Positions 1-64,000 of a stretch of DNA of 64,000 nucleotides are shown one piece after another. The stretch comes from an uncultured Christensenella sp. (GTDB lineage Bacteria; Bacillota; Clostridia; Christensenellales; UBA3700). The first letter of the stretch is position 1. Each line of letters starts with the position of its first letter. The translations under genes were made by a program, and so were the position numbers. The notes under the pieces are model-generated. The model was not told the DNA's origin and searched no databases. It was given only the letters and a program-made list of their open reading frames with translations. The stretch spans positions 1 through 64,000 of the forward strand of contig CASERZ010000012.1 of assembly GCA_949290515.1 (NCBI GenBank), read 5' to 3'.

Positions 1-302
1 AAGCGGATTACGGATTTGACAGCCTCGACAAAATACCCACGCTTCCGAAGTATCGAAAGCGTAAGGCAAAACGTCGGGTTCGCTCCATACCGACCAAACA
101 AAACGGTGTATATTCGACAAGCGAATAAAACCGTTTGTCGGTACTGTCTTCAAGCGGATTACGGATTTGACAGCCTCGACAAAATACCCACGCTTCCGAG
201 GTATCGAAAGCGTAAGGCAAAACGTCGGGTTCGCTCCATACCGACCAAACGAAACGGTGTATATTCGACAAGCGAATAAAACCGTTTGTCGGTACTGTAT
301 CA
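1..302. repeat. Tandem 151-bp repeat (two copies, cut by window edge)
   Basis: The block starting at base 1 recurs at base 152 with only a few substitutions (for example gaag/gagg and aaacaaaa/aaacgaaa), giving a period of 151. Because 151 is not a multiple of three, the open frames here change frame between copies and are not convincing genes. Each unit can fold: ACGCTT pairs with AAGCGT, TTCG with CGAA, and CCGAC/AACGG with CCGTT/GTCGG. The array probably continues to the left of the window. Confidence 0.85.
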
Positions 303-360
303 AACAGATTAAGAAATAGTGAAAGATATTAAAAAAGTAAAAATAAACACACAGCATCGT

Positions 361-487
361 GCGACCTTGGAGAAGAGCGCAATTTTTTCTTTTTCAAGAC
401 CGACTACGATAGGAGCGTACTAGATGTACATGACTGAGTAGGAGCGTCGTAGATAAAAGGAAAAGGCGCGCCCTTATACAAGGTCGC
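361..487. repeat. Long imperfect palindrome (MITE-like or structured RNA element), copy A
   Basis: Nested complementary arms share a centre near base 424: GCGACCTTG (361-369) with CAAGGTCGC (479-487), GCGC (377-380) with GCGC (466-469), a T/C tract with an A/G tract, CTACGA (404-409) with TCGTAG (447-452), and GTAC (417-420) with GTAC (426-429). No open frame fits. The core recurs at 694-750. It could be a non-autonomous mobile palindrome or a transcribed hairpin; no transposase is near. Confidence 0.7.
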
Positions 488-491
488 TTAT

Positions 492-532
492 TAATTTATA
501 CAATTTAAGCCTTATGTAAATTGTATAAATTA
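492..532. repeat. Perfect 15-bp inverted repeat with 11-nt spacer
   Basis: TAATTTATACAATTT at 492-506 is the exact reverse complement of 518-532, separated by 11 bases. It is AT-only and has no T-run placed as in a terminator. It lies between the long palindrome and the purF terminator. It may be a protein binding site or a weak hairpin. Confidence 0.6.
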
Positions 533-608
533 CTACTATATATTAAATATTTAGTATTACATATAAGACGGATTTGCATTTTCACTCAAATATCACACGC
601 ATAAAAAA

Positions 609-641
609 CCACCCTTGTGCAAATGACAAGAGTGGCATTTT
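609..641. terminator. Bidirectional terminator 3' of purF
   Basis: The stem CCAC-C-CTTGT pairs with ACAAG-A-GTGG around a 7-nt loop. It is followed by CATTTTTTA on the plus strand and by GGTTTTTTAT on the minus strand. It lies about 130 nt after the purF stop on the minus strand. Confidence 0.7.
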
Positions 642-693
642 TTATATTAACTTCGTACTACCGCGCAGAGTGGTGTAGAGATTGGCTTTTCCC

Positions 694-750
694 GACCGAA
701 CGCGATAGGCGCGTACTTGTGTACGTAACTGAGCGCGAGTGTCGCAGATA
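694..750. repeat. Second copy of the palindrome core, in the purF 3' region
   Basis: The core of the 361-487 element recurs: gataggNgcGTAC-loop-GTAC, then ACTGAG, GAG and gtcg-agataaa in the same order. The stem differs by paired changes: CTACGA/TCGTAG in copy A, GCGA/TCGC here. The outer arms of copy A are missing. It would lie in the 3' untranslated region of purF. Confidence 0.6.
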
Positions 751-768
751 AAGACGATATATGTGCCG

Positions 769-2154
769 CTATTCGCGGTTGCCTACATTGCAGGGATATT
801 TACCAGTAAAGCACCCCTTACAAAACGCCGTAGTAGAGTCGGGCGCAATCTTGTCTATCGTCTTTACGTCCATAAATCCGAGAGAGTCCGCGCCGATTTT
901 CTTGGTGAGTTCTTCGTGAGTATACTTGTTGCAAGCGAGATGTTCTCTCGAAGGGATATCCGTACCGAAGTAGCAAGGATAAATAAATTCGGGAGAAGCT
1001 ATTCTTACGTGTACTTCTTTTGCTCCTGCTTTCTTGAGCAACTTGACTATGTTGGCGAGGGTAGTGCCTCTTACGATTGAGTCGTCTATCATAACTACGC
1101 GCTTGCCTTCGATATTGCTCTTGAGAGTGTTAAGTTTGAGGGCAACGCTCTTTTCTCTCATAGCCTGAGTAGGTTGAATGAAAGTTCTGCCGATATATCT
1201 GTTTTTGATAAGACCTACGCCGTAGGGAATGCCGCTTTGGAGCGAATATCCTATCGCGCTGGGAAGACCCGAGTCGGGTACGCCTATTACGAGGTCGGCG
1301 TCAACAGGGTGAAGCTTTGCAAGCATTTTGCCTGCGTTTACTCTCGCTTCGTTTACGCTTTGACCGTCTATTACGCTGTCGGGACGAGCGAAGTAAATAT
1401 GTTCGAATATGCACAACCCGCCTTTGTGTCCGCAGAATTTTTTATTGGACTCTATTTTGTCTTCGGTTACGATGACCATTTCGCCGGGAAGAATATCTCT
1501 TACGAATTCACCGCCTACGGTATCGAGGCCGCAAGTTTCGCTGGAGAAAAGCACGCTGTCTCCGAGACTTCCCATACAGAGAGGACGGAAACCGTACTTG
1601 TCTCTTACTGCAATGAGTTTTCTGGGGCTCATAATAAGCATAGAGAACGCGCCCTTGAGCATAGGGATAACTTTTTCTACTGCTTCTTCGATGCTTGAAG
1701 ACTTAAGTCTTTTTCTTGCGATGAGATAGGATATAACTTCGCAGTCGCTCGTGGTATGGAAGATTGCGCCTTCCGCTTCGAGCTTGTCTCTGAGTTCCTG
1801 TGCGTTGAGTATGGTGCCGTTCATAGCTACGGTGAGATTACCCTTTGCGTACTTAACGCTTATAGGCTGAGCGTTTTCTACAGTATTGCTGCCGAGAGTT
1901 GCGTATCTTACGTGACCTATGGAAATCTCTCCCTGCAGGTGAGCGAGGTTGCTGTCGTTGAATACTTCGCTTACTAGTCCGAGGTTTTTAACCATAGTAA
2001 TCTCTCTGTCCTTATTGACGGCGATACCTGCCGATTCCTGACCTCTGTGCTGAATTGCAAAGAGACCGAAGTAGACGAGACTTGCGATATTGCCGTGATT
2101 TGCTTTATCGTAAATGCCGAAAATGCCGCATTCTTCGTTGAGTTTTCTAGTCAT
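769..2154 (-). CDS. purF: Amidophosphoribosyltransferase
   Basis: Makes 5-phosphoribosylamine from PRPP and glutamine, the first committed step of purine synthesis in the cytoplasm. I start at 2154, where AGGAAGG precedes the ATG by about 7 nt, giving 461 residues. The longer frame to 2217 overlaps the promoter. The start is MTRKLNEECGIFG, so a short propeptide must be removed to expose the N-terminal nucleophile Cys. Next come the Ntn glutaminase domain (HRGQESAG, GHVRYATLG, NGTILN) and the phosphoribosyltransferase domain with the PRPP loop VVMIDDSIVRGTT. Cysteines in CIFEHIYF, YPCYFG and FCKGCFTGKYP fit the [4Fe-4S] type. It is the only purine-pathway enzyme of its kind here and neighbours glutamine genes; it has its own promoter. 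Confidence 0.97.
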   Translation of the reverse strand: MTRKLNEECGIFGIYDKANHGNIASLVYFGLFAIQHRGQESAGIAVNKDREITMVKNLGLVSEVFNDSNLAHLQGEISIGHVRYATLGSNTVENAQPISVKYAKGNLTVAMNGTILNAQELRDKLEAEGAIFHTTSDCEVISYLIARKRLKSSSIEEAVEKVIPMLKGAFSMLIMSPRKLIAVRDKYGFRPLCMGSLGDSVLFSSETCGLDTVGGEFVRDILPGEMVIVTEDKIESNKKFCGHKGGLCIFEHIYFARPDSVIDGQSVNEARVNAGKMLAKLHPVDADLVIGVPDSGLPSAIGYSLQSGIPYGVGLIKNRYIGRTFIQPTQAMREKSVALKLNTLKSNIEGKRVVMIDDSIVRGTTLANIVKLLKKAGAKEVHVRIASPEFIYPCYFGTDIPSREHLACNKYTHEELTKKIGADSLGFMDVKTIDKIAPDSTTAFCKGCFTGKYPCNVGNRE

Positions 2155-2188
2155 AATAACCTTCCTTTGAATGTTAAAGAGTGTTTTT

Positions 2189-2217
2189 ATTATAGCAAAT
2201 AATGCCTTGCATAGCAA
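2189..2217 (-). promoter_or_regulatory. purF promoter
   Basis: On the minus strand, TTGCTA (2212-2217) and TATAAT (2189-2194) are separated by 17 nt, placing transcription start about 30 nt before the purF start codon at 2154. Confidence 0.75.
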
Positions 2218-2302
2218 ACGCTTTGACGTGCTGTGAAAAATTTTTTAAGCAGTATCGACATAGCTAAAGGACAAAAAAACATATAAAACGATACGCGAGT
2301 AA

Positions 2303-2341
2303 ATAAAAAAGGGAAACGCCGCTCCCCGAAAGGAACGGCGT
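2303..2341 (-). terminator. Terminator after the P-II gene
   Basis: On the minus strand ACGCCG (2336-2341) and CGGCGT (2316-2321) form a stem around a GC-rich loop. It is followed by TTTCCCTTTTTTATTT, about 30 nt after the P-II stop. Confidence 0.75.
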
Positions 2342-2372
2342 CAGGAAAAATATAGAGTAAAGAATTGAGGAA

Positions 2373-2832
2373 TTAGTCATACTGAAGCGCGTCGTATCCG
2401 CGTTCTCCCGTACGGATTTTTACTACGTCGAGCACGTTGTAGATAAAGATTTTACCGTCTCCGTAGTTGCCTGTATAAAGGGCTTTGCGCGCTGTTTCCA
2501 CCACGAGTTCGACAGGCACTTTCGTTACTACCGCCTCGAGTTTTATCTTGGGCAAAAGTTGTACGTCAAGCTTTGCGCCGCGATAGTACTTGATATTGCC
2601 TTTTTGCATTCCGCAACCTTGTACGCTCGTGAGCGTCATACCCGTAATGCCTATGGCGTCGAGAGCCGCTTTGAGTTTTTCGAATTTATCGGGACGCGTT
2701 ACGATTGAAATTTTCGTAAATACCGCTTTACCATTTCCGCTGTTGGTTTCAACAGTAGGGCAGAAAATCGCCTTCGGTCGTGCCAGCCGAGGTGTAAACG
2801 TCAGACAGCTGAGAACAAATTGTTGCTGGCAT
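2373..2832 (-). CDS. P-II nitrogen regulatory protein; start unresolved or frameshifted
   Basis: P-II proteins sense 2-oxoglutarate, ATP/ADP and glutamine status and bind ammonium transporters or enzymes. The T-loop/B-loop core is clear: GCGMQKGN...YYRG, KVPVELVVETARKALYTG, GDGKIFIYNV and IRTGERGYDALQ. The conserved first strand and helix (TKISIVTRPDKFEKL) start at 2717, upstream of the first in-frame ATG at 2639, and that frame has no ATG, GTG or TTG. A strong GGAGG (2841-2845) and ATG (2832) exist, but they open a frame that stops at 2749 after 27 residues. A +1 shift, for instance at CCC-T near 2760, would join the two. The alternatives are a sequencing indel, or the tail of an ammonium-transporter/P-II fusion that lost its membrane part (family knowledge, not visible here). 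The gene follows glnN but is separated from it by a terminator. Confidence 0.75.
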
Positions 2833-2865
2833 AAATGTTACCTCCGTAAAGTTTTTCAAAAAATA

Positions 2866-2910
2866 TAAAAAAACACAAAGACGTATAATTTTCATTACAC
2901 GCCTTTGTGT
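2866..2910 (-). terminator. Terminator after glnN
   Basis: On the minus strand ACACAAAG(g)CGT pairs with ACG(t)CTTTGTGT (2873-2910), followed by TTTTTTTATATTTTTTG. It sits between glnN and the P-II ribosome binding site, so P-II needs read-through or its own promoter. Confidence 0.85.
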
Positions 2911-2963
2911 CAAATATACGACCTTTTAGTCTATTTTATAGAGGTTTTATTTTATGGATTAGA

Positions 2964-5048
2964 TTACTCTTTTATGGAGAAGAGTATGTCGCCGTAAGTG
3001 GGGAATGGCCAATATTTTTCCGCGGTATTGACTTCCATCTCGTCGGCAGTTTTTCTCAAAGCTTCCATAGCGGGAAGTACGTCGGTACGATAGTACATAG
3101 CTTTGTCCTGAATGTTGGAAATCGTTTCTGCTTTGTGAACTTTGGTTTTAAGCGTGTCGAGTTGCTTGTATCCTGCAGCGCACAAATCCGAAAGCTTCTT
3201 TGCGACAGTCACTTGCGTCTTAGCGTCGATACCTACGGCTTTTGCGGAAATTGCCGTATCTGAAAGTTCTTTTATGTATGTGGTTACGGCAGGCATAATG
3301 TCTTTAGCTGTCATATCTATCATAGTAAGAGCTTCGATATTGAGCACTTTCGAATAGTTTTCGAGAAGAATATCAGTACGCGATTCTACCTCGAGAGCGG
3401 AGAATATACCGTGCTTTTCGAAGAGCGCAATGTTTTTCGCGGTTCTGAAGTAAGGAAGAGCTTCGGGGGAGGACTGCAAGTTGAGAAGTCCGCGTTTTTC
3501 GGCTTCCTTAACCCATTCGTCGGAATAGCCGTTGCCGTTGAAGACGATACGCTTGTGAGCGATAAATGTCTTTTTGATGAGGGCTTTTACGGCGGACATA
3601 AAGTCTTCCGCACCTTCGAGCTCGTCAGCGAATTGGTCGAGAGATTCAGCAACGATAGTGTTGAGAATTATATTGGGACCCGCAATGGAGAAAGAGGAAC
3701 CGAGCATTCTGAACTCAAACTTGTTACCCGTGAACGCAAAAGGAGAAGTACGGTTTCTGTCCGTAGTATCCTTCTTGAATTTGGGCAGTGAGCTTACGCC
3801 GATTTCGTAATCGCATCTTGCGCGCTTCGAATACGTTCTGTCTTCGGCAATAGCGGTGAGGATACCGTCAAGTTCTTCGCCGAGGAATACCGATACGATA
3901 GCGGGAGGAGCTTCGTTTGCGCCGAGTCTGTGGTCGTTGCCCGCGCTTGCTACGCTGACTCTGAGCAAATCCTGATAGTCGTCTACGGCTTTAAGCACGG
4001 CTACGAGGAAGAGCAGGAATTGTGCGTTATCCTCGGGAGTATCACCGGGCTCCAACAGGTTTTCGCCGGTATCGGTAGACATAGACCAGTTGTTGTGCTT
4101 GCCGCTTCCGTTTACGCCTGCAAAAGGTTTTTCGTGCAACAGGCAAGCCATACCGTGGCGGCTGGCAATCTTTTTCATCATCTCCATAGTAAGCTGGTTA
4201 GCGTCGGTGGAGACGCTGGACTGAGTGAATATCGGAGCAAGTTCGTGCTGAGCGGGAGCTACTTCGTTGTGCTTGGTTTTAGCGAGTACGCCGAGTTTCC
4301 AAAGTTCGATATCGAGGTCGGACATATACTTGACTACGCGCTGTTTGATGGTGCCGAAGTAATGGTCTTCGAGTTCCTGTCCTTTGGGAGCGGGTGCTCC
4401 GAAGAGAGTGCGACCCGTGAAAATCAAATCTTTTCTCTTTTCGTATACCGACTTGTCTATAAGGAAATATTCCTGCTCGGGACCTACGGTGGTAACTACC
4501 TTGCGAACGTTTTTGCCGAAGAGTTTAAGAATACGGCAAGCCTTATTGGACAAGTCTTCCATAGATTTGAGAAGAGGAGTCTTTTTATCGAGCACTTCAC
4601 CCGTGTACGATACAAATGCAGTAGGAATGCAGAGAGTGTGGTCCTTGACGAAAGCGTACGATGTGGGGTCCCACGTCGTATAGCCTCTTGCTTCGAAAGT
4701 TGCTCTTATACCGCCGGAAGGGAAAGAGGAAGCGTCGGGTTCGCCCTTTATGAGTTCCTTGCCGCTGAATTCCATAATAACCTTGCCGTCGGGGGTGGGC
4801 TGAATAAAAGCGTCGTGTTTTTCTGCAGTGATACCCGTCATAGGCTGGAACCAGTGCGTAAAGTGCGTACATCCCTTTTCGATTGCCCAGTCCTTCATTG
4901 CGTTAGCGATGACGGTGGCGCAAGAGAGGGAAATGGGGTCGCCGTTTTCAATACAGGTTTTGAGTTCCTTGTAAGTGTACTTTGGAAGTCGCTCCTGCAT
5001 AACCGTGTCGTTGAACACGAGACTGCCGAAAATCTCTGACATTACCAT
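2964..5048 (-). CDS. glnN: Glutamine synthetase type III
   Basis: ATP-dependent amidation of glutamate with ammonia; a cytosolic assimilation enzyme. At 694 residues it has the large type III size. The start [17 protein letters not shown] and blocks such as [65 protein letters not shown] and [15 protein letters not shown] are typical. I keep the ATG at 5048, which has GGAG 8 nt upstream; a second ATG at 5042 is too far from it. The gene faces the type I enzyme across a 323-nt intergenic region. It has a near-consensus promoter with an overlapping palindrome and a terminator-like leader hairpin, so it is probably regulated at initiation and by attenuation. Confidence 0.97.
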
Positions 5049-5071
5049 AAATAAATCTCCTTAGTACGTAA

Positions 5072-5109
5072 AATAAAAATGCGCTACGAGGGAAAAACCC
5101 TTGTAGCGC
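5072..5109 (-). promoter_or_regulatory. Terminator-like hairpin in the glnN 5' leader (candidate attenuator)
   Basis: Reading the minus strand, GCGCTAC(a)AGGG pairs with CCCT(c)GTAGCGC around a TTTTT loop (5081-5109), followed by ATTTTTATTTT. It lies between the promoter and the glnN ribosome binding site, so transcripts may stop here unless the hairpin is prevented. The partner or ligand is unknown. Confidence 0.65.
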
Positions 5110-5114
5110 CTTTG

Positions 5115-5153
5115 CTATACTACAAGTATAGTAATCCTTAAACGATTTGTCAA
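5115..5153 (-). promoter_or_regulatory. glnN promoter with overlapping palindromic operator
   Basis: TTGACA (5148-5153), a 17-nt spacer and TATACT (5125-5130) on the minus strand. CTATAC-N5-GTATAG (5115-5131) is a perfect inverted repeat covering the -10 and start region, a good place for a repressor. It does not match the Bacillus GlnR box TGTNAN7TNACA. Confidence 0.75.
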
Positions 5154-5307
5154 ACGATTTTTACCTGTTTTTGGCAGGAAATTTAAAAAATTCATAAATT
5201 CGGTTTACGCGGTTTTACGAATGACGGTTTGGAGATGTTGTTGAGGCAAAGCGTGCGGAAAGTATAATGACTTATATATATTTATATATTATTATTTTAT
5301 ATTACGC

Positions 5308-5336
5308 TTGATATTTGACGATATATATGGTATAAT
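5308..5336 (+). promoter_or_regulatory. Promoter of the glnA operon
   Basis: TTGATA (5308-5313), 17-nt spacer, TATAAT (5331-5336). The leader to the start codon at 5372 is only about 30 nt, too short for a riboswitch. Confidence 0.8.
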
Positions 5337-5371
5337 TAATAAAATTTTAAGTTCGTTAAAATGAGGTGTTT

Positions 5372-6673
5372 ATGAGCCAGACAGTCAAAGACGTTTTGGA
5401 TTTTGTCAAGGACAACGACGTAAAATTCGTAATTCTCACTTTTTGCGATTCTTTCGGAAATATCAAAAACATATCCCTCGTAGCCGACGAATTGCCGAGC
5501 GCATTTGAAAAGGGCGTATCCTTCGAGGCATACTCTGTAGGAGGTTTTGTCGACCCGAGAGAAAGCGATTTGGTATTGTATCCCGACGCCTCTACTATAC
5601 AGCTTTTGCCCTGGAGACTCCAGCACGGCAGTGTAGTGAGGTTTTTTTGTAAGATAAGACATACCGACGGCAGAAGTTTCGACGGCGACGGAAGAGGTAT
5701 GCTTTTCCGCGCGCAAAACAAACTTTCCGAAATGGGTTATTCCTGTCAGATAGGCAGCGATTGCGAATTTTATCTCTTCAGACTTGACAGCGAAGGAGAG
5801 CCTACGCTCATACCTCACGACAGAGGCGGTTATCTCGATGCCGCGCCTTTCGACAAAGGCGAAAACGTAAGACGCGATATCTGTCTTACTCTCGAAAAAC
5901 TAGGCATCAAGCCTATCAGTTCGCATCACGAGAGAGGTCCCGGTCAAAACGAAATATGTTTTAAAAACAACGATGCTCTTAAGGCTTGCGACGATTTGTT
6001 GACTTTTAAGACCGTAGTCAGGACGGTAGCGGCTATGAACGGATTGCACGCGTCCTTTATGCCCAAACCTCTCAAAGACGAAATAGGAAGCGGACTTCAC
6101 ATCAATCTTTCGCTTCTCAAAGACGGGGAAAATCTGTTTGCGCCCGCTATGCTTTCTAAGAAAAGAGAAGCCGAGAGTTTCATAGCGGGTATACTCGCAA
6201 GAGCCAAGGAAATGGCTGTTTTCCTTAACCCTACCATAAATTCTTACGAAAGGCTGGAGGACAACGAAGCCATCGAAGCGTACAACAAAATCGCGTGGTC
6301 GTATTCCAACGGACCTCAGCTTGTGCGTATAGAGCAGGACGGATTTGCCAAAATGCAGCTGCGCTCGGCTGACCCTTCCTGCAATCCTTATATCGCATAC
6401 GCGCTTTTGCTGTTTGCGGGTGCCGAGGGTATAGAAAACAAAATGAAGCTAGGCAAGGAAGCCGATATAGAAAACCTCGAAGATACGGATACGCTCCCCG
6501 AGGATTTGAAAAAGGCTATAGATATTGCCCGCACGAGTGACTTTATAGCAAGATACGTACCTAAGGGGACTTTGGATAAATTCATAGAGTACAAGGAAAA
6601 CGAATATAAAAACTATTCTTTGTCTAAAGACAAAAACGAGTTTGTAACAAAACTGTACTTCAACAAAATCTGA
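5372..6673 (+). CDS. glnA: Glutamine synthetase type I
   Basis: Second glutamine synthetase of the window, 433 residues, close to the usual short (alpha) type I length. Motifs: an N-terminal beta-grasp region (VKFVILTFCDSFGNIKN), GSDCEFYLF, HHERGPGQNEICF, GLHASFMPKP, GSGLHINLSLL, FLNPTINSYERL and RSADPSCNPYIAYA. No adenylylation-type tyrosine loop is obvious. I prefer ATG 5372, 5 nt after GAGG, over the upstream GTG at 5366. It is the first gene of an operon with an ANTAR regulator, carA, carB-dapF and pyrG, that is, the glutamine maker followed by two glutamine-using enzymes. Having types I and III side by side suggests different ammonia or growth regimes (inference). Confidence 0.95.
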   Translation: MSQTVKDVLDFVKDNDVKFVILTFCDSFGNIKNISLVADELPSAFEKGVSFEAYSVGGFVDPRESDLVLYPDASTIQLLPWRLQHGSVVRFFCKIRHTDGRSFDGDGRGMLFRAQNKLSEMGYSCQIGSDCEFYLFRLDSEGEPTLIPHDRGGYLDAAPFDKGENVRRDICLTLEKLGIKPISSHHERGPGQNEICFKNNDALKACDDLLTFKTVVRTVAAMNGLHASFMPKPLKDEIGSGLHINLSLLKDGENLFAPAMLSKKREAESFIAGILARAKEMAVFLNPTINSYERLEDNEAIEAYNKIAWSYSNGPQLVRIEQDGFAKMQLRSADPSCNPYIAYALLLFAGAEGIENKMKLGKEADIENLEDTDTLPEDLKKAIDIARTSDFIARYVPKGTLDKFIEYKENEYKNYSLSKDKNEFVTKLYFNKI

Positions 6674-6742
6674 CAAAGGATTTACCGAGTGACGATTGTC
6701 GTCGATTACCGCGCTTTATGCCGTCAAACGGAGAAGGTCTAT

Positions 6743-7312
6743 ATGGCAAACGCCTTAATAGTTTCCACAACTCAATATGCCGCCCAACTGACCGAGCTTT
6801 TGTCAAGCGTCGGTTACGGAAGCGCGACGCAGGCGCACTCGGGTACGGAAGCAAAAAGGCTGATGAGCGAGGAACCGTTTGACTTGATAATCATCAACGC
6901 TCCTTTGGTCGACGAGTACGGTTACGAACTTGCAGTGCAGTCCGCAGAAAATACGCTGGCGGGTGTACTGTTGCTGGCAAAAGCCGACGTGAGCGAAGCG
7001 GTTGAGGAGAGAGTGGAGGGTTACGGTATAGTCGTACTTTCCAAGCCGGTGTCCGGGGAAGATTTGTACCGCACTCTCAAAGTGCTGTACTCCAACAGGC
7101 GCAGGCTGGACAAGCTTCTTACGAGCAACAAACGCCTCGAGGACAAAATCGAAGAGCTCAAACTCGTGGACAGAGCAAAATGTCTTTTGATTATGCACGA
7201 GGGTATGAGCGAACAGGACGCTCACAAATACATTGAAAAAAAGGCTATGGACCTGAGAATATCCAGACAGGAAGTAGCTCAAAAAATTATATCACTAAAA
7301 CAACGCGATTGA
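6743..7312 (+). CDS. ANTAR-domain regulator with degenerate receiver domain
   Basis: About 189 residues from ATG 6743 (GAGAAGG 5 nt upstream); the open frame extends to GTG 6689. The N-terminal ~115 residues look like a response-regulator receiver fold. The usual phospho-acceptor Asp site reads LIIINAPLVDEYG, with Asn in its place, while the conserved Lys (VVLSKPVSGEDLYRTLKVL) remains, so phosphorylation is doubtful. A coiled linker (RRRLDKLLTSNKRLEDKIEELK) leads to the ANTAR domain (AKCLLIMHEGMSEQDAHKYIEKKAMDLRISRQEVAQKII). ANTAR proteins bind paired hexaloop RNA hairpins and prevent termination. The place behind glnA, 14 nt before carA, suggests control of nitrogen genes; I did not find the dual-hexaloop target. 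Confidence 0.9.
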   Translation: MANALIVSTTQYAAQLTELLSSVGYGSATQAHSGTEAKRLMSEEPFDLIIINAPLVDEYGYELAVQSAENTLAGVLLLAKADVSEAVEERVEGYGIVVLSKPVSGEDLYRTLKVLYSNRRRLDKLLTSNKRLEDKIEELKLVDRAKCLLIMHEGMSEQDAHKYIEKKAMDLRISRQEVAQKIISLKQRD

Positions 7313-7326
7313 CAAAAGAGGTAAAA

Positions 7327-8405
7327 ATGGACAAAGTGTATCTTATTCTTGCAAACGGCAAAGTTTTCGAGGGTACGTCGATGGGCGCAAAAGGCGACGC
7401 AGTCGGCGAAGTCGTATTCTGCACGTCTATGACGGGCTACGTCGAGACCCTTACCGACCCTACCTATTACGGGCAGATAGTCTGTCAGACTTTTCCCGCT
7501 ATAGGCAACTACGGAATTATGAAAGAGGACTTCGAGAGCGATAAAATGCAGGTCAGCGGATATATCGTAAGAGATATTTGCGACGAGCCTTCCAACTTCA
7601 GAATGCAGGGCAAACTCGACGACTTGCTCAAAGAGCAGAATGTCGTGGGAATATGCGGTATCGACACTCGTCAGCTCACGAAGATTATCAGAGACGAGGG
7701 GGTTATGAACGGAATAATCACTTCTTCTCCAGTGCTTGACGATAATCAGAAGAAACTGCTCAAGGAGTTCAAAATAAAGGACGCGGTAGAAAACGTTACC
7801 GTAAAGCAACCCGTCGTATTTAAAAGCCAAGGCAAGGCAAAATACAAGGTAGCTATGATGGATTACGGCGTAAAGAGAAGCTATATATCCAAACTTACCA
7901 AGAGAGGTTGCGAGGTTACGCTTTTCCCCGCGAACACGAGCGCGGAAGACGTGCTTGCAATCAAACCCGACGGAATTATGCTTTCCAACGGTCCCGGTAA
8001 TCCCGCCGAAGCTAAGTTTGAAGTAGAGCAAATCAAAAAAATGCTCAAGAGTAAGTTGCCTGTATTCGGAATATGCCTCGGACATCAGCTTCTTGCGATT
8101 GCCAACGGTGCAAAGACTTACAAACTCAAGTACGGTCACAGAGGCAATCAGCCCGTAAAGGATTTGAACAGTGACAGAGTATACGTTTCGTCAGTCAATC
8201 ACGCTTACGCCGTAGACGCTGACAGCATACCCGCAAAAGTTGCGAAAGTCAGCTTCAGAAACGTCAACGACGGTACCTGCGAGGGACTAGACTATGCCGG
8301 CGGAAAGGTATTTTCCGTACAGTTCAGACCCGAGACTTGCGAGGGGGAAATGGATACGGGATATTTGTACGACAGATTTATAGCGAATATGGAGGATAAG
8401 AAATA

Positions 8406-8406
<1 letters not shown>
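7327..8406 (+). CDS. carA: Carbamoyl-phosphate synthase small subunit, catalytic His replaced by Arg
   Basis: The small subunit normally hydrolyses glutamine and channels ammonia to CarB. 359 residues from ATG 7327 (AGAGGT upstream); the frame's TTG at 7309 overlaps the previous gene. The N-terminal CarA domain (GEVVFCTSMTGYVETLTDP, GICGIDTRQLTK) and class I amidotransferase domain (GIMLSNGPGNP, PVFGICLGHQLLAIA with nucleophile Cys250) are normal. The motif that usually reads Q-F/Y-H-P-E reads VQFRPETCEGE: Arg334 (AGA at 8326-8328) stands where the triad His belongs, with Glu336 kept. In E. coli, replacing this His (353) abolishes glutamine-dependent synthesis (established knowledge). The enzyme may therefore use free ammonia. 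PyrG and PurF in this window keep their triads or nucleophile. Confidence 0.93.
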
Positions 8407-14053
<5,647 letters not shown>

Positions 14054-14130
14054 CATAATCCTATATATTATTTATCAATATAATATATAAGACAGCGGCG
14101 ATCCGACGGACGCAAAAGCAACAATTTAAA

Positions 14131-14156
14131 GGCGTTTGGAAACAAACGCCTTTTTT
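14131..14156 (+). terminator. Terminator of the glnA-pyrG operon
   Basis: GGCGTTTG (14131-14138) pairs with CAAACGCC (14143-14150) around GAAA, followed by TTTTTT. Confidence 0.95.
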
Positions 14157-14220
14157 ACGGGCTGATATTTTGAGAAAATTTTCTTTTTATGAAATATAAG
14201 TGATATGCCCGTTGTATTTA

Positions 14221-14235
14221 TAGTGTAAAACACTA
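14221..14235. promoter_or_regulatory. Palindrome upstream of the LRR lipoprotein gene
   Basis: TAGTGT-AAA-ACACTA is a perfect inverted repeat 17 nt before the start codon at 14252. It could be an operator or a small leader hairpin. No clear sigma-A promoter pairs with it, so a promoter read by the ECF sigma factor encoded next is possible (inference). Confidence 0.4.
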
Positions 14236-14251
14236 AAGGCAGGATTGATTT

Positions 14252-15916
14252 ATGAAGAAAAAAACGCTTGCGATATTTTTTATAGTCGTTTTGCTTACTT
14301 TGGCTTTGTCGGTATTTGCCGCGTGCGATGACGGCGGCGACGAACTTCCCGACGGAGTGTACTATATTCCCCCTAAAGCTCCCTCGGGGGATTTGCCCGA
14401 AGTTACCAAGCCCGACGACTATGACGGCATAGCAAACTATTATACCCGCGAGGACTGCGAATGGAAGGAGGTTACCGATTCGCAAGGCTTGACTTATAAG
14501 ATAAGAAACGGTAAGGCGGTAATAGATTATTTCAGACACTCTTCCGATGAGAAAAGGGAAAAAATACCCGAAAACATAGTTATTCCCACGAGTGTACAAT
14601 GTTACGGATACGACTTCGAGGTGGAGATTGCAGAATATGCTTTTTACCAAATCGACCGACTTGAAAGCGTCGTTATCGAAAACGGTGTGAAAGTAATCGG
14701 CATATACACCTTTGCATCGTGTCATAATTTAAAAAGCGTAGTCATTCCCGCCAGTGTGGAAGAAATCAAAGAATACGCTTTTATACACTCGGGGGTAGAG
14801 AGCGTCGTTATTGAAGACGGGTTACGCAATATAGGAGTAAGTGCATTTGAGTACACAGAATTGAGCGGCTTAACTCTTCCTGATACGTTGCAAAGAATAG
14901 GAGAACGCGCTTTTTACGGTTCTGCTATTCAAAGCGTAGAAATCAAAAGTGCAATCGGTATAGGAGATTACGCTTTCAGTAATTGCGTTAATCTTAAAGA
15001 CGTAACCTTTCCGAACAATTTGGAAGAGATAGGAACATTCGCTTTCAGTAATACGAATATCCAAAGCGCAAATATTCAAAGCGCAATCGGCATAGGCGAG
15101 TATGCTTTCAGTGGCTGCGCCAATCTCATAGAGGTAACCCTTCCCGACAACTTGAAAGAGATAGGAAGTTATGCGTTTTGCGACAGCGCTTATTTAAGGG
15201 TGATGACTATTCCCGCGTCGGTCGAGCGTATAGGATACAGTATTTTGGATAATTCGCGCGGAGGTTGGCTTTTCTGCGAAGCAGAGCAGTGTCCCGAAGG
15301 CTGGGATGAGTGGTGGTGTAAGTCAAAGTTGTATGTCGTATGGGATTGCAACGATAAGGCTGTTACGAAAGACGGTACACGCGTAGTCAAAGACGGAATA
15401 TTATATTACGCTCTTTCCGAAGACGCCGCTACCGCTAAGGTCGTATGTTATGATAATTGGTCGCCCAGAAAAGAGATAACTGTACCTTCGCAAATTACGG
15501 TTGACGGCAAGGTGTACGAAGTAACGGAAATAGGAGATTATGCTTTTGTCCGCGGCACAGATATTAAAAAAGCCGTCATAGGCGACAGCGTTACGATGAT
15601 AGGAATGTACGCTTTTTACGAGTCGTCGCTTAAAGAGGTAGTATTGCCTTTAAATCTTGAAGCGATAGATTTCTATGCGTTTGCCGAAACAAAACTCACT
15701 CAGGTAGTGTTGCCCGAAAACATAAAGAAGATATACGGAGACGCATTCGATACGGATACGTTGGAGTCCGTGGAATTTACGGGGCATAAGACTTGGCGTA
15801 AAGTCGTAGACGGTCAGTATGTATATTTGGACGTCAGCGACCCTGTGAACAATGTGGAGATTTTGAAAAATATATCTACAAGCATAATGGTATGGTTATT
15901 AGATATTTATATATAA
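14252..15916 (+). CDS. BspA-like leucine-rich-repeat surface lipoprotein
   Basis: 554 residues. A lipoprotein signal peptide ends in the lipobox FAAC (Cys25), so the protein is secreted and lipid-anchored. From about residue 125 there are LRR_5 (BspA or Treponema type) repeats of the form A-F-x-x-C/S-x-x-L-x-x-V-x-I-P-x-S-V-x-x-I-G, for example in SVVIPASVEEIKEYAF and VTLPDNLKEIGSYAF, in two blocks separated by a Trp/Cys-rich segment around residues 335-370 (FCEAEQCPEGWDEWWC). Such proteins bind host or microbial surfaces or matrix in other bacteria; the ligand here is unknown. It is followed 19 nt later by an ECF sigma factor and its membrane partner, which suggests a regulated surface module. 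Confidence 0.9.
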   Translation: MKKKTLAIFFIVVLLTLALSVFAACDDGGDELPDGVYYIPPKAPSGDLPEVTKPDDYDGIANYYTREDCEWKEVTDSQGLTYKIRNGKAVIDYFRHSSDEKREKIPENIVIPTSVQCYGYDFEVEIAEYAFYQIDRLESVVIENGVKVIGIYTFASCHNLKSVVIPASVEEIKEYAFIHSGVESVVIEDGLRNIGVSAFEYTELSGLTLPDTLQRIGERAFYGSAIQSVEIKSAIGIGDYAFSNCVNLKDVTFPNNLEEIGTFAFSNTNIQSANIQSAIGIGEYAFSGCANLIEVTLPDNLKEIGSYAFCDSAYLRVMTIPASVERIGYSILDNSRGGWLFCEAEQCPEGWDEWWCKSKLYVVWDCNDKAVTKDGTRVVKDGILYYALSEDAATAKVVCYDNWSPRKEITVPSQITVDGKVYEVTEIGDYAFVRGTDIKKAVIGDSVTMIGMYAFYESSLKEVVLPLNLEAIDFYAFAETKLTQVVLPENIKKIYGDAFDTDTLESVEFTGHKTWRKVVDGQYVYLDVSDPVNNVEILKNISTSIMVWLLDIYI

Positions 15917-15935
15917 GAAAAGTTGCGGGGACGGC

Positions 15936-16400
15936 ATGGGAGATATAAAAAACATTAATTACATAGTCAACGCTTACGGCGATATGCTGTTCAGAGTTGC
16001 ATATCAATACACTCGCAACAGGAGCGAAGCCGAGGACGTAACGCAGGACGTATTCGTGGCGATGCTCAAGAAGATGCCTTTCAAAAGCGAGGAGCATCTC
16101 AAGGCGTGGTTGATAAGAGTGGCAATCAACAAAAGCATAAATTACCTCAAGTCCAGCCGTAAAAAAGTGCTTTCTCTCGATGAGAATATCGACGTCGAGG
16201 CAAAACACTCAGAGACGGATGAGATAGAGGAATTACAGGAGCTACCCGAATTCGACAGGAGCGTAATATATCTATATTATTACGAGGGATATAGTATAAA
16301 GGAGATAGCTAAAATAACAGGCAAGAGCGCGAACTCAATCAATATAAGGTTGTTCAGAGCGCGCGAAAAACTCAAAACTCTCTTGGAGGAAAGAAGATAA
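15936..16400 (+). CDS. ECF-type RNA polymerase sigma factor
   Basis: 154 residues, typical ECF size. Sigma-2: DMLFRVAYQYTRNRSEAEDVTQDVFVAMLKKM. Sigma-4: LPEFDRSVIYLYYYEGYSIKEIAKITGKSANSINIRLFRAREKLK with the helix-turn-helix. No regions 1 or 3. The start MGDIKNINYIVNAYGD follows a G-rich stretch rather than a textbook Shine-Dalgarno. It overlaps the next gene by one base (TAATG), so the two are translated together. That gene has an N-terminal cytoplasmic segment and a transmembrane helix, the layout of an anti-sigma factor. Confidence 0.95.
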   Translation: MGDIKNINYIVNAYGDMLFRVAYQYTRNRSEAEDVTQDVFVAMLKKMPFKSEEHLKAWLIRVAINKSINYLKSSRKKVLSLDENIDVEAKHSETDEIEELQELPEFDRSVIYLYYYEGYSIKEIAKITGKSANSINIRLFRAREKLKTLLEERR

Positions 16401-18646
16401 TGGAAAGGCAATGTCTGTATACCGACAAGATGTCGGAGCTAAAACTCAATAACCAGGCAAAAGACAGAATTTTGCAAAATCTGTATAATATAGAAACTGC
16501 AAGAGAGGAAAAGAAGGCTCTTAGCAAATCCAGACCTTTGGTAAAGCGCGCGTCGTTCTGGATACCGCTCACTTCCGCACTTTGCGTAGTGATACTTGCG
16601 ATAAGCATAATTGCGGCGGCGTTAGCTCCGACGGAGCAACCTCTTCCGCATGTATATACCGTAGAAAATCCGATTTCTTCAAGTGACAGAATATACTTGA
16701 CGGGAGTAGTGCAAAACGCGCAATATCTACCGGAGGTCAGCGCTTTGACTAGCGTAGATTCGAGCGAGGCGCAAATATCGCTTGCGTCGGACGGCTCATC
16801 TACAAGCAAGTATCCCGCAGGGGCAGACCCTACCGATATGTATTTCGAGGTTGACGGCGAAACTTTGCGTATGACGGAAGATATAGCGCAAACGCTTCTC
16901 AATGCGCTGGCAACCAATTCGTCGCAAAAAGAAAACGACGTATGGTCGATTGAAAATATCCGAAAAGAAATATCGTTTATGATGGATATAATTCCCGGCT
17001 ACGACCAGTGGTTTTATTTGTCGGGCAAAATGTCCTATGTGCAGAACTACAGCGATTATCTGGGTTGTACCTACAAGCTCAGCTACGATGAGCAGACGGG
17101 AGAGATAAATATGACCAGAGTAACGTACAGCAGGCTTGATTTGTACGATATGGATGACAGGTATCTGTATCTTGACGAAAGCATAAAAGTGGTTCTCAAC
17201 GTAAAATACTACAAAAACGACGAAGGCAAAGACGTAGTGGAATGCAGTACCGTGAAATATTTCGAATACGGCGGCGAAAGCTATCTGTATTCTGTAGAGG
17301 TACTTAAGAATACCGCCAATGAGTCTGCATCCAAGCTATCTATATACAATATATTCGAGCGTCCTCTCAACGAGTTGTTTTATCTTCCCGACAGCCCGAA
17401 CGGAAATTTTGTAAGAGAAGTTTTTGCAATACAGGATTATTTGCCTTACGGCAAAGTCGTCAACTATCGGCAGATAGACTATTCCGAAGATAGTGTATCG
17501 GTATTCAAAATGGATAAGGTATTGTCTTCGGAGCTCGAAGATAATCAGAAGTCGGAACTTACTTTCTATGAGTGCAACGGCGAGGACGCGATTCTCTGGG
17601 ACGGTGTGTGGGACTATTACGACGAAGAGAGCGAAAGCGAAAAGCGTCTCGGCATGGCTGCTGCCTCGCACACGGGGATTTACGTAGACGGCTACGAAAT
17701 ATACGCCGCGCCGACAGGAATAGGGGCAATAACCGCTTCTGAGCACAACGTTTTCCGAGTAGGACGTCTGTGCTCGAGTTGCAACAGTATCTACGGTTAC
17801 GATTATACCGACACTGTCAAATACTGTCCTCATGTCAGAAGCGTGGACGAGGTAACTCGAAAATCGGTTTCCAAGACGGTAAACAAAGGCGGAATTTATA
17901 CCGCAGAGGACAGCGAGAAGACTGTTTTGGCGGCACAGCTTGAAAAATTTTATCTCAATATCAACGGCGTATCCAAAGATTTTGTCGAGTCTGCGCATGG
18001 AGAAAACGCTTTCGAGAAATCGGTAGACGAATACACTGCTTCGATAGTCGAGTATTATATAGACGAAGTAATGAACCTTGAAGAAATCGAGAGCGACGTA
18101 TCGGACAGCTTGAGTAAAAGTGAAGTAATCGATGACGAAAAGATGAGCGAGATTATGGACGGTTTACTGCTCGGTATAAAGGATATGGAAAGCATAGGCA
18201 GCGTAACTTACGGCGAAACGTGTACGGTACATTACGACGTAACCGTAACTCTCAACGGCGTCGAGGTCGATGCAGACAAGAAATACTATCTCGCGCTTTA
18301 CACCGACAACAATGACGATAAGAATATAAACGGAACGGTAATAGCCGAGAAGGAAATCGATTTGACTGCTCAAAGAGTATACAACATAAACGGCTCGTTC
18401 GATTATATGGATATTGTCAAAAAGACTGACGTTTCCAAGATTGACTCGCGCCTCAGCGGCTCGGTTTACGTGGGAATAATAAGCTACGACGGCGACGGTA
18501 ACGTCGTAAGAGAAACGACTAACAGACAGTTCCGCTTGCAAAGCGAGAGAATCAAGTACGTCGCGTCGTACAAAAAGGACGGTAAAAAGCTCTTTTACTC
18601 GTTTACGGCTACATCGTATCTGAGTTATCGCATCAGCATTATTTAG
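16400..18646 (+). CDS. Membrane-anchored probable anti-sigma factor with large extracytoplasmic domain
   Basis: 748 residues, start overlapping the sigma-factor stop. Residues 1-50 are cytoplasmic and charged, 53-75 form one transmembrane helix (FWIPLTSALCVVILAISIIAAALA), and about 670 residues lie outside. I recognise no catalytic domain. The outer part contains a four-ligand pattern C-S-S-C...Y-C-P-H in VGRLCSSCNSIYGYDYT followed by VKYCPHV, which could bind zinc, and is otherwise rich in Tyr, Asp and Ser. Position and topology argue for an anti-sigma/sensor role. The size is much larger than RsiW-like anti-sigmas, so sensing of an outside signal by the ectodomain is plausible (inference). 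Confidence 0.7.
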   Translation: MERQCLYTDKMSELKLNNQAKDRILQNLYNIETAREEKKALSKSRPLVKRASFWIPLTSALCVVILAISIIAAALAPTEQPLPHVYTVENPISSSDRIYLTGVVQNAQYLPEVSALTSVDSSEAQISLASDGSSTSKYPAGADPTDMYFEVDGETLRMTEDIAQTLLNALATNSSQKENDVWSIENIRKEISFMMDIIPGYDQWFYLSGKMSYVQNYSDYLGCTYKLSYDEQTGEINMTRVTYSRLDLYDMDDRYLYLDESIKVVLNVKYYKNDEGKDVVECSTVKYFEYGGESYLYSVEVLKNTANESASKLSIYNIFERPLNELFYLPDSPNGNFVREVFAIQDYLPYGKVVNYRQIDYSEDSVSVFKMDKVLSSELEDNQKSELTFYECNGEDAILWDGVWDYYDEESESEKRLGMAAASHTGIYVDGYEIYAAPTGIGAITASEHNVFRVGRLCSSCNSIYGYDYTDTVKYCPHVRSVDEVTRKSVSKTVNKGGIYTAEDSEKTVLAAQLEKFYLNINGVSKDFVESAHGENAFEKSVDEYTASIVEYYIDEVMNLEEIESDVSDSLSKSEVIDDEKMSEIMDGLLLGIKDMESIGSVTYGETCTVHYDVTVTLNGVEVDADKKYYLALYTDNNDDKNINGTVIAEKEIDLTAQRVYNINGSFDYMDIVKKTDVSKIDSRLSGSVYVGIISYDGDGNVVRETTNRQFRLQSERIKYVASYKKDGKKLFYSFTATSYLSYRISII

Positions 18647-18765
18647 CAGGTTGCCAAGCAGTATGACAAAACTGCTCAGGCGTTAATCCGTAACTCTAAA
18701 CAAAACAGAAAAATGTAACATAAAAAGCATATCGGAAATACCTGCACAACATAACTACATAACAA

Positions 18766-18797
18766 AAAGGCGTGCCGTGCGGCGCGCCTTTGTCTTA
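18766..18797. terminator. Bidirectional terminator between the anti-sigma and ktrA genes
   Basis: AAAGGCG-T-GCC pairs with GGC-G-CGCCTTT (18766-18791). The minus-strand direction continues with TTTTTGTT, the better T-run, so it chiefly ends ktrA. Confidence 0.8.
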
Positions 18798-18811
18798 TTG
18801 ATAACAATTTA

Positions 18812-19513
18812 CTATTCGTCTTTCTGGCTGAGTTTGTTGGCGGTAAAGCTGAGGTTTTCGATATCCTGATTGCTTCCGCCGACGACGATAATATCGTCTT
18901 CTTTGAGTATAGTATCGCCTGTAGGTGCGGTAATTACTTCGTCGTTAGCGCGAATGATTATTAGTACGTTGACAGCGTATTCGCTTCTGAGGGCAAGCTC
19001 ACCGAGATTTTTGTTTATCCATTTATCCGGGATACGGATTTCTGCGATAGAGTAGCCCGCTACAATCTCCATATGGTTCTGAATATTGGGATTGATGAGG
19101 GTAGTCGCTACCTTGACTGCCATAGCCGCTTCGGGATAAATGACCTGATTGACGCCTATTTTGTTTAGTACCTTGCCGTGCTTTTCGTTGTGAGCCTTTG
19201 CGATTATATTCTTTACGCCCAGCTCCTTGCATATAAGCGCGGAGATTATGGAAGCCTGTATATTGTTACCGATAGCGATAACTACGGTATCGAAGTTTTC
19301 GATAGCTACCGTGCGCAAGGTATTTTCTTCCGATACGTCGGCGACAAGCGAGTGCGTGCAGAATCCCGCTACCTCGTTTATCTTTTCTTCGTCGATATCA
19401 ATGGCAAGGACTTCGTAGCCGTAGTTGTAGAGAGCCTTTGTAATCTCTGTACCGAATTTACCCAGTCCTAGCACTGCGAATTGTTGGTTTTTGGTGTGTT
19501 TGAATTTTTTCAT
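18812..19513 (-). CDS. ktrA: Potassium uptake regulatory subunit (RCK protein)
   Basis: Cytosolic gating ring of the Ktr potassium channel. 233 residues: an RCK_N Rossmann domain with VLGLGKFGTEITKALYNYGYEVLAIDIDEE (nucleotide-binding GxGxxG and acidic residue), then RCK_C from about residue 145 (AGYSIAEIRIPDKWINKNLGEL, ITAPTGDTILKEDDIIVVGG), the domain that binds cyclic-di-AMP in Firmicutes homologues. It is downstream of ktrB with 31 nt between them, on the same strand. Confidence 0.95.
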   Translation of the reverse strand: MKKFKHTKNQQFAVLGLGKFGTEITKALYNYGYEVLAIDIDEEKINEVAGFCTHSLVADVSEENTLRTVAIENFDTVVIAIGNNIQASIISALICKELGVKNIIAKAHNEKHGKVLNKIGVNQVIYPEAAMAVKVATTLINPNIQNHMEIVAGYSIAEIRIPDKWINKNLGELALRSEYAVNVLIIIRANDEVITAPTGDTILKEDDIIVVGGSNQDIENLSFTANKLSQKDE

Positions 19514-19544
19514 AACTGAACTCCTTTTTGTGACTTCGGAAATA

Positions 19545-20945
19545 TTATACCGTTACGTTGGCTTCGGGATAACGTATTTTGCTTACCTGCTTTATGCTTC
19601 GTGTAAAGGACATAAAGAATGTAAACGCACCTATACGCCCGAGGTACATATTGAGCATTATTACTATTTTGCTTATGGGCGACAGCAGAGGCGTGACGCC
19701 AAGCGACAGTCCGCACGTTGCGTACGCGCTTATCTGTTCGAATATCAATGCGGTCATAGTCGTTTCTTCGACGTTGTTTTCGACAAGAAGAAGTACGAAC
19801 ATACTCGTAAGCATTACGGTAAGCGCCAAGGAAAGCACCGTAATCGCCTTGGTAAGGGTGTTTGTGCCGATAGCCTTCATATCGACCACAAACTCTTTTT
19901 TGTTTTTGAGTGTTGCGAAGACTTGCGCGCCGAGAATATATACGGTGGTAACCTTGATACCGCCGCCCGTAGAGCCGGGAGCTGCGCCGACAAACATCAA
20001 AAGCATCGAAGTGCCAATCGACAAGTCGCTCATTTTCGACAAGTCGAAACTGTTGAAACCTGCGGTACGGCATGATACGGAGTGGAAATAGCTGTTGACC
20101 CACTGACCGAAAAGAGGCAGATTGCCTATTGTGTCGGGGTTGTTACGCTCGGCAATCCATATCACGAAAGCTCCGCCGAATGCAAAAATCAGCGTCATTA
20201 TAATTACGATTTTCGTGTGCAAGGACAGGCGACGGAAACGTTTGTTTTCGGATATGTCTATCAATACGATAAAACCTATGCCGCCTATGCCTATGAGCAG
20301 CGCAAGAGTGATAAGTACCAAGTAGTTATCGTTTATCGACGTGAGAGAAGTGCCTGTAAGACTCACGACGTCAAAGCCTGCGTTGCAAAAAGCGGATATG
20401 CTGTGGAATATGCCAAACCACAGAGATTTGCCGAAAGAGTATCCCTCTATGCAAAAACCAATCGTAAGCAGTATCGCACCGATAAGCTCTACCCCGAATG
20501 CAAGAATTACGATTTTGATTGCTATGGACTTGAGTTTGCCCATACCCGTGGACTGCATATCTTCGCTCATACTTACGAGACGGCGGAGAGTAAACTTTCT
20601 GCCTATCATAGAGTAGAAGAAAGATGTCAGGGTCATAAATCCCAGACCGCCAATTTGTATGAGCAATAAAATTACCACTTGACCGAAAACCGTAAAAGTG
20701 TCTGCCGTAGGAGCTACGATAAGACCTGTTACGCAAGTTGCGGAAGTGGCGGTAAACAGTGCGTCGATAAACTTGAGGTCAACTCCTTCTTTCGTAGAGA
20801 AGGGAAGCATCAGCAAAAGCGAACCGACAAGAATTATTATAGCAAAACCCAGCAAGAGTATTCTTGCCGTGGTGAGATGTCTGAAAATGGAGTTTTTGTT
20901 GGAGCGTGTCAGTAGCGACTCGCTCAAACTAAAAGGTTTTCTCAT
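19545..20945 (-). CDS. ktrB: Potassium uptake membrane subunit
   Basis: Ion-conducting subunit of Ktr/Trk-type K+ transport, 466 residues with four pore repeats. Selectivity-loop sequences are visible: DALFTATSATCVTGLIV, FHSISAFCNAGFDVVS, SVSCRTAGFNSFDLS and EQISAYATCGLSLG, each with the filter glycine. A cytosolic N-terminus of about 25 residues precedes the first helix. It forms an operon with ktrA. The Shine-Dalgarno GGGAGG is about 17 nt from the ATG, farther than usual, with a small hairpin just before it. Confidence 0.95.
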   Translation of the reverse strand: MRKPFSLSESLLTRSNKNSIFRHLTTARILLLGFAIIILVGSLLLMLPFSTKEGVDLKFIDALFTATSATCVTGLIVAPTADTFTVFGQVVILLLIQIGGLGFMTLTSFFYSMIGRKFTLRRLVSMSEDMQSTGMGKLKSIAIKIVILAFGVELIGAILLTIGFCIEGYSFGKSLWFGIFHSISAFCNAGFDVVSLTGTSLTSINDNYLVLITLALLIGIGGIGFIVLIDISENKRFRRLSLHTKIVIIMTLIFAFGGAFVIWIAERNNPDTIGNLPLFGQWVNSYFHSVSCRTAGFNSFDLSKMSDLSIGTSMLLMFVGAAPGSTGGGIKVTTVYILGAQVFATLKNKKEFVVDMKAIGTNTLTKAITVLSLALTVMLTSMFVLLLVENNVEETTMTALIFEQISAYATCGLSLGVTPLLSPISKIVIMLNMYLGRIGAFTFFMSFTRSIKQVSKIRYPEANVTV

Positions 20946-20970
20946 AAACAGTCGTTCAGAGACCTCCCTT

Positions 20971-21027
20971 TACCCGCTCGCGGGTAGCTGTCTACAGTAT
21001 TATATATCAAATTGAGCCTTTTTGCAA
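20971..21027 (-). promoter_or_regulatory. ktrB promoter and leader hairpin
   Basis: TTGCAA (21022-21027), 17-nt spacer, TATAAT (20999-21004) on the minus strand. The leader carries TACCCG-CGAG-CGGGTA (20971-20986) next to the GGGAGG ribosome binding site. It does not look like a ydaO cyclic-di-AMP riboswitch; the leader is only about 50 nt. The rest of 21028-21386 holds nothing I can name. Confidence 0.7.
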
Positions 21028-21386
21028 GTATTTTACTCTCTATGTCGTGACAGATGACTGCAGACATATAAAAACAACAGATTAATCGACACATATCCGC
21101 AAAAAAATGCGGCAAATATTTTTTGACAAGATTTTCGCTCAGTTGCTTAAAATGCGTCGGAAAACAGTAAGCAGAAGCCGTACTCCCTGCAAGGAAAATA
21201 TTTCCTTTAATATATCCGTCTTCTTTGCTTTTCATAAATTATTAAAGAGTGTAATATAAATCTACAATACTGTACAAATTTGATTTTGTGTGATATACTA
21301 TGATAGAAAGATTGCGGATAAATATCCGCATCGGATGTAGGTGAAAACAATATCATATTCATATTAAAGTTTATAGAGGAGTGAAA

Positions 21387-24300
21387 ATGTCTAAGGCTAA
21401 GGAAGTAAGAAAGGTCGATATCCCTAAGAACGAAAGAGCGATTAGGCACAACAGAATAAACAAGAAAACCGGCGCGATAATCGCCGCTATTTGTGTTATA
21501 GTCTTGGTCGCGGGAACTGTAGGATTGTGTTTTGGCGCATACGGTATCGCTGAAAAAGTATGGAACGATAAAATCGGAAACGAGGCGGGAGTGCCTTTTA
21601 ACGAGCTCTTCAGCATATTCAACGGCGTAACGAAAGCGGACGAACAAGCCATTGTAACCAACAAATATTCAGAAGAGGACCTTGACGGCTTTTACGATAA
21701 CCTCAAAAACAAACTGTATCTCTCCAAGGATTACGATATAGACATAACCAAGCTTCTCAGCGCGTTCCTTAAATCCGACGAGGGAGAGGAAAACAGCGGA
21801 GAAGGCGAGCAGGTCACGGTTACTCTCGAGGGCAGTGACGGCTACGATTTGGTATACGTATATACTTATCCCGACGGCAGTCAGCTGAGGAGCGACGTTG
21901 CGCTTACTTCGCAAGAAATTGCCGACAACCAGGACAGTGCCGTAGAGCCTGAAGAAGGAACCGAGGACAATACAGAGGGCGAAACCGTTCAGCAGGGTAC
22001 GGGTAACGAAGCATTGGATGAACTTCTTACCGAACTCGAATTTGATTTTTCCTCTCTCGAAAACTATAACGGCGAGAAGAATATTCTCGAAATATCCGAC
22101 AAACAGCTTGCCGCAGTGGTAAACGCCGTTTACGCTTCGCTGTCCGATATACTTCCTCAGGTGGCAGAGATAGAAACTACTTTGGGAAGCAAGCTTGACG
22201 AAGTAATGGAAGTCAAGCAGATAGTTATCGGCGGAGATATCATCAATCCTCAGACGGTTAAAATTAAAGTAACGTTGTCTGTAAAGGCAAGACAACTCGT
22301 TTCGAATATTGTAGACCAAAAGGGACTTCCCTCATTCATCAAAAAGCTTGTGCCCGAAAATCTTTATGCGTCCGCAATAATTTATCCCAATGACAGCACC
22401 AAGGCAGTGCAGGCTTCAATCAATCAGATGGAAGAAGTCAATACGGATAAAATCGTCAGCATAGTAGACGTCGTTCTTAAGAAAATGGGAAACGATTTGA
22501 ATATTCACGATTTGCTCGTCAGCGTAAATACCAAAGTCGTGGAATTCCTCGAAGGCTTGCAAGCTACTTTGCCTATCAACTTCGTTACGACGGGCAGCGT
22601 TAACACTTTCCCTATCGAAACTCTTATGAAGGCCCTTAAGGTAGAAGTAAGCGAACAGGCATTTCTTTACCTTATGCGCGATATCAAGCTTCCTACCGAG
22701 GAATCTTTGGGTTACGATGTTTACACGGACGAGCGCAAAGAGCGTGAGACGGGAGAGTTTGTTGACGAAATAACGACTAAATACTGCATTGACAATTCTG
22801 AGGGTATAATCACTACGACAAATACCATTGCAGACGTAATCAATCTTGCCGGCAGCGAAAACTTTTTGCAGACCGTAAATATTCAGAATCTCCAATATTA
22901 CAGTGCGTATGTTGCAAATCTTTACAGAGCGCGCACTTCATACGTCGCGCTTGCCAATATGCTTACCAAATACGTCACCGACGAAAATATGCTCGGCGAA
23001 CTCAAGGCGGAGATAATCACGATGTCCTATCAGACGTCAAAGTCTGTTTTAAGCGTGGACTTTAAAGTAAACGTATCGGCTATGCTCGGATTTGACGATG
23101 AAGGCACTATGTCCAATCTTATCAGACAGCTTGTGCCCGCGGAGATATTCGTGAGAGCAAACATTTGTCTTGACGAAAATCTCGGCATTGCTACGAATAT
23201 GGAAGTCAATCTCGTAGGAACGGAAAAATCTCAGGAACACCTCGCGACTTTGACCGCGCTTGCTACGACGTTCGGTATGAACGTGGAAAATCTCAATTAC
23301 GAAAAAATCTGCGAGCAAATCGACAGCGGAATCAGACAGGGCTTGCAGAAAATCAAAGACGCTACGGGATGTGACATAGTCTTTGATACGGGTGAGGCTT
23401 ATATGCCCAACCTGTTTGAGATAGTCAGCGCCGACGAGAGAGTCAACGGCGATATTGCCGAGGACGAACACGTAATTACCGACGCGGAAGTGTGGGAAGT
23501 GATGAAAGGCTTGTACGATTACGAATACGTCGACGACGGAACTTTTGTTCCTTCCGACGATATAAGCCATTTTATCGACGAGCTTTACTATAAATATTTT
23601 ATCAGCGATTCTTTCAAGGACGAACTCGTTGCTTCTCAGGAGAATAATACTTTCCTCGACACTCTCAAGAAAGGCGTAGGTCAAGACTTCAGCAGCAGCA
23701 GAGTAAGATTGCAAGACAAGATAATCGAGGGCGAGGACGGAGTTCAGACCGTAGTCGACGGCATAATGTCCAAAAACAATATCACTCCCGATTACAACGA
23801 AGCGGAAATTACCGGCAGATTCAAACCTGTGTTCTTAATCGAAGAAATAGCTTATTTGATTAACACTCAGGACGAGATGCTCAAGAGTTTGTCTTTCCTC
23901 AAAGACCTCAAGGTGATTTACGCCTACAACAACGCTGACGAAATGAGCCTTATCGTCGAAGGTCAGGGCAACTTGTCCGACCCCGATATGAACGCTTTGC
24001 TTCCCGAGAAAATCAACGTAAATCTCATACTCAATCTGGGAGAAATAAACGCTGACGGCACCAGAGACGATTTGCTCGTAAACGAGTTGGGCGTCAACGA
24101 TATAGACAGCGTAGATGTCGATGCGCAGACTTCTATGACCAAGCTTGACTTGCTCTTCCTGTTCATCGCAAGAATATCGAGAAACTCCGAGAGCGGCGAG
24201 CCTCAGGAAGAAATGACCGTAGAATCAGTCAGTGCGGATATAGAAAAAGGACTCAACGAAGACGTCTACGAAGAAGACGGCGTTACGGTAAAAAACGTAT

Positions 24301-26108
24301 GTCTGAAAAATCAGCTGCATAACGACGTATATACGGTAACCTTCCTCGAGAACGGAGGTTTCAGAGTAAACGAAACTATATATGAGATAGTAATCAACGA
24401 ACTGTATAAACCCAAGGAGGGCGAGCCTAAACCCGACCCGTCGGAGATACCCGAAGAAAACGATTTCAGAAACGCTATCTGCAAAATCAATAATATGCCC
24501 GATACGACGGTATACACGGCAAGCTCCAGACAGGACTATATAATAGACCTTCTCAACGGCAACAAAGCCCTCAACGCAAACAACGCTATAGACGATATAA
24601 ACAACAAATACTTCCTTATAGATTCGGCAAAATTGCCTTATGATTTTACGGGCAACGTTCTGGATTCTATCTCGGCTAAAGCGACAGATTATTCTAGGGT
24701 AATTGACGGAAGAGCTATGGCAGAATCCACATTGACCATAGACCAGTCGCGTCCCGTAATCGACGGTTCGGAAATGCTCGTAATGCTCGAAAGCAGTATT
24801 AAGATTACGGCTAAGGGTTATGAAAACGCTGAAATGAAAGGACTTTACGTAACACGCAACTCCAATGCGCTTACGGGTGAAAAGGGAGAAATAATACTCG
24901 TATTCGACAGCCCCGTAGACAAGTCTATCGCAGAAGTCAAGTATCAGGATTTGCTGCCCGAAAAACTTGCGCTTCTCGTGGTTGTGGATATGAATAAACT
25001 TGCCATTACCGAAGTGCTTTGTACCAACGTTTACGTCAATGACCTCACTCAAAACGAGATGAATGCAATCAACGCTTTGCTCAAAAAGATTACCGAAGAC
25101 GAAACGGGAACTTCCGAATCTATGGACCTCGTCGCTCTTAACAGTGAATGTTCTGATTCAGTCAAGTCCACAATGAAGGAGCTTACGGGCAATATGGAGC
25201 TTACGCTCACTGCGGGAGTAACTTCTCAGACGGGCGACGTCAAGTCGACTACGGCGGGTTCCATAAGACTCGAGAGCGCTTACGAAATCGCTTCCGACAG
25301 ACTGTCGACGCAGGATAACAGCGTAACTCCCGACGAATTGAGAGATTTGCTCAAGGCACTCTTTGCAGAGTTTGTTCCTGAAGGCTATACAGGCGTTGCT
25401 ACCGATTTGACCGATACGACAGACGAAAGTCAGAAGGACAGCTACAATATTCTCATCAAGCCTTCTATCGAGGATATGACGGCTACTGTTTCGGGTAAGA
25501 TAGGCGAGGGTAACCTGATGTCCAAAATAGATATGATTTCGTTGGGAGCAGACTTTGGTGTAGACAGTACCGTACAGACGGCTTTCGTATCGACGCTTGC
25601 CGACGACGCTAGCGGAATATTTAATTCGCTCAGAACGGACTTTGCGCTCGACAACGGCAAAGAGTACTTCATAATCACATTCGCTATCGCCGCTTCGTCG
25701 ATAATAGGCAATACGTCCCCCGACGCCGGTCAATTAACGCTTTTACCTGAGACCATATACGCTACGTTCTGCGTAGACATCTCGTCGCAGAATACGGAAA
25801 TGCACGTTGTCTACAACAAGATGAACGCTTCGCAGACGGCATTGCTAGAAAGAATAATTGACACAAACCAAGGCGAAAACCCCGACAGCTGTATGTCAGC
25901 CGAGAAAATCGACAAGATGAAAAACGACCTTATGAATACCGTATTGCTTACCTATACTTATTCGAGCTACGGTACTATGGAGCTTACTCTCAGAGAAGTT
26001 TTGCTCGACGGAAGCGTAATTACGTTGCCCAACGATTTGTCCAACAGCGCGGTAGACGGCGTAGGTATGTTGACTTTTGACGTTACTAAATCAATGACGA
26101 GTATATAA
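21387..26108 (+). CDS. Giant membrane-anchored surface protein of unknown function
   Basis: 1573 residues from ATG 21387 (AGAGGAG 5-8 nt upstream); the GTG at 21381 is too close to the Shine-Dalgarno. A short basic cytoplasmic tail, one transmembrane helix at about 28-52, and about 1520 residues outside, acidic and poor in cysteine. I recognise no known domain. A motif recurs about every 260-320 residues, L/V-P-x-x-hydrophobic then a beta strand: VPENLYASAIIY (~321), VPAEIFVRANICL (~582), LPEKINVNLILNL (~871), LPEKLALLVVVDM (~1190) and LPETIYATFCVDI (~1453). Each is followed by a helical segment, which suggests five diverged repeat domains. It stands alone between terminators. A surface fibre or large envelope-spanning protein is possible. 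Confidence 0.75.
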   Translation: MSKAKEVRKVDIPKNERAIRHNRINKKTGAIIAAICVIVLVAGTVGLCFGAYGIAEKVWNDKIGNEAGVPFNELFSIFNGVTKADEQAIVTNKYSEEDLDGFYDNLKNKLYLSKDYDIDITKLLSAFLKSDEGEENSGEGEQVTVTLEGSDGYDLVYVYTYPDGSQLRSDVALTSQEIADNQDSAVEPEEGTEDNTEGETVQQGTGNEALDELLTELEFDFSSLENYNGEKNILEISDKQLAAVVNAVYASLSDILPQVAEIETTLGSKLDEVMEVKQIVIGGDIINPQTVKIKVTLSVKARQLVSNIVDQKGLPSFIKKLVPENLYASAIIYPNDSTKAVQASINQMEEVNTDKIVSIVDVVLKKMGNDLNIHDLLVSVNTKVVEFLEGLQATLPINFVTTGSVNTFPIETLMKALKVEVSEQAFLYLMRDIKLPTEESLGYDVYTDERKERETGEFVDEITTKYCIDNSEGIITTTNTIADVINLAGSENFLQTVNIQNLQYYSAYVANLYRARTSYVALANMLTKYVTDENMLGELKAEIITMSYQTSKSVLSVDFKVNVSAMLGFDDEGTMSNLIRQLVPAEIFVRANICLDENLGIATNMEVNLVGTEKSQEHLATLTALATTFGMNVENLNYEKICEQIDSGIRQGLQKIKDATGCDIVFDTGEAYMPNLFEIVSADERVNGDIAEDEHVITDAEVWEVMKGLYDYEYVDDGTFVPSDDISHFIDELYYKYFISDSFKDELVASQENNTFLDTLKKGVGQDFSSSRVRLQDKIIEGEDGVQTVVDGIMSKNNITPDYNEAEITGRFKPVFLIEEIAYLINTQDEMLKSLSFLKDLKVIYAYNNADEMSLIVEGQGNLSDPDMNALLPEKINVNLILNLGEINADGTRDDLLVNELGVNDIDSVDVDAQTSMTKLDLLFLFIARISRNSESGEPQEEMTVESVSADIEKGLNEDVYEEDGVTVKNVCLKNQLHNDVYTVTFLENGGFRVNETIYEIVINELYKPKEGEPKPDPSEIPEENDFRNAICKINNMPDTTVYTASSRQDYIIDLLNGNKALNANNAIDDINNKYFLIDSAKLPYDFTGNVLDSISAKATDYSRVIDGRAMAESTLTIDQSRPVIDGSEMLVMLESSIKITAKGYENAEMKGLYVTRNSNALTGEKGEIILVFDSPVDKSIAEVKYQDLLPEKLALLVVVDMNKLAITEVLCTNVYVNDLTQNEMNAINALLKKITEDETGTSESMDLVALNSECSDSVKSTMKELTGNMELTLTAGVTSQTGDVKSTTAGSIRLESAYEIASDRLSTQDNSVTPDELRDLLKALFAEFVPEGYTGVATDLTDTTDESQKDSYNILIKPSIEDMTATVSGKIGEGNLMSKIDMISLGADFGVDSTVQTAFVSTLADDASGIFNSLRTDFALDNGKEYFIITFAIAASSIIGNTSPDAGQLTLLPETIYATFCVDISSQNTEMHVVYNKMNASQTALLERIIDTNQGENPDSCMSAEKIDKMKNDLMNTVLLTYTYSSYGTMELTLREVLLDGSVITLPNDLSNSAVDGVGMLTFDVTKSMTSI

Positions 26109-26134
26109 AAACGTATTGAAAATTTATAAAATTG

Positions 26135-26208
26135 TTGGACATTTTAAAAATTTAGTTATATAATATCAATACTAATTTGTCAGACAGCCTGCCGAGTGCA
26201 GGCTGTCT
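26135..26208 (+). promoter_or_regulatory. pfkB promoter and strong leader hairpin
   Basis: TTGGAC (26135-26140), 18-nt spacer, TATAAT (26159-26164). The leader then has an 11-bp perfect stem AGACAGCCTGC / GCAGGCTGTCT (26182-26208) with a 5-nt loop. No T-run follows, so it is not a simple terminator. It may be an mRNA stabiliser, a protein site, or a weak end for the preceding giant gene. Confidence 0.6.
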
Positions 26209-26251
26209 ACGTCAAAAGGCGTACAACATCGTATTAAGGAGAAAAGCGAAA

Positions 26252-27160
26252 ATGAAAAAACATTACGATACACTCACAATCGGTCATATCTCGCTCGATT
26301 ACAATATTGATTATCTCGACAATCAGATAATAGAAGTAGGCGGCGCGGTTATTTATTCGTCCGCTGCGGCATATGCGGGCGGTTACAAGGTAGGCGTAGT
26401 CACTAAAGTAGCGCCTCAAGATACCGACAGACTTAATACTTTCGTAATTCCCAAAGAGGACGTTTATTATATTCTTTCCAAGGAATCGACCTCTATAAGA
26501 AATAAGTATCATACCGCTGACAAGGAACGCCGTACCTGCACGTGTATAGGTCAGGGCGACCCTTTTACGATAGAGGATATACCCGACGTAGATTGCACGG
26601 TGTATCACTTCGCTGGATTGATATACGGTGATTTTACGGGAGAGCTTATGATTGAACTTTCCAAGAGAGGAAAGATTGCCGTCGACGTACAGGCTCTTTT
26701 AAGACACGCCGACAGGTCTACGGGAGCTATGTATTTCGAAGACTGGGCAGATAAGAAAAAGATTTTGCCTTACGTAGATTATCTCAAGACGGATACGGCA
26801 GAGGCAGAGATTCTCACGGGACAGACGGACAGAGTAGTCGCAGCGAAAATGCTTCACGAGTGGGGCGCGAAAGAAGTCGTTATCACCAACTCGGCTGAGG
26901 TCTTGGCTTATGACGGCAAAGAGCTTTATACTTGCCCTATAAGAGCGAGAAACCTTTCAGGCAGAAGCGGAAGAGGGGATACAACTTTTGCCGCATACAT
27001 TACCGAAAGACAAAAGGAAAATATGCAGAAGGCTCTTTTGTGGGCAACTGCTACCGTTTCTGTCAAAATGGAAAACCCCGGTCCTTACAGAGGCAACAGA
27101 GAGGATATAGTCAAGTATATCGAAGAAATTTATCCCGAATACGATTTGTATAAAAAATAA
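26252..27160 (+). CDS. PfkB-family carbohydrate or nucleoside kinase
   Basis: 302 residues from ATG 26252 (AGGAG 10 nt upstream). The earlier ATG at 26177 would place the leader hairpin inside the gene. Ribokinase-like fold: an N-terminal substrate region (GHISLDYN, VEVGGAVIYSSAAAYAGG-like) and the C-terminal signature GRSGRGDTTFAAYI, whose Asp in G-x-G-D is the catalytic base. The substrate is not clear; fructose, ribose, adenosine and others all fit the family. It is followed 9 nt later by a TSCPD-domain gene, probably in the same transcript. Confidence 0.88.
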   Translation: MKKHYDTLTIGHISLDYNIDYLDNQIIEVGGAVIYSSAAAYAGGYKVGVVTKVAPQDTDRLNTFVIPKEDVYYILSKESTSIRNKYHTADKERRTCTCIGQGDPFTIEDIPDVDCTVYHFAGLIYGDFTGELMIELSKRGKIAVDVQALLRHADRSTGAMYFEDWADKKKILPYVDYLKTDTAEAEILTGQTDRVVAAKMLHEWGAKEVVITNSAEVLAYDGKELYTCPIRARNLSGRSGRGDTTFAAYITERQKENMQKALLWATATVSVKMENPGPYRGNREDIVKYIEEIYPEYDLYKK

Positions 27161-27169
27161 GAGGTGAAT

Positions 27170-27424
27170 ATGCATTACACATACAAAACGAGCGGTGTAT
27201 GCTCGAGAAGCATTGATTTTGACGTCGAGGAAGGAAAACTCAAAAACGTAAAATACGTCGGAGGTTGCGACGGCAATCTTAAGGGTATAGGCAAGCTTGT
27301 CGAGGGTATGGATATATCCGAAGTCGCAAAGAGACTTGAAGGAATAAAATGCGGCTTCAAAGCGACTTCTTGTCCCGACCAGCTTGCAAGAGCATTAAAA
27401 GAAATTCTTGCGAAAGAGGGCTGA
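27170..27424 (+). CDS. TSCPD-domain protein (TIGR03905-like)
   Basis: 84 residues from ATG 27170 (AGAGG 6 nt upstream). The sequence matches the small stand-alone TSCPD family: YKTSGVCSRSIDFDVEEGKL, YVGGCDGNLKGIGKLVEGM and ATSCPDQLARALKEIL. The related domain occurs at the end of some ribonucleotide reductases, but the role of the stand-alone form is not known. Conserved cysteines in GVCSRS, GGCDGN, IKCGFK and TSCPDQ suggest metal or redox chemistry (inference). Confidence 0.88.
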   Translation: MHYTYKTSGVCSRSIDFDVEEGKLKNVKYVGGCDGNLKGIGKLVEGMDISEVAKRLEGIKCGFKATSCPDQLARALKEILAKEG

Positions 27425-27535
27425 AAACGATATTGCAAGATAATGATATTCAGAAAAAAATTGTTTTAAATATCTGTAGGATAAGGAAAAATTAATTATA
27501 AATTAAAAAATCTTTAATCAATATAATTAATAGTA

Positions 27536-27580
27536 TTGACAAAGTAAAACATATTGATTATAATGTTATCATTATCACTA
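27536..27580 (+). promoter_or_regulatory. Consensus promoter with Fur-like palindrome
   Basis: TTGACA (27536-27541), 17-nt spacer, TATAAT (27559-27564). The palindrome ATAATG-TTAT-CATTAT overlaps the -10 and start site and resembles Fur/PerR boxes (TGATAATNATTATCA). A Fur-family gene is at 45239. The operator assignment is inference. Confidence 0.6.
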
Positions 27581-27611
27581 AACGGTTAAGATAATTACGG
27601 AGGTAAAAATT

Positions 27612-27998
27612 GTGGAAGAGCAAAGAGCGAGTTTCGAGATGAGGATAGCGGATTTGAGCGAAGATGCCAAATTATACTATAATCAACTCAAAGATTACAT
27701 TCTTTCTTTCAAAAAAGTCAAAAGCAGATTGAGCAACAGATGCGACAGCTTCAGAGTAGGCAGAGAGTTGTTGTGTAAGATGGCAATCGGAGGAAAAACG
27801 CTGAAAATTTATTTGGCTGTCGATGCTGACAGAGAAGATATCGAGAGCAAAAAGCTTCACTTCAGAAATATGTCCGAATCAAAAGCTTACAGCGAAGTTC
27901 CTGCTATGATTCCCGTCAAGAGCGAGCTGTGCGTAAAGAAAGTCTGTGAAGTTATCAATATTATGATGCAGGAAAAAGGTCTTGCGCAAAAAAAGTAA
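27612..27998 (+). CDS. Conserved hypothetical protein
   Basis: 128 residues with a GTG start at 27612, 7-8 nt after GGAGG. Basic and soluble, with no membrane segment. Conserved-looking blocks are KKVKSRLSNRCDSFRVGREL, CKMAIGGKTLKIYLAVD, FRNMSESKAYSEVPAMIPVK and a C-terminal helix VKKVCEVINIMM. I know similar stretches as a C-terminal domain in clostridial proteins but cannot name a function. It has its own strong promoter and terminator, so it is well expressed and monocistronic, possibly metal- or redox-regulated. Confidence 0.7.
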   Translation: MEEQRASFEMRIADLSEDAKLYYNQLKDYILSFKKVKSRLSNRCDSFRVGRELLCKMAIGGKTLKIYLAVDADREDIESKKLHFRNMSESKAYSEVPAMIPVKSELCVKKVCEVINIMMQEKGLAQKK

Positions 27999-28031
27999 AA
28001 AGCCGTATAATTACGGTTCAAAGTTCGAAGA

Positions 28032-28056
28032 GCGTCGCAAATTGCGACGCTTTTTT
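28032..28056 (+). terminator. Terminator after the 27612 gene
   Basis: GCGTCGCAA / TTGCGACGC (28032-28050) followed by TTTTTT. Confidence 0.92.
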
Positions 28057-28149
28057 AATTTACGCCATTAAGGTCGTAAGCGTGTTGAATTTAAAAAACA
28101 GACGTACAATAATCTATCTCTCATTTTATTTTTAGGCAAAGCAGAATGC

Positions 28150-28175
28150 TCAGGGCGGGTATATACCCGCCTGAG
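28150..28175. repeat. Inverted repeat 3' of the 36-aa gene
   Basis: CTCAGG-G-CGGGTATA pairs with TATACCCGCCTGAG. It sits directly after the stop of the small minus-strand gene. The following sequence has no proper T-run, so it may end or protect that transcript less efficiently than a standard terminator. Confidence 0.5.
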
Positions 28176-28286
28176 TTAAGCTTCGTCTTTAAGAGACATT
28201 TGAAGATTTGCCTTGTCAATCTCACGCATCTTACTGCTGTATTTGCCGAAATCTTTTAATTCGGGCGTTTTTTTATTTTTTTTCAT
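28176..28286 (-). CDS. Small basic protein, 36 residues
   Basis: ATG at 28286 is preceded by AGGAGG at 5 nt spacing, as good as any site in the window. It opens a 36-residue frame beginning MKKNKKTPELKDFGKYSSKM and ending NLQMSLKDEA, stop TAA at 28176-28178. Lys-rich, hydrophilic, with no membrane segment or cysteine. Codon use looks like the neighbours. I recognise no family; small acid-soluble spore proteins are similar in size and charge but no signature is visible. It is divergent from rlmD. Confidence 0.6.
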   Translation of the reverse strand: MKKNKKTPELKDFGKYSSKMREIDKANLQMSLKDEA

Positions 28287-28377
28287 ATGCACCTCCTCGA
28301 TTAGTATGTGCAACAAATTACTTTTACGGCTTGACAAATACGACTTTATTGTATATATTCAAGACAAAGGCAGGATT

Positions 28378-29736
28378 ATGAAGATTAAAGACAAATTCGA
28401 GACGGATATAGTTGCTGTAGGTATGAACGGAGAAGGTATTGCCAGAATAGACAATACCGTAGTGTTTGTGCCGTCAGTTCTAAAGGGTGAAAGGGCGTGG
28501 GTAGAAATTACCGACGTAAAAAAGAATTTTGCTTTCGCAAAAGTCATAAAACTGCTCGAGGCTTCATCCGACAGAGTAAATCCTCCTTGCAGGATATGCT
28601 ATAAGTGCGGAGGTTGTGAAATGCTCCATATTGCATATCCCGCTCAGCTTGAAATAAAACGAGCGAACGTCAAAAACTGTCTTGACAAGGAATTGAAAAG
28701 CGACGTCGAAGTCAATGAGACTGTGCCGTCTCCCGACGTATACGGATACCGCAATAAAATTCAGCTGCCTATAGCAATTGTCGACGGTAAAATATGCGCA
28801 GGATTTTTTGCCCCCAACACTCATAAAGTCATACCTTTTATACGCGAGGGCGAAGACGGAAAATGTCTGCTCAACGACAAAGGTATGCAAAAGATTATAT
28901 CGACCTTTTTGACCTTTGTCAAAGAGAATAATATATCGGTATACGATGAACGCTTACACAAGGGATTGATAAGACATCTCGTCATTCGCAGAGTGGGAGA
29001 GAGCTATGCAGTATGCGCGGTAATCAACGGAAAGAGTTTGCCGTCGTATAAGAGCTTTGTCGCAAAACTCAAGTCTTCGGGATACTGCTTTTCTCTTTAT
29101 ATCTCCGTCAACGAAAAGCGCACAAACGTAATTATGGGAGAAAAGACGGTTACGCTTTACGGGGAAGATAAAGTGCGCGGTAATGCTTTGGGGGTAACAT
29201 ACGAAGTGTCGCCCTTATCATTTATGCAAGTCAACGACAAAGTGCGCGACCTGATATATTCAAAAGTGGGTGAAATAATAAAAAACAGCGGAATAGACAA
29301 CGTTATAGACGCTTACAGCGGTATAGGAATAATGAGCAATATCTTTGCCCGTTATGCAAAAAAAGTATACGCGATAGAGATTGTTCCCGAGGCGATAGAG
29401 GACGCAAAAAAACTTGCCGCGCTCAACGGTAATTCGGATAAAATCGTCAATATATGCGGAGATTGCGCAAAGGAGTTGCCGCCGCTGATTACATCTCTCG
29501 GTAAGTCTGTCGTAGTAATCGACCCGCCCAGAAAAGGTTGCGACAAGGCTGTACTCGAAGCTATGCTTACAGCCCGTCCCACAGAAATAATATACGTATC
29601 CTGCAATCCCGCAACGCTTGCGAGAGATTTGCGTATACTCAGTGATGGCTATTCGATTGAGTCAGTTACTCCTTACGATATGTTTCCCAATACAAAGCAC
29701 GTCGAGACGCTCGCCGTGCTGGTTTGCAGGCATTAA
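28378..29736 (+). CDS. rlmD: 23S rRNA (uracil-C5)-methyltransferase, RlmD/RumA family
   Basis: SAM-dependent 5-methyluridine formation in 23S rRNA (the U1939 type by family). About 452 residues from ATG 28378; the frame upstream to 28213 has no support. N-terminal TRAM domain (GMNGEGIARIDNTVVFVPSVLKGE), iron-sulfur cysteines in CRICYKCGGCEMLH, central insert, then the methyltransferase fold with VIDAYSGIGIMSNIFAR and the catalytic motifs VVIDPPRKGCDK and YVSCNPATLARDL (Cys nucleophile). Single gene with the divergent small gene on its left. The family also contains tRNA and other 23S enzymes, so the exact target is less sure than the chemistry. Confidence 0.9.
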   Translation: MKIKDKFETDIVAVGMNGEGIARIDNTVVFVPSVLKGERAWVEITDVKKNFAFAKVIKLLEASSDRVNPPCRICYKCGGCEMLHIAYPAQLEIKRANVKNCLDKELKSDVEVNETVPSPDVYGYRNKIQLPIAIVDGKICAGFFAPNTHKVIPFIREGEDGKCLLNDKGMQKIISTFLTFVKENNISVYDERLHKGLIRHLVIRRVGESYAVCAVINGKSLPSYKSFVAKLKSSGYCFSLYISVNEKRTNVIMGEKTVTLYGEDKVRGNALGVTYEVSPLSFMQVNDKVRDLIYSKVGEIIKNSGIDNVIDAYSGIGIMSNIFARYAKKVYAIEIVPEAIEDAKKLAALNGNSDKIVNICGDCAKELPPLITSLGKSVVVIDPPRKGCDKAVLEAMLTARPTEIIYVSCNPATLARDLRILSDGYSIESVTPYDMFPNTKHVETLAVLVCRH

Positions 29737-29851
29737 TTATGTCTTTCCGTTAGACTTTTTATTTCCTATTTAGTACTGGATTTTTTCTGCTATTGATTTG
29801 TCGCGTCCGCATATGGTATAATTATAATATGATTATAAGGAGGGCGCGCAT

Positions 29852-30955
29852 ATGAAGAAGACAGCGGTCTTGGCAGCGATTTTGCTTATAGCCGTTTTGT
29901 CGGCGAGCGTATTTTGCGCTTGCGACAAAACGCAAAAACTCGACAGAGAAATGGATACTGAAATTGTCGGCGTCTATCAGGATTTCAGCGGCAATTTGAT
30001 AGTAGAACTCGCCAACTTCACGCACGAAGACTATGAAGGCGGTTATGCACAAGACGCAACTGCCATGGAGTTTTCGCTCGACGGAGGCAAAACGTGGATG
30101 ATATGGTCGGCTTCCACCGAAGACTGGTGCGAGGGAAAGGGCATATATTACGTAATGAATCCTACGCGCAACAGCGAAAACGATATTACGGGATTTGTAG
30201 CCTATGCTTACGACGGAACAGAGACGGCTTTCGAGATTGGCGACAGTGCGAGCGTATGCGTGCGTATACCCGAATCGTCCAAATATAAAGCAAGCGAAAT
30301 AATTACGTCGGAGAGTATTACTCTCAAAGACGAAGCAAACGAAACTCAGGAAGAAATGTCTGAAATTAACACAGAGCGTTTTCGCGTAATGCCAAAGGGA
30401 TATATCGATGGTTTTCTGCCCTGGTCGGTCGCGTATGAAAAAGCGGGTACGTATTTTTCCTATATAGACGGCGATAGCGTGAAATTCGGAATTATATCGC
30501 AGATTGAAGAAATAGACGGCGAGATGAAAATTACCGCATTGAAGTATTACGAGGAATTGAGCGACTCTGAAAAGCAGGGACTTGAAAACTTCGAATACAG
30601 AATAATAAGTCCCGACAGATATACCGACGTTATCGAGGATATGGACGGCGAATTCTCGTTTTTCGAAGAGCGCTATTACAATGACAAAACAGAGTGGACG
30701 TCTTTGAACGGCAACGGTATTGCCTTTTCTTCCGTTTCGCAGCCAGCGAATATATGGAAATATAAGAGACTGACGGGAACGAGCGGTTTTGTCGACGAAG
30801 AAACCGGCGAAATGACTGACGTAAGTTATCATTACAGCACGTACACTTCGGTATTTATTCTGTTAAGAGTAAAAGCGGACGACAATGCCGTAGCCTCTTA
30901 TCCTCTCGAACTCGAAATAGTACTCGAAGAGGTCGAAAGCATAGAAAAGGAGTAA
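29852..30955 (+). CDS. Lipoprotein of unknown function
   Basis: 367 residues. Lipoprotein signal peptide ending FCAC (Cys24) after a hydrophobic core, so membrane-attached on the outside. Start at 29852 with GGAGG 8 nt before, and a promoter TTGATT-18-TATAAT just upstream. The mature part is acidic and rich in beta-type sequence. An N-terminal third with MEFSLDGGKTWMIWSAS resembles Ig- or Fn3-like surface modules; the rest, including FRVMPKGYIDGFLPW, is not recognised. Monocistronic with a terminator at 31016. Confidence 0.75.
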   Translation: MKKTAVLAAILLIAVLSASVFCACDKTQKLDREMDTEIVGVYQDFSGNLIVELANFTHEDYEGGYAQDATAMEFSLDGGKTWMIWSASTEDWCEGKGIYYVMNPTRNSENDITGFVAYAYDGTETAFEIGDSASVCVRIPESSKYKASEIITSESITLKDEANETQEEMSEINTERFRVMPKGYIDGFLPWSVAYEKAGTYFSYIDGDSVKFGIISQIEEIDGEMKITALKYYEELSDSEKQGLENFEYRIISPDRYTDVIEDMDGEFSFFEERYYNDKTEWTSLNGNGIAFSSVSQPANIWKYKRLTGTSGFVDEETGEMTDVSYHYSTYTSVFILLRVKADDNAVASYPLELEIVLEEVESIEKE

Positions 30956-31015
30956 CGCGGTTTTGCATATCGTTAGCAAAAGCAAAAGAGACGGTGTTCA
31001 AGAAATCAACAGCGG

Positions 31016-31042
31016 AAAGGTCGGGTGATACTCGGCCTTTTT
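31016..31042 (+). terminator. Terminator after the 29852 lipoprotein
   Basis: AAAGG-T-CG pairs with CG-G-CCTTT around a 7-nt loop, followed by TTG. Confidence 0.6.
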
Positions 31043-31280
31043 GTATTGGAAAGTGGATTGAAGTTGTTTTTCAGAGGATAATCAAAAGTCGACGAGACAG
31101 CCGACAGATAATTAAATTGAAGTTTGAAACAACGGAAATTCTTTGTAAGTTAGGTCTTTTGCACAAACGGAGAATAATTATAATTGTGTAAAAATTACAC
31201 GAAATGCGCAAAGTTTGTTAAAATATCCTATTGATTTAGGCTAAGGCATAAGTTATAATAGAGAAAAGGAGGCTAAAGAT

Positions 31281-31850
31281 ATGTTTTTAGCAAGTGACGG
31301 ATTGACGTTTTGGCAAGAGCTTCAGATAGCTTTCGGCGAAATAGGCGTTATTCCCGCGATACTGCTTTTGCTTGGTACGGTCTTTATCATAATAGAGATT
31401 TTCCAGCCGGGCTTCGGTTTTTTTGGCATTAGCGGTATAGTACTCGTCATCGTAGGTATGGCGATAAGACTTTACAGAAGCGACAGAGGTAATCCCGTGT
31501 TGCAATTTTTCGTTATGCTTTTGTGCGTAATCATTGCCGTGGGCATCGCGTTTATCGTGATGATACACTCTATGCGTAAGGGAAGACTGTCGAAGACGGC
31601 GTTTGTACAGAGTTCGACTGCCGTTCCCGAGGGAATTACCAAGGGTACGGAAGACTTTACCCATCTCGTAGGAAAGGCGGGTATAACCGCTACGGTTTTG
31701 CGTCCTAGCGGTAATGCTCTCATTGCGGGAAAATTGTACAGCGTAGTTGCTCAGGCAGGACTTATCGAAAAGGATAAGGAGATAGAAGTCGTATCTGTGG
31801 AAGGCGCGAAAATCGTCGTAAAAGAACTGGAAAATAAAAAGAGCTTATAA
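31281..31850 (+). CDS. NfeD-like membrane protein
   Basis: 189 residues, AGGAGG 9-10 nt before the ATG. Three hydrophobic segments (VIPAILLLLGTVFIIIEIFQ, GFGFFGISGIVLVIVGMAI, LQFFVMLLCVIIAVGIAFIV) precede a C-terminal OB-fold NfeD domain (LVGKAGITATVLRPSGNALIAGKLYSVVAQAGLIEKD). NfeD proteins partner with SPFH/flotillin proteins, and floA follows 30 nt later, so the pair probably organises membrane microdomains. This is the short form without the protease domain. Confidence 0.92.
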   Translation: MFLASDGLTFWQELQIAFGEIGVIPAILLLLGTVFIIIEIFQPGFGFFGISGIVLVIVGMAIRLYRSDRGNPVLQFFVMLLCVIIAVGIAFIVMIHSMRKGRLSKTAFVQSSTAVPEGITKGTEDFTHLVGKAGITATVLRPSGNALIAGKLYSVVAQAGLIEKDKEIEVVSVEGAKIVVKELENKKSL

Positions 31851-31880
31851 CGCTCTCAATAAAAAAATAAGGAGAGAAAA

Positions 31881-32918
31881 ATGGTTTTACTAACAATGGG
31901 GGCATTGACGACGGGGGCTATGATAGCCATTATCGTCGCAGCAATCGTTCTTGTTATCGCTATAGCCGTGCTTCTTGCGGTACTGCCCGTGAAGCTTTGG
32001 TTCAGAGCACTCGTATCCGGTGTAAAGATATCGATGGCAAGACTTATCGGTATGAAGTGGAGAGGAATTAAAGTTACGCCTCTCGTAGACGCATATATAT
32101 CGGCAAAAAAAGCGGGACTCGATTTGACGATTGACGAACTCGAAAGCCACGTTCTTGCCCGAGGCGACGTCATAAAAGTCGTCAACGCGCTTATATCGGC
32201 ACACTCGGCTAATATGGAGTTGACGCCCGAAACGGCAAGAGCAATCGACCTTGCGGGACGTGACGTACTCAACGCGGTCAGAGTATCGGTCAACCCTAAG
32301 GTAATCGAAACGCCTGCCATCTCGGCTATAGCAAAAGACGGTATCGAACTGCGCGTAAAGGCCAGAGTAACCGTAAGAGCGAATATCACGAGACTGATAG
32401 GCGGTGCGGGCGAAGATACGATAATTGCGCGTATCGGCGAAGGTATCGTTACGACGGTAGGCTCGTCGCTGTCGCACAAGGACGTGCTGGAAAATCCCGA
32501 TACGATATCCAAAACGGTGCTCAACAAGGGACTTGACAGCGGTACGGCATTCGAGATATTGTCAATAGACATAGCTGATATCGACGTAGGCAGAAATATA
32601 GGTGCACAACTTCAGATGGACCAGGCGGAAGCAGATAAGAGAATAGCCGAAGCAAGGGCAGAAGAAAGACGTGCTATGGCAGTTGCGCTCGAACAGGAAA
32701 TGAAGGCTAAGACGCAGGAGATGAAAGCTCTCGTTATCGAGGCGGAATCCGAAGTGCCTAAGGCAATGGCTAGTGCGCTCAAGAGCGGTAAACTCGGCGT
32801 AATGGATTATTACAATATGCAAAACATAATGGCGGATACCAATATGCGTAACGCGATAAGCGGCAACGACACTGAGGCAACCGTCGATAAAGACGCAAAG
32901 AAAAAGGATAAGAAATAA
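31881..32918 (+). CDS. floA: Flotillin-like protein FloA
   Basis: 345 residues. N-terminal membrane segment ([25 protein letters not shown]), then the SPFH domain typical of the FloA/YqfA branch ([62 protein letters not shown]), then an Ala/Glu-rich coiled coil ([20 protein letters not shown]). It scaffolds functional membrane microdomains. It lies between nfeD and a small membrane protein, as in the Bacillus yqeZ-yqfA-yqfB arrangement, and overlaps the next gene by one base. Confidence 0.95.
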
Positions 32919-33463
32919 TGCCTGTCATAATATTCGTAATATTCGTAATACTTGCGGTAGTCGGGTCGATAATAAAGGCGTTTAGTTCAAGTTCTAAAAG
33001 CACAAACGCACCCCAAACCGACAAAGAGGTCAAGGAGGATAATACTTCGTGGGACAGCGTTTTCGCGAAGATTTCTCCCGAATCCGACGATGCTCTTGCG
33101 GCTACGAAAGAAAGCGTTTCGCAACACAGAAAAACTCCCTCTCAACGTCCTGCGCAAATGCAGGCGCAGAGAGGTCCGGAGAGCAAAGAGACGTATTCTC
33201 AGGGGCATCACCAAAGCCATTGCGACGTAAGCGCTCACAATGACAAAGACAAATACAGAGTCGAAAAGGTGCCTGTGATGAACAGCATAGGCGGAAAGTC
33301 TGACGAGGGCTGCAGCGAGCATTACGACGTACGCTTTGTTAAGGTGGACGAAAAACCCGAGAAAAAGCGAGAGCTTACGGAGTTGCAAAAGGTAATCGTG
33401 TACGGGGAAGTACTCAACAATCCCGCATTCAAAAGAAAGGGAAGCTATTACAAATACAGATAG
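32918..33463 (+). CDS. Hypothetical single-pass membrane protein of the nfeD-floA operon
   Basis: 181 residues; the ATG shares a base with the floA stop. One N-terminal transmembrane helix (VIIFVIFVILAVVGSIIKAF), then a long low-complexity region rich in Ser, Gln, Lys and His (HRKTPSQRPAQMQAQRG, GHHQSHCDVSAHND), ending in a charged helix (KKRELTELQKVIVYGEVLNN). No known domain. Translational coupling to FloA suggests a membrane-microdomain partner. Confidence 0.8.
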   Translation: MPVIIFVIFVILAVVGSIIKAFSSSSKSTNAPQTDKEVKEDNTSWDSVFAKISPESDDALAATKESVSQHRKTPSQRPAQMQAQRGPESKETYSQGHHQSHCDVSAHNDKDKYRVEKVPVMNSIGGKSDEGCSEHYDVRFVKVDEKPEKKRELTELQKVIVYGEVLNNPAFKRKGSYYKYR

Positions 33464-33518
33464 CGACTTTCGCAAAGACGCAAAAGCGTCTTAAATCAAA
33501 ACGTTAATTCCCAAAAAA

Positions 33519-33550
33519 ACAGACGGCTTTTGCCGTCTGTTCCTTTTTTG
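33519..33550. terminator. Bidirectional terminator between the floA operon and gltA
   Basis: ACAGACGGC / GCCGTCTGT (33519-33540) around TTTT. Followed by TCCTTTTTT on plus and by TTTTTTTGG on minus. A second small hairpin AAGACGC/GCGTCTT lies at 33474-33492. Confidence 0.92.
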
Positions 33551-33578
33551 CGTTAAGTTCTTTTTAAAAATATTTACG

Positions 33579-34955
33579 TCAGTTGTTTCTGTCCTTCATA
33601 GGCACGTAGTCGAGTGCGGGCTGAGTACAGTTGTAAGCAGGACGCATAATTTTAGAGGAGTTGAGCAGTTCTTCCATTCTGTGTGCCGACCAACCGGAAA
33701 TTCTCGATATAGCGAATATAGGAGTAAACAATTCCGGAGGAAGTCCCAGCATATCGTATATGAATCCGCTGTAGAAGTCGATATTCGCGCTGACGTTTTT
33801 GTAGATATTCTTTTGCGTGGATATGAGTTTGATTGCAATTCTCTCGACTTTCGAATAGAGGTCGAAATCCCTCTTGAGTCCCTTCTCTATACTCAAAGAT
33901 TCGGTAGACTGCTTGAGAAGCACGGCTCTGGGGTCGGATATGGAATATACCGCGTGACCGATACCGTATATGAGACCCGACTTGTCGAAGCACTCTTTGT
34001 TGAGAATTTTGTTGAGGTATTTTTCTATCTCGTCCTCGTCGTTCCAGTCAGCTACGTTTTTCTTTATATCCGCAAACATCTGCGAAACCTTGATATTCGC
34101 TCCGCCGTGCTTAGGTCCCTTGAGAGAGCCGAGTGCCGCAGCGATAGCAGAATATGTATCGGTACCGGAAGACGTTACTGCGCGGGCGGTGAAAGTAGAG
34201 TTGTTTCCGCCGCCGTGTTCTGCGTGAAGTACGAGCGCAAGGTCAAGTACTCTCGCCTCGAGCTCGGTGTACTTGCTGTCGATTCTGAGCATATGCAGAA
34301 TATTTTCAGCCGTAGACAAATCGTCCTTAGGTTCGTGAATAAAGAAAGAGTGATTGCCCTTTATATAATAGTCGTATGCCTGATACGCGTATACCGAAAG
34401 AAGAGGGAAGAGCGCGATGAGCTGGAGACACTGATTGAGTACGTTGGGCAAAGATATATCGTTTGCTTTGTCGTCGTACGAATACAGTGTAAGCACGCTT
34501 CTTGCGAGCGAATTCATAATATCGCTGGAAGGAGCTTTCATAATTATGTCTCTTACAAAGGTATTGGGCAAAGACTTTCTGTATTTAGCGAGCATTACGT
34601 TGAATTTATCGAGTTCTTTCTGAGAGGGAAGCTCGCCGAAAAGAAGAAGATAGGTTATCTCCTCAAAACCGAAACGCTTGTTTGCGAGAAAATCGTTGCA
34701 CAGGTCGTTGATATTGTAGCCTCTGTAAAAGAGTTTTCCTTCGCAGGGAACCACTTCGCCGTCTACAATCTCTTTGCCTACGACGTCGCTTATGTTGGTA
34801 AGACCGGTAAGCACGCCCTTACCTTTTTGGTCTCTCAGTCCCTTATTTACCTTATGCTGAATAAAGAGTTCGGGGTCGATAAGACCGTTGGATTTGAATT
34901 TTTCGCACATAGCGTTGACGTCTTTGTACATTTCCATATCGCTCTTGGATATCAT
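33579..34955 (-). CDS. gltA: Citrate synthase
   Basis: Condenses acetyl-CoA and oxaloacetate. 458 residues. Active-site blocks are present: LVLHAEHGGGNNSTF, GSLKGPKHGGAN, GIGHAVYSISDPRA (catalytic His) and NIDFYSGFIYDMLGLP (catalytic Asp). The N-terminal ~50 residues before the GLTNISDVVGKEIVDG segment are longer than in the E. coli enzyme, as in some clostridial forms. No other TCA-cycle gene is near. In an anaerobe with GSI, GSIII and GdhA it likely feeds 2-oxoglutarate for glutamate synthesis (inference). Confidence 0.96.
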   Translation of the reverse strand: MISKSDMEMYKDVNAMCEKFKSNGLIDPELFIQHKVNKGLRDQKGKGVLTGLTNISDVVGKEIVDGEVVPCEGKLFYRGYNINDLCNDFLANKRFGFEEITYLLLFGELPSQKELDKFNVMLAKYRKSLPNTFVRDIIMKAPSSDIMNSLARSVLTLYSYDDKANDISLPNVLNQCLQLIALFPLLSVYAYQAYDYYIKGNHSFFIHEPKDDLSTAENILHMLRIDSKYTELEARVLDLALVLHAEHGGGNNSTFTARAVTSSGTDTYSAIAAALGSLKGPKHGGANIKVSQMFADIKKNVADWNDEDEIEKYLNKILNKECFDKSGLIYGIGHAVYSISDPRAVLLKQSTESLSIEKGLKRDFDLYSKVERIAIKLISTQKNIYKNVSANIDFYSGFIYDMLGLPPELFTPIFAISRISGWSAHRMEELLNSSKIMRPAYNCTQPALDYVPMKDRNN

Positions 34956-34995
34956 TTTGCTTCCTCTTTTTGGTAAAAATTATACTATATTAATG

Positions 34996-35025
34996 ATTTT
35001 ATACCTTACAGGGCTTATTTGTCAA
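34996..35025 (-). promoter_or_regulatory. gltA promoter
   Basis: TTGACA (35020-35025), 18-nt spacer, TAAAAT (34996-35001) on the minus strand. The rest of the 34956-35354 gap is very AT-rich; on the plus strand a TATAAT at about 35320 probably serves the peptidase gene, without a clear -35. Confidence 0.65.
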
Positions 35026-35354
35026 TTAATCGGCAAAATGCTTTTGCGCGCAGGCGCGTAAAAAGTGCAAAAACAGCCAAATTTAGAGATATATTATAAA
35101 AAATTACGCGATATCCATAACTTAAGACCAGTTCTGTAATTATATTTTACAAATCAAAAAATAATTGACAATTATTTAGTCGCGGTATAGACGTTATTTT
35201 CAATATCTCAAAGTTATGTTGCCATATTATTTCAATATTTTTTTAGGCTTTTGAATAAACAAAGTATTTAAAATATCCCTGAAATTTAAAAATTGCTTTT
35301 TTTTAAGATTTGATTATGCTATAATGTTAACGATTAAAAAACAGGAGAACTTCT

Positions 35355-36581
35355 ATGGATTTACAAAAACTCAGAGACGAAAGCGGTAAACACGCAGACT
35401 ATATGATGCAAGAAATCACTTCCGTCATCAAAACCTGTGGCAAAAGATTCCCCGGAAGCGAAGGCGAAAAGCTGGCTGTAGAGCAGATGGCTGAAACCTT
35501 GAAGCCTATGTGCGACAGCGTGGAAATCGAACCTTTCAGCGTGCATCCAAACGCATTTTTCTATTGGATACATATAATGGTTACGATTATCCTTGCCGCG
35601 TTTGTCAGCTATTTCTTCATACCTCTTCTAACAGTCATTCTGATAGGCGTCGGTATGATGCTGATGCTTTTGCAGTTTGTGCTTTATCTCGAAATAGTGG
35701 ATTTTCTTTTCCCCAAAAAGACGTCGCACAACCTTACGGCTATCAAACATCCTAAGGGCGAAGTCAAAAGAAGAATTTTCTTCAACGGACATCCCGATGC
35801 CGCTCACGAATGGACGATGAGTTATCTCATCAACGGCAAAGCCTTTGTCGCGCACTTCCTTATATCTATGGTAGGTCTTATGTATCTCACCGCTATCTCG
35901 ATAGTATCCATAGTGCTGGCAAAAGGCGTAAATCCTTATATTGCTTCGGGACTTCCTCTCTATCTCGGATTGGGTTGTTTTGTGTTTATACCTTTCTGGC
36001 TGGCAATGTACCGTATGTGGAATACGAGCGTTGTGGTTGACGGCGCAAACGACAATCTTACGGGTTGCTATATGGGTATCGCGCTTCTCAAGGCTCTCAA
36101 CGACGAGGGTATAGAATTTGAAAATACAGAAATCGGCGTACTCATATCGGGAAGTGAAGAAGCGGGTCTCAGAGGAGCGAGAGCGTGGGGCAAGGCTCAC
36201 GCCGCAAAAGGTGACTTCAAGGACGTGGAAACTATTATTTTCTCCTATGATACGATAAGAGACGGAGAGTTCCTCTATGTCAACAAAAAAGACCTCAACA
36301 ATACCGTAAAAGCAGATGAGCACGCGAGCGAACTTTTCTACAATGCGGCAAAGAAACTCGGTATAAAGTGTTCTTACGGCTCGGTACCTCTCGGCGCAAC
36401 GGATTCCGCGGCATTCAATCAGAACGGTTATGCGGCTACGGGTATTACCGCGCTTGACCATAATCTTCCCAGTTATTACCATACGAGAAGAGATTCTTAC
36501 GACAATATGGACCACGGCTGCTTGTCAGACTGTTTCAAGGTTACCGTTCAGGCACTCGAGGACTTTGACAACGGTATTTGA
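35355..36581 (+). CDS. M28-family zinc aminopeptidase with membrane segments
   Basis: 408 residues, AGGAG before the ATG. Metal ligands of the M28 fold are visible: NGHPDAAHEW (His146, Asp148), DGANDNLTGC (Asp233), SGSEEAGLRGA (Glu pair) and HTRRDSYDNMD (His). Four hydrophobic stretches interrupt the fold: about 68-90 and 92-115 before the first ligand, 165-190 and 200-220 between the first and second. The enzyme should be membrane-embedded with a cytosolic or outside catalytic unit. Usual M28 enzymes are soluble or secreted. The substrate is unknown. Confidence 0.85.
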   Translation: MDLQKLRDESGKHADYMMQEITSVIKTCGKRFPGSEGEKLAVEQMAETLKPMCDSVEIEPFSVHPNAFFYWIHIMVTIILAAFVSYFFIPLLTVILIGVGMMLMLLQFVLYLEIVDFLFPKKTSHNLTAIKHPKGEVKRRIFFNGHPDAAHEWTMSYLINGKAFVAHFLISMVGLMYLTAISIVSIVLAKGVNPYIASGLPLYLGLGCFVFIPFWLAMYRMWNTSVVVDGANDNLTGCYMGIALLKALNDEGIEFENTEIGVLISGSEEAGLRGARAWGKAHAAKGDFKDVETIIFSYDTIRDGEFLYVNKKDLNNTVKADEHASELFYNAAKKLGIKCSYGSVPLGATDSAAFNQNGYAATGITALDHNLPSYYHTRRDSYDNMDHGCLSDCFKVTVQALEDFDNGI

Positions 36582-36616
36582 GTAAAAATTAGTAAGCCGC
36601 AACGGCTGAAATTGAA

Positions 36617-36639
36617 GGGAGCATTCGCTCCCTTTTTTT
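36617..36639 (+). terminator. Terminator after the M28 peptidase
   Basis: GGGAGC-ATTC-GCTCCC followed by TTTTTTT. Confidence 0.93.
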
Positions 36640-36765
36640 ATTTTTCGCTTTTTATTTTAGCTTTGTATAAAAGAAGCAAAACTCATTTCTCGTAAAAAAA
36701 AATCGCTAACGCTGTATAAAAACCTTTTGCTTTGGCAATACTCTGACCGACAAGCGAGGTGGAAT

Positions 36766-37296
36766 ATGAAAGCGTTAGCGGTAATAATAATATGTCTTAT
36801 CATAATAGGAGCGGTGGTAATAGCACTCAGAAGCGGCTCAAGTCAGCAGGAACAATACCTGAGAATACATATAAGAGCCAACAGCAACGATGCAAGCGAC
36901 CAGAGCGTAAAATACAAGGTCAAAGAAAAGGTCGTAGAGTATATGTCTCCCAAGCTCGACAACGTATCTTCCAAAAGTCAGGCTATGAAAATTCTCGAGG
37001 CTAATCTCGACGGAATGAAAAAAGTAGCGGACGCCACTTTGGCGCAAAACGGTTATGCTTATACCGCCAACGTCAAGTTGTGCAGCGAAGAGTTTCCCGT
37101 GAGGACGTACGGAGATTTGACTCTCGAGAGCGGAGTGTACGACGCGCTTATAATAGAGCTTGGAAGCGGCAGCGGCGACAACTGGTGGTGCGTGGTTTTC
37201 CCTCCGTTGTGTTTTGTCGGTGAAGAGAGTGAGGACGAAGATTTTGAATACAAATCTTTTTTTAAGGACATATACGACAAATTCACTCAAAACTAA
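36766..37296 (+). CDS. spoIIR: Stage II sporulation protein R
   Basis: Secreted forespore signal that triggers SpoIIGA processing of pro-sigma-E in the mother cell. 176 residues from ATG 36766 (GAGGTGG upstream); the frame to 36727 is not needed. N-terminal signal/anchor helix (ALAVIIICLIIIGAVVIAL), then family blocks LRIHIRANSNDASDQSVKYK, TYGDLTLESGVYDALIIELG and the C-terminal hallmark GDNWWCVVFPPLCFV. Monocistronic, with a terminator at 37353. Confidence 0.96.
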   Translation: MKALAVIIICLIIIGAVVIALRSGSSQQEQYLRIHIRANSNDASDQSVKYKVKEKVVEYMSPKLDNVSSKSQAMKILEANLDGMKKVADATLAQNGYAYTANVKLCSEEFPVRTYGDLTLESGVYDALIIELGSGSGDNWWCVVFPPLCFVGEESEDEDFEYKSFFKDIYDKFTQN

Positions 37297-37352
37297 TACC
37301 TGAAGCTTCTCATAATCTAAACTGTATAATAATCCCTCTATCATATATTTTA

Positions 37353-37387
37353 CAAGCCCCCGATATGCAGTCGGGGACTTGTTTTTT
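37353..37387 (+). terminator. Terminator after spoIIR
   Basis: CAAG-CC-CCCGA pairs with TCGGGG-A-CTTG, followed by TTTTTTT. Confidence 0.88.
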
Positions 37388-37518
37388 TGTGGACAGTTAA
37401 AGCAAATTTACTTTACTTGCACCTTAAAATACCGGTAAAGAAAAAGGCTTTTAATGCTGTGGTATAAACGCCGATATTATAGGCAATAATCAATTCAATC
37501 GACAAAAAAGGAGTATAT

Positions 37519-38214
37519 ATGGACAAAAAACTCGTTTTAAAGAGAAGTATGGTTGCCGTAGCGGTACTTATCACGGTCATAGTCGGTATTGCGGCTTTTT
37601 ATTCCGTGCAACCCGCCGAAGAAACGGCAGTACTCAAGATGGGCTCCAGCGGCTCGCAGGTAAGAACTCTTCAGACAAAACTGAATAACTGGGGATACAA
37701 CTGCGGTACGGTGGACGGTATTTTCGGTTCAAAGACGCTTGCGGCAGTCAAGCAGTTTCAAAAAAACAACGGACTGACGGTTGACGGCATTGTGGGCGCA
37801 AAGACTGCAGCCGCGCTCGGTATGACGCTTACGAGCGGTAGCAGCAGCAACAGCAGTTACAATTCTTCGGACGTATATCTGCTGGCAAAATGCATATATG
37901 CCGAGTCGAGGGGAGAGCCTTATCTCGGTCAAGTGGCGGTAGGCGCGGTAGTGCTCAACAGAGTTAAGAGCAGTGCTTTTCCCAATTCGATATCGGGTGT
38001 AATATATCAGCCATACGCATTTACGGCAGTGCTTGACGGTCAGATTAATCTCGAACCTAACGAAACCGCGTATTCGGCGGCGCGCGATGCAATGAACGGC
38101 TGGGACCCTACTAACGGCTGTTTGTATTATTACAACCCCGCTACGGCTACCAGTTCGTGGATATGGTCGCGTACCGTAAAACTTACGATAGGCAAACACA
38201 GATTTGCGGTATAA
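37519..38214 (+). CDS. sleB: Spore cortex-lytic enzyme
   Basis: Hydrolyses cortex peptidoglycan during germination (lytic transglycosylase type). 231 residues: N-terminal signal/anchor helix, a peptidoglycan-binding domain (MGSSGSQVRTLQTKLNNWGY, VDGIFGSKTLAAVKQFQK, LTVDGIVGAKTAAAL), a Ser/Asn linker, and the Hydrolase_2 catalytic domain (LLAKCIYAESRGEPYLGQVA with the catalytic Glu, VVLNRVKSSAFPNSISGVIY). ypeB follows after 10 nt, the conserved pair. Confidence 0.97.
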   Translation: MDKKLVLKRSMVAVAVLITVIVGIAAFYSVQPAEETAVLKMGSSGSQVRTLQTKLNNWGYNCGTVDGIFGSKTLAAVKQFQKNNGLTVDGIVGAKTAAALGMTLTSGSSSNSSYNSSDVYLLAKCIYAESRGEPYLGQVAVGAVVLNRVKSSAFPNSISGVIYQPYAFTAVLDGQINLEPNETAYSAARDAMNGWDPTNGCLYYYNPATATSSWIWSRTVKLTIGKHRFAV

Positions 38215-38224
38215 AGGAGGTAAT

Positions 38225-39586
38225 ATGTTAAGAGACGCATCGGGTAAGATGGTGCTTACCAACGGTTGGAAGATTTTTCACATAGTAGTAGCAGTAATTT
38301 TGCTTACAGCCATAATTCTATTGTCGGTATTTCTCGGATTGTCGAGGTCTGACGGCAAAAGCTGGATGGCAATGAGCGAAAACAATATGGAGAGTGCGTA
38401 TTACACTCTGACAGACAGCCTTTTGAATATAGAGAACAATTTCTCCAAACTGAGAGTTACGCGAGACGGCAATCTGGCAGGCGAGATGCTGATAGACGTA
38501 GCTATGGACAGTCAGACGGCGGCGGCAAATCTTGCGATATTGTCATACAGCGGTTATGATATGTCCGCACTTGTCAAGTTTTGTAATCAGGTAGGCGATT
38601 ACAGTAAATATCTCGTTACGAAACTTACGGGAGGAGAGGAGTTGAGCGAAGAGGATTACAATACTCTTGCCAAGCTTTACGAAGCTACCTATTCCATAGG
38701 CAAAAAGCTAAACGCAGTCAAGGACGCGCTTATGTCGGGTGAAAAAATCGTAACGGGGCTTGACGAATTCAATTCTCATTTTGCAGAGATAGCAGATTCG
38801 CTCGTGGACGGCAGTATTCAATATCCTTCGCTGATATATGACGGAGCATTCAGCGATTCGTTGGAAGAGCGTCAGCCCAAGTCCCTCTCAGGAGAAGATA
38901 TAGACCCCGAAAAACAGCAGGATAATATTGCAAAGATACTCTGTGACTACAAAATAAAAAGCGTTAAGTATACGGGAGAAAGCGACAACGGATTTACCGC
39001 ATACGTTTATGACGTTACGCTCGAGGACGGAAGCAACGTATATCTTCAGCTGGCAAAGAAGGGCGGGTCGATAGTTATGTGGGACAAACAGTTCGATTCC
39101 CAACAACCTACTCTTTCCGTTGAAGAAGGCGTAGTGCTTGCCGAACAGTATATGCAGAAACAAGGCTACGAAAACGTCAAGGGCGTATATGCCTGCGTAA
39201 CGGACAGCGTGCTTTACGTCAATATCTGTTATGTAGAAAACGATATCGTTATATATCCCGATATGATTAAAATCAAAGTCAGTCTCGACGACGGCAAAAT
39301 TATAGGATTCGAGGGATTGAATTATATCTACAATCATACCGAAAGGTCGCTCGAAACGCCTGCGGTTACTGAGGGAGAAGTGCGCAATATGGACTTCGGC
39401 GGGCTTGAAGTGCAGTCTGTAAGACTTGCGCTGATACCCTTGGACAACGGCAAAGAAACCTTGACTTACGAGGTATACGGCAAGGTCGGCAATTACGCAT
39501 ATTACGTCTTTATCGACGCAAAGACGGGTAAAGCCGTAGAAGTGTTGCAAGTCATAGACAGCGACGAGGGCGAACTCTTGATGTAG
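38225..39586 (+). CDS. ypeB: Germination protein YpeB
   Basis: Needed for SleB assembly or stability in the spore; the two proteins depend on each other. 453 residues from ATG 38225, with AGGAGG 5 nt upstream; the frame to 38204 overlaps sleB. N-terminal transmembrane helix (IFHIVVAVILLTAIILLSVF), a helical region with SENNMESAYYTLTDSLLNIE, and C-terminal PepSY-like repeats (VEEGVVLAEQYMQKQGYENV, FIDAKTGKAVEVLQVI). No terminator is seen before the repeats that follow. Confidence 0.95.
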   Translation: MLRDASGKMVLTNGWKIFHIVVAVILLTAIILLSVFLGLSRSDGKSWMAMSENNMESAYYTLTDSLLNIENNFSKLRVTRDGNLAGEMLIDVAMDSQTAAANLAILSYSGYDMSALVKFCNQVGDYSKYLVTKLTGGEELSEEDYNTLAKLYEATYSIGKKLNAVKDALMSGEKIVTGLDEFNSHFAEIADSLVDGSIQYPSLIYDGAFSDSLEERQPKSLSGEDIDPEKQQDNIAKILCDYKIKSVKYTGESDNGFTAYVYDVTLEDGSNVYLQLAKKGGSIVMWDKQFDSQQPTLSVEEGVVLAEQYMQKQGYENVKGVYACVTDSVLYVNICYVENDIVIYPDMIKIKVSLDDGKIIGFEGLNYIYNHTERSLETPAVTEGEVRNMDFGGLEVQSVRLALIPLDNGKETLTYEVYGKVGNYAYYVFIDAKTGKAVEVLQVIDSDEGELLM

Positions 39587-39587
39587 G

Positions 39588-40071
39588 GGTACCGCAAGTC
39601 GGCGGTGTGAGTTGAGTGCAAGCGTGTCTTTTTCATCCTTTTCCGTTCGTCATCATCGTAATACGGCAAGTATTACTTCTTCTTCCTCACGGAAAATCAC
39701 TGAAAAACTCACTGCTTGCACTCTATCTCACACCGCCTCCTTGCGGTACTTATTCGCAATTTTAGTAGTTTGTTGCTTATATTGTTTGTTAGCTTGACAA
39801 TACAGCAAGTATTACTTCTTCTTCCTCACGGAAAATCACTGAAAAACTCACTGCTTGCACTCAACTCACACCGCCTCCTTGCGGTACTTATTCGCATTTT
39901 AGGTAGTTTGTTGCTTCTTCTGTTTGTTAGCTTGACAATACGGCAAGTATTACTTCTTCTTCCTCACGGAAAATCACTGAAAAACTCACTGCTTGCACTC
40001 TATCTCACACCGCCTCCTTGCGGTACTTATTCGCATTGCTTATATTGTTTGTTAGCTTGACAATACGGCAA
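39588..40071. repeat. 138-bp tandem repeat (3 copies plus partial) with an inverted first arm
   Basis: The block with cggcaagtattacttc occurs at 39664, 39803 (cagcaag) and 39941, with a partial cggca at 40066, spacings of 139, 138 and 125. Each unit ends in cactcaactcacaccgcc or cactctatctcacaccgcc plus tccttgcggtac. Bases 39588-39624, before the array, carry the reverse complement of that end (GGTACCGCAAG, GGCGGTGTGAG, GAGTGCAAGC), so the first unit can form a hairpin with arms of about 35 bp. The long open frame through the array is repeat-derived. No transposase, no CRISPR spacing. 40072-40350 is AT-rich and holds the likely prs promoter. Confidence 0.85.
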
Positions 40072-40350
40072 TGGTTGTATTATTTTTTTAAATTCTATAA
40101 TGCGCTTAAAGTTACCGTCAGGGCGGAGAGAATAACAAACTGTTGCAAAAGGCTTGATTTTGTATATCCGTTATGCTATCATATTTATGTAGCGTATTAT
40201 TACGCATTAATTAAAAGTGAGGCAGTATGGATTCACACAGTTGCCAACCTAATATTCACTTATGCAATACAATAGTTTTTGATTGTATTGATTTTTCTTA
40301 TAATTTCTCGGATAATAAAAATTTAGTATACATTATACACGGAGGTTACA

Positions 40351-41550
40351 ATGAGACCGTTTTTTGAGTCTGTATTTAACTTTGAAAAAGACTCCTCTAA
40401 TATGGCTATCATAGCCCTTAAAGGAGCAGAGGAACTCGGCAAAAAAGTTGACTATTATCTTGTCAACTGGTACAACAGCGAGGCTAAAGCCAACGGTAAA
40501 AAGAGTATCAAGAAGACTTTTTTGGTAGGCAATAATTGCCCCAGATTTACCACAGGTGACGGCAAAGCTCTTATCAATGACAGTATCAGAGGCAAGGATT
40601 TGTTTATTATCTGCGACGTCGGCAACTATTCTATCGAATACAATATGTTCGGTACCCCCAACCGTATGTCTCCCGATGACCACTATGCGGACCTTAAAAG
40701 AATTATCTCTGCTTGCGCCGGCAAAGCCAACAAAATTACTGTGGTAATGCCTTTGCTCTACGGCGGAAGACAGCACAGACGTACCGCAAGAGAATCCCTC
40801 GACTGTTCGCAAATGTTGCACGAACTCGAGTATATGGGCGTCAACGACGTAGTTACTTTCGACGCACACGACCCCAGAGTTCAGAATGCAGTACCTACTA
40901 TGGGCTTTGACAACTTTATGCCCACCTATCAGATATTGAAAGCAATGCTGCGCACCTTCCCTGAAATCAATATGAAGAAAGAAAACTTTATGATTGTCAG
41001 CCCCGACGAAGGCGCGATGAGCAGAAATATTTACTATGCTTCTGTGCTTGGTACCGACCTCGGTATGTTCTACAAGCGCAGAGACTATGCAAACGTAGTC
41101 AACGGAAGAAATCCTATCGTTGCTCACGAGTATATCGGTAACGACGTAAGAGGCAAGGACATCTTCGTAGCGGACGACATCATCGCTACGGGTGACAGTA
41201 TGCTCAAGCTCTGTACCGAACTCAAAGCGGCAGGCTGCGGAAAAATCTTCCTTTCGGCTACCTACGCTCTGTTTACCGAAGGACTTGAGAAATTCCAGAA
41301 GGCATACGAGCAGGGACTGTTTAATGCGGTTTTGTCCACAAACCTTACATACGCTACCGAAGAAGTGCTCAAGAAAGACTGGTTTATCCAGGCGGATATG
41401 TCAAAATTCGTGGCGTACATAATTGCGGCTATCGACCAGAACAAGTCCGTAGGTCAGTTGCTTGACCCTCACGATAAGATACACGAGCTTATCGAAAAAT
41501 TCAACGCCAGCAAACCACAACAGTTAGCGATGGATATCAGCGAGGAGTAA
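40351..41550 (+). CDS. prs: Ribose-phosphate pyrophosphokinase, long form
   Basis: Makes PRPP from ribose 5-phosphate and ATP, the substrate of PurF at the left of the window. 399 residues, about 80 more than the common ~315 type. GGAGG precedes the ATG by 7 nt. Recognisable motifs: YGGRQHRRTARESL, TFDAHDPRVQNAV, SPDEGAMSRNIYYA and the PRPP loop DIFVADDIIATGDSML. The extra length is mainly N-terminal (VGNNCPRFTTGDGK region) and C-terminal (after YALFTEGLEKF). The standard allosteric site may differ. Two bases separate it from the next gene. Confidence 0.92.
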   Translation: MRPFFESVFNFEKDSSNMAIIALKGAEELGKKVDYYLVNWYNSEAKANGKKSIKKTFLVGNNCPRFTTGDGKALINDSIRGKDLFIICDVGNYSIEYNMFGTPNRMSPDDHYADLKRIISACAGKANKITVVMPLLYGGRQHRRTARESLDCSQMLHELEYMGVNDVVTFDAHDPRVQNAVPTMGFDNFMPTYQILKAMLRTFPEINMKKENFMIVSPDEGAMSRNIYYASVLGTDLGMFYKRRDYANVVNGRNPIVAHEYIGNDVRGKDIFVADDIIATGDSMLKLCTELKAAGCGKIFLSATYALFTEGLEKFQKAYEQGLFNAVLSTNLTYATEEVLKKDWFIQADMSKFVAYIIAAIDQNKSVGQLLDPHDKIHELIEKFNASKPQQLAMDISEE

Positions 41551-41551
41551 A

Positions 41552-42208
41552 ATGAACATTGAATGGCTGGGTCACTCGTGCTTTAAGTTGACGGAATCTA
41601 CCGGCACGACTATAATCACAGACCCGTACGAAAAGTCTATTGTAGGAATCGAAATGAAAAAGACGAATGCCGACGTGGTGACTTGTTCGCATCAGCATAA
41701 GGACCACAACGCTGTCGTCAACGTACTCGGCGCGCCTATGGTGCTCAGTGAGTGTGGCTTTTGGGAAGTCAAAGGCGTGGACATATCCTCGGTACTTTCT
41801 TATCACGACGATAAGAAGGGCAAAAAGAGAGGGGAAAACCGCATATTCAAATTCAGAATGGACGGCGTAGACCTTTGCCATATGGGTGACATAGGCGAAG
41901 AGTGTACTGTTCATCTTGCCGAGGGAATAGGCTCTGTCAACGTGCTTATGATACCAGTGGGCGGCAATTACACTATTGACGCTCGTCAGGCTAAGGAATA
42001 CGTGGATTTTATAATGCCGGACATAGTTATTCCGATGCATTACAAAACGCCCGGCAGCGCAGTTGATATCGAGAAACTCGATGAATTCCTCGAGCTTTTC
42101 GACGAAAATCAGATTATTTACATAGACGGTCAGACGCTCGAAGTTGACAGAGAATACTTCGATACCGACAGTACCAAAGTCATTGTTTTTAAAGACAACG
42201 TTTTCTAA
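41552..42208 (+). CDS. Metallo-beta-lactamase-fold hydrolase (UlaG/UPF0173-like)
   Basis: 218 residues, start 1 nt after the prs stop, so translated with it. Metal-binding motif SHQHKDHNA (His47, His49, Asp51, His52) with further ligands in MGDIGEECT and MHYKTPG. Begins IEWLGHSCFKL, typical of the L-ascorbate-6-phosphate lactonase-like/UPF0173 branch. The substrate is unknown; many clostridia carry such small hydrolases. Coupling to PRPP synthase might mean a phosphorylated sugar or nucleotide substrate (inference). Confidence 0.88.
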   Translation: MNIEWLGHSCFKLTESTGTTIITDPYEKSIVGIEMKKTNADVVTCSHQHKDHNAVVNVLGAPMVLSECGFWEVKGVDISSVLSYHDDKKGKKRGENRIFKFRMDGVDLCHMGDIGEECTVHLAEGIGSVNVLMIPVGGNYTIDARQAKEYVDFIMPDIVIPMHYKTPGSAVDIEKLDEFLELFDENQIIYIDGQTLEVDREYFDTDSTKVIVFKDNVF

Positions 42209-42224
42209 AATTACACTGTTGCGC

Positions 42225-42256
42225 CTCGGGCATACCGCCCGAGGAAAGCGCAGGAA
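42225..42256 (+). terminator. Possible terminator before rho
   Basis: CCTCGGG-CATACCG-CCCGAGG forms a strong stem, but the T-run (attattttttt) comes about 20 nt later. Less sure than the others. Confidence 0.4.
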
Positions 42257-42418
42257 TAAATTATTTTTTTCAGTTAATAATTACTTTATTAAAACAGTTT
42301 TTACCGTCAGGGAAAATTTATCAAAATCCAAAAGAAGTCAATCAACCAATATAATATTAAGCATTAATCGTTTTATACGGCATAGACTATAACGAAACAA
42401 TCAACAGGAGAATATTGA

Positions 42419-44185
42419 ATGGCAAAGAAAAACTATACTAAAGAAGAATTGCAAGCCAAGACGGTATTTCAATTGAGAGATATCGCCAAGAAGGCGGGAG
42501 TAGAAGACGCGAGTTATCTCTCCGCCGAAGCTTTGGTACAGAGAATTTTACAGGAATCGCAGGAGGATAACAAGGCAAAAGTACCCGAATGGGCTACAGG
42601 CTACACCAAGGAAGACTTTAACAATATGACGATACATAATCTCCGCGAATTTGCGAGAGAGTTGGGTATCAATGCTCCTACGAGAAAAAATAAAGAAGAA
42701 ATTATCAACGAGTGTTACGATTTTATCAACAATGCCGAGCATATCGTAACTCCTGTCAGCAAGAGGGGAAGACCTCCAAAGAGCGGAGTTATGGCTGTTG
42801 AGGTGCAGGATTCGGCTCAATTCCACTACAATCTTTCCGATAAAAGCGACGAACAGACGGAAAAACGCATAGACGACAACAAGCGCGGCGGTATGTCTAT
42901 CGAAGAGATGCTCAGACAGGAAGACTGCGAGATGCGCAGCGGAATTTTGGAAATGCTCGAGGGATACGGCTTTTTGCGTGCTGAAAATTGCGAATGCAGT
43001 GAAAAGGACGTATACGTATCGGGCAAAATGATAAAAAACATAGGCTTGAGAGCAGGCGACTTTGTCGTAGGCGTAGCAAAGCGCAATTCTGACAACAAGC
43101 CCCCCGCACTCGTAGCAATAGAGAGAGTAAATCCCGAGATAAAATACGAGATAGTATATCAGAAAGACGCAAAGGGCAGAGATATACTTGAGACGGGAGA
43201 GTATAAGTCGGTAGGTTATGTAGGAGACAGCGGAAAGGACTTCGGAAATTTGCGCTCCCGTCCTCATTTTGACAATCTTACCCCAGTTTTCCCTCAGGAG
43301 AGATTGCGTCTTGAGATTAATACCCAAGAGAAAAACGTAACAAGAAGCGACTTTGCGATAAGAAGTCTGGATTTAATAGCTCCTATAGGAAAAGGACAGA
43401 GAGCTATGATAGTATCCCCTCCTAAAGCGGGTAAGACAACGCTTTTGAAAAAGATTGCCAATTCAATTACGACCAACCACGAGGAAGTCAAGCTTTTCGT
43501 ACTGCTAATCGACGAACGCCCCGAAGAAGTTACGGATATGAAGAGGTCGATAAAAGGCGAAGTGATTTATTCGACTTTTGACGAAGTGCCCGAGCATCAC
43601 TGTCAGGCTTCGGAGATACTTATCGAGAGAGCAAAGCGTCTTGTGGAACTCGGTCAGGACGTCGTGATTATGATGGATTCGCTCACGCGTCTTGCAAGAG
43701 CGTACAATCTGACCATTCCTCCTACGGGCAGAACGTTGTCGGGCGGTATAGACCCCGGTGCGCTTGCAAGCCCCAAGAAGTTTTTCGGTGCGGCTAGAAA
43801 TATCGAAAACGGCGGCTCGCTAACAATCATTGCTACCGCTCTCGTCGATACGGGCAGCAGAATGGACGACGTGATATACGAAGAATTCAAGGGTACGGGC
43901 AATATGGAAATCACGCTTGACAGAAAACTCAGCGAGAGAAGAATATTCCCCGCTATAGACCTCAACCGTTCGTCTACGAGAAGAGAAGATTTGCTTTTGA
44001 CTCAAAAGGAACTCGAAGGAGTATGGGCATTGAGAAAATTGCTTTCCAACGGGGATTCGCAGGAGACTACCGACCAACTTCTCACAATGATGCAAAAGAC
44101 AAAGAACAACGAGGAGTTTATCGAGTCGATAATCAATCAGGTAAAAGTATTCGAGAAAAACGGCTATACTCTGAGAGGATTATAA
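42419..44185 (+). CDS. rho: Transcription termination factor Rho
   Basis: RNA helicase that ends transcription. 588 residues, longer than the ~420 of E. coli. Two SAP/Rho_N-like modules in a row (TVFQLRDIAKKAGV, TIHNLREFARELGI), a basic AT-hook-like KRGRPPKSG at ~115-123, the RNA-binding OB fold (GILEMLEGYGFLRAENCECS), then the ATPase with Walker A PPKAGKTT near residue 335, Walker B VVIMMDSLTRLARAYN, and GGIDPGALASPKKFFGAARN. AGGAG lies about 10 nt before the ATG. The N-terminal extension is typical of many Gram-positive Rho proteins, but the duplicate module with an AT-hook is worth noting. Confidence 0.97.
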   Translation: MAKKNYTKEELQAKTVFQLRDIAKKAGVEDASYLSAEALVQRILQESQEDNKAKVPEWATGYTKEDFNNMTIHNLREFARELGINAPTRKNKEEIINECYDFINNAEHIVTPVSKRGRPPKSGVMAVEVQDSAQFHYNLSDKSDEQTEKRIDDNKRGGMSIEEMLRQEDCEMRSGILEMLEGYGFLRAENCECSEKDVYVSGKMIKNIGLRAGDFVVGVAKRNSDNKPPALVAIERVNPEIKYEIVYQKDAKGRDILETGEYKSVGYVGDSGKDFGNLRSRPHFDNLTPVFPQERLRLEINTQEKNVTRSDFAIRSLDLIAPIGKGQRAMIVSPPKAGKTTLLKKIANSITTNHEEVKLFVLLIDERPEEVTDMKRSIKGEVIYSTFDEVPEHHCQASEILIERAKRLVELGQDVVIMMDSLTRLARAYNLTIPPTGRTLSGGIDPGALASPKKFFGAARNIENGGSLTIIATALVDTGSRMDDVIYEEFKGTGNMEITLDRKLSERRIFPAIDLNRSSTRREDLLLTQKELEGVWALRKLLSNGDSQETTDQLLTMMQKTKNNEEFIESIINQVKVFEKNGYTLRGL

Positions 44186-44267
44186 TATACTAAGAGGTTT
44201 GTATAAATTGTATTATATGTGAAATCTCTGTTAATTAATTTTATAACACAATACAACCAAGTAAAAG

Positions 44268-44299
44268 AAAAAATACGCACTTTTTGGTGCGTATTTTTT
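44268..44299. terminator. Bidirectional terminator between rho and the GrpB-like gene
   Basis: AAAAAATACGCAC pairs with GTGCGTATTTTTT around TTTTTG. Confidence 0.92.
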
Positions 44300-44309
44300 A
44301 TCCTGTATG

Positions 44310-44882
44310 CTATACGGTGTATCTGTCTTTGTAGAGCTGTTTTGCTATATTAGTGTACTTGACTACGAAATCCGTCTTTGCCGCCGTGTATTCGTCGCGG
44401 TCGTAGGTGTATTTTCGCCACAGTTTAAGTTTGAGTTTTTCGTATTCCCAAGCTACGTTGTCGTGCGTAGCGAGATAATCTCTGAAGTACAATTCGTCGT
44501 TGTCTCCCTTTAGTCTTAAATGTATGTGATACACTTTATCGTCAAGACCTTTCGGAGTATAGCCCTTATTGAAAGAGTACCTGTCAGACGTCTTTGCCAT
44601 AAGGATATAGCCCGCTTTGATAAGAGTTTCGCATACCCGCTCGAGCGCTGTTTTATCGGGCGTTTCGATAAGAATATCGATAATAGGTTTTGCCCACAGC
44701 TTGTCGATAGCGGTGCTTCCGATATGAGAAATTCTGAGTGCGTCGTTTGTGCCCAGAAGATTGCGCAAAGTCTTCTCTTCCTCTTTGTACCAGTCCGCCC
44801 AATCGGGGTTGTGTTTTGTGAGGAAGATGGGGAAGAGTTTCCACAGTTGTTCTTTCGTCATGTTTTCGAATTTGTTTTCCAT
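44310..44882 (-). CDS. GrpB-family protein (UPF0157), nucleotidyltransferase fold
   Basis: 190 residues. Family blocks: HNPDWADWYKEEEKTLRNLL, ISHIGSTAIDKLWAKPIIDILIE (nucleotidyltransferase-like GS...D-x-D pattern), HLRLKGDNDELYFRDYLATH and a C-terminal helix DYVVKYTNIA-like. Members are widespread and often resemble aminoglycoside or nucleotide-transferring enzymes, but the activity is not established. Stand-alone gene converging on rho. Confidence 0.9.
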   Translation of the reverse strand: MENKFENMTKEQLWKLFPIFLTKHNPDWADWYKEEEKTLRNLLGTNDALRISHIGSTAIDKLWAKPIIDILIETPDKTALERVCETLIKAGYILMAKTSDRYSFNKGYTPKGLDDKVYHIHLRLKGDNDELYFRDYLATHDNVAWEYEKLKLKLWRKYTYDRDEYTAAKTDFVVKYTNIAKQLYKDRYTV

Positions 44883-45191
44883 ATTTATATTATAACATAG
44901 TGCGCGCGTATTATCAATATGTAATTTGAGATATATGATTGTATCCTAAAGTATTTAAATCTTGCGTCCGCAATCGCAATGAGCATGTTCAGAGGTATTA
45001 TACGAGGTAAACCGAACACATTGTTTTTTATAGGAGTATATTTAGCTTTGTTTTGTCTAATATATTTTGATAAAACACCAACTATCCTAAAGCTAATGCT
45101 TTTTTATTGAATTGTATAGAATAAAGAATCGGCGCGAAAAAGTAATTGTAAAGAAAAATAAAAATAATTATCATTTTTGTTTTGAAAACTG
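44883..45191. other. Intergenic region, nothing identified
   Basis: AT-rich gap between the divergent GrpB-like and fur genes. I see no gene. A stretch with AGCTTTGTTTTG and AAAGCT could form a weak hairpin, and AATAATTATCATT at 45166-45178 resembles half of a Fur box just upstream of the fur promoter. Confidence 0.5.
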
Positions 45192-45220
45192 TTGACAATA
45201 TATTTTACTTATGCTAATAT
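45192..45220 (+). promoter_or_regulatory. fur/rubrerythrin promoter
   Basis: TTGACA (45192-45197), 17-nt spacer, TAATAT (45215-45220), 18 nt before the fur start codon. Confidence 0.75.
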
Positions 45221-45238
45221 GATATCAGGAAACAGGAT

Positions 45239-45634
45239 ATGAGTAACTTTTCTTCCCGCCGACAAGCAGTGCTTGAGGTAATGAAAACTATGAGATGCCA
45301 CCCGACGGCAGACAGAGTCTACGAGGAATGTCGCAAGACTATCCCCAATATATCTCTCGCGACGGTTTACCGCAATCTGGCATTTTGGGAACAGGCAGGA
45401 GTAGTGGGCAGAGTGGTAGGTTGTGACAACAAGGAGCGTTATGACGTAGAGCTTGACAATCATTGCCACGTTATATGTCCCGAATGCGGAGAAGTAGAGG
45501 ATATGGATTATCCTTCAGAGTTAAAAGAATATCTCGACAATTACTGCATAGACAACGGCTTTGAAAAATTCGGTTTGAGTTTTTACAAGGTATGCGACAA
45601 GTGCAGTAAAGACAACTTAAAACAGGCAAAATAA
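45239..45634 (+). CDS. Fur-family metalloregulator, PerR-like
   Basis: 131 residues. Winged helix (SSRRQAVLEVMKTMRCHPTADRVYEECRKTIPNISLATVYRNLAFWEQ) and dimerisation domain with metal sites: HCHVICPECGEVEDM and YKVCDKCSK (structural Cys4 zinc site, CxxC twice). The next gene, 43 nt on, is a rubrerythrin, so control of peroxide defence (PerR) is more likely than iron uptake. A Fur-like box near its promoter and at 27559-27580 fits autoregulation and one further target (inference). Confidence 0.93.
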   Translation: MSNFSSRRQAVLEVMKTMRCHPTADRVYEECRKTIPNISLATVYRNLAFWEQAGVVGRVVGCDNKERYDVELDNHCHVICPECGEVEDMDYPSELKEYLDNYCIDNGFEKFGLSFYKVCDKCSKDNLKQAK

Positions 45635-45677
45635 AAATAGAAAAAATATTACAAGCAAACAACGGAGGTAAATTAAT

Positions 45678-46226
45678 ATGGCAAAATATGTATGCAGCGT
45701 ATGCGGTTACGTACACGAAGGAGACAGCGCACCTGAGCAGTGCCCTGTTTGCAAGGCTCCCAAGGAGAAATTTCAGGAAGTAAAGGCCGGCGAGATGAGC
45801 TGGGCTACCGAGCATATCGTAGGTTCTGCTAAGAATTACGATGCAGAAGTAGTAAAGGGTCTTATCGAAAACTTCAACGGCGAGTGTGCTGAAGTAGGTA
45901 TGTATCTCGCTATGTCCAGACAGGCAGACAGAGAGGGTTATCCCGATATCGCAGAGGCATTCAAGAGATACGCTTTCGAAGAAGCTGAGCACGCATCCAA
46001 GTTCGCAGAGCTTTTGGGTGACGTAGTTACCAACAGCACCGAGAAAAACGTTCAGATGCGTATGGAAGCAGAAAACGGTGCTTGCGCAGGCAAGTTCGAG
46101 CTTGCAAAACTTGCTAAGAAACTCGGCTATGACGACGTACACGACACCGTACACGAGATGGCAAAGGACGAAGCAAGACACGGTTGCGGATTCCTCGGTC
46201 TTTACAACAGATACTTCAAGAAGTAA
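45678..46226 (+). CDS. rbr: Rubrerythrin (reverse type, N-terminal rubredoxin)
   Basis: Non-haem di-iron peroxidase that detoxifies hydrogen peroxide in anaerobes. 182 residues. The rubredoxin domain comes first ([22 protein letters not shown], two CxxC), followed by the ferritin-like four-helix domain with di-iron ligands in [30 protein letters not shown] and [11 protein letters not shown]. This order is that of reverse rubrerythrins. GGAGG precedes the ATG. It is an operon with the Fur-family regulator. Confidence 0.96.
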
Positions 46227-46284
46227 TAAGGCGGGCGGGGATTGCCCCGCGTAATGACTCCCTAGTATAATATCCCCCAAAAGA

Positions 46285-46313
46285 AAAATACGGCTTCGCG
46301 CCGTATTTTTTTT
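46285..46313 (+). terminator. Terminator after rubrerythrin
   Basis: AAAATACGGC-TTCG-CGCCGTATTTTTTTT. The rest of the gap to 46552 is AT-rich; a TATAAT near 46480 is probably the -10 of the antiporter gene. Confidence 0.9.
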
Positions 46314-46552
46314 CGGTCTTTCCGATGAGTAAAATTTGCGTGCGATACTTGAAAAGACAATTCGGAATAACGTTTTTTTGAGACTTAATTCACAACTTTG
46401 TAATTTCCATATAAAAATTGCAAAATTTACATTTTTAATGTTGCATAGGTATAAATCTTAAGTAGACTAAACAGGCTATATAATAATAACTTAGAAGTGG
46501 TAATATATTATTTATATACGCACAATCTTTGATAAACGTTTGGGAGGTCAAT

Positions 46553-47614
46553 ATGGATTTTTGGGGTATAGCCGCACAGTTATGTTTGCTTGCTGTGGGT
46601 TTTGTGTTCTTGTCCAAAGGCGCGGACTGGTTTGTAGACGGAGCGTCGTGGATTGCTAAGAAATTCGGTATTCCGCAGATAGTAATAGGACTTACGATAG
46701 TGGCTTTCGGCACGTCTTTGCCCGAAGCCGCAGTCAGCATTACGTCGGCGGTGCAGGAAAGCGCAGAGCTTGCGATAGGAAATATCATAGGCAGCAATAT
46801 CCTCAATATATTCCTGATATTGGGTATATCGGCGTTGTTTGCTTCGCTTACCGTGCAAAAGACTACTTTATATATCGAAATACCATACACGGTAGTTATC
46901 AGCGTAGTCCTTATGATAATGGGCTTTATAGGAGGTCAGCTCGGCTGGATTGACGGTCTTATTCTTTGGGTACTTTTTATTGCGTTTTTAGTTTATCTCA
47001 TCGTATTGTCTATGAAAGGTAAAAATAAAAATCCCGAGCTTCTCAATCCTGTAGACGGTGCAGAACAAAACAATACCGCTGACGTAGTCGTCGAAGCTGA
47101 AGGAGCGGCGGTTGCCAAGACGGAGAAAAAGGGCGTCGAAGCACTCAAAATGATTGCAAAACTCGTATTCGGCATATCAATAGTCGTACTAGGTTCGCAG
47201 ATGGCTGTCAACGGCGCGAGAACCATTGCGAGAGAAGTGGGAATGAGCGAAAGTCTTATAGGACTTACGATAGTTGCTTTCGGTACTTCGCTTCCCGAAC
47301 TCGTTACTTCGGTAGCTGCGGCGCGTAAGGGCGAATGTGACATCGCGATAGGAAATATCGTGGGTAGCAATATTTTCAATATTCTGTTTATTCTCGGTAC
47401 GTCGGCATTGATTACGCCTATAGCGTACAACACCAGCTTCCTTACAGGCTTTACCTTTGACAACATTATGGCAATAGCCGCTGCGGTAGTGCTTTTCTTG
47501 TGTATCGTACTCACAAAGGACAAAAAACTCAAAAAAGCGGGCGGCATAACAATGCTTGTGATTTACGCGGCATATTTTGCGTGGCTTATCGTCAAGGACT
47601 TTAAATTCAACTGA
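46553..47614 (+). CDS. Calcium/sodium antiporter (CaCA family, YrbG-like)
   Basis: 353 residues from ATG 46553 (GGAGG 5 nt upstream). Two inverted halves each carry the alpha-repeat: VIGLTIVAFGTSLPEAAVS with AIGNIIGSNILNIFLILG, and LIGLTIVAFGTSLPELVTS with AIGNIVGSNIFNILFILG, holding the ion-binding Glu and Asn. An acidic cytosolic loop at ~160-195 (NPVDGAEQNNTADVVVEAEG) is longer than average. About ten transmembrane helices. Exchanges Na+ or H+ for Ca2+; the exact ions are not certain. Confidence 0.94.
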   Translation: MDFWGIAAQLCLLAVGFVFLSKGADWFVDGASWIAKKFGIPQIVIGLTIVAFGTSLPEAAVSITSAVQESAELAIGNIIGSNILNIFLILGISALFASLTVQKTTLYIEIPYTVVISVVLMIMGFIGGQLGWIDGLILWVLFIAFLVYLIVLSMKGKNKNPELLNPVDGAEQNNTADVVVEAEGAAVAKTEKKGVEALKMIAKLVFGISIVVLGSQMAVNGARTIAREVGMSESLIGLTIVAFGTSLPELVTSVAAARKGECDIAIGNIVGSNIFNILFILGTSALITPIAYNTSFLTGFTFDNIMAIAAAVVLFLCIVLTKDKKLKKAGGITMLVIYAAYFAWLIVKDFKFN

Positions 47615-47636
47615 AAAGCGTAAGTGCAAACGTTTT

Positions 47637-47674
47637 CCGCCCGCCGATTTTCATCGTAGGGCGGCATTTTTTTT
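47637..47674 (+). terminator. Terminator after the antiporter gene
   Basis: CCGCCC pairs with GGGCGG across a loop that itself can pair (CGAT/ATCG), followed by CATTTTTTTT. Confidence 0.88.
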
Positions 47675-47723
47675 GAAAATACGCGGATATTTACAAATTT
47701 ATATAAAAAATAGTTAAAAATGT

Positions 47724-47752
47724 TTGACAATCCTATCGCTTTTTACTAAAAT
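47724..47752 (+). promoter_or_regulatory. rplM promoter
   Basis: TTGACA (47724-47729), 17-nt spacer, TAAAAT (47747-47752). Confidence 0.85.
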
Positions 47753-47833
47753 GGATAAGCAAGAAAATATATCAAAGAACTAGCCCCTCTGCGATATGAC
47801 AGCAATACAAAATACTTTTGGAGGGTTTTATCC
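47753..47833 (+). promoter_or_regulatory. rplM leader, candidate L13 autoregulatory RNA
   Basis: GGATAA near the start of the leader can pair with TTATCC just before the start codon, and CCCTC (in tagcccctct) with the Shine-Dalgarno GAGGG, so the structure can hide the ribosome binding site. Firmicutes rplM genes often carry an L13 leader of this kind (established knowledge). The match here is by position and pairing only. Confidence 0.5.
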
Positions 47834-48265
47834 GTGAATAAGACATATATGGCAAAACCTGAGGACATCAAAAAAGAGTGGTACGTAGTTGACGCTACCG
47901 ACCTCGTTTTGGGTAGACTTGCCAGCAACGTTGCAAACGTTCTCAGAGGAAAGAATAAGCCTACGTTTACACCCAACGTTGATACGGGTGATTTTGTTAT
48001 CGTTATTAACTGCGCTAAGGTTCGCCTTACCGGTAAGAAACTTGAGAAGAAGTATTACGTACACCACACCGGTTACGTTGGCGGTCTCAAGGAAGTTCAA
48101 TACAAGAAGTTGATGGCAGAGAAGCCTGAGAAAGCCGTTATGTTGGCAGTAAAAGGTATGCTCCCTAAGAACTCTCTTGGCAGAAAGCAGCTCACCAAAT
48201 TGCGTTGCTATGCCGGCGCTGAGCACAATCACGAAGCTCAACAGCCCAAAGAATTAAAATTCTAA
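47834..48265 (+). CDS. rplM: Ribosomal protein L13
   Basis: 143 residues, GTG start at 47834 with GGAGG 9 nt upstream ([20 protein letters not shown]). Conserved [46 protein letters not shown] and [13 protein letters not shown]. Large-subunit protein, co-transcribed with rpsI 17 nt later, the usual pair. Confidence 0.98.
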
Positions 48266-48282
48266 TAAGGAGTGTATGACAA

Positions 48283-48696
48283 ATGGCTACTAAGAAGACT
48301 AAGAAAAAGGTTCAGTTCTGGGGAACTGGCAGAAGAAAGAAAGCTATCGCCAGAGTAAGACTTATCCCTGAAGGAAGCGGCGTAATCACCATCAACAAGA
48401 GAAGTATTGACGAATACTTCGGTCTCGATACACTCAAGCAAATTGTTCGTCAGCCTCTCGAGCTTACGGAAAATCTCGCTAAGTATGATGTAATCGTCAA
48501 CGTACAGGGCGGCGGTTTCACCGGACAGGCAGGCGCAATCAGACACGGTATTTCCAGAGCTTTGGTACTCGCAGACGAGACCACCAAGGCAGCTCTCAAG
48601 AAAGCAGGTTTCCTCACCAGAGACCCCAGAGCAAAGGAAAGAAAGAAGTACGGTCTCAAGAAAGCAAGACGCGCACCTCAGTTCAGCAAGAGATAA
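48283..48696 (+). CDS. rpsI: Ribosomal protein S9
   Basis: 137 residues. [37 protein letters not shown] and the basic C-terminus [24 protein letters not shown] that reaches the P-site tRNA. A 7-residue Lys-rich N-terminal extension (MATKKTKKK). A strong terminator follows. Confidence 0.98.
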
Positions 48697-48724
48697 TCGG
48701 ATTGCCGAGCAAATTTACAAATCG

Positions 48725-48757
48725 CAAGTACCTCACAAGAGGTACTTGTTTTTTTTA
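48725..48757 (+). terminator. Terminator of rplM-rpsI
   Basis: CAAGTACCTC-ACAA-GAGGTACTTG followed by TTTTTTTT. Confidence 0.95.
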
Positions 48758-48843
48758 TGCGTGCGCGCGCAAATGAAATATGATATCATAATTATGATAA
48801 TAATATAAAGGCTTTTTATTGAAGCCTTTGAAGAGAGGACGCT

Positions 48844-49283
48844 ATGACTGAAAAAGAAAAGGGCGCAATGGGTATGTTTTACGACCCCAACAACGACGTT
48901 GAGCTTACCAAGGACAGAGAAAGGGTAAAAGACAAGTGTTTTGAATACAATAATATTCCGCCTTCCCGCAGAGAGGAAAGAAAACGCAAGATACTTGAGA
49001 TACTGGCGGAGCAAAAGGGGATTTTCTTATAGAATCGCCGTTCAACTGCGATTACGGCTACAATACTTTCGTAGGCGAAAATTTTTACGCTAATCACAAT
49101 CTTGTCATACTCGACACCGCAAAGGTTACGATTGGGGACAACGTCTTCGTTGCGCCCAACTGCGGTTTTTACTGCGCGGGACATCCCGTGGATAAGGATG
49201 AGAGAAACAAGGGCATAGAATATGCTCTTCCGATAACGGAGAAAGACAAGGGTAGATTTCCCACCGCCGCAAAGAAGCAATGA
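48844..49283 (+). pseudogene. Frameshifted and truncated maltose O-acetyltransferase-type gene
   Basis: The first frame (48844-49032) starts MTEKEKGAMGMFYDPNNDVE and ends in a stop at 49030. The family continues in another frame from about 49031: IESPFNCDYGYNTFVGENF, VTIGDNVFVAPNCGFYCAGH and NKGIEYALPIT. Restoring one base near 49028 would join them as GIFLIESPF. After ALPIT the sequence departs from the family and stops at 49281-49283, so the second half of the left-handed beta helix is missing. Two lesions make it a pseudogene, though a sequencing error could explain the first. Confidence 0.8.
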
Positions 49284-49383
49284 AACGTAAAAAAGCGCTT
49301 TTGCGCAAAACAAGGTTTTTTAGATAAAAAATATTTGACGAAAAAGTAAAAATATAAAATTTTTAATTTGAATACGCACGCGC

Positions 49384-49412
49384 TTGACATAAATTTTCAA
49401 ATAATTTAAAAT
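49384..49412 (+). promoter_or_regulatory. Promoter of the oadB leader
   Basis: TTGACA (49384-49389), 17-nt spacer, TAAAAT (49407-49412); transcription should start near 49419. Confidence 0.8.
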
Positions 49413-49418
49413 AAGACT

Positions 49419-49560
49419 GTAAATTCCCAGGCGCGGGGAGTAGTCGGCGTGTGTGCGTGACACGCAATTAAATCGGTAACACGGAGAGTTTCTCCCGGTT
49501 TAATTTGAAATGACGAGACCGTATCGGACCGCTCAAAGCGGCTCGGTACGGTTTTTTGAT
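49419..49560 (+). promoter_or_regulatory. Riboswitch-like leader with terminator, before a Na+-pump gene
   Basis: The leader has GGGGAGTAG (49435-49443), a stem GCGTGT/ACACGC (49447-49465), a stem AATTAAATCGG/CCGGTTTAATT (49467-49506) with an inner GAGA/TCTC, then GACGAGACCG (49512-49521). The last motif overlaps the 5' arm of a terminator ACCGTA..CCGCT-CAAA-GCGG..TACGGT (49519-49552) with TTTTTT. GGGGAGTAG at the start and GA-GACC at the end recall the yybP-ykoY manganese class; the cargo would also suit a sodium sensor. The class is not settled. Confidence 0.6.
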
Positions 49561-49583
49561 AAATAGTTAAAGGAGTGTTTGCT

Positions 49584-50601
49584 ATGGATTTTTTGATTGA
49601 ATCTATATCACAGGTCACCTGGCAGAACGTTGTCATGTGGCTTATCGGCGGACTTCTTATCTTTCTTGCGATAAAGAAGGATATGGAACCCGCGCTGTTG
49701 CTTCCGATAGGTTTCGGCGCGATACTCGTTACTTCTGTTTATCGGTATAGGCGCGATGATAGACTTCGGTCCGCTGCTTTCAAATCCCAAGCTGTTCCTG
49801 CTGGGCGGTGCGGCGCAGTTCGGTATATTCCTTATCATATTGCTTGCTACAATGATAGGCTTTAATATAAACGACGCTGCGGCTATCGGTATAATCGGCG
49901 CGGCTGACGGTCCTACATCGATACTTGTAGCGATGAAACTGGGCAGTAAGTTCCTTGGCCCTATCACCGTCGTAGCGTACTCATATATGGCGCTTGTTCC
50001 TATTATTCAGCCTGCGGTCGTCAAGCTCTGCACGACGAAGAAGGAAAGACTCATCAAAATGGAATACAACCCCGTATCCGTTTCTCACACCACAAAGGTT
50101 CTTTTCCCGATAGTCGTTACTATTATCGCAGGACTTATCGCACCCAAGTCGCTGGCGCTTGTCGGCTTCCTGATGTTCGGTAACCTCCTCAGAGAATGCG
50201 GCGTTCTGAGACTTCTCAGCGAAACCGCGCAGAACATTCTTGCAAACCTTATAACCCTGCTCCTCGGCATCACGATCGCTTCTCAGATGAAGGCAGAAAC
50301 GTTTGTCACCTGGGAAACTCTGCTGATACTCGTTCTCGGTCTTGCGGCATTCGTATTCGATACCGTTGCAGGCGTTATGTTCGCAAAGTTCATGAACCTG
50401 TTCTCAAAGAAGAAGATCAACCCGATGATCGGTGCGGCCGGTATATCCGCATTCCCGATGTCGGCGCGCGTAATACAGAAGATGGGTCTGAAAGAAGATC
50501 CCAACAACCATCTGCTTATGCACGCTATCGGTGCGAACGTATCTGGACAGATAGCTTCCGCTATCGTAGGCGGTCTCATAATCGGCCTTGTGCTGGCTTA
50601 A
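49584..50601 (+). pseudogene. Na+-translocating decarboxylase beta subunit with internal deletion and frameshift
   Basis: Beta subunits (OadB/GcdB/MmdB type) decarboxylate carboxybiotin and pump Na+. The N-terminus is in one frame from ATG 49584 (AGGAG upstream; MDFLIESISQVTWQNVVMWL, PALLLPIGFGAILV). It jumps at about 49736 to another frame (LFIGIGAMIDFGPLLSNPK) and continues to 50601 through AADGPTSILVAMKLG and GNLLRECGVLRL. By comparison with the family some 40-60 residues between AILV and LFIGIG are missing, so the gene is broken or the assembly collapsed. Codon use with many CTG, and several GATC sites, differ from neighbours. No alpha or biotin subunit is nearby. Confidence 0.82.
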
Positions 50602-50614
50602 CGGAGGTGGAAAT

Positions 50615-50860
50615 ATGAATATGATTTCTTTGCTTGGTATTTCTCTCGATCTTACTCCGATGGATAAGACAAACGTGCTTAAGTCTCTTGAGATAATGTG
50701 GAAGGGCGTTCTCGCAATATTCATCACTATAGCGATCATCCTTTTCGTATCCTGGGGAATCAACACGATATGCAACAAAGCCCGCGCCGCGGTTGAAAAG
50801 AAGAGAGCGGAGCAGCAGGCGAACAAACAGGACGGAAGCGGCGAAAACAAAGCCGAGTAA
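50615..50860 (+). CDS. Small membrane protein, OadG-like
   Basis: 81 residues from ATG 50615 (GGAGGTGG 7 nt upstream), 13 nt after the beta-subunit stop. One transmembrane helix (GVLAIFITIAIILFVSWGIN), then a charged tail (ARAAVEKKRAEQQANKQDGS). Topology and position fit the gamma/delta subunit of Na+-translocating decarboxylases, but these are poorly conserved. It shares the foreign-looking codon use of the preceding gene. Confidence 0.55.
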   Translation: MNMISLLGISLDLTPMDKTNVLKSLEIMWKGVLAIFITIAIILFVSWGINTICNKARAAVEKKRAEQQANKQDGSGENKAE

Positions 50861-50883
50861 CGCTGTTTTATCAGAATTTCTAA

Positions 50884-50918
50884 AACGCGGAGCGTATAAT
50901 GCGCCCCGCGTTTTTTGC
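50884..50918 (+). terminator. Terminator after the decarboxylase genes
   Basis: AAACGCGG-A-GCG pairs with GCG-C-CCGCGTTT, followed by TTTT. Confidence 0.88.
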
Positions 50919-50987
50919 TTCTTTTTACGAGTAAAAACTACGTTAAAAAACAGACGAAGTTTTTGCCGTTTTTTTGACTTAAATTCA

Positions 50988-51052
50988 TAGACAATATTTT
51001 TTATTCTTCTTATGATGTTAGTAATCCTAACAAATATGTTAGGAAACCTAAC
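50988..51052 (+). promoter_or_regulatory. marR promoter with two operators
   Basis: TAGACA (50988-50993), 17-nt spacer, TATGAT (51011-51016). Two 15-bp palindromes follow directly, GTTAGTAATCCTAAC (51017-51031) and GTTAGGAAACCTAAC (51038-51052), six bases apart, placed as MarR autorepression sites. Confidence 0.75.
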
Positions 51053-51070
51053 AAAAATCGGCGGTAAGAA

Positions 51071-51235
51071 ATGAGAAGAAATCTGGGGTATGAAATAAAG
51101 ACGCTCGCGCGTATGATGAAACAATGCATTGACGCCACAGAGTTTATGAAAACAAATAACAGACCAAAGAAAGTGCTAAACTACAAAACACCGGCAGACT
51201 TGTTTGAACAAGAATTGCAAAAGTGTTGCACTTAA
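51071..51235 (+). pseudogene. MarR regulator N-terminus joined to an IS30 transposase C-terminus
   Basis: A 54-residue frame. The first ~21 residues (MRRNLGYEIKTLARMMKQCI) look like the start of a MarR-family regulator and lie behind a MarR-type operator pair. The rest (FMKTNNRPKKVLNYKTPADL and FEQELQ) matches the conserved C-terminal end of IS30-family transposases (NNRPRKxLxYKTPxEVF). The transposase stop is followed by cttaacttgacaattcac, like the ends of IS30 elements. The DNA-binding domain is gone, so no working regulator remains. Confidence 0.72.
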
Positions 51236-51452
51236 CTTGACAATTCACTTATAGCCGACGGCATTATTTTTAGTCGCGTTGCGCGCTTTTCTCTTCGATA
51301 TAAATACAACGTAATTTATTATGTATTTTGTTAATCGATAAAAATCGCAAAAGTATTATGCGTTTTAATTTGAGAGATTAAAGCCGTTATAATTACATTG
51401 AAAGGCGATAATATATTATTATGTAAAATATGCCTTATTTCACGCGCTTGCG
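51236..51452. mobile_element. IS30-family remnant and degenerate sequence
   Basis: Bases after the transposase tail (cttgacaattcac at 51236-51248) look like the end of an IS30 element. The rest of the gap up to the ABC promoter is AT-rich with no gene. The missing body of the marR gene would have occupied this space. The exact element boundary cannot be set. Confidence 0.45.
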
Positions 51453-51481
51453 TTGACTTACGTGCATACATATTATAAAAT
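51453..51481 (+). promoter_or_regulatory. Promoter of the ABC exporter genes
   Basis: TTGACT (51453-51458), 17-nt spacer, TAAAAT (51476-51481), 36 nt before the TTG start. It would allow expression without the marR promoter. Confidence 0.7.
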
Positions 51482-51516
51482 AAATCTATTAGCCGATTAT
51501 TTATACGGAGATAAAA

Positions 51517-53256
51517 TTGAAGTTGATTTTTAAGTATTACAAGAGATATGCTCATCTCATCATAGCCGCACTGGTCTTTCTGACGCTTGAAGCAATTTGC
51601 GAATTGCAATTGCCTAGCTATATGTCAGGTCTCGTTTCCGAGGGTATTGGACAGTCGGATATGGCTACTATATGGAGCTACGGCTGGCGTATGATTGTCA
51701 TTACGATTATAGCTTGCGTATGTTCTGTTCTTGTAGGATATTTTTCTGCTAAGGCAAGCGCGAGAATGTCCAGAGATATCCGCAGCGATATGTTTGCAAA
51801 AGTAATGAATTTTGCCAGCGAAGAATACAATAAATTTTCCGTAAGTTCTTTGATTACAAGATGCACCAACGATATTACGCAGATTCAGATGCTCACGTAT
51901 ATCTTCTTGAGAATGATTATGTTTGCGCCGATTATGGGTATAGGCGGTACGATAAAAGCCGTACAGTTTTCTTCGGGTATATCATCCCTTGCGTGGGTAA
52001 TAGTGGGAGCGATTGCAATAGTTGTCGTATTGATTGTTATCGCGCTTACCATAGTTCAGCCCAAATATATGAAAATGCAAAAACAAATCGACAAGGTCAA
52101 TCAGATAGCGGGCGATGAGTTAAACGGTATGCTAGTTATCCGAGCTTTCAATACTCAGGAGCACGAAGAAAAGCGTTTTGACGATGCCAACAGGGATTTG
52201 ACCCGTACCGCTTTGTTTACTACAAGACTTATGGCGATACTGATGCCTGTAATGACTATTGTTATGAACGGCGTAATGATAGCAATAATATGGATATTTG
52301 CCGCTAAAGTAGACGATATCGCACAGATATCAAATATGATGGCGTTTATGCAATATTCGCTTCATATCATAATGTCGTTTATGATGATTTCTATGATATT
52401 TATAGTACTTCCGAGAGCTATAGTCTCCATCAACCGCGTTGGGGAAGTGCTTTCTATGAAAATTTCCATTACCGACAAAGAAGACAAAACTCAGCCTACG
52501 GGCGCGAGATTCAAGGGCGATATCAAATTCGACAACGTAAGCTACAGCTACGGCGGAGGAGTGCCTGCAATAGAGAATATATCCTTTGAGGCAAAGAGCG
52601 GAGAAGTTACTGCGATTATAGGCAGTACGGGAAGCGGTAAATCTACGGTAATCAATCTTATACCCAGGCTTATGGACGTAAGTTCGGGAAGCGTTACGAT
52701 AGACGGCGTGGACGTCAGGGATATAAATCTTAAGGACTTAAGAAACAATATAGGTTTCGTACCACAGAAAAACACTCTCTTTTCGGGTACGGTGGCTTCT
52801 AATATAGGATACGGAAAAGAGGTTATCACGCAAGAAGAATTGCAAAAAGCGGCACGCATAGCGCAGGCACAAGAATTTATCGATGCTTCTCCCGACGGAT
52901 ACGACAGAGCAATCGCGCAAGGCGGCGACAATGTTTCGGGAGGACAGAAACAGCGACTTGCGATAGCGCGCGCTCTCAGCAAAAACGCGCCTATATATAT
53001 CTTTGACGATTCTTTCTCCGCGCTTGACTTCAAGACTGACGCAAAGCTCAGAATGGCACTTCAGCAGGAGATGGACGATGCGACTGTAATCATAGTCGCG
53101 CAGAGAGTCGGCACAATAAAAAACGCCGACAGAATTATAGTGCTCGACGACGGCAGGGTCGTCGGCAACGGAAAGCACGAAGAGTTGCTCAAGACTTGCA
53201 AGACATATCTCGATATTGCAAAATCGCAACTTTCGGAGGAGGAGCTGGGCTTATGA
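51517..53256 (+). CDS. ABC exporter half-transporter with degenerate ATPase site
   Basis: 579 residues, TTG start at 51517 with GGAG 6 nt upstream. Six transmembrane helices, then the nucleotide-binding domain: Walker A GSTGSGKST (~370), signature VSGGQKQRLAIARAL (~473), Walker B IYIFDDSFSALD. The usual catalytic Glu after Walker B is Asp (FDDS), as in the BmrC/TM287 partner of heterodimeric multidrug exporters. It overlaps the next gene (ATGA), so the two form one transporter. The likely job is drug or lipid export; the broken MarR gene upstream was probably its regulator. Confidence 0.94.
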   Translation: MKLIFKYYKRYAHLIIAALVFLTLEAICELQLPSYMSGLVSEGIGQSDMATIWSYGWRMIVITIIACVCSVLVGYFSAKASARMSRDIRSDMFAKVMNFASEEYNKFSVSSLITRCTNDITQIQMLTYIFLRMIMFAPIMGIGGTIKAVQFSSGISSLAWVIVGAIAIVVVLIVIALTIVQPKYMKMQKQIDKVNQIAGDELNGMLVIRAFNTQEHEEKRFDDANRDLTRTALFTTRLMAILMPVMTIVMNGVMIAIIWIFAAKVDDIAQISNMMAFMQYSLHIIMSFMMISMIFIVLPRAIVSINRVGEVLSMKISITDKEDKTQPTGARFKGDIKFDNVSYSYGGGVPAIENISFEAKSGEVTAIIGSTGSGKSTVINLIPRLMDVSSGSVTIDGVDVRDINLKDLRNNIGFVPQKNTLFSGTVASNIGYGKEVITQEELQKAARIAQAQEFIDASPDGYDRAIAQGGDNVSGGQKQRLAIARALSKNAPIYIFDDSFSALDFKTDAKLRMALQQEMDDATVIIVAQRVGTIKNADRIIVLDDGRVVGNGKHEELLKTCKTYLDIAKSQLSEEELGL

Positions 53257-55478
53257 GTAATGCTCCCCGACAGAGAATGCACGGACCTATGGGCGGAAGA
53301 GGCCGTATGCCTATGGGCGTAGAAAAAGCAAAAGACTTCAAGGGTACGGCAAAGAAACTTTTGAAGTATATGCGCAAGGACGTTGTAATAATGATAATAG
53401 CGTTCATACTTGCCATAGGCGGAGTAATCGCAACCATTACGCTCCCCGATATCTTGGGCAACGCTACCGACACTCTGGTAGTCGGCGTAATGCAAAAGAG
53501 CGTATACAACAAAATAGTACCCTCGCTCAGATTTGACGAAGAAACTCTTAAGGTGTTCGAAAGCGTAGGCAACGCGACCATAGGTGACGTCAAAAATCTT
53601 ATAAGCAGTGAATGGACCGACCCGTCCAAACAGGAAATCGTAGACGCTATCTCTGAGGAAAACAAAGAATTGATATTGTCTTTGCCCGAGGGATTGAACA
53701 ACGTGCTTCTCAAAAAACTTGCCGAGGCATCACGCAATGCCGCTACTTTAGGTGAGTATATGGATATTATAAACAATACTGCGATGCTCGACAGTATCCC
53801 CGAAAGTTACCGCGAGGCGGTGCGCGAAATATCTATGACTCAAGCACCTAAAACCGATACTGACAAGATTGCGAATATTATGCTTAAACTCATAATTCTC
53901 GTTTTGGCAAGCGGCATAATGTCCTATGCTCAGGGATTTTTGCTTTCGGGAGTATCGCAAAAGATATCATACCGTTTCAGAAAAGACCTCAACGAGAAGA
54001 TTGACAAGTTGCCTTTGAAGTATTACGACAATACGACTAACGGCGAAGTAATGAGCCTTATCACCAACGATATCGACACGATATCCACTTCGCTTAATCA
54101 AAGCCTTTCGCAGATGCTCACGTCGGTGACTACGGTTATAGGCGTGCTGATAATGATGCTGAGAATATCTCCTCTTATGACGCTTATATCCATAGTAAGC
54201 GTACCTCTGTTGCTTATAGCGGCGGGACTTATCATCAAGAGGTCGCAAAAGTATTTCAAGCGTCAGCAACAGTACCTTGGACACGTCAACGGTCAGATAG
54301 AAGAAATGTTCTCGGGGCATAACGTTGTAAAACTTTTCAACGGCGAGGAGAAGAGCGTAGAAGAATTCAACAAGTACAATGACGAGTTGTACAAGTCGGT
54401 TTGGAGTTCGCAGTTTTTCTCGGGACTTATGCAGCCTTCTGCAAAAGCGGTAGGTAACCTCGGTTATGTGGCGGTATGTATTCTGGGCGGATATCTCGTA
54501 GTCAACGGCAATCTAGGTGTAGGTAATATTCAGTCTTTCGTGCAGTACGTAAGGCAATTCAATCAGCCTATTACTCAGCTTGCAAGCGTTGCCAATACCT
54601 TCCAGTCAACGATAGCGGCGGCAGAGAGAGTATTCGGATTTTTGGAGCAGGAAGAAGAGAAAGAGAGCGGAAGCCTTACTTTGGAAGAAGTCAAAGGCGA
54701 CGTAACTTTTGAAAACGTGAAATTCGGTTATTCTCCCGAAAAGATAATAATAAAGGACTTTACGAGCAAAGTCAAAAGAGGTCAACGCATCGCAATCGTA
54801 GGTCCGACGGGAGCGGGTAAAACCACGCTCGTAAAACTCCTTATGAGATTTTACGATATCAATGACGGCAAGATTACCGTCGACGGTATAGATATCAAAG
54901 AATTTTCTCGCTCAGGATTGAGAGAGCATATCGGTATGGTGTTGCAGGATACGTGGCTGTACAACGGTACCATAATGGAAAATATCCGTTACGGAAGGCT
55001 CGACGCTACCGACGAAGAGGTAATAGAAGCGGCTAAGATGGCTTGCGCAGACCACTTTATCAACACTTTGCCCGAAGGATATAATTTTGTAATCAATGCC
55101 GACGCAGGAAATATATCTCAGGGACAAAAACAACTTTTGACGATAGCGAGAGCTATCCTTGCCGATTCCGAAATAATGATACTTGACGAAGCTACGAGCC
55201 TTGTGGATACACGTACGGAAATGCTTATACAACAGGCAATGAACACTCTGACGAAAGGCAGGACGAGTTTTGTTATCGCGCACAGACTGTCGACAATAAG
55301 AGACGCAGACAATATTCTCGTACTCAAAGACGGAGATATCGTAGAGCAAGGTACGCATACTCAATTACTGGAGAAGAACGGTTTTTATGCAGAGCTATAC
55401 AATGCGCAGTTTTTGGGTATGAGTATAGACGATGTCGAAGAAGGTAAAAAGCAAAAGAATCAAGCTTGCGGGATATAA
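53253..55478 (+). CDS. ABC exporter half-transporter, canonical ATPase partner
   Basis: 741 residues from ATG 53253, overlapping the previous stop. A Met/Gly/Arg-rich N-terminus (RMHGPMGGRGRMPMG), TM1, then an insertion of about 130 residues (~60-190) before TM2, probably extracellular, as in BmrD-type subunits. Nucleotide-binding domain: GPTGAGKTT, signature ISQGQKQLLTIARA and Walker B IMILDEATSLVDTRTE with the catalytic Glu. With the 51517 product it forms an asymmetric heterodimer in which only one ATP site is fully active. Confidence 0.95.
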   Translation: MSNAPRQRMHGPMGGRGRMPMGVEKAKDFKGTAKKLLKYMRKDVVIMIIAFILAIGGVIATITLPDILGNATDTLVVGVMQKSVYNKIVPSLRFDEETLKVFESVGNATIGDVKNLISSEWTDPSKQEIVDAISEENKELILSLPEGLNNVLLKKLAEASRNAATLGEYMDIINNTAMLDSIPESYREAVREISMTQAPKTDTDKIANIMLKLIILVLASGIMSYAQGFLLSGVSQKISYRFRKDLNEKIDKLPLKYYDNTTNGEVMSLITNDIDTISTSLNQSLSQMLTSVTTVIGVLIMMLRISPLMTLISIVSVPLLLIAAGLIIKRSQKYFKRQQQYLGHVNGQIEEMFSGHNVVKLFNGEEKSVEEFNKYNDELYKSVWSSQFFSGLMQPSAKAVGNLGYVAVCILGGYLVVNGNLGVGNIQSFVQYVRQFNQPITQLASVANTFQSTIAAAERVFGFLEQEEEKESGSLTLEEVKGDVTFENVKFGYSPEKIIIKDFTSKVKRGQRIAIVGPTGAGKTTLVKLLMRFYDINDGKITVDGIDIKEFSRSGLREHIGMVLQDTWLYNGTIMENIRYGRLDATDEEVIEAAKMACADHFINTLPEGYNFVINADAGNISQGQKQLLTIARAILADSEIMILDEATSLVDTRTEMLIQQAMNTLTKGRTSFVIAHRLSTIRDADNILVLKDGDIVEQGTHTQLLEKNGFYAELYNAQFLGMSIDDVEEGKKQKNQACGI

Positions 55479-55661
55479 GTTTTTTGTAATTAATTAAGGA
55501 AAAGTTAAGCTTTATCCCACAAACTTCACCGAAGGTATTGATTTTAGTATTCAGAAATGCTATCATATATATGCGGACGAGAGTTGAGCTTAAGAATGCC
55601 AGACTTTCCAAGCCAAAGAGTTGACTGTTTCATAATGTACGACCTTTTATAAACTTTCCGG

Positions 55662-55690
55662 AAAACCGCCTCGATGAGGCGGTTTTCTGG
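55662..55690 (+). terminator. Terminator after the ABC exporter genes
   Basis: AAAACCGCCTC-GAT-GAGGCGGTTTT. It sits inside a 364-nt gap (55479-55842) in which I find no gene. Confidence 0.85.
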
Positions 55691-55806
55691 TTGTAAGGAA
55701 AAAATATAAAATCGCACAAGTCAAATGTATTAAAAGACAAAAAGCGGTTGAAGGCTTTTTTCTATGCTTTAGAGAAAAAGGATTTTAAAAATATATAGCA
55801 TAACTC

Positions 55807-55835
55807 TTGTATATCTTTGCGTAATTTGTTATAAT
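55807..55835 (+). promoter_or_regulatory. Promoter directly abutting the DUF4838 start codon
   Basis: TTGTAT (55807-55812), 17-nt spacer, TATAAT (55830-55835). The ATG is at 55843, only 7 nt after the -10, and there is no Shine-Dalgarno, so the transcript may be leaderless. Confidence 0.7.
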
Positions 55836-55842
55836 TAAATTT

Positions 55843-57852
55843 ATGAAAACCAAGGTGATAATCGTAGTATGTATAATTTTGGCGGTTGCGCTTGTAGGTG
55901 TACTCTCGCTGGCGGTAACCGTATCGGCTAAAGGATACGAGCGTTTTACGGTATCGGATAAACTTACGTATGACGAAAATGCCGTAGCCGAGGCTATGGC
56001 GAAAGAAAAGGATTTATGTCTTGCAAAGGACGGCAAGAGCGATTATATAGCGATTTTCCCTTTTACCGCATCTCAGGCATTAGTCAACGACGTGCAGTAT
56101 TTTGCCTATGTTTTCAATAAGATGACGGGTGCCGGCATACGCGTGGTTTCCGACAAGGAAGCAAAAACGTTGCCTAAAGCCGCATTCGTTTTCGGAGATA
56201 CCGATTTCAGCGCGGGAATTTCTAATGAAGGCGTAAAGGACGACGGGTACAGAGTATACAGCGAAGGCAACGTGATTTATGTCAAGGCGTTGGATGAAGC
56301 AGGTGTCAGAAACGGTATTTACGGTTTTCTTGAAGATAAATTCGAAGTAATGTTTATAGAGGAAAATTACGATTATATTCCCTTTTTCCCTACAATTTAT
56401 TTAGATAAATTAGACTATATCAGCAATCCCGACATGGCGTGGAGAAGAGTATATCAATACGAGATTTTGCAAAATCACTGGTACAGTCGATTGCGTCTTA
56501 ACGGATTCCCCGAAAACGATTGGGGTAGATGGTGTCACAGTGCATTCGATTACGTTTCTCCCGACTTGTATTTTGAAAGCAACCCCGAATATTTCGCTAT
56601 GATAAACGGAGAAAGACAGGCTACGCAGCTTTGTTATTCGTATTTTATCGACAACGAAGACGCGTTTGAAATCATAGCAACTTCGCTTTGGACTATGATG
56701 CAGGAAAAGCCCGACGCTAAGTATTGGGATTTTTCCGTTATGGACAACAATGACTACTGTCAGTGCGAAAAGTGCGCAAGCATACTCGAAAAGACGGGCA
56801 GTATGATGGGTACGGTGTTGCCTCTAGTCAACAAGCTGGCACAACGTTTTACCGACGTTAAGATATCCACTTTGGCGTATCTTTTCTGCAAGGAAGTTCC
56901 CGAGGGGATAGTTCCTCTGGACAACGTAAATATTGTAGTGGCTCCCATAGGTACCAGTCAGAATTATTCGCTAGCAAAGGGTACTAATTATTTCTCTTCC
57001 AACGGAAAAAGGATAATCGAGGAGTGGGGAAAGGTTGCGCCTAATCTGTTAGTATGGGACTATGTGGTCAATTTCAGCAATTTGTTGATGCCTTATCCTA
57101 ATCTTGGAGTTCAGCAGTCAAATCTCGAATTTTATCTTGCCAACAACGTCGACGGCGTATATCATCAGGGCAACCGCGAGAAAGAAGGCGAGACGTCGCG
57201 TATGCGTTCGTATCTTTTGTCAAGACAGTTGTGGGACAGCGATATTGACCTTGAGTCGCTTGCCGCAAAGTATGTGCAAGTAGCATATAAGGAAGCGGCG
57301 AAAGACGTAGCGGTATATATGGACAAGATTAGCGACAGAGTATACTTCTTGCCCGGCAATCTCGATTTGTATGACAGTGTATCCAAGCACAAGGTAGATT
57401 ATCTTGCCGTAACGTCTCTAAATGAGTACGAAGGAATTATCCGTTCGGCTATGAGTAAGGTTGAACCTGACAGCAAAGAGTATGAAAGGATAGAGCGCAT
57501 ATATATGAGCCTTATGTATACCCGCTGTATGGACAGCAGTCTCAACGTGGACAAAAAGACTGCGAGCGCACAGGAGTTTGTCAAACTCGCGGATAAGTAC
57601 GGCGTAACGATGGTTGGCGAAACCGTAAGCCTCGAGGAATGGTACGCGCAATTCAATACGGAATATCTTGAAGATATCAAAGGTTACAGAATAGCATTGA
57701 TAACAGTAAGCTCTGTTTTCCCTATGATATTGATAGGCTTTGCTCTTATGGTAGCAACAACCGGTGCGCTTAAAAAGAAAATCGTCATAGAAAATCTGAA
57801 AAAAGAGGCAGAACAAAATGATAAAGACGAAGACGAAATACAGACACTTTAA
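55843..57852 (+). CDS. DUF4838-type surface protein, glycosidase-like
   Basis: 669 residues. N-terminal membrane or signal segment (VIIVVCIILAVALVGVLSLAV), then a carbohydrate-hydrolase-like N-domain (DGYRVYSEGNVIYVKALDEAGVRNGIYGFLED, reminiscent of GH20/GH67 companions) and the DUF4838 region (WDFSVMDNNDYCQCEKC with CxxxCxxC, ISTLAYLFCKEVPEG, NNVDGVYHQGNREKEGE). A second transmembrane helix near the C-terminus (ITVSSVFPMILIGFALMVA) with a charged tail ties both ends to the membrane. Likely acts on polysaccharide outside the cell; the catalytic residues are not known. No Shine-Dalgarno is visible. Confidence 0.82.
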   Translation: MKTKVIIVVCIILAVALVGVLSLAVTVSAKGYERFTVSDKLTYDENAVAEAMAKEKDLCLAKDGKSDYIAIFPFTASQALVNDVQYFAYVFNKMTGAGIRVVSDKEAKTLPKAAFVFGDTDFSAGISNEGVKDDGYRVYSEGNVIYVKALDEAGVRNGIYGFLEDKFEVMFIEENYDYIPFFPTIYLDKLDYISNPDMAWRRVYQYEILQNHWYSRLRLNGFPENDWGRWCHSAFDYVSPDLYFESNPEYFAMINGERQATQLCYSYFIDNEDAFEIIATSLWTMMQEKPDAKYWDFSVMDNNDYCQCEKCASILEKTGSMMGTVLPLVNKLAQRFTDVKISTLAYLFCKEVPEGIVPLDNVNIVVAPIGTSQNYSLAKGTNYFSSNGKRIIEEWGKVAPNLLVWDYVVNFSNLLMPYPNLGVQQSNLEFYLANNVDGVYHQGNREKEGETSRMRSYLLSRQLWDSDIDLESLAAKYVQVAYKEAAKDVAVYMDKISDRVYFLPGNLDLYDSVSKHKVDYLAVTSLNEYEGIIRSAMSKVEPDSKEYERIERIYMSLMYTRCMDSSLNVDKKTASAQEFVKLADKYGVTMVGETVSLEEWYAQFNTEYLEDIKGYRIALITVSSVFPMILIGFALMVATTGALKKKIVIENLKKEAEQNDKDEDEIQTL

Positions 57853-58030
57853 AGGTAAGGAGTATGAAGTGATTGCTATAGCTACTCACAGCGAAACTCT
57901 CGAAAAAATGGTCGTGTATCGCGCGTTATACGGAGAGGGAGGTATATGGGTAAGACCTCTTGAAATGTTTGAAGGTTACGTCGAAAGGGAGGGAAAGACT
58001 TTCAAAAGATTCGAAGAAATAACGGACTGA
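57818..58030 (+). CDS. DUF1653-domain protein
   Basis: 70 residues, ATG at 57818 with AGAGGCAG upstream, overlapping the end of the previous gene by 35 nt in another frame. YRHFKGKEYEVIAIATHSET, VVYRALYGEGGIWVRPLEMF and the end YVEREGKTFKRFEEI are the whole DUF1653 fold, a small beta protein of unknown role. The overlap suggests translation coupling with the DUF4838 gene. Confidence 0.9.
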   Translation: MIKTKTKYRHFKGKEYEVIAIATHSETLEKMVVYRALYGEGGIWVRPLEMFEGYVEREGKTFKRFEEITD

Positions 58031-58059
58031 CAGAAATTTATAACCTGTAATCTATTAAG

Positions 58060-58087
58060 GCAAAAGCTAAACAGCTTTTGCTTTTTT
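58060..58087 (+). terminator. Terminator after the DUF1653 gene
   Basis: GCAAAAGCT-AAAC-AGCTTTTGC followed by TTTTTT. Confidence 0.93.
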
Positions 58088-58252
58088 GTTATCATAAACC
58101 ATCCGTTTTACGTGTAAAGAGTTGTTCTATTGAGTTAAGCAGTACAAACCGACGAAACACGCAAAAAGAGACTTATTGCGGTATGACAAAACCGCATAAA
58201 AGCAAAGGTATTTTTGACAAAATACGGCATATTATATCTTGACGGAGGATAT

Positions 58253-59095
58253 ATGAAAACGTTGGGATATTATGACGGCAAGATAGACGAGCTGGAAAAT
58301 ATGAAGGTGCCTATGCTTGACAGAGCTTGTTACTTCGGTGACGGTATTTACGATGCAACTTATTCGCGTAATAAAAAAATTTTTGCTATAGATGAGCATA
58401 TAGACAGATTTTATCACGGGTTAGAAAGGGTAAATATCAAATTTTCGATGACTAAAAACAGACTAAGAGAATTGCTCTATGAATTGGTTGGCTATACGGA
58501 CGATGACGAGCTTTTCGTATACTGGCAGGTTACAAGAGGAGAGGGGATAAGAGAGCATAGCTACAACGATGATATGACAGGTAAATTGTGGGTGATGCTC
58601 AAACCTCAGCCTATCGTCGATATGAGTCAAAAAATTATTTTGGTAACGCACGAAGATATACGCTATACGCTATGCGATATCAAAACGCTCAATCTATTGC
58701 CCAACGTACTCTTTTCGCAATATGCAAAAGAGCGCGGCGCGCACGAATGTATTCTGCACAGGGGCAAAAGGGTAACGGAGTGTGCTCACTCCAACGTACA
58801 TATAATAAAAGACGGCGAACTGTTAACGCCTCCCGCCGACAAATTTATTCTCAAAGGAGTTGCGCGCGAGCACTTGATAAAAGCTTGCAGCGCTTTGGGA
58901 ATCGCAGTGAAAATACGGCCCTTCACGCTTGACGAAATATACGGGGCAGAAGAGGTTATCGTAACTTCGTCAGGCTCGCTGTGCCTACAGGCGCAAAGCG
59001 TAGACGGAATTACTGTTGGAGGAAAACAACAGGCATTGATAAACGCTTTGCAGAGTTATTTGCTTGAAGAATTCAGGAGCGCGACAGAGAGATGA
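58253..59095 (+). CDS. dat: D-amino acid aminotransferase (class IV)
   Basis: PLP enzyme making D-glutamate or D-alanine for peptidoglycan. 280 residues from ATG 58253 (GGAGG 4 nt upstream). Fold-type IV motifs: MLDRACYFGDGIYDATYS, ITLVTHEDIR-like region, the PLP Lys in DIKTLNLLPNVLFSQYAKERGAHE, and TECAHSNVHIIKDGEL followed by GVAREHLI. It overlaps alr by 4 nt. Together the two supply D-amino acids for the wall. A branched-chain aminotransferase role is less likely from the neighbours. Confidence 0.9.
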   Translation: MKTLGYYDGKIDELENMKVPMLDRACYFGDGIYDATYSRNKKIFAIDEHIDRFYHGLERVNIKFSMTKNRLRELLYELVGYTDDDELFVYWQVTRGEGIREHSYNDDMTGKLWVMLKPQPIVDMSQKIILVTHEDIRYTLCDIKTLNLLPNVLFSQYAKERGAHECILHRGKRVTECAHSNVHIIKDGELLTPPADKFILKGVAREHLIKACSALGIAVKIRPFTLDEIYGAEEVIVTSSGSLCLQAQSVDGITVGGKQQALINALQSYLLEEFRSATER

Positions 59096-60207
59096 AAGAC
59101 AGAAATTGGTTGGAAGTCGACGTCGGGGCGGTCAGAAGCAATATTCGTCTTGCAAGGAGTTGTATCGGTGATAAAAAACTTATCGGCATAGTCAAAGCTG
59201 ACTGCTACGGGCTGGGTGCAAAGCTTGCGTTGTATTTGGAGGATGTGCTCGACTTTTTCGGAGTAGCTACTCTTGATGAGGCGTTGTACTTAAGGCGCGT
59301 AGGGATTTGCAAGGATATACTGGTGTTAGGGGGCGTGAAAATTGAAAAAGCTAATATAAATAAGGCAATTAAGAATAACGTAACTCTGTCGTTGTCCGAT
59401 TGCGAAAGCGCGAGTAATTGCGACGCTTTGGCAAGAGAAATAAAAGAGAGATTGAAAGTGCATCTTGCAGTTGACAGCGGTATGTCGAGATGGGGCTTTT
59501 TGCCTGAAAAAGATGATATTGAAAAAGTCTTTTCATTAGAAAATCTCGATATAGAGGGGGTGTATTCTCATCTCGTGAAAGCCGATGAGAAAAATGACGA
59601 CAAGAGTGCCGCGCAGATAAGAGTTTTTTCTAAGTTGTGCGAAAGGCTCAAAAAAAATACGGGCTTTGACGGATTAACTCATATACTCAATTCGGCAGGG
59701 ATATTCAGATACCCCGATGCTTATGGCAATGCTGCGCGACTGGGCATAGCTATGTACGGATATGCTCCGAGCGAGTATTTTGAAAAGATGGGTCTTGAAG
59801 AGTGTGTAAGATGGTATGCGAGGATAATGTCAGTCAGACGAGTGAAAAAAGGTACAGGGGTGAGTTACGGTTCGACTTACGTCAGTGAGAAAGATACTAC
59901 GCTTGCAACCGTTGCGGCAGGATATGCCGACGGTTATCCGCGCGTGCTGTCAGGCAGAGCGCAGGTGTTTTTTAATGAAAAAACATATCCTGTGGTAGGA
60001 AGAGTATGTATGGACCAGTTTGTCATAAATGCGGGAGATGACGATTTGAAAACAGGAGATATCGTCGAGCTCGCGGGTAAAAACATAAGGGTAGCGGAAA
60101 TTGCAAGAAAATGCGACAGCATAAATTACGAGATATTGTCGCGCATATCGAAGCGTACTAAAAGATTTTATATAAACGTGCCCGATAAGAATAAAAACAC
60201 GCATTGA
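59092..60207 (+). CDS. alr: Alanine racemase
   Basis: PLP-dependent L/D-alanine interconversion for cell-wall synthesis. 371 residues. The N-terminal barrel begins with LEVDVGAVRSNIRLARSCIG and the PLP Lys in IGIVKADCYGLGA; VDSGMSRWGF, the Tyr base in GTGVSYGSTYV, ATVAAGYADGYPR and the C-terminal GRVCMDQFVI follow. It overlaps dat (ATGA). The stop lies within the stem of a bidirectional terminator. Confidence 0.95.
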   Translation: MKDRNWLEVDVGAVRSNIRLARSCIGDKKLIGIVKADCYGLGAKLALYLEDVLDFFGVATLDEALYLRRVGICKDILVLGGVKIEKANINKAIKNNVTLSLSDCESASNCDALAREIKERLKVHLAVDSGMSRWGFLPEKDDIEKVFSLENLDIEGVYSHLVKADEKNDDKSAAQIRVFSKLCERLKKNTGFDGLTHILNSAGIFRYPDAYGNAARLGIAMYGYAPSEYFEKMGLEECVRWYARIMSVRRVKKGTGVSYGSTYVSEKDTTLATVAAGYADGYPRVLSGRAQVFFNEKTYPVVGRVCMDQFVINAGDDDLKTGDIVELAGKNIRVAEIARKCDSINYEILSRISKRTKRFYINVPDKNKNTH

Positions 60208-60221
60208 TATGCGTGTTTTTA
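60193..60221. terminator. Bidirectional terminator between alr and the HAD gene
   Basis: AAAAACACGCAT pairs with ATGCGTGTTTTT; the alr stop codon is inside the structure. Confidence 0.9.
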
Positions 60222-60264
60222 ATATAATCGTAATCGGTCTTATCTCTTTGAAAATTTGCGCTCT

Positions 60265-60924
60265 TCAGGCGTTTATCAAAGAAGAGAGCAGCTGCTTTAA
60301 CGAGCTGACGTCTTTTACGATATAATCCGCGCCGTATTGTTTCAATTCGTCACCTTGAGCATAACCGTACTCAACGCCTATGCTTTTGACTAAATTTTCT
60401 TTTGCGCCGATAATATCGTATTTTCTGTCACCTATCATATAAGTGAAATCAAGGTCGCTGTTTTTTATACCTAGTTTCTTAATGCACTCTTTTACGACTT
60501 GACTTTTTTCTATTCTCTCACCGTTGAGTTCGCTTCCTACCAGTACGTCAAAGTATTTATTAAGGTCGAATTTGTCAAGAATTCTTTGAGAGAAGCAAGT
60601 AGGTTTGGAAGTGGCTACAGCAAGCTTTGCGCCGCTGTCTTTGAGAAAAGAAAGTAGATGAGGAATACCTTCGTAGACCTTGTTTTCAAAAAGACCTACC
60701 GAGGAAAATCTCTCGCGGTAAATCTTAACTGCTTGAAGAGCCTCTTTATCCGACATACCGCAAAAATTGACAAAAGAATAAGTGAGCGGCGGTCCTATAA
60801 ATTTTTTGTAGTCTTCGTGCAAGGGGAAATTCATTCCTTTAAGCGCATAAGATATACATTTTGATATGCCTTCGTACGGGTCCGTCAGTGTGCCGTCGAG
60901 GTCAAAAAGAATATAAGTGGTCAT
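60265..60924 (-). CDS. HAD-superfamily phosphatase, phosphoglycolate phosphatase-like
   Basis: 219 residues. HAD motif I FDLDGTLTDP (nucleophile and acid Asp), cap domain, motif II LAVATSKPT, motif III Lys at about SQVVKECIKKL, motif IV YMIGDRKYDIIGAKE. It resembles the PGP/Gph and pyrophosphatase PpaX branches; the substrate is not set by sequence. Stand-alone gene converging on alr. Confidence 0.9.
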   Translation of the reverse strand: MTTYILFDLDGTLTDPYEGISKCISYALKGMNFPLHEDYKKFIGPPLTYSFVNFCGMSDKEALQAVKIYRERFSSVGLFENKVYEGIPHLLSFLKDSGAKLAVATSKPTCFSQRILDKFDLNKYFDVLVGSELNGERIEKSQVVKECIKKLGIKNSDLDFTYMIGDRKYDIIGAKENLVKSIGVEYGYAQGDELKQYGADYIVKDVSSLKQLLSSLINA

Positions 60925-61047
60925 AGCTTATATATTGTATCGCACGTGAGGTTTGAATGTCAAAGGGTTTGGGAAAGAGTTTTGTAGGAGAGTTTCTTGA
61001 CATAGCTTGCGCTTGAGTATATAATGATTAGGTAAAGAGAGGAATTT

Positions 61048-61554
61048 ATGCGTCTAGACAAAAAACAGAAAATCGCCGTAATATTCTCAGTAGTCTTTTT
61101 TATAGTTTGGATAGTCACGCTTGCTTTGCTGACTAAAAAAGATTACAAGGGGAGTCTTACAAACGCTACTTTTACGGCAATGGTAGGATGTGCGGCAGCT
61201 ATAATATTTTACGTTTTGATTCTGGCGGATAAAGCACAGGTAAACGCAAAGCTCAGCGAAAAAGATATGCTCAAAATAAAGTCTTGCGTAATCAGTGCTT
61301 ATATCGCAGTGCTTTACGTGGTGATAGCGGGATTTTTTATGATGAGCGTTGCTTCGCTTTTTACAGCATACGACATAAAAGAAGTGCGCAAGTTTAACTG
61401 GGTAGGTGCAACGGTACTGATTACGATGCTGATGCTCACGGTATGCGTGCTTACCTCCTATTTCAAAGTGCGCGGAGTGGAGAGAAGACTTTCTTTGCAG
61501 GAGCATAACGACAGTTTGACTGACGAGAGTAAATCGGACGTCAAAGCCGATTAA
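61048..61554 (+). CDS. Membrane protein of unknown function
   Basis: 168 residues, GAGAGG before the ATG. Four hydrophobic segments (VIFSVVFFIVWIVTLALL, FTAMVGCAAAIIFYVLIL, VISAYIAVLYVVIAGFFMM, WVGATVLITMLMLTVCVLT) with short loops and a charged C-terminal tail. I recognise no family. A hairpin with T-run at 61608-61637 follows. Confidence 0.75.
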   Translation: MRLDKKQKIAVIFSVVFFIVWIVTLALLTKKDYKGSLTNATFTAMVGCAAAIIFYVLILADKAQVNAKLSEKDMLKIKSCVISAYIAVLYVVIAGFFMMSVASLFTAYDIKEVRKFNWVGATVLITMLMLTVCVLTSYFKVRGVERRLSLQEHNDSLTDESKSDVKAD

Positions 61555-61607
61555 GCTTAATATTTGATATATAAGGGCTGATACAATCTCCGCTCTTTTT
61601 TTACGGC

Positions 61608-61637
61608 AAGCTCGCGTGTAGCTTACGCGGCTTTTTT
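61608..61637 (+). terminator. Terminator after the 61048 gene
   Basis: AGC-T-CGCGT pairs with ACGCG-G-CT across a 7-nt loop, followed by TTTTTT. Confidence 0.65.
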
Positions 61638-61665
61638 ATGCAATGTATTGTAGTATTTGTAATTA

Positions 61666-61692
61666 AAAAAGCGGTCCGAAGACCGCTTTTGA
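61666..61692 (-). terminator. Terminator of gdhA
   Basis: On the minus strand AAAGCGGTC-TTCG-GACCGCTTT is followed by TTTAATT. Confidence 0.92.
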
Positions 61693-61716
61693 TTATTTTA
61701 AATTGATTGAATCGTA

Positions 61717-63121
<1,405 letters not shown>

Positions 63122-63469
63122 CAAAATCAAGCAAATTTGTTAATAAATATTTATTTTTTCTACATATGTCAATTAAAAGCGTGTTTTGAAGTAAAAATAT
63201 CGGTATTTTTACTATATGACGAGCGTTATTTAAGACAAAAAACGGCGAAAATCAATTTTTAAACAGCTAAATATATGTATTTTGCAAGTATTGAGTCAAC
63301 GCTGATGCGATAATTATGGGCAAAGAGTAGCTCGGTATAGGATTAATGTTATCATTTTGTTTTATTGTAACTGAATAATTTTTATTTTCGCTGGGGGCAG
63401 AAGCTTGATATGCGGTTGCTTTGCGCGCACGCAACGCGCAAAAAAATATTAAAAATATATAAATATATA

Positions 63470-63499
63470 TTGATTTATTGAATATCTTTATAGTATAAT
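63470..63499 (+). promoter_or_regulatory. Promoter of the GtrA-like gene
   Basis: TTGATT (63470-63475), 18-nt spacer, TATAAT (63494-63499). The stretch 63122-63469 between the two promoters is AT-rich and holds no gene I can see. Confidence 0.6.
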
Positions 63500-63549
63500 A
63501 AATTTATTAAATTACCTTTAAGGTAGAAAATTATGTAGGAGATGGAAAA

Positions 63550-64000
63550 ATGCAAGAGACTAATGAAGTTAAAGACGACGTTACTCTCGAAGAGAGAGTA
63601 GCTGAAAATCTCAAAGACGAACAAGTCGCAGCCGAAGAAGTTCAACCCGCTCAGGATGGTGAGGCGGTAACTACCGAATCGCAGCCTCAGAAAAAGAACG
63701 GACTCAAGAATTTCATTCAGCTTGTGCTCTTTATTCTTTTGAGTATGGCAGGTTTTATCGTTCAGATGATTATCGAGCAAGTAGGCGAAAAGCTTCCTCC
63801 GATTATCAATCTTAATGAGCAGACTTTCAATTTGTTTGGTCTTCCTCAACCTGTAGGTTCGTTTATTATCACTATGATTGCAGTATTTATCTGCAAACTT
63901 ATCAACTTTATTCTGCACAGAAAAGTTTTGTTCAAGGCTAGAGCCAACCTCGCTTTCAGTATAGCAATGTACCTTATCTTCAGTATTGTACTCTGGATAG
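63550..64000 (+). CDS. GtrA-like membrane protein, partial (runs off the window)
   Basis: ATG at 63550 with AGGAG 10 nt upstream; at least 150 residues, open to the window end. About 55 acidic, Gln/Glu-rich residues (NEVKDDVTLEERVAENLKDE) precede helices IQLVLFILLSMAGFIVQMII, PVGSFIITMIAVFICKLINF and NLAFSIAMYLIFSIVLWI. The loop INFILHRKVLFKA corresponds to the NFxLNRxWVF hallmark of GtrA proteins, which help move lipid-linked sugars. The acidic N-terminal tail is not usual for the family. Confidence 0.75.
   Translation, partial: MQETNEVKDDVTLEERVAENLKDEQVAAEEVQPAQDGEAVTTESQPQKKNGLKNFIQLVLFILLSMAGFIVQMIIEQVGEKLPPIINLNEQTFNLFGLPQPVGSFIITMIAVFICKLINFILHRKVLFKARANLAFSIAMYLIFSIVLWI

Follow-up and report, generated by a model that had tools for sequence, protein, structure and literature searches.

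A leader with a terminator layout upstream of oadB

In the 64-kb stretch of DNA analysed here (hereafter the window), a gene encoding a Na+-pump subunit is preceded by a leader that a preliminary description had read as a full ligand-gated termination layout with yybP-ykoY-like end motifs, offering two interpretations: a new cargo for a known riboswitch class, or a different metal sensor. The locus raises the question of what kind of RNA this leader is and which ion, if any, it would sense. Every element of the described layout (promoter, leader motifs, two stems, terminator overlap and ribosome binding site) was found letter for letter, and the control elements are as follows:

49384-49412, forward strand: promoter, TTGACA and TAAAAT separated by a 17-nt spacer (11/12 matches)
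49515-49557, forward strand: intrinsic terminator, stem 49515-49555 and T-run 49552-49557 (-25.6 kcal/mol), mutually exclusive with P1
49570-49575, forward strand: ribosome binding site, AAGGAG

The same promoter arrangement is seen in the leaders of relatives, and transcription would start at about position 49419, with the oadB start codon (ATG) at 49584. The motif GGGGAGTAG at 49435-49443 is the sole copy in the window (0.16 expected in shuffled sequences), and GACGAGACC at 49512-49520 runs into the 5' arm of the terminator. Taken together with the terminator, the whole leader has a more stable fold than shuffled sequences (z = -3.0), and most of the relatives folded have a terminator starting at the same place. 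A simple terminator scan picked the P3.2 hairpin (49483-49495) and missed the real terminator, which was located by energy folding. The 5' arm of the terminator takes in CCGU (49519-49522), which is also the 3' strand of P1, and through this overlap ligand-gated termination is indeed the predicted layout.

The leader is a conserved, structured RNA

Between promoter and terminator, the leader can be drawn as a compact aptamer made of the following segments:

49427-49526, forward strand: aptamer, a three-way-junction, P4-less yybP-ykoY-like RNA (covariance model R1, 101.6 bits; model R2, 78.1 bits, E=1.1e-18; covariation)
49433-49436, forward strand: P1 5' strand GCGG, partner 49519-49522 (both-sided changes in 2 of 4 pairs)
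49437-49442, forward strand: L1 5' strand GGAGUA (invariant in 18 of 18 sequences of alignment A3)
49447-49465, forward strand: P2 hairpin of variable length (three pairs with both-sided changes)
49466-49505, forward strand: P3 arm, comprising P3.1 (49466-49475 with 49496-49505), L3 and P3.2 (49483-49495) (covariation)
49476-49482, forward strand: L3 loop GUAACAC, UA type (aligned to the L. lactis and X. oryzae loops of PMC6754395)
49511-49522, forward strand: UGACGAGACCGU, which contains the P1.2 3' strand, the L1 3' strand GAGA and the P1 3' strand CCGU

The unconstrained minimum-energy fold of 49427-49526 consists of exactly P1, P1.2, P2 and P3. The single-sequence fold is misleading when the RNA is cut at the terminator (49425-49522, z = 0.11), and extension to 49526 makes it fold correctly. 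A nucleotide search found the leader in 15 of 99 related genomes, all of them within the family of the window, and RNAalifold recovered P1, P1.2, P2, P3.1 and P3.2 from these 15 sequences with no prior structure. Extending the family leaders by four loci from other genomes gave an alignment of 18 sequences (A3), in which 97.7% of the cells were paired and 11 of the 27 pairs had changed on both sides, the covariation being located in P1, P2, P3.1 and P3.2. In a leader from a genus of another family (L275) the P1 letters are wholly different and complementarity is nevertheless kept. None of 500 shuffles, a control that ignores relatedness, reached any of the five measures used, and slid structures, a control that does allow for relatedness, paired only 29-42%. 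The leader is consequently a conserved structured RNA, far beyond what chance would produce.

A divergent relative of the yybP-ykoY riboswitches

The Rfam comparison suggested in the preliminary description, with the yybP-ykoY, Na+ and Li+ classes, gave no match in any of them. No Rfam family reached its threshold with the window leader, and RF00080 (yybP-ykoY), Na+-I (DUF1646) and the Li+ families (nhaA-I, nhaA-II) were all absent from the results when 4227 families were searched at E values up to 10. RF00080 likewise found no match over the whole genome of the window or in nine other leaders of the same type from relatives. The small RNA RF02617 and sau-41 were considered as the identity of the leader and rejected, their matches being sub-threshold.

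The kinship became visible with models built from the leaders themselves. R1, built solely from the 15 oadB leaders, retrieved within the same family a second, lower-scoring set (28-45 bits) with the loop ACAUACU, identical to that given for X. oryzae in PMC6754395, lying before mntP-like genes, and in the order, class and phylum it found further leaders before MntP, P-type ATPase and CaCA (Na+/Ca2+) exchanger genes; MntP (PF02659) was confirmed beside several of them. Some mntP-type leaders also score sub-threshold with RF00080 (L034, 32.2 bits; L035, 25.3 bits), and RF00080 also scores one oadB leader (L120, 34.4 bits, E=8.5e-6). R2, built from 88 leaders of both loop types described below, retrieved the E. 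coli mntP Mn2+ riboswitch (22.6 bits, E=7e-5) and gave a weak match (10 bits) at E. coli alx. Since these models tie the leader to the E. coli mntP riboswitch as well as to ordinary mntP leaders, in line with the resemblance proposed earlier from the end motifs, we regard it as a divergent yybP-ykoY relative without P4. The preliminary description had not mentioned the loss of helix P4. The mntP leaders of the same genomes lack this helix as well, which makes its absence a trait of the whole group rather than of oadB leaders. By strict membership the leader does not belong to RF00080, and it is best called a P4-less, UA-loop variant of the yybP-ykoY superfamily. Mn2+ binding by yybP-ykoY RNAs was reportedly established in two papers of 2015, and the leader may well work like one of these switches.

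In two families, CA-type leaders were also seen before a gene resembling a TetR-type regulator (L031, 1501-1591; L115). RF02617 matches several mntP-type leaders below threshold, reaching 40.4 bits in L108 (1505-1618), and this family may be a Mn2+ riboswitch filed as a small RNA.

A single fixed change beside the metal-binding adenosine

In the yybP-ykoY structures L3 has been aligned as UCA41AUUC (L. lactis) and ACA48UACU (X. oryzae), and an invariable L3 adenosine provides an N7 contact to Mn2+ (PMC6754395). A49478 corresponds to this A41/A48 and forms an invariant column in A3. Immediately before it, U49477 stands where the relatives examined have a C, giving the loop CGNUANCACG, with U in all leaders of this type (UA leaders, as opposed to CA-type leaders). 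Taking the C before the discriminator A as a defining feature would be our own reading of the sequences compared rather than a published rule. Both L1 and the discriminator A are retained in all UA leaders, and GGAGUA also occurs in nearly all the CA-type relatives listed.

The UA loop was present in 20 of 20 UA loci (the 15 family genomes plus L046, also seen as L233, and L234, L237, L244 and L275), over differing P1, P2 and P3 sequences and in at least three genera, all of the hosts being Christensenellales where classified. The pattern scan required UA, and its matches give the spread of the loop and not its frequency, whereas the R1 surveys were free of this requirement. Wherever the gene is visible, oadB lies downstream of a UA leader; L237 has too little downstream sequence. 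As read from the listed sequences, 103 non-UA leaders keep C before A, a figure that is not a strict count because the script check was loose. The nearest CA loops, UCAACAC (L056), UCAUCAC (L066) and UCAGCAC (L082), are unlike the UA loop in their first two letters only.

The converse association does not hold. In families f1, f4, f10, f23, f26, f29, f42 and f92 the same stand-alone oadB has a CA-type leader, in several cases with loop letters resembling those of E. coli alx, and the idea that the UA loop is bound to oadB in general was rejected for this reason. In the protein tree, CA-type leaders are scattered (11 changes) and UA leaders are confined to two subclades of one clade, for which reason the UA loop looks like a derived form. 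Both interpretations offered in the preliminary description are affected by these observations: the new cargo for a known class is supported by the CA-loop leaders before oadB elsewhere, and the different metal sensor is still a possible reading, given that the UA loop is constant, restricted to oadB leaders and adjacent to the adenosine that binds the metal.

The controlled gene is a stand-alone oadB paralogue

The Na+-pump cargo was confirmed by a TIGR01109 match (E = 4.9e-104), and two open reading frames follow the leader:

49584-50601, forward strand: stand-alone oadB-like gene, sodium ion-translocating decarboxylase beta subunit (TIGR01109 in both fragments)
50615-50860, forward strand: small membrane protein of 81 aa, similar in position and length to an OadG-type gamma subunit (ORF)

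Two properties of this gene were absent from the preliminary description, which the present analysis, taken as a whole, partly supports. First, it is a stand-alone paralogue: no oadA adjoins it, and oadA is found, together with a separate oadB, on a different contig of the same genome (G000:C1:216219-218899). A tree of 94 proteins separated the stand-alone from the oadA-linked type at 100/100. Second, the window copy is broken: comparison with L002 and L003 places a 113-nt out-of-frame deletion at about 49730, and against the sister genome G008 the gene agrees fully over its first 146 nt before the 113 nt drop out and the frame shifts. The deletion reflects either a real pseudogene or an assembly fault, and intact copies are present in relatives. 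The gene for the small membrane protein, which had no NCBIfam match, is conserved beside oadB in relatives, and it may tentatively be named an OadG-type gamma subunit.

About 70 of 200 genomes of the order carry a stand-alone oadB copy, and the leader lies directly upstream in 14 of the 69 stand-alone loci whose upstream region was searched. A search for yybP-like motifs before the remaining stand-alone oadB genes revealed the full element in none of those checked. Control of the yybP type over stand-alone oadB thus recurs in several families. Most of the genomes used are Christensenellales metagenome assemblies (Candidatus Ornithoclostridium, uncultured Christensenellaceae). In the genome of the window (G000), R2 also located a second aptamer, with the CA-type loop ACAUGCU, before MntP (C19:2280-2369); G008, G028 and G242 each have two aptamers as well, so that an ordinary mntP aptamer was found in 4 of 4 UA-bearing genomes checked with R2.

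Some further features of the neighbourhood were recorded. A gene resembling a sugar O-acetyltransferase (48844-49283, identified by eye) is apparently split over two frames, so that two neighbouring genes, this one and oadB, look damaged. Compared with L002, L003 and L004, the region 49427-49730 shows a mosaic likeness: the aptamer is nearly that of L004 (G034), whereas the start of oadB is identical to G008 and about 98% like G040. Either recombination or a chimeric assembly would account for this pattern. A calcium/sodium antiporter gene lies at 46529-47614, about 2 kb upstream of the leader, and in L110 a CaCA-like gene (3-884) lies two genes upstream of a leader-controlled oadB; a functional link is possible, and so is chance. 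Upstream of one leaderless stand-alone oadB, two near-threshold matches to Gut-1 RNA (RF01706) were observed (L205, 394-490 on the forward and 557-642 on the reverse strand).

Proposed mechanism and alternative explanations

We propose, with a probability of roughly 0.6, that the leader is a cis-acting metal riboswitch that works through transcription termination and is built on a P4-less yybP-ykoY scaffold, acting as an ON switch for oadB, with Mn2+ as the favoured ligand. When the metal is scarce, the terminator (49515-49557) would form and transcription would halt before oadB. A metal ion bound between L1 and L3 would dock the two legs of the RNA and stabilise P1 (49433-49436 with 49519-49522), depriving the terminator of the base of its 5' arm; with the terminator blocked, the stand-alone OadB membrane protein would be made. 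The direction of switching is suggested by the known members, in which Mn2+ docks L1 against L3 and stabilises P1 (PMC6754395), since the overlap between P1 and the terminator means that a metal acting in this way would prevent termination here. The ligand would be a divalent metal read by A49478, and two points favour Mn2+: the adenosine that contacts it is retained, and elsewhere the same gene is preceded by CA-type leaders. OadB could then serve metal tolerance, either by renewing the Na+ gradient for Na+-driven Mn2+/Ca2+ exchangers or by joining in export. Several points weigh against this proposal: RF00080 matches no UA leader, and in every one of them U takes the place of the C before the discriminator A; the UA-bearing genomes checked with R2 have an ordinary mntP aptamer, so that a further Mn2+ sensor with another sequence would have to be explained; and so would Mn2+ control of a sodium pump subunit.

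According to a more tentative view, possible though not the one we prefer, the UA leaders constitute a distinct riboswitch class, a yybP-ykoY derivative dedicated to the stand-alone OadB paralogue, in which the altered letter beside the conserved adenosine would have retuned the metal site to an ion other than Mn2+. The ion would be another divalent metal or, less likely, Na+.

The first of these options, in which scaffold and switching are the same and the UA loop shifts the specificity to, for example, Ca2+ or Mg2+, seems to us rather unlikely, but it is backed by several lines of evidence. The loop is constant in all 20 UA loci, which span at least three genera and varied P1, P2 and P3 sequences; every visible gene behind it is an oadB, in contrast to the many genes preceded by CA loops; and it is found together with a canonical mntP aptamer in the same genome. 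Moreover, yybP variants of altered divalent-metal specificity have been deemed likely (PMC7266159), and a related S. pneumoniae mgtA switch has been described as Mn/Ca-sensing (PMC11434433). Against a changed divalent ion, the Mn2+-contacting adenosine is unchanged, one ligand would explain both the UA leaders and the CA-type leaders found before the same gene in other families, and a loop whose proteins fall into two subclades of one clade could be lineage drift.

That the scaffold has turned into a Na+ riboswitch, matching its Na+-pump cargo, is improbable: the cargo itself and the precedent of the Na+-I class, which sometimes controls oxaloacetate decarboxylase genes (PMC9337991), speak for it, but no Rfam Na+ or Li+ family matches, the site described for this scaffold suits a dehydrated divalent ion contacted by N7 of an adenine (PMC6754395), and CA-type leaders precede the same gene. 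Finally, it is very improbable that the leader has no ligand switch and is instead a constitutive attenuator or a small RNA whose end is the terminator. The best sub-threshold match, RF02617 (SSRC10; 22-31 bits against a threshold of 56 bits), itself has the yybP-ykoY layout, with GGGAGUAG, a CGUCAAUACGG loop and GCGAGACC in its consensus; in many genomes the element accompanies a single type of gene; and P1 and the terminator are mutually exclusive in the window.

Comparison with known systems

The riboswitch proposed here, with Mn2+ as its favoured ligand, has its closest characterised counterpart in the yybP-ykoY Mn2+ riboswitch (RF00080; E. coli mntP/alx, L. lactis, X. oryzae), with whose crystal structures the architecture agrees segment by segment, P4 excepted. 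They share the switch-bearing P1, P2 and P3.1/P3.2, the L1 element GGAGUA with (G/A)AGA forming an internal loop between P1.1 and P1.2, a seven-letter L3 with A in third place, and a terminator that overlaps the P1 3' strand. In contrast, the UA leader is a three-way junction lacking P4 instead of a four-way junction with P4, has U for C before the discriminator A, finds no match with RF00080 and precedes a stand-alone oadB. Junction and L1 are also those of the P4-less leaders in the same genomes (before mntP, P-type ATPases and CaCA exchangers) and of the oadB leaders of other families, in which P1 occurs with or without a terminator in register, but the loop of these relatives is of the CA type (ACAUACU, UCANNAC and similar), never UA. 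RF02617, listed as Streptococcus sRNA 10, shares the P4-less layout in its consensus and differs in its CA loop, in its sub-threshold score and in a name that implies no riboswitch. With Na+-I (DUF1646 motif) the leader has in common the oxaloacetate decarboxylase genes occasionally controlled by that class and the predicted ON direction, but Na+-I folds into P1 and P2 with conserved clusters (PMC9337991), and there is no covariance-model match between them.

Nothing on point was found, in the part of the literature searched, on a link between oadB or a decarboxylase and yybP-ykoY RNAs, and a review has predicted that some yybP RNAs have changed metal specificity (PMC7266159). The UA leader is a concrete, small and naturally replicated candidate for such a change, with one loop change and one gene type, and the unchanged sister aptamer in the same genome provides an internal control, which together make the question of specificity open to direct test. 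Irrespective of the ligand, the association of yybP-type control with a subfamily of stand-alone OadB proteins, seen across several bacterial families, suggests that metal homeostasis involves a protein otherwise known from sodium pumps; the UA leader itself would either bring a new gene under manganese control or be a form of the switch retuned to another metal.
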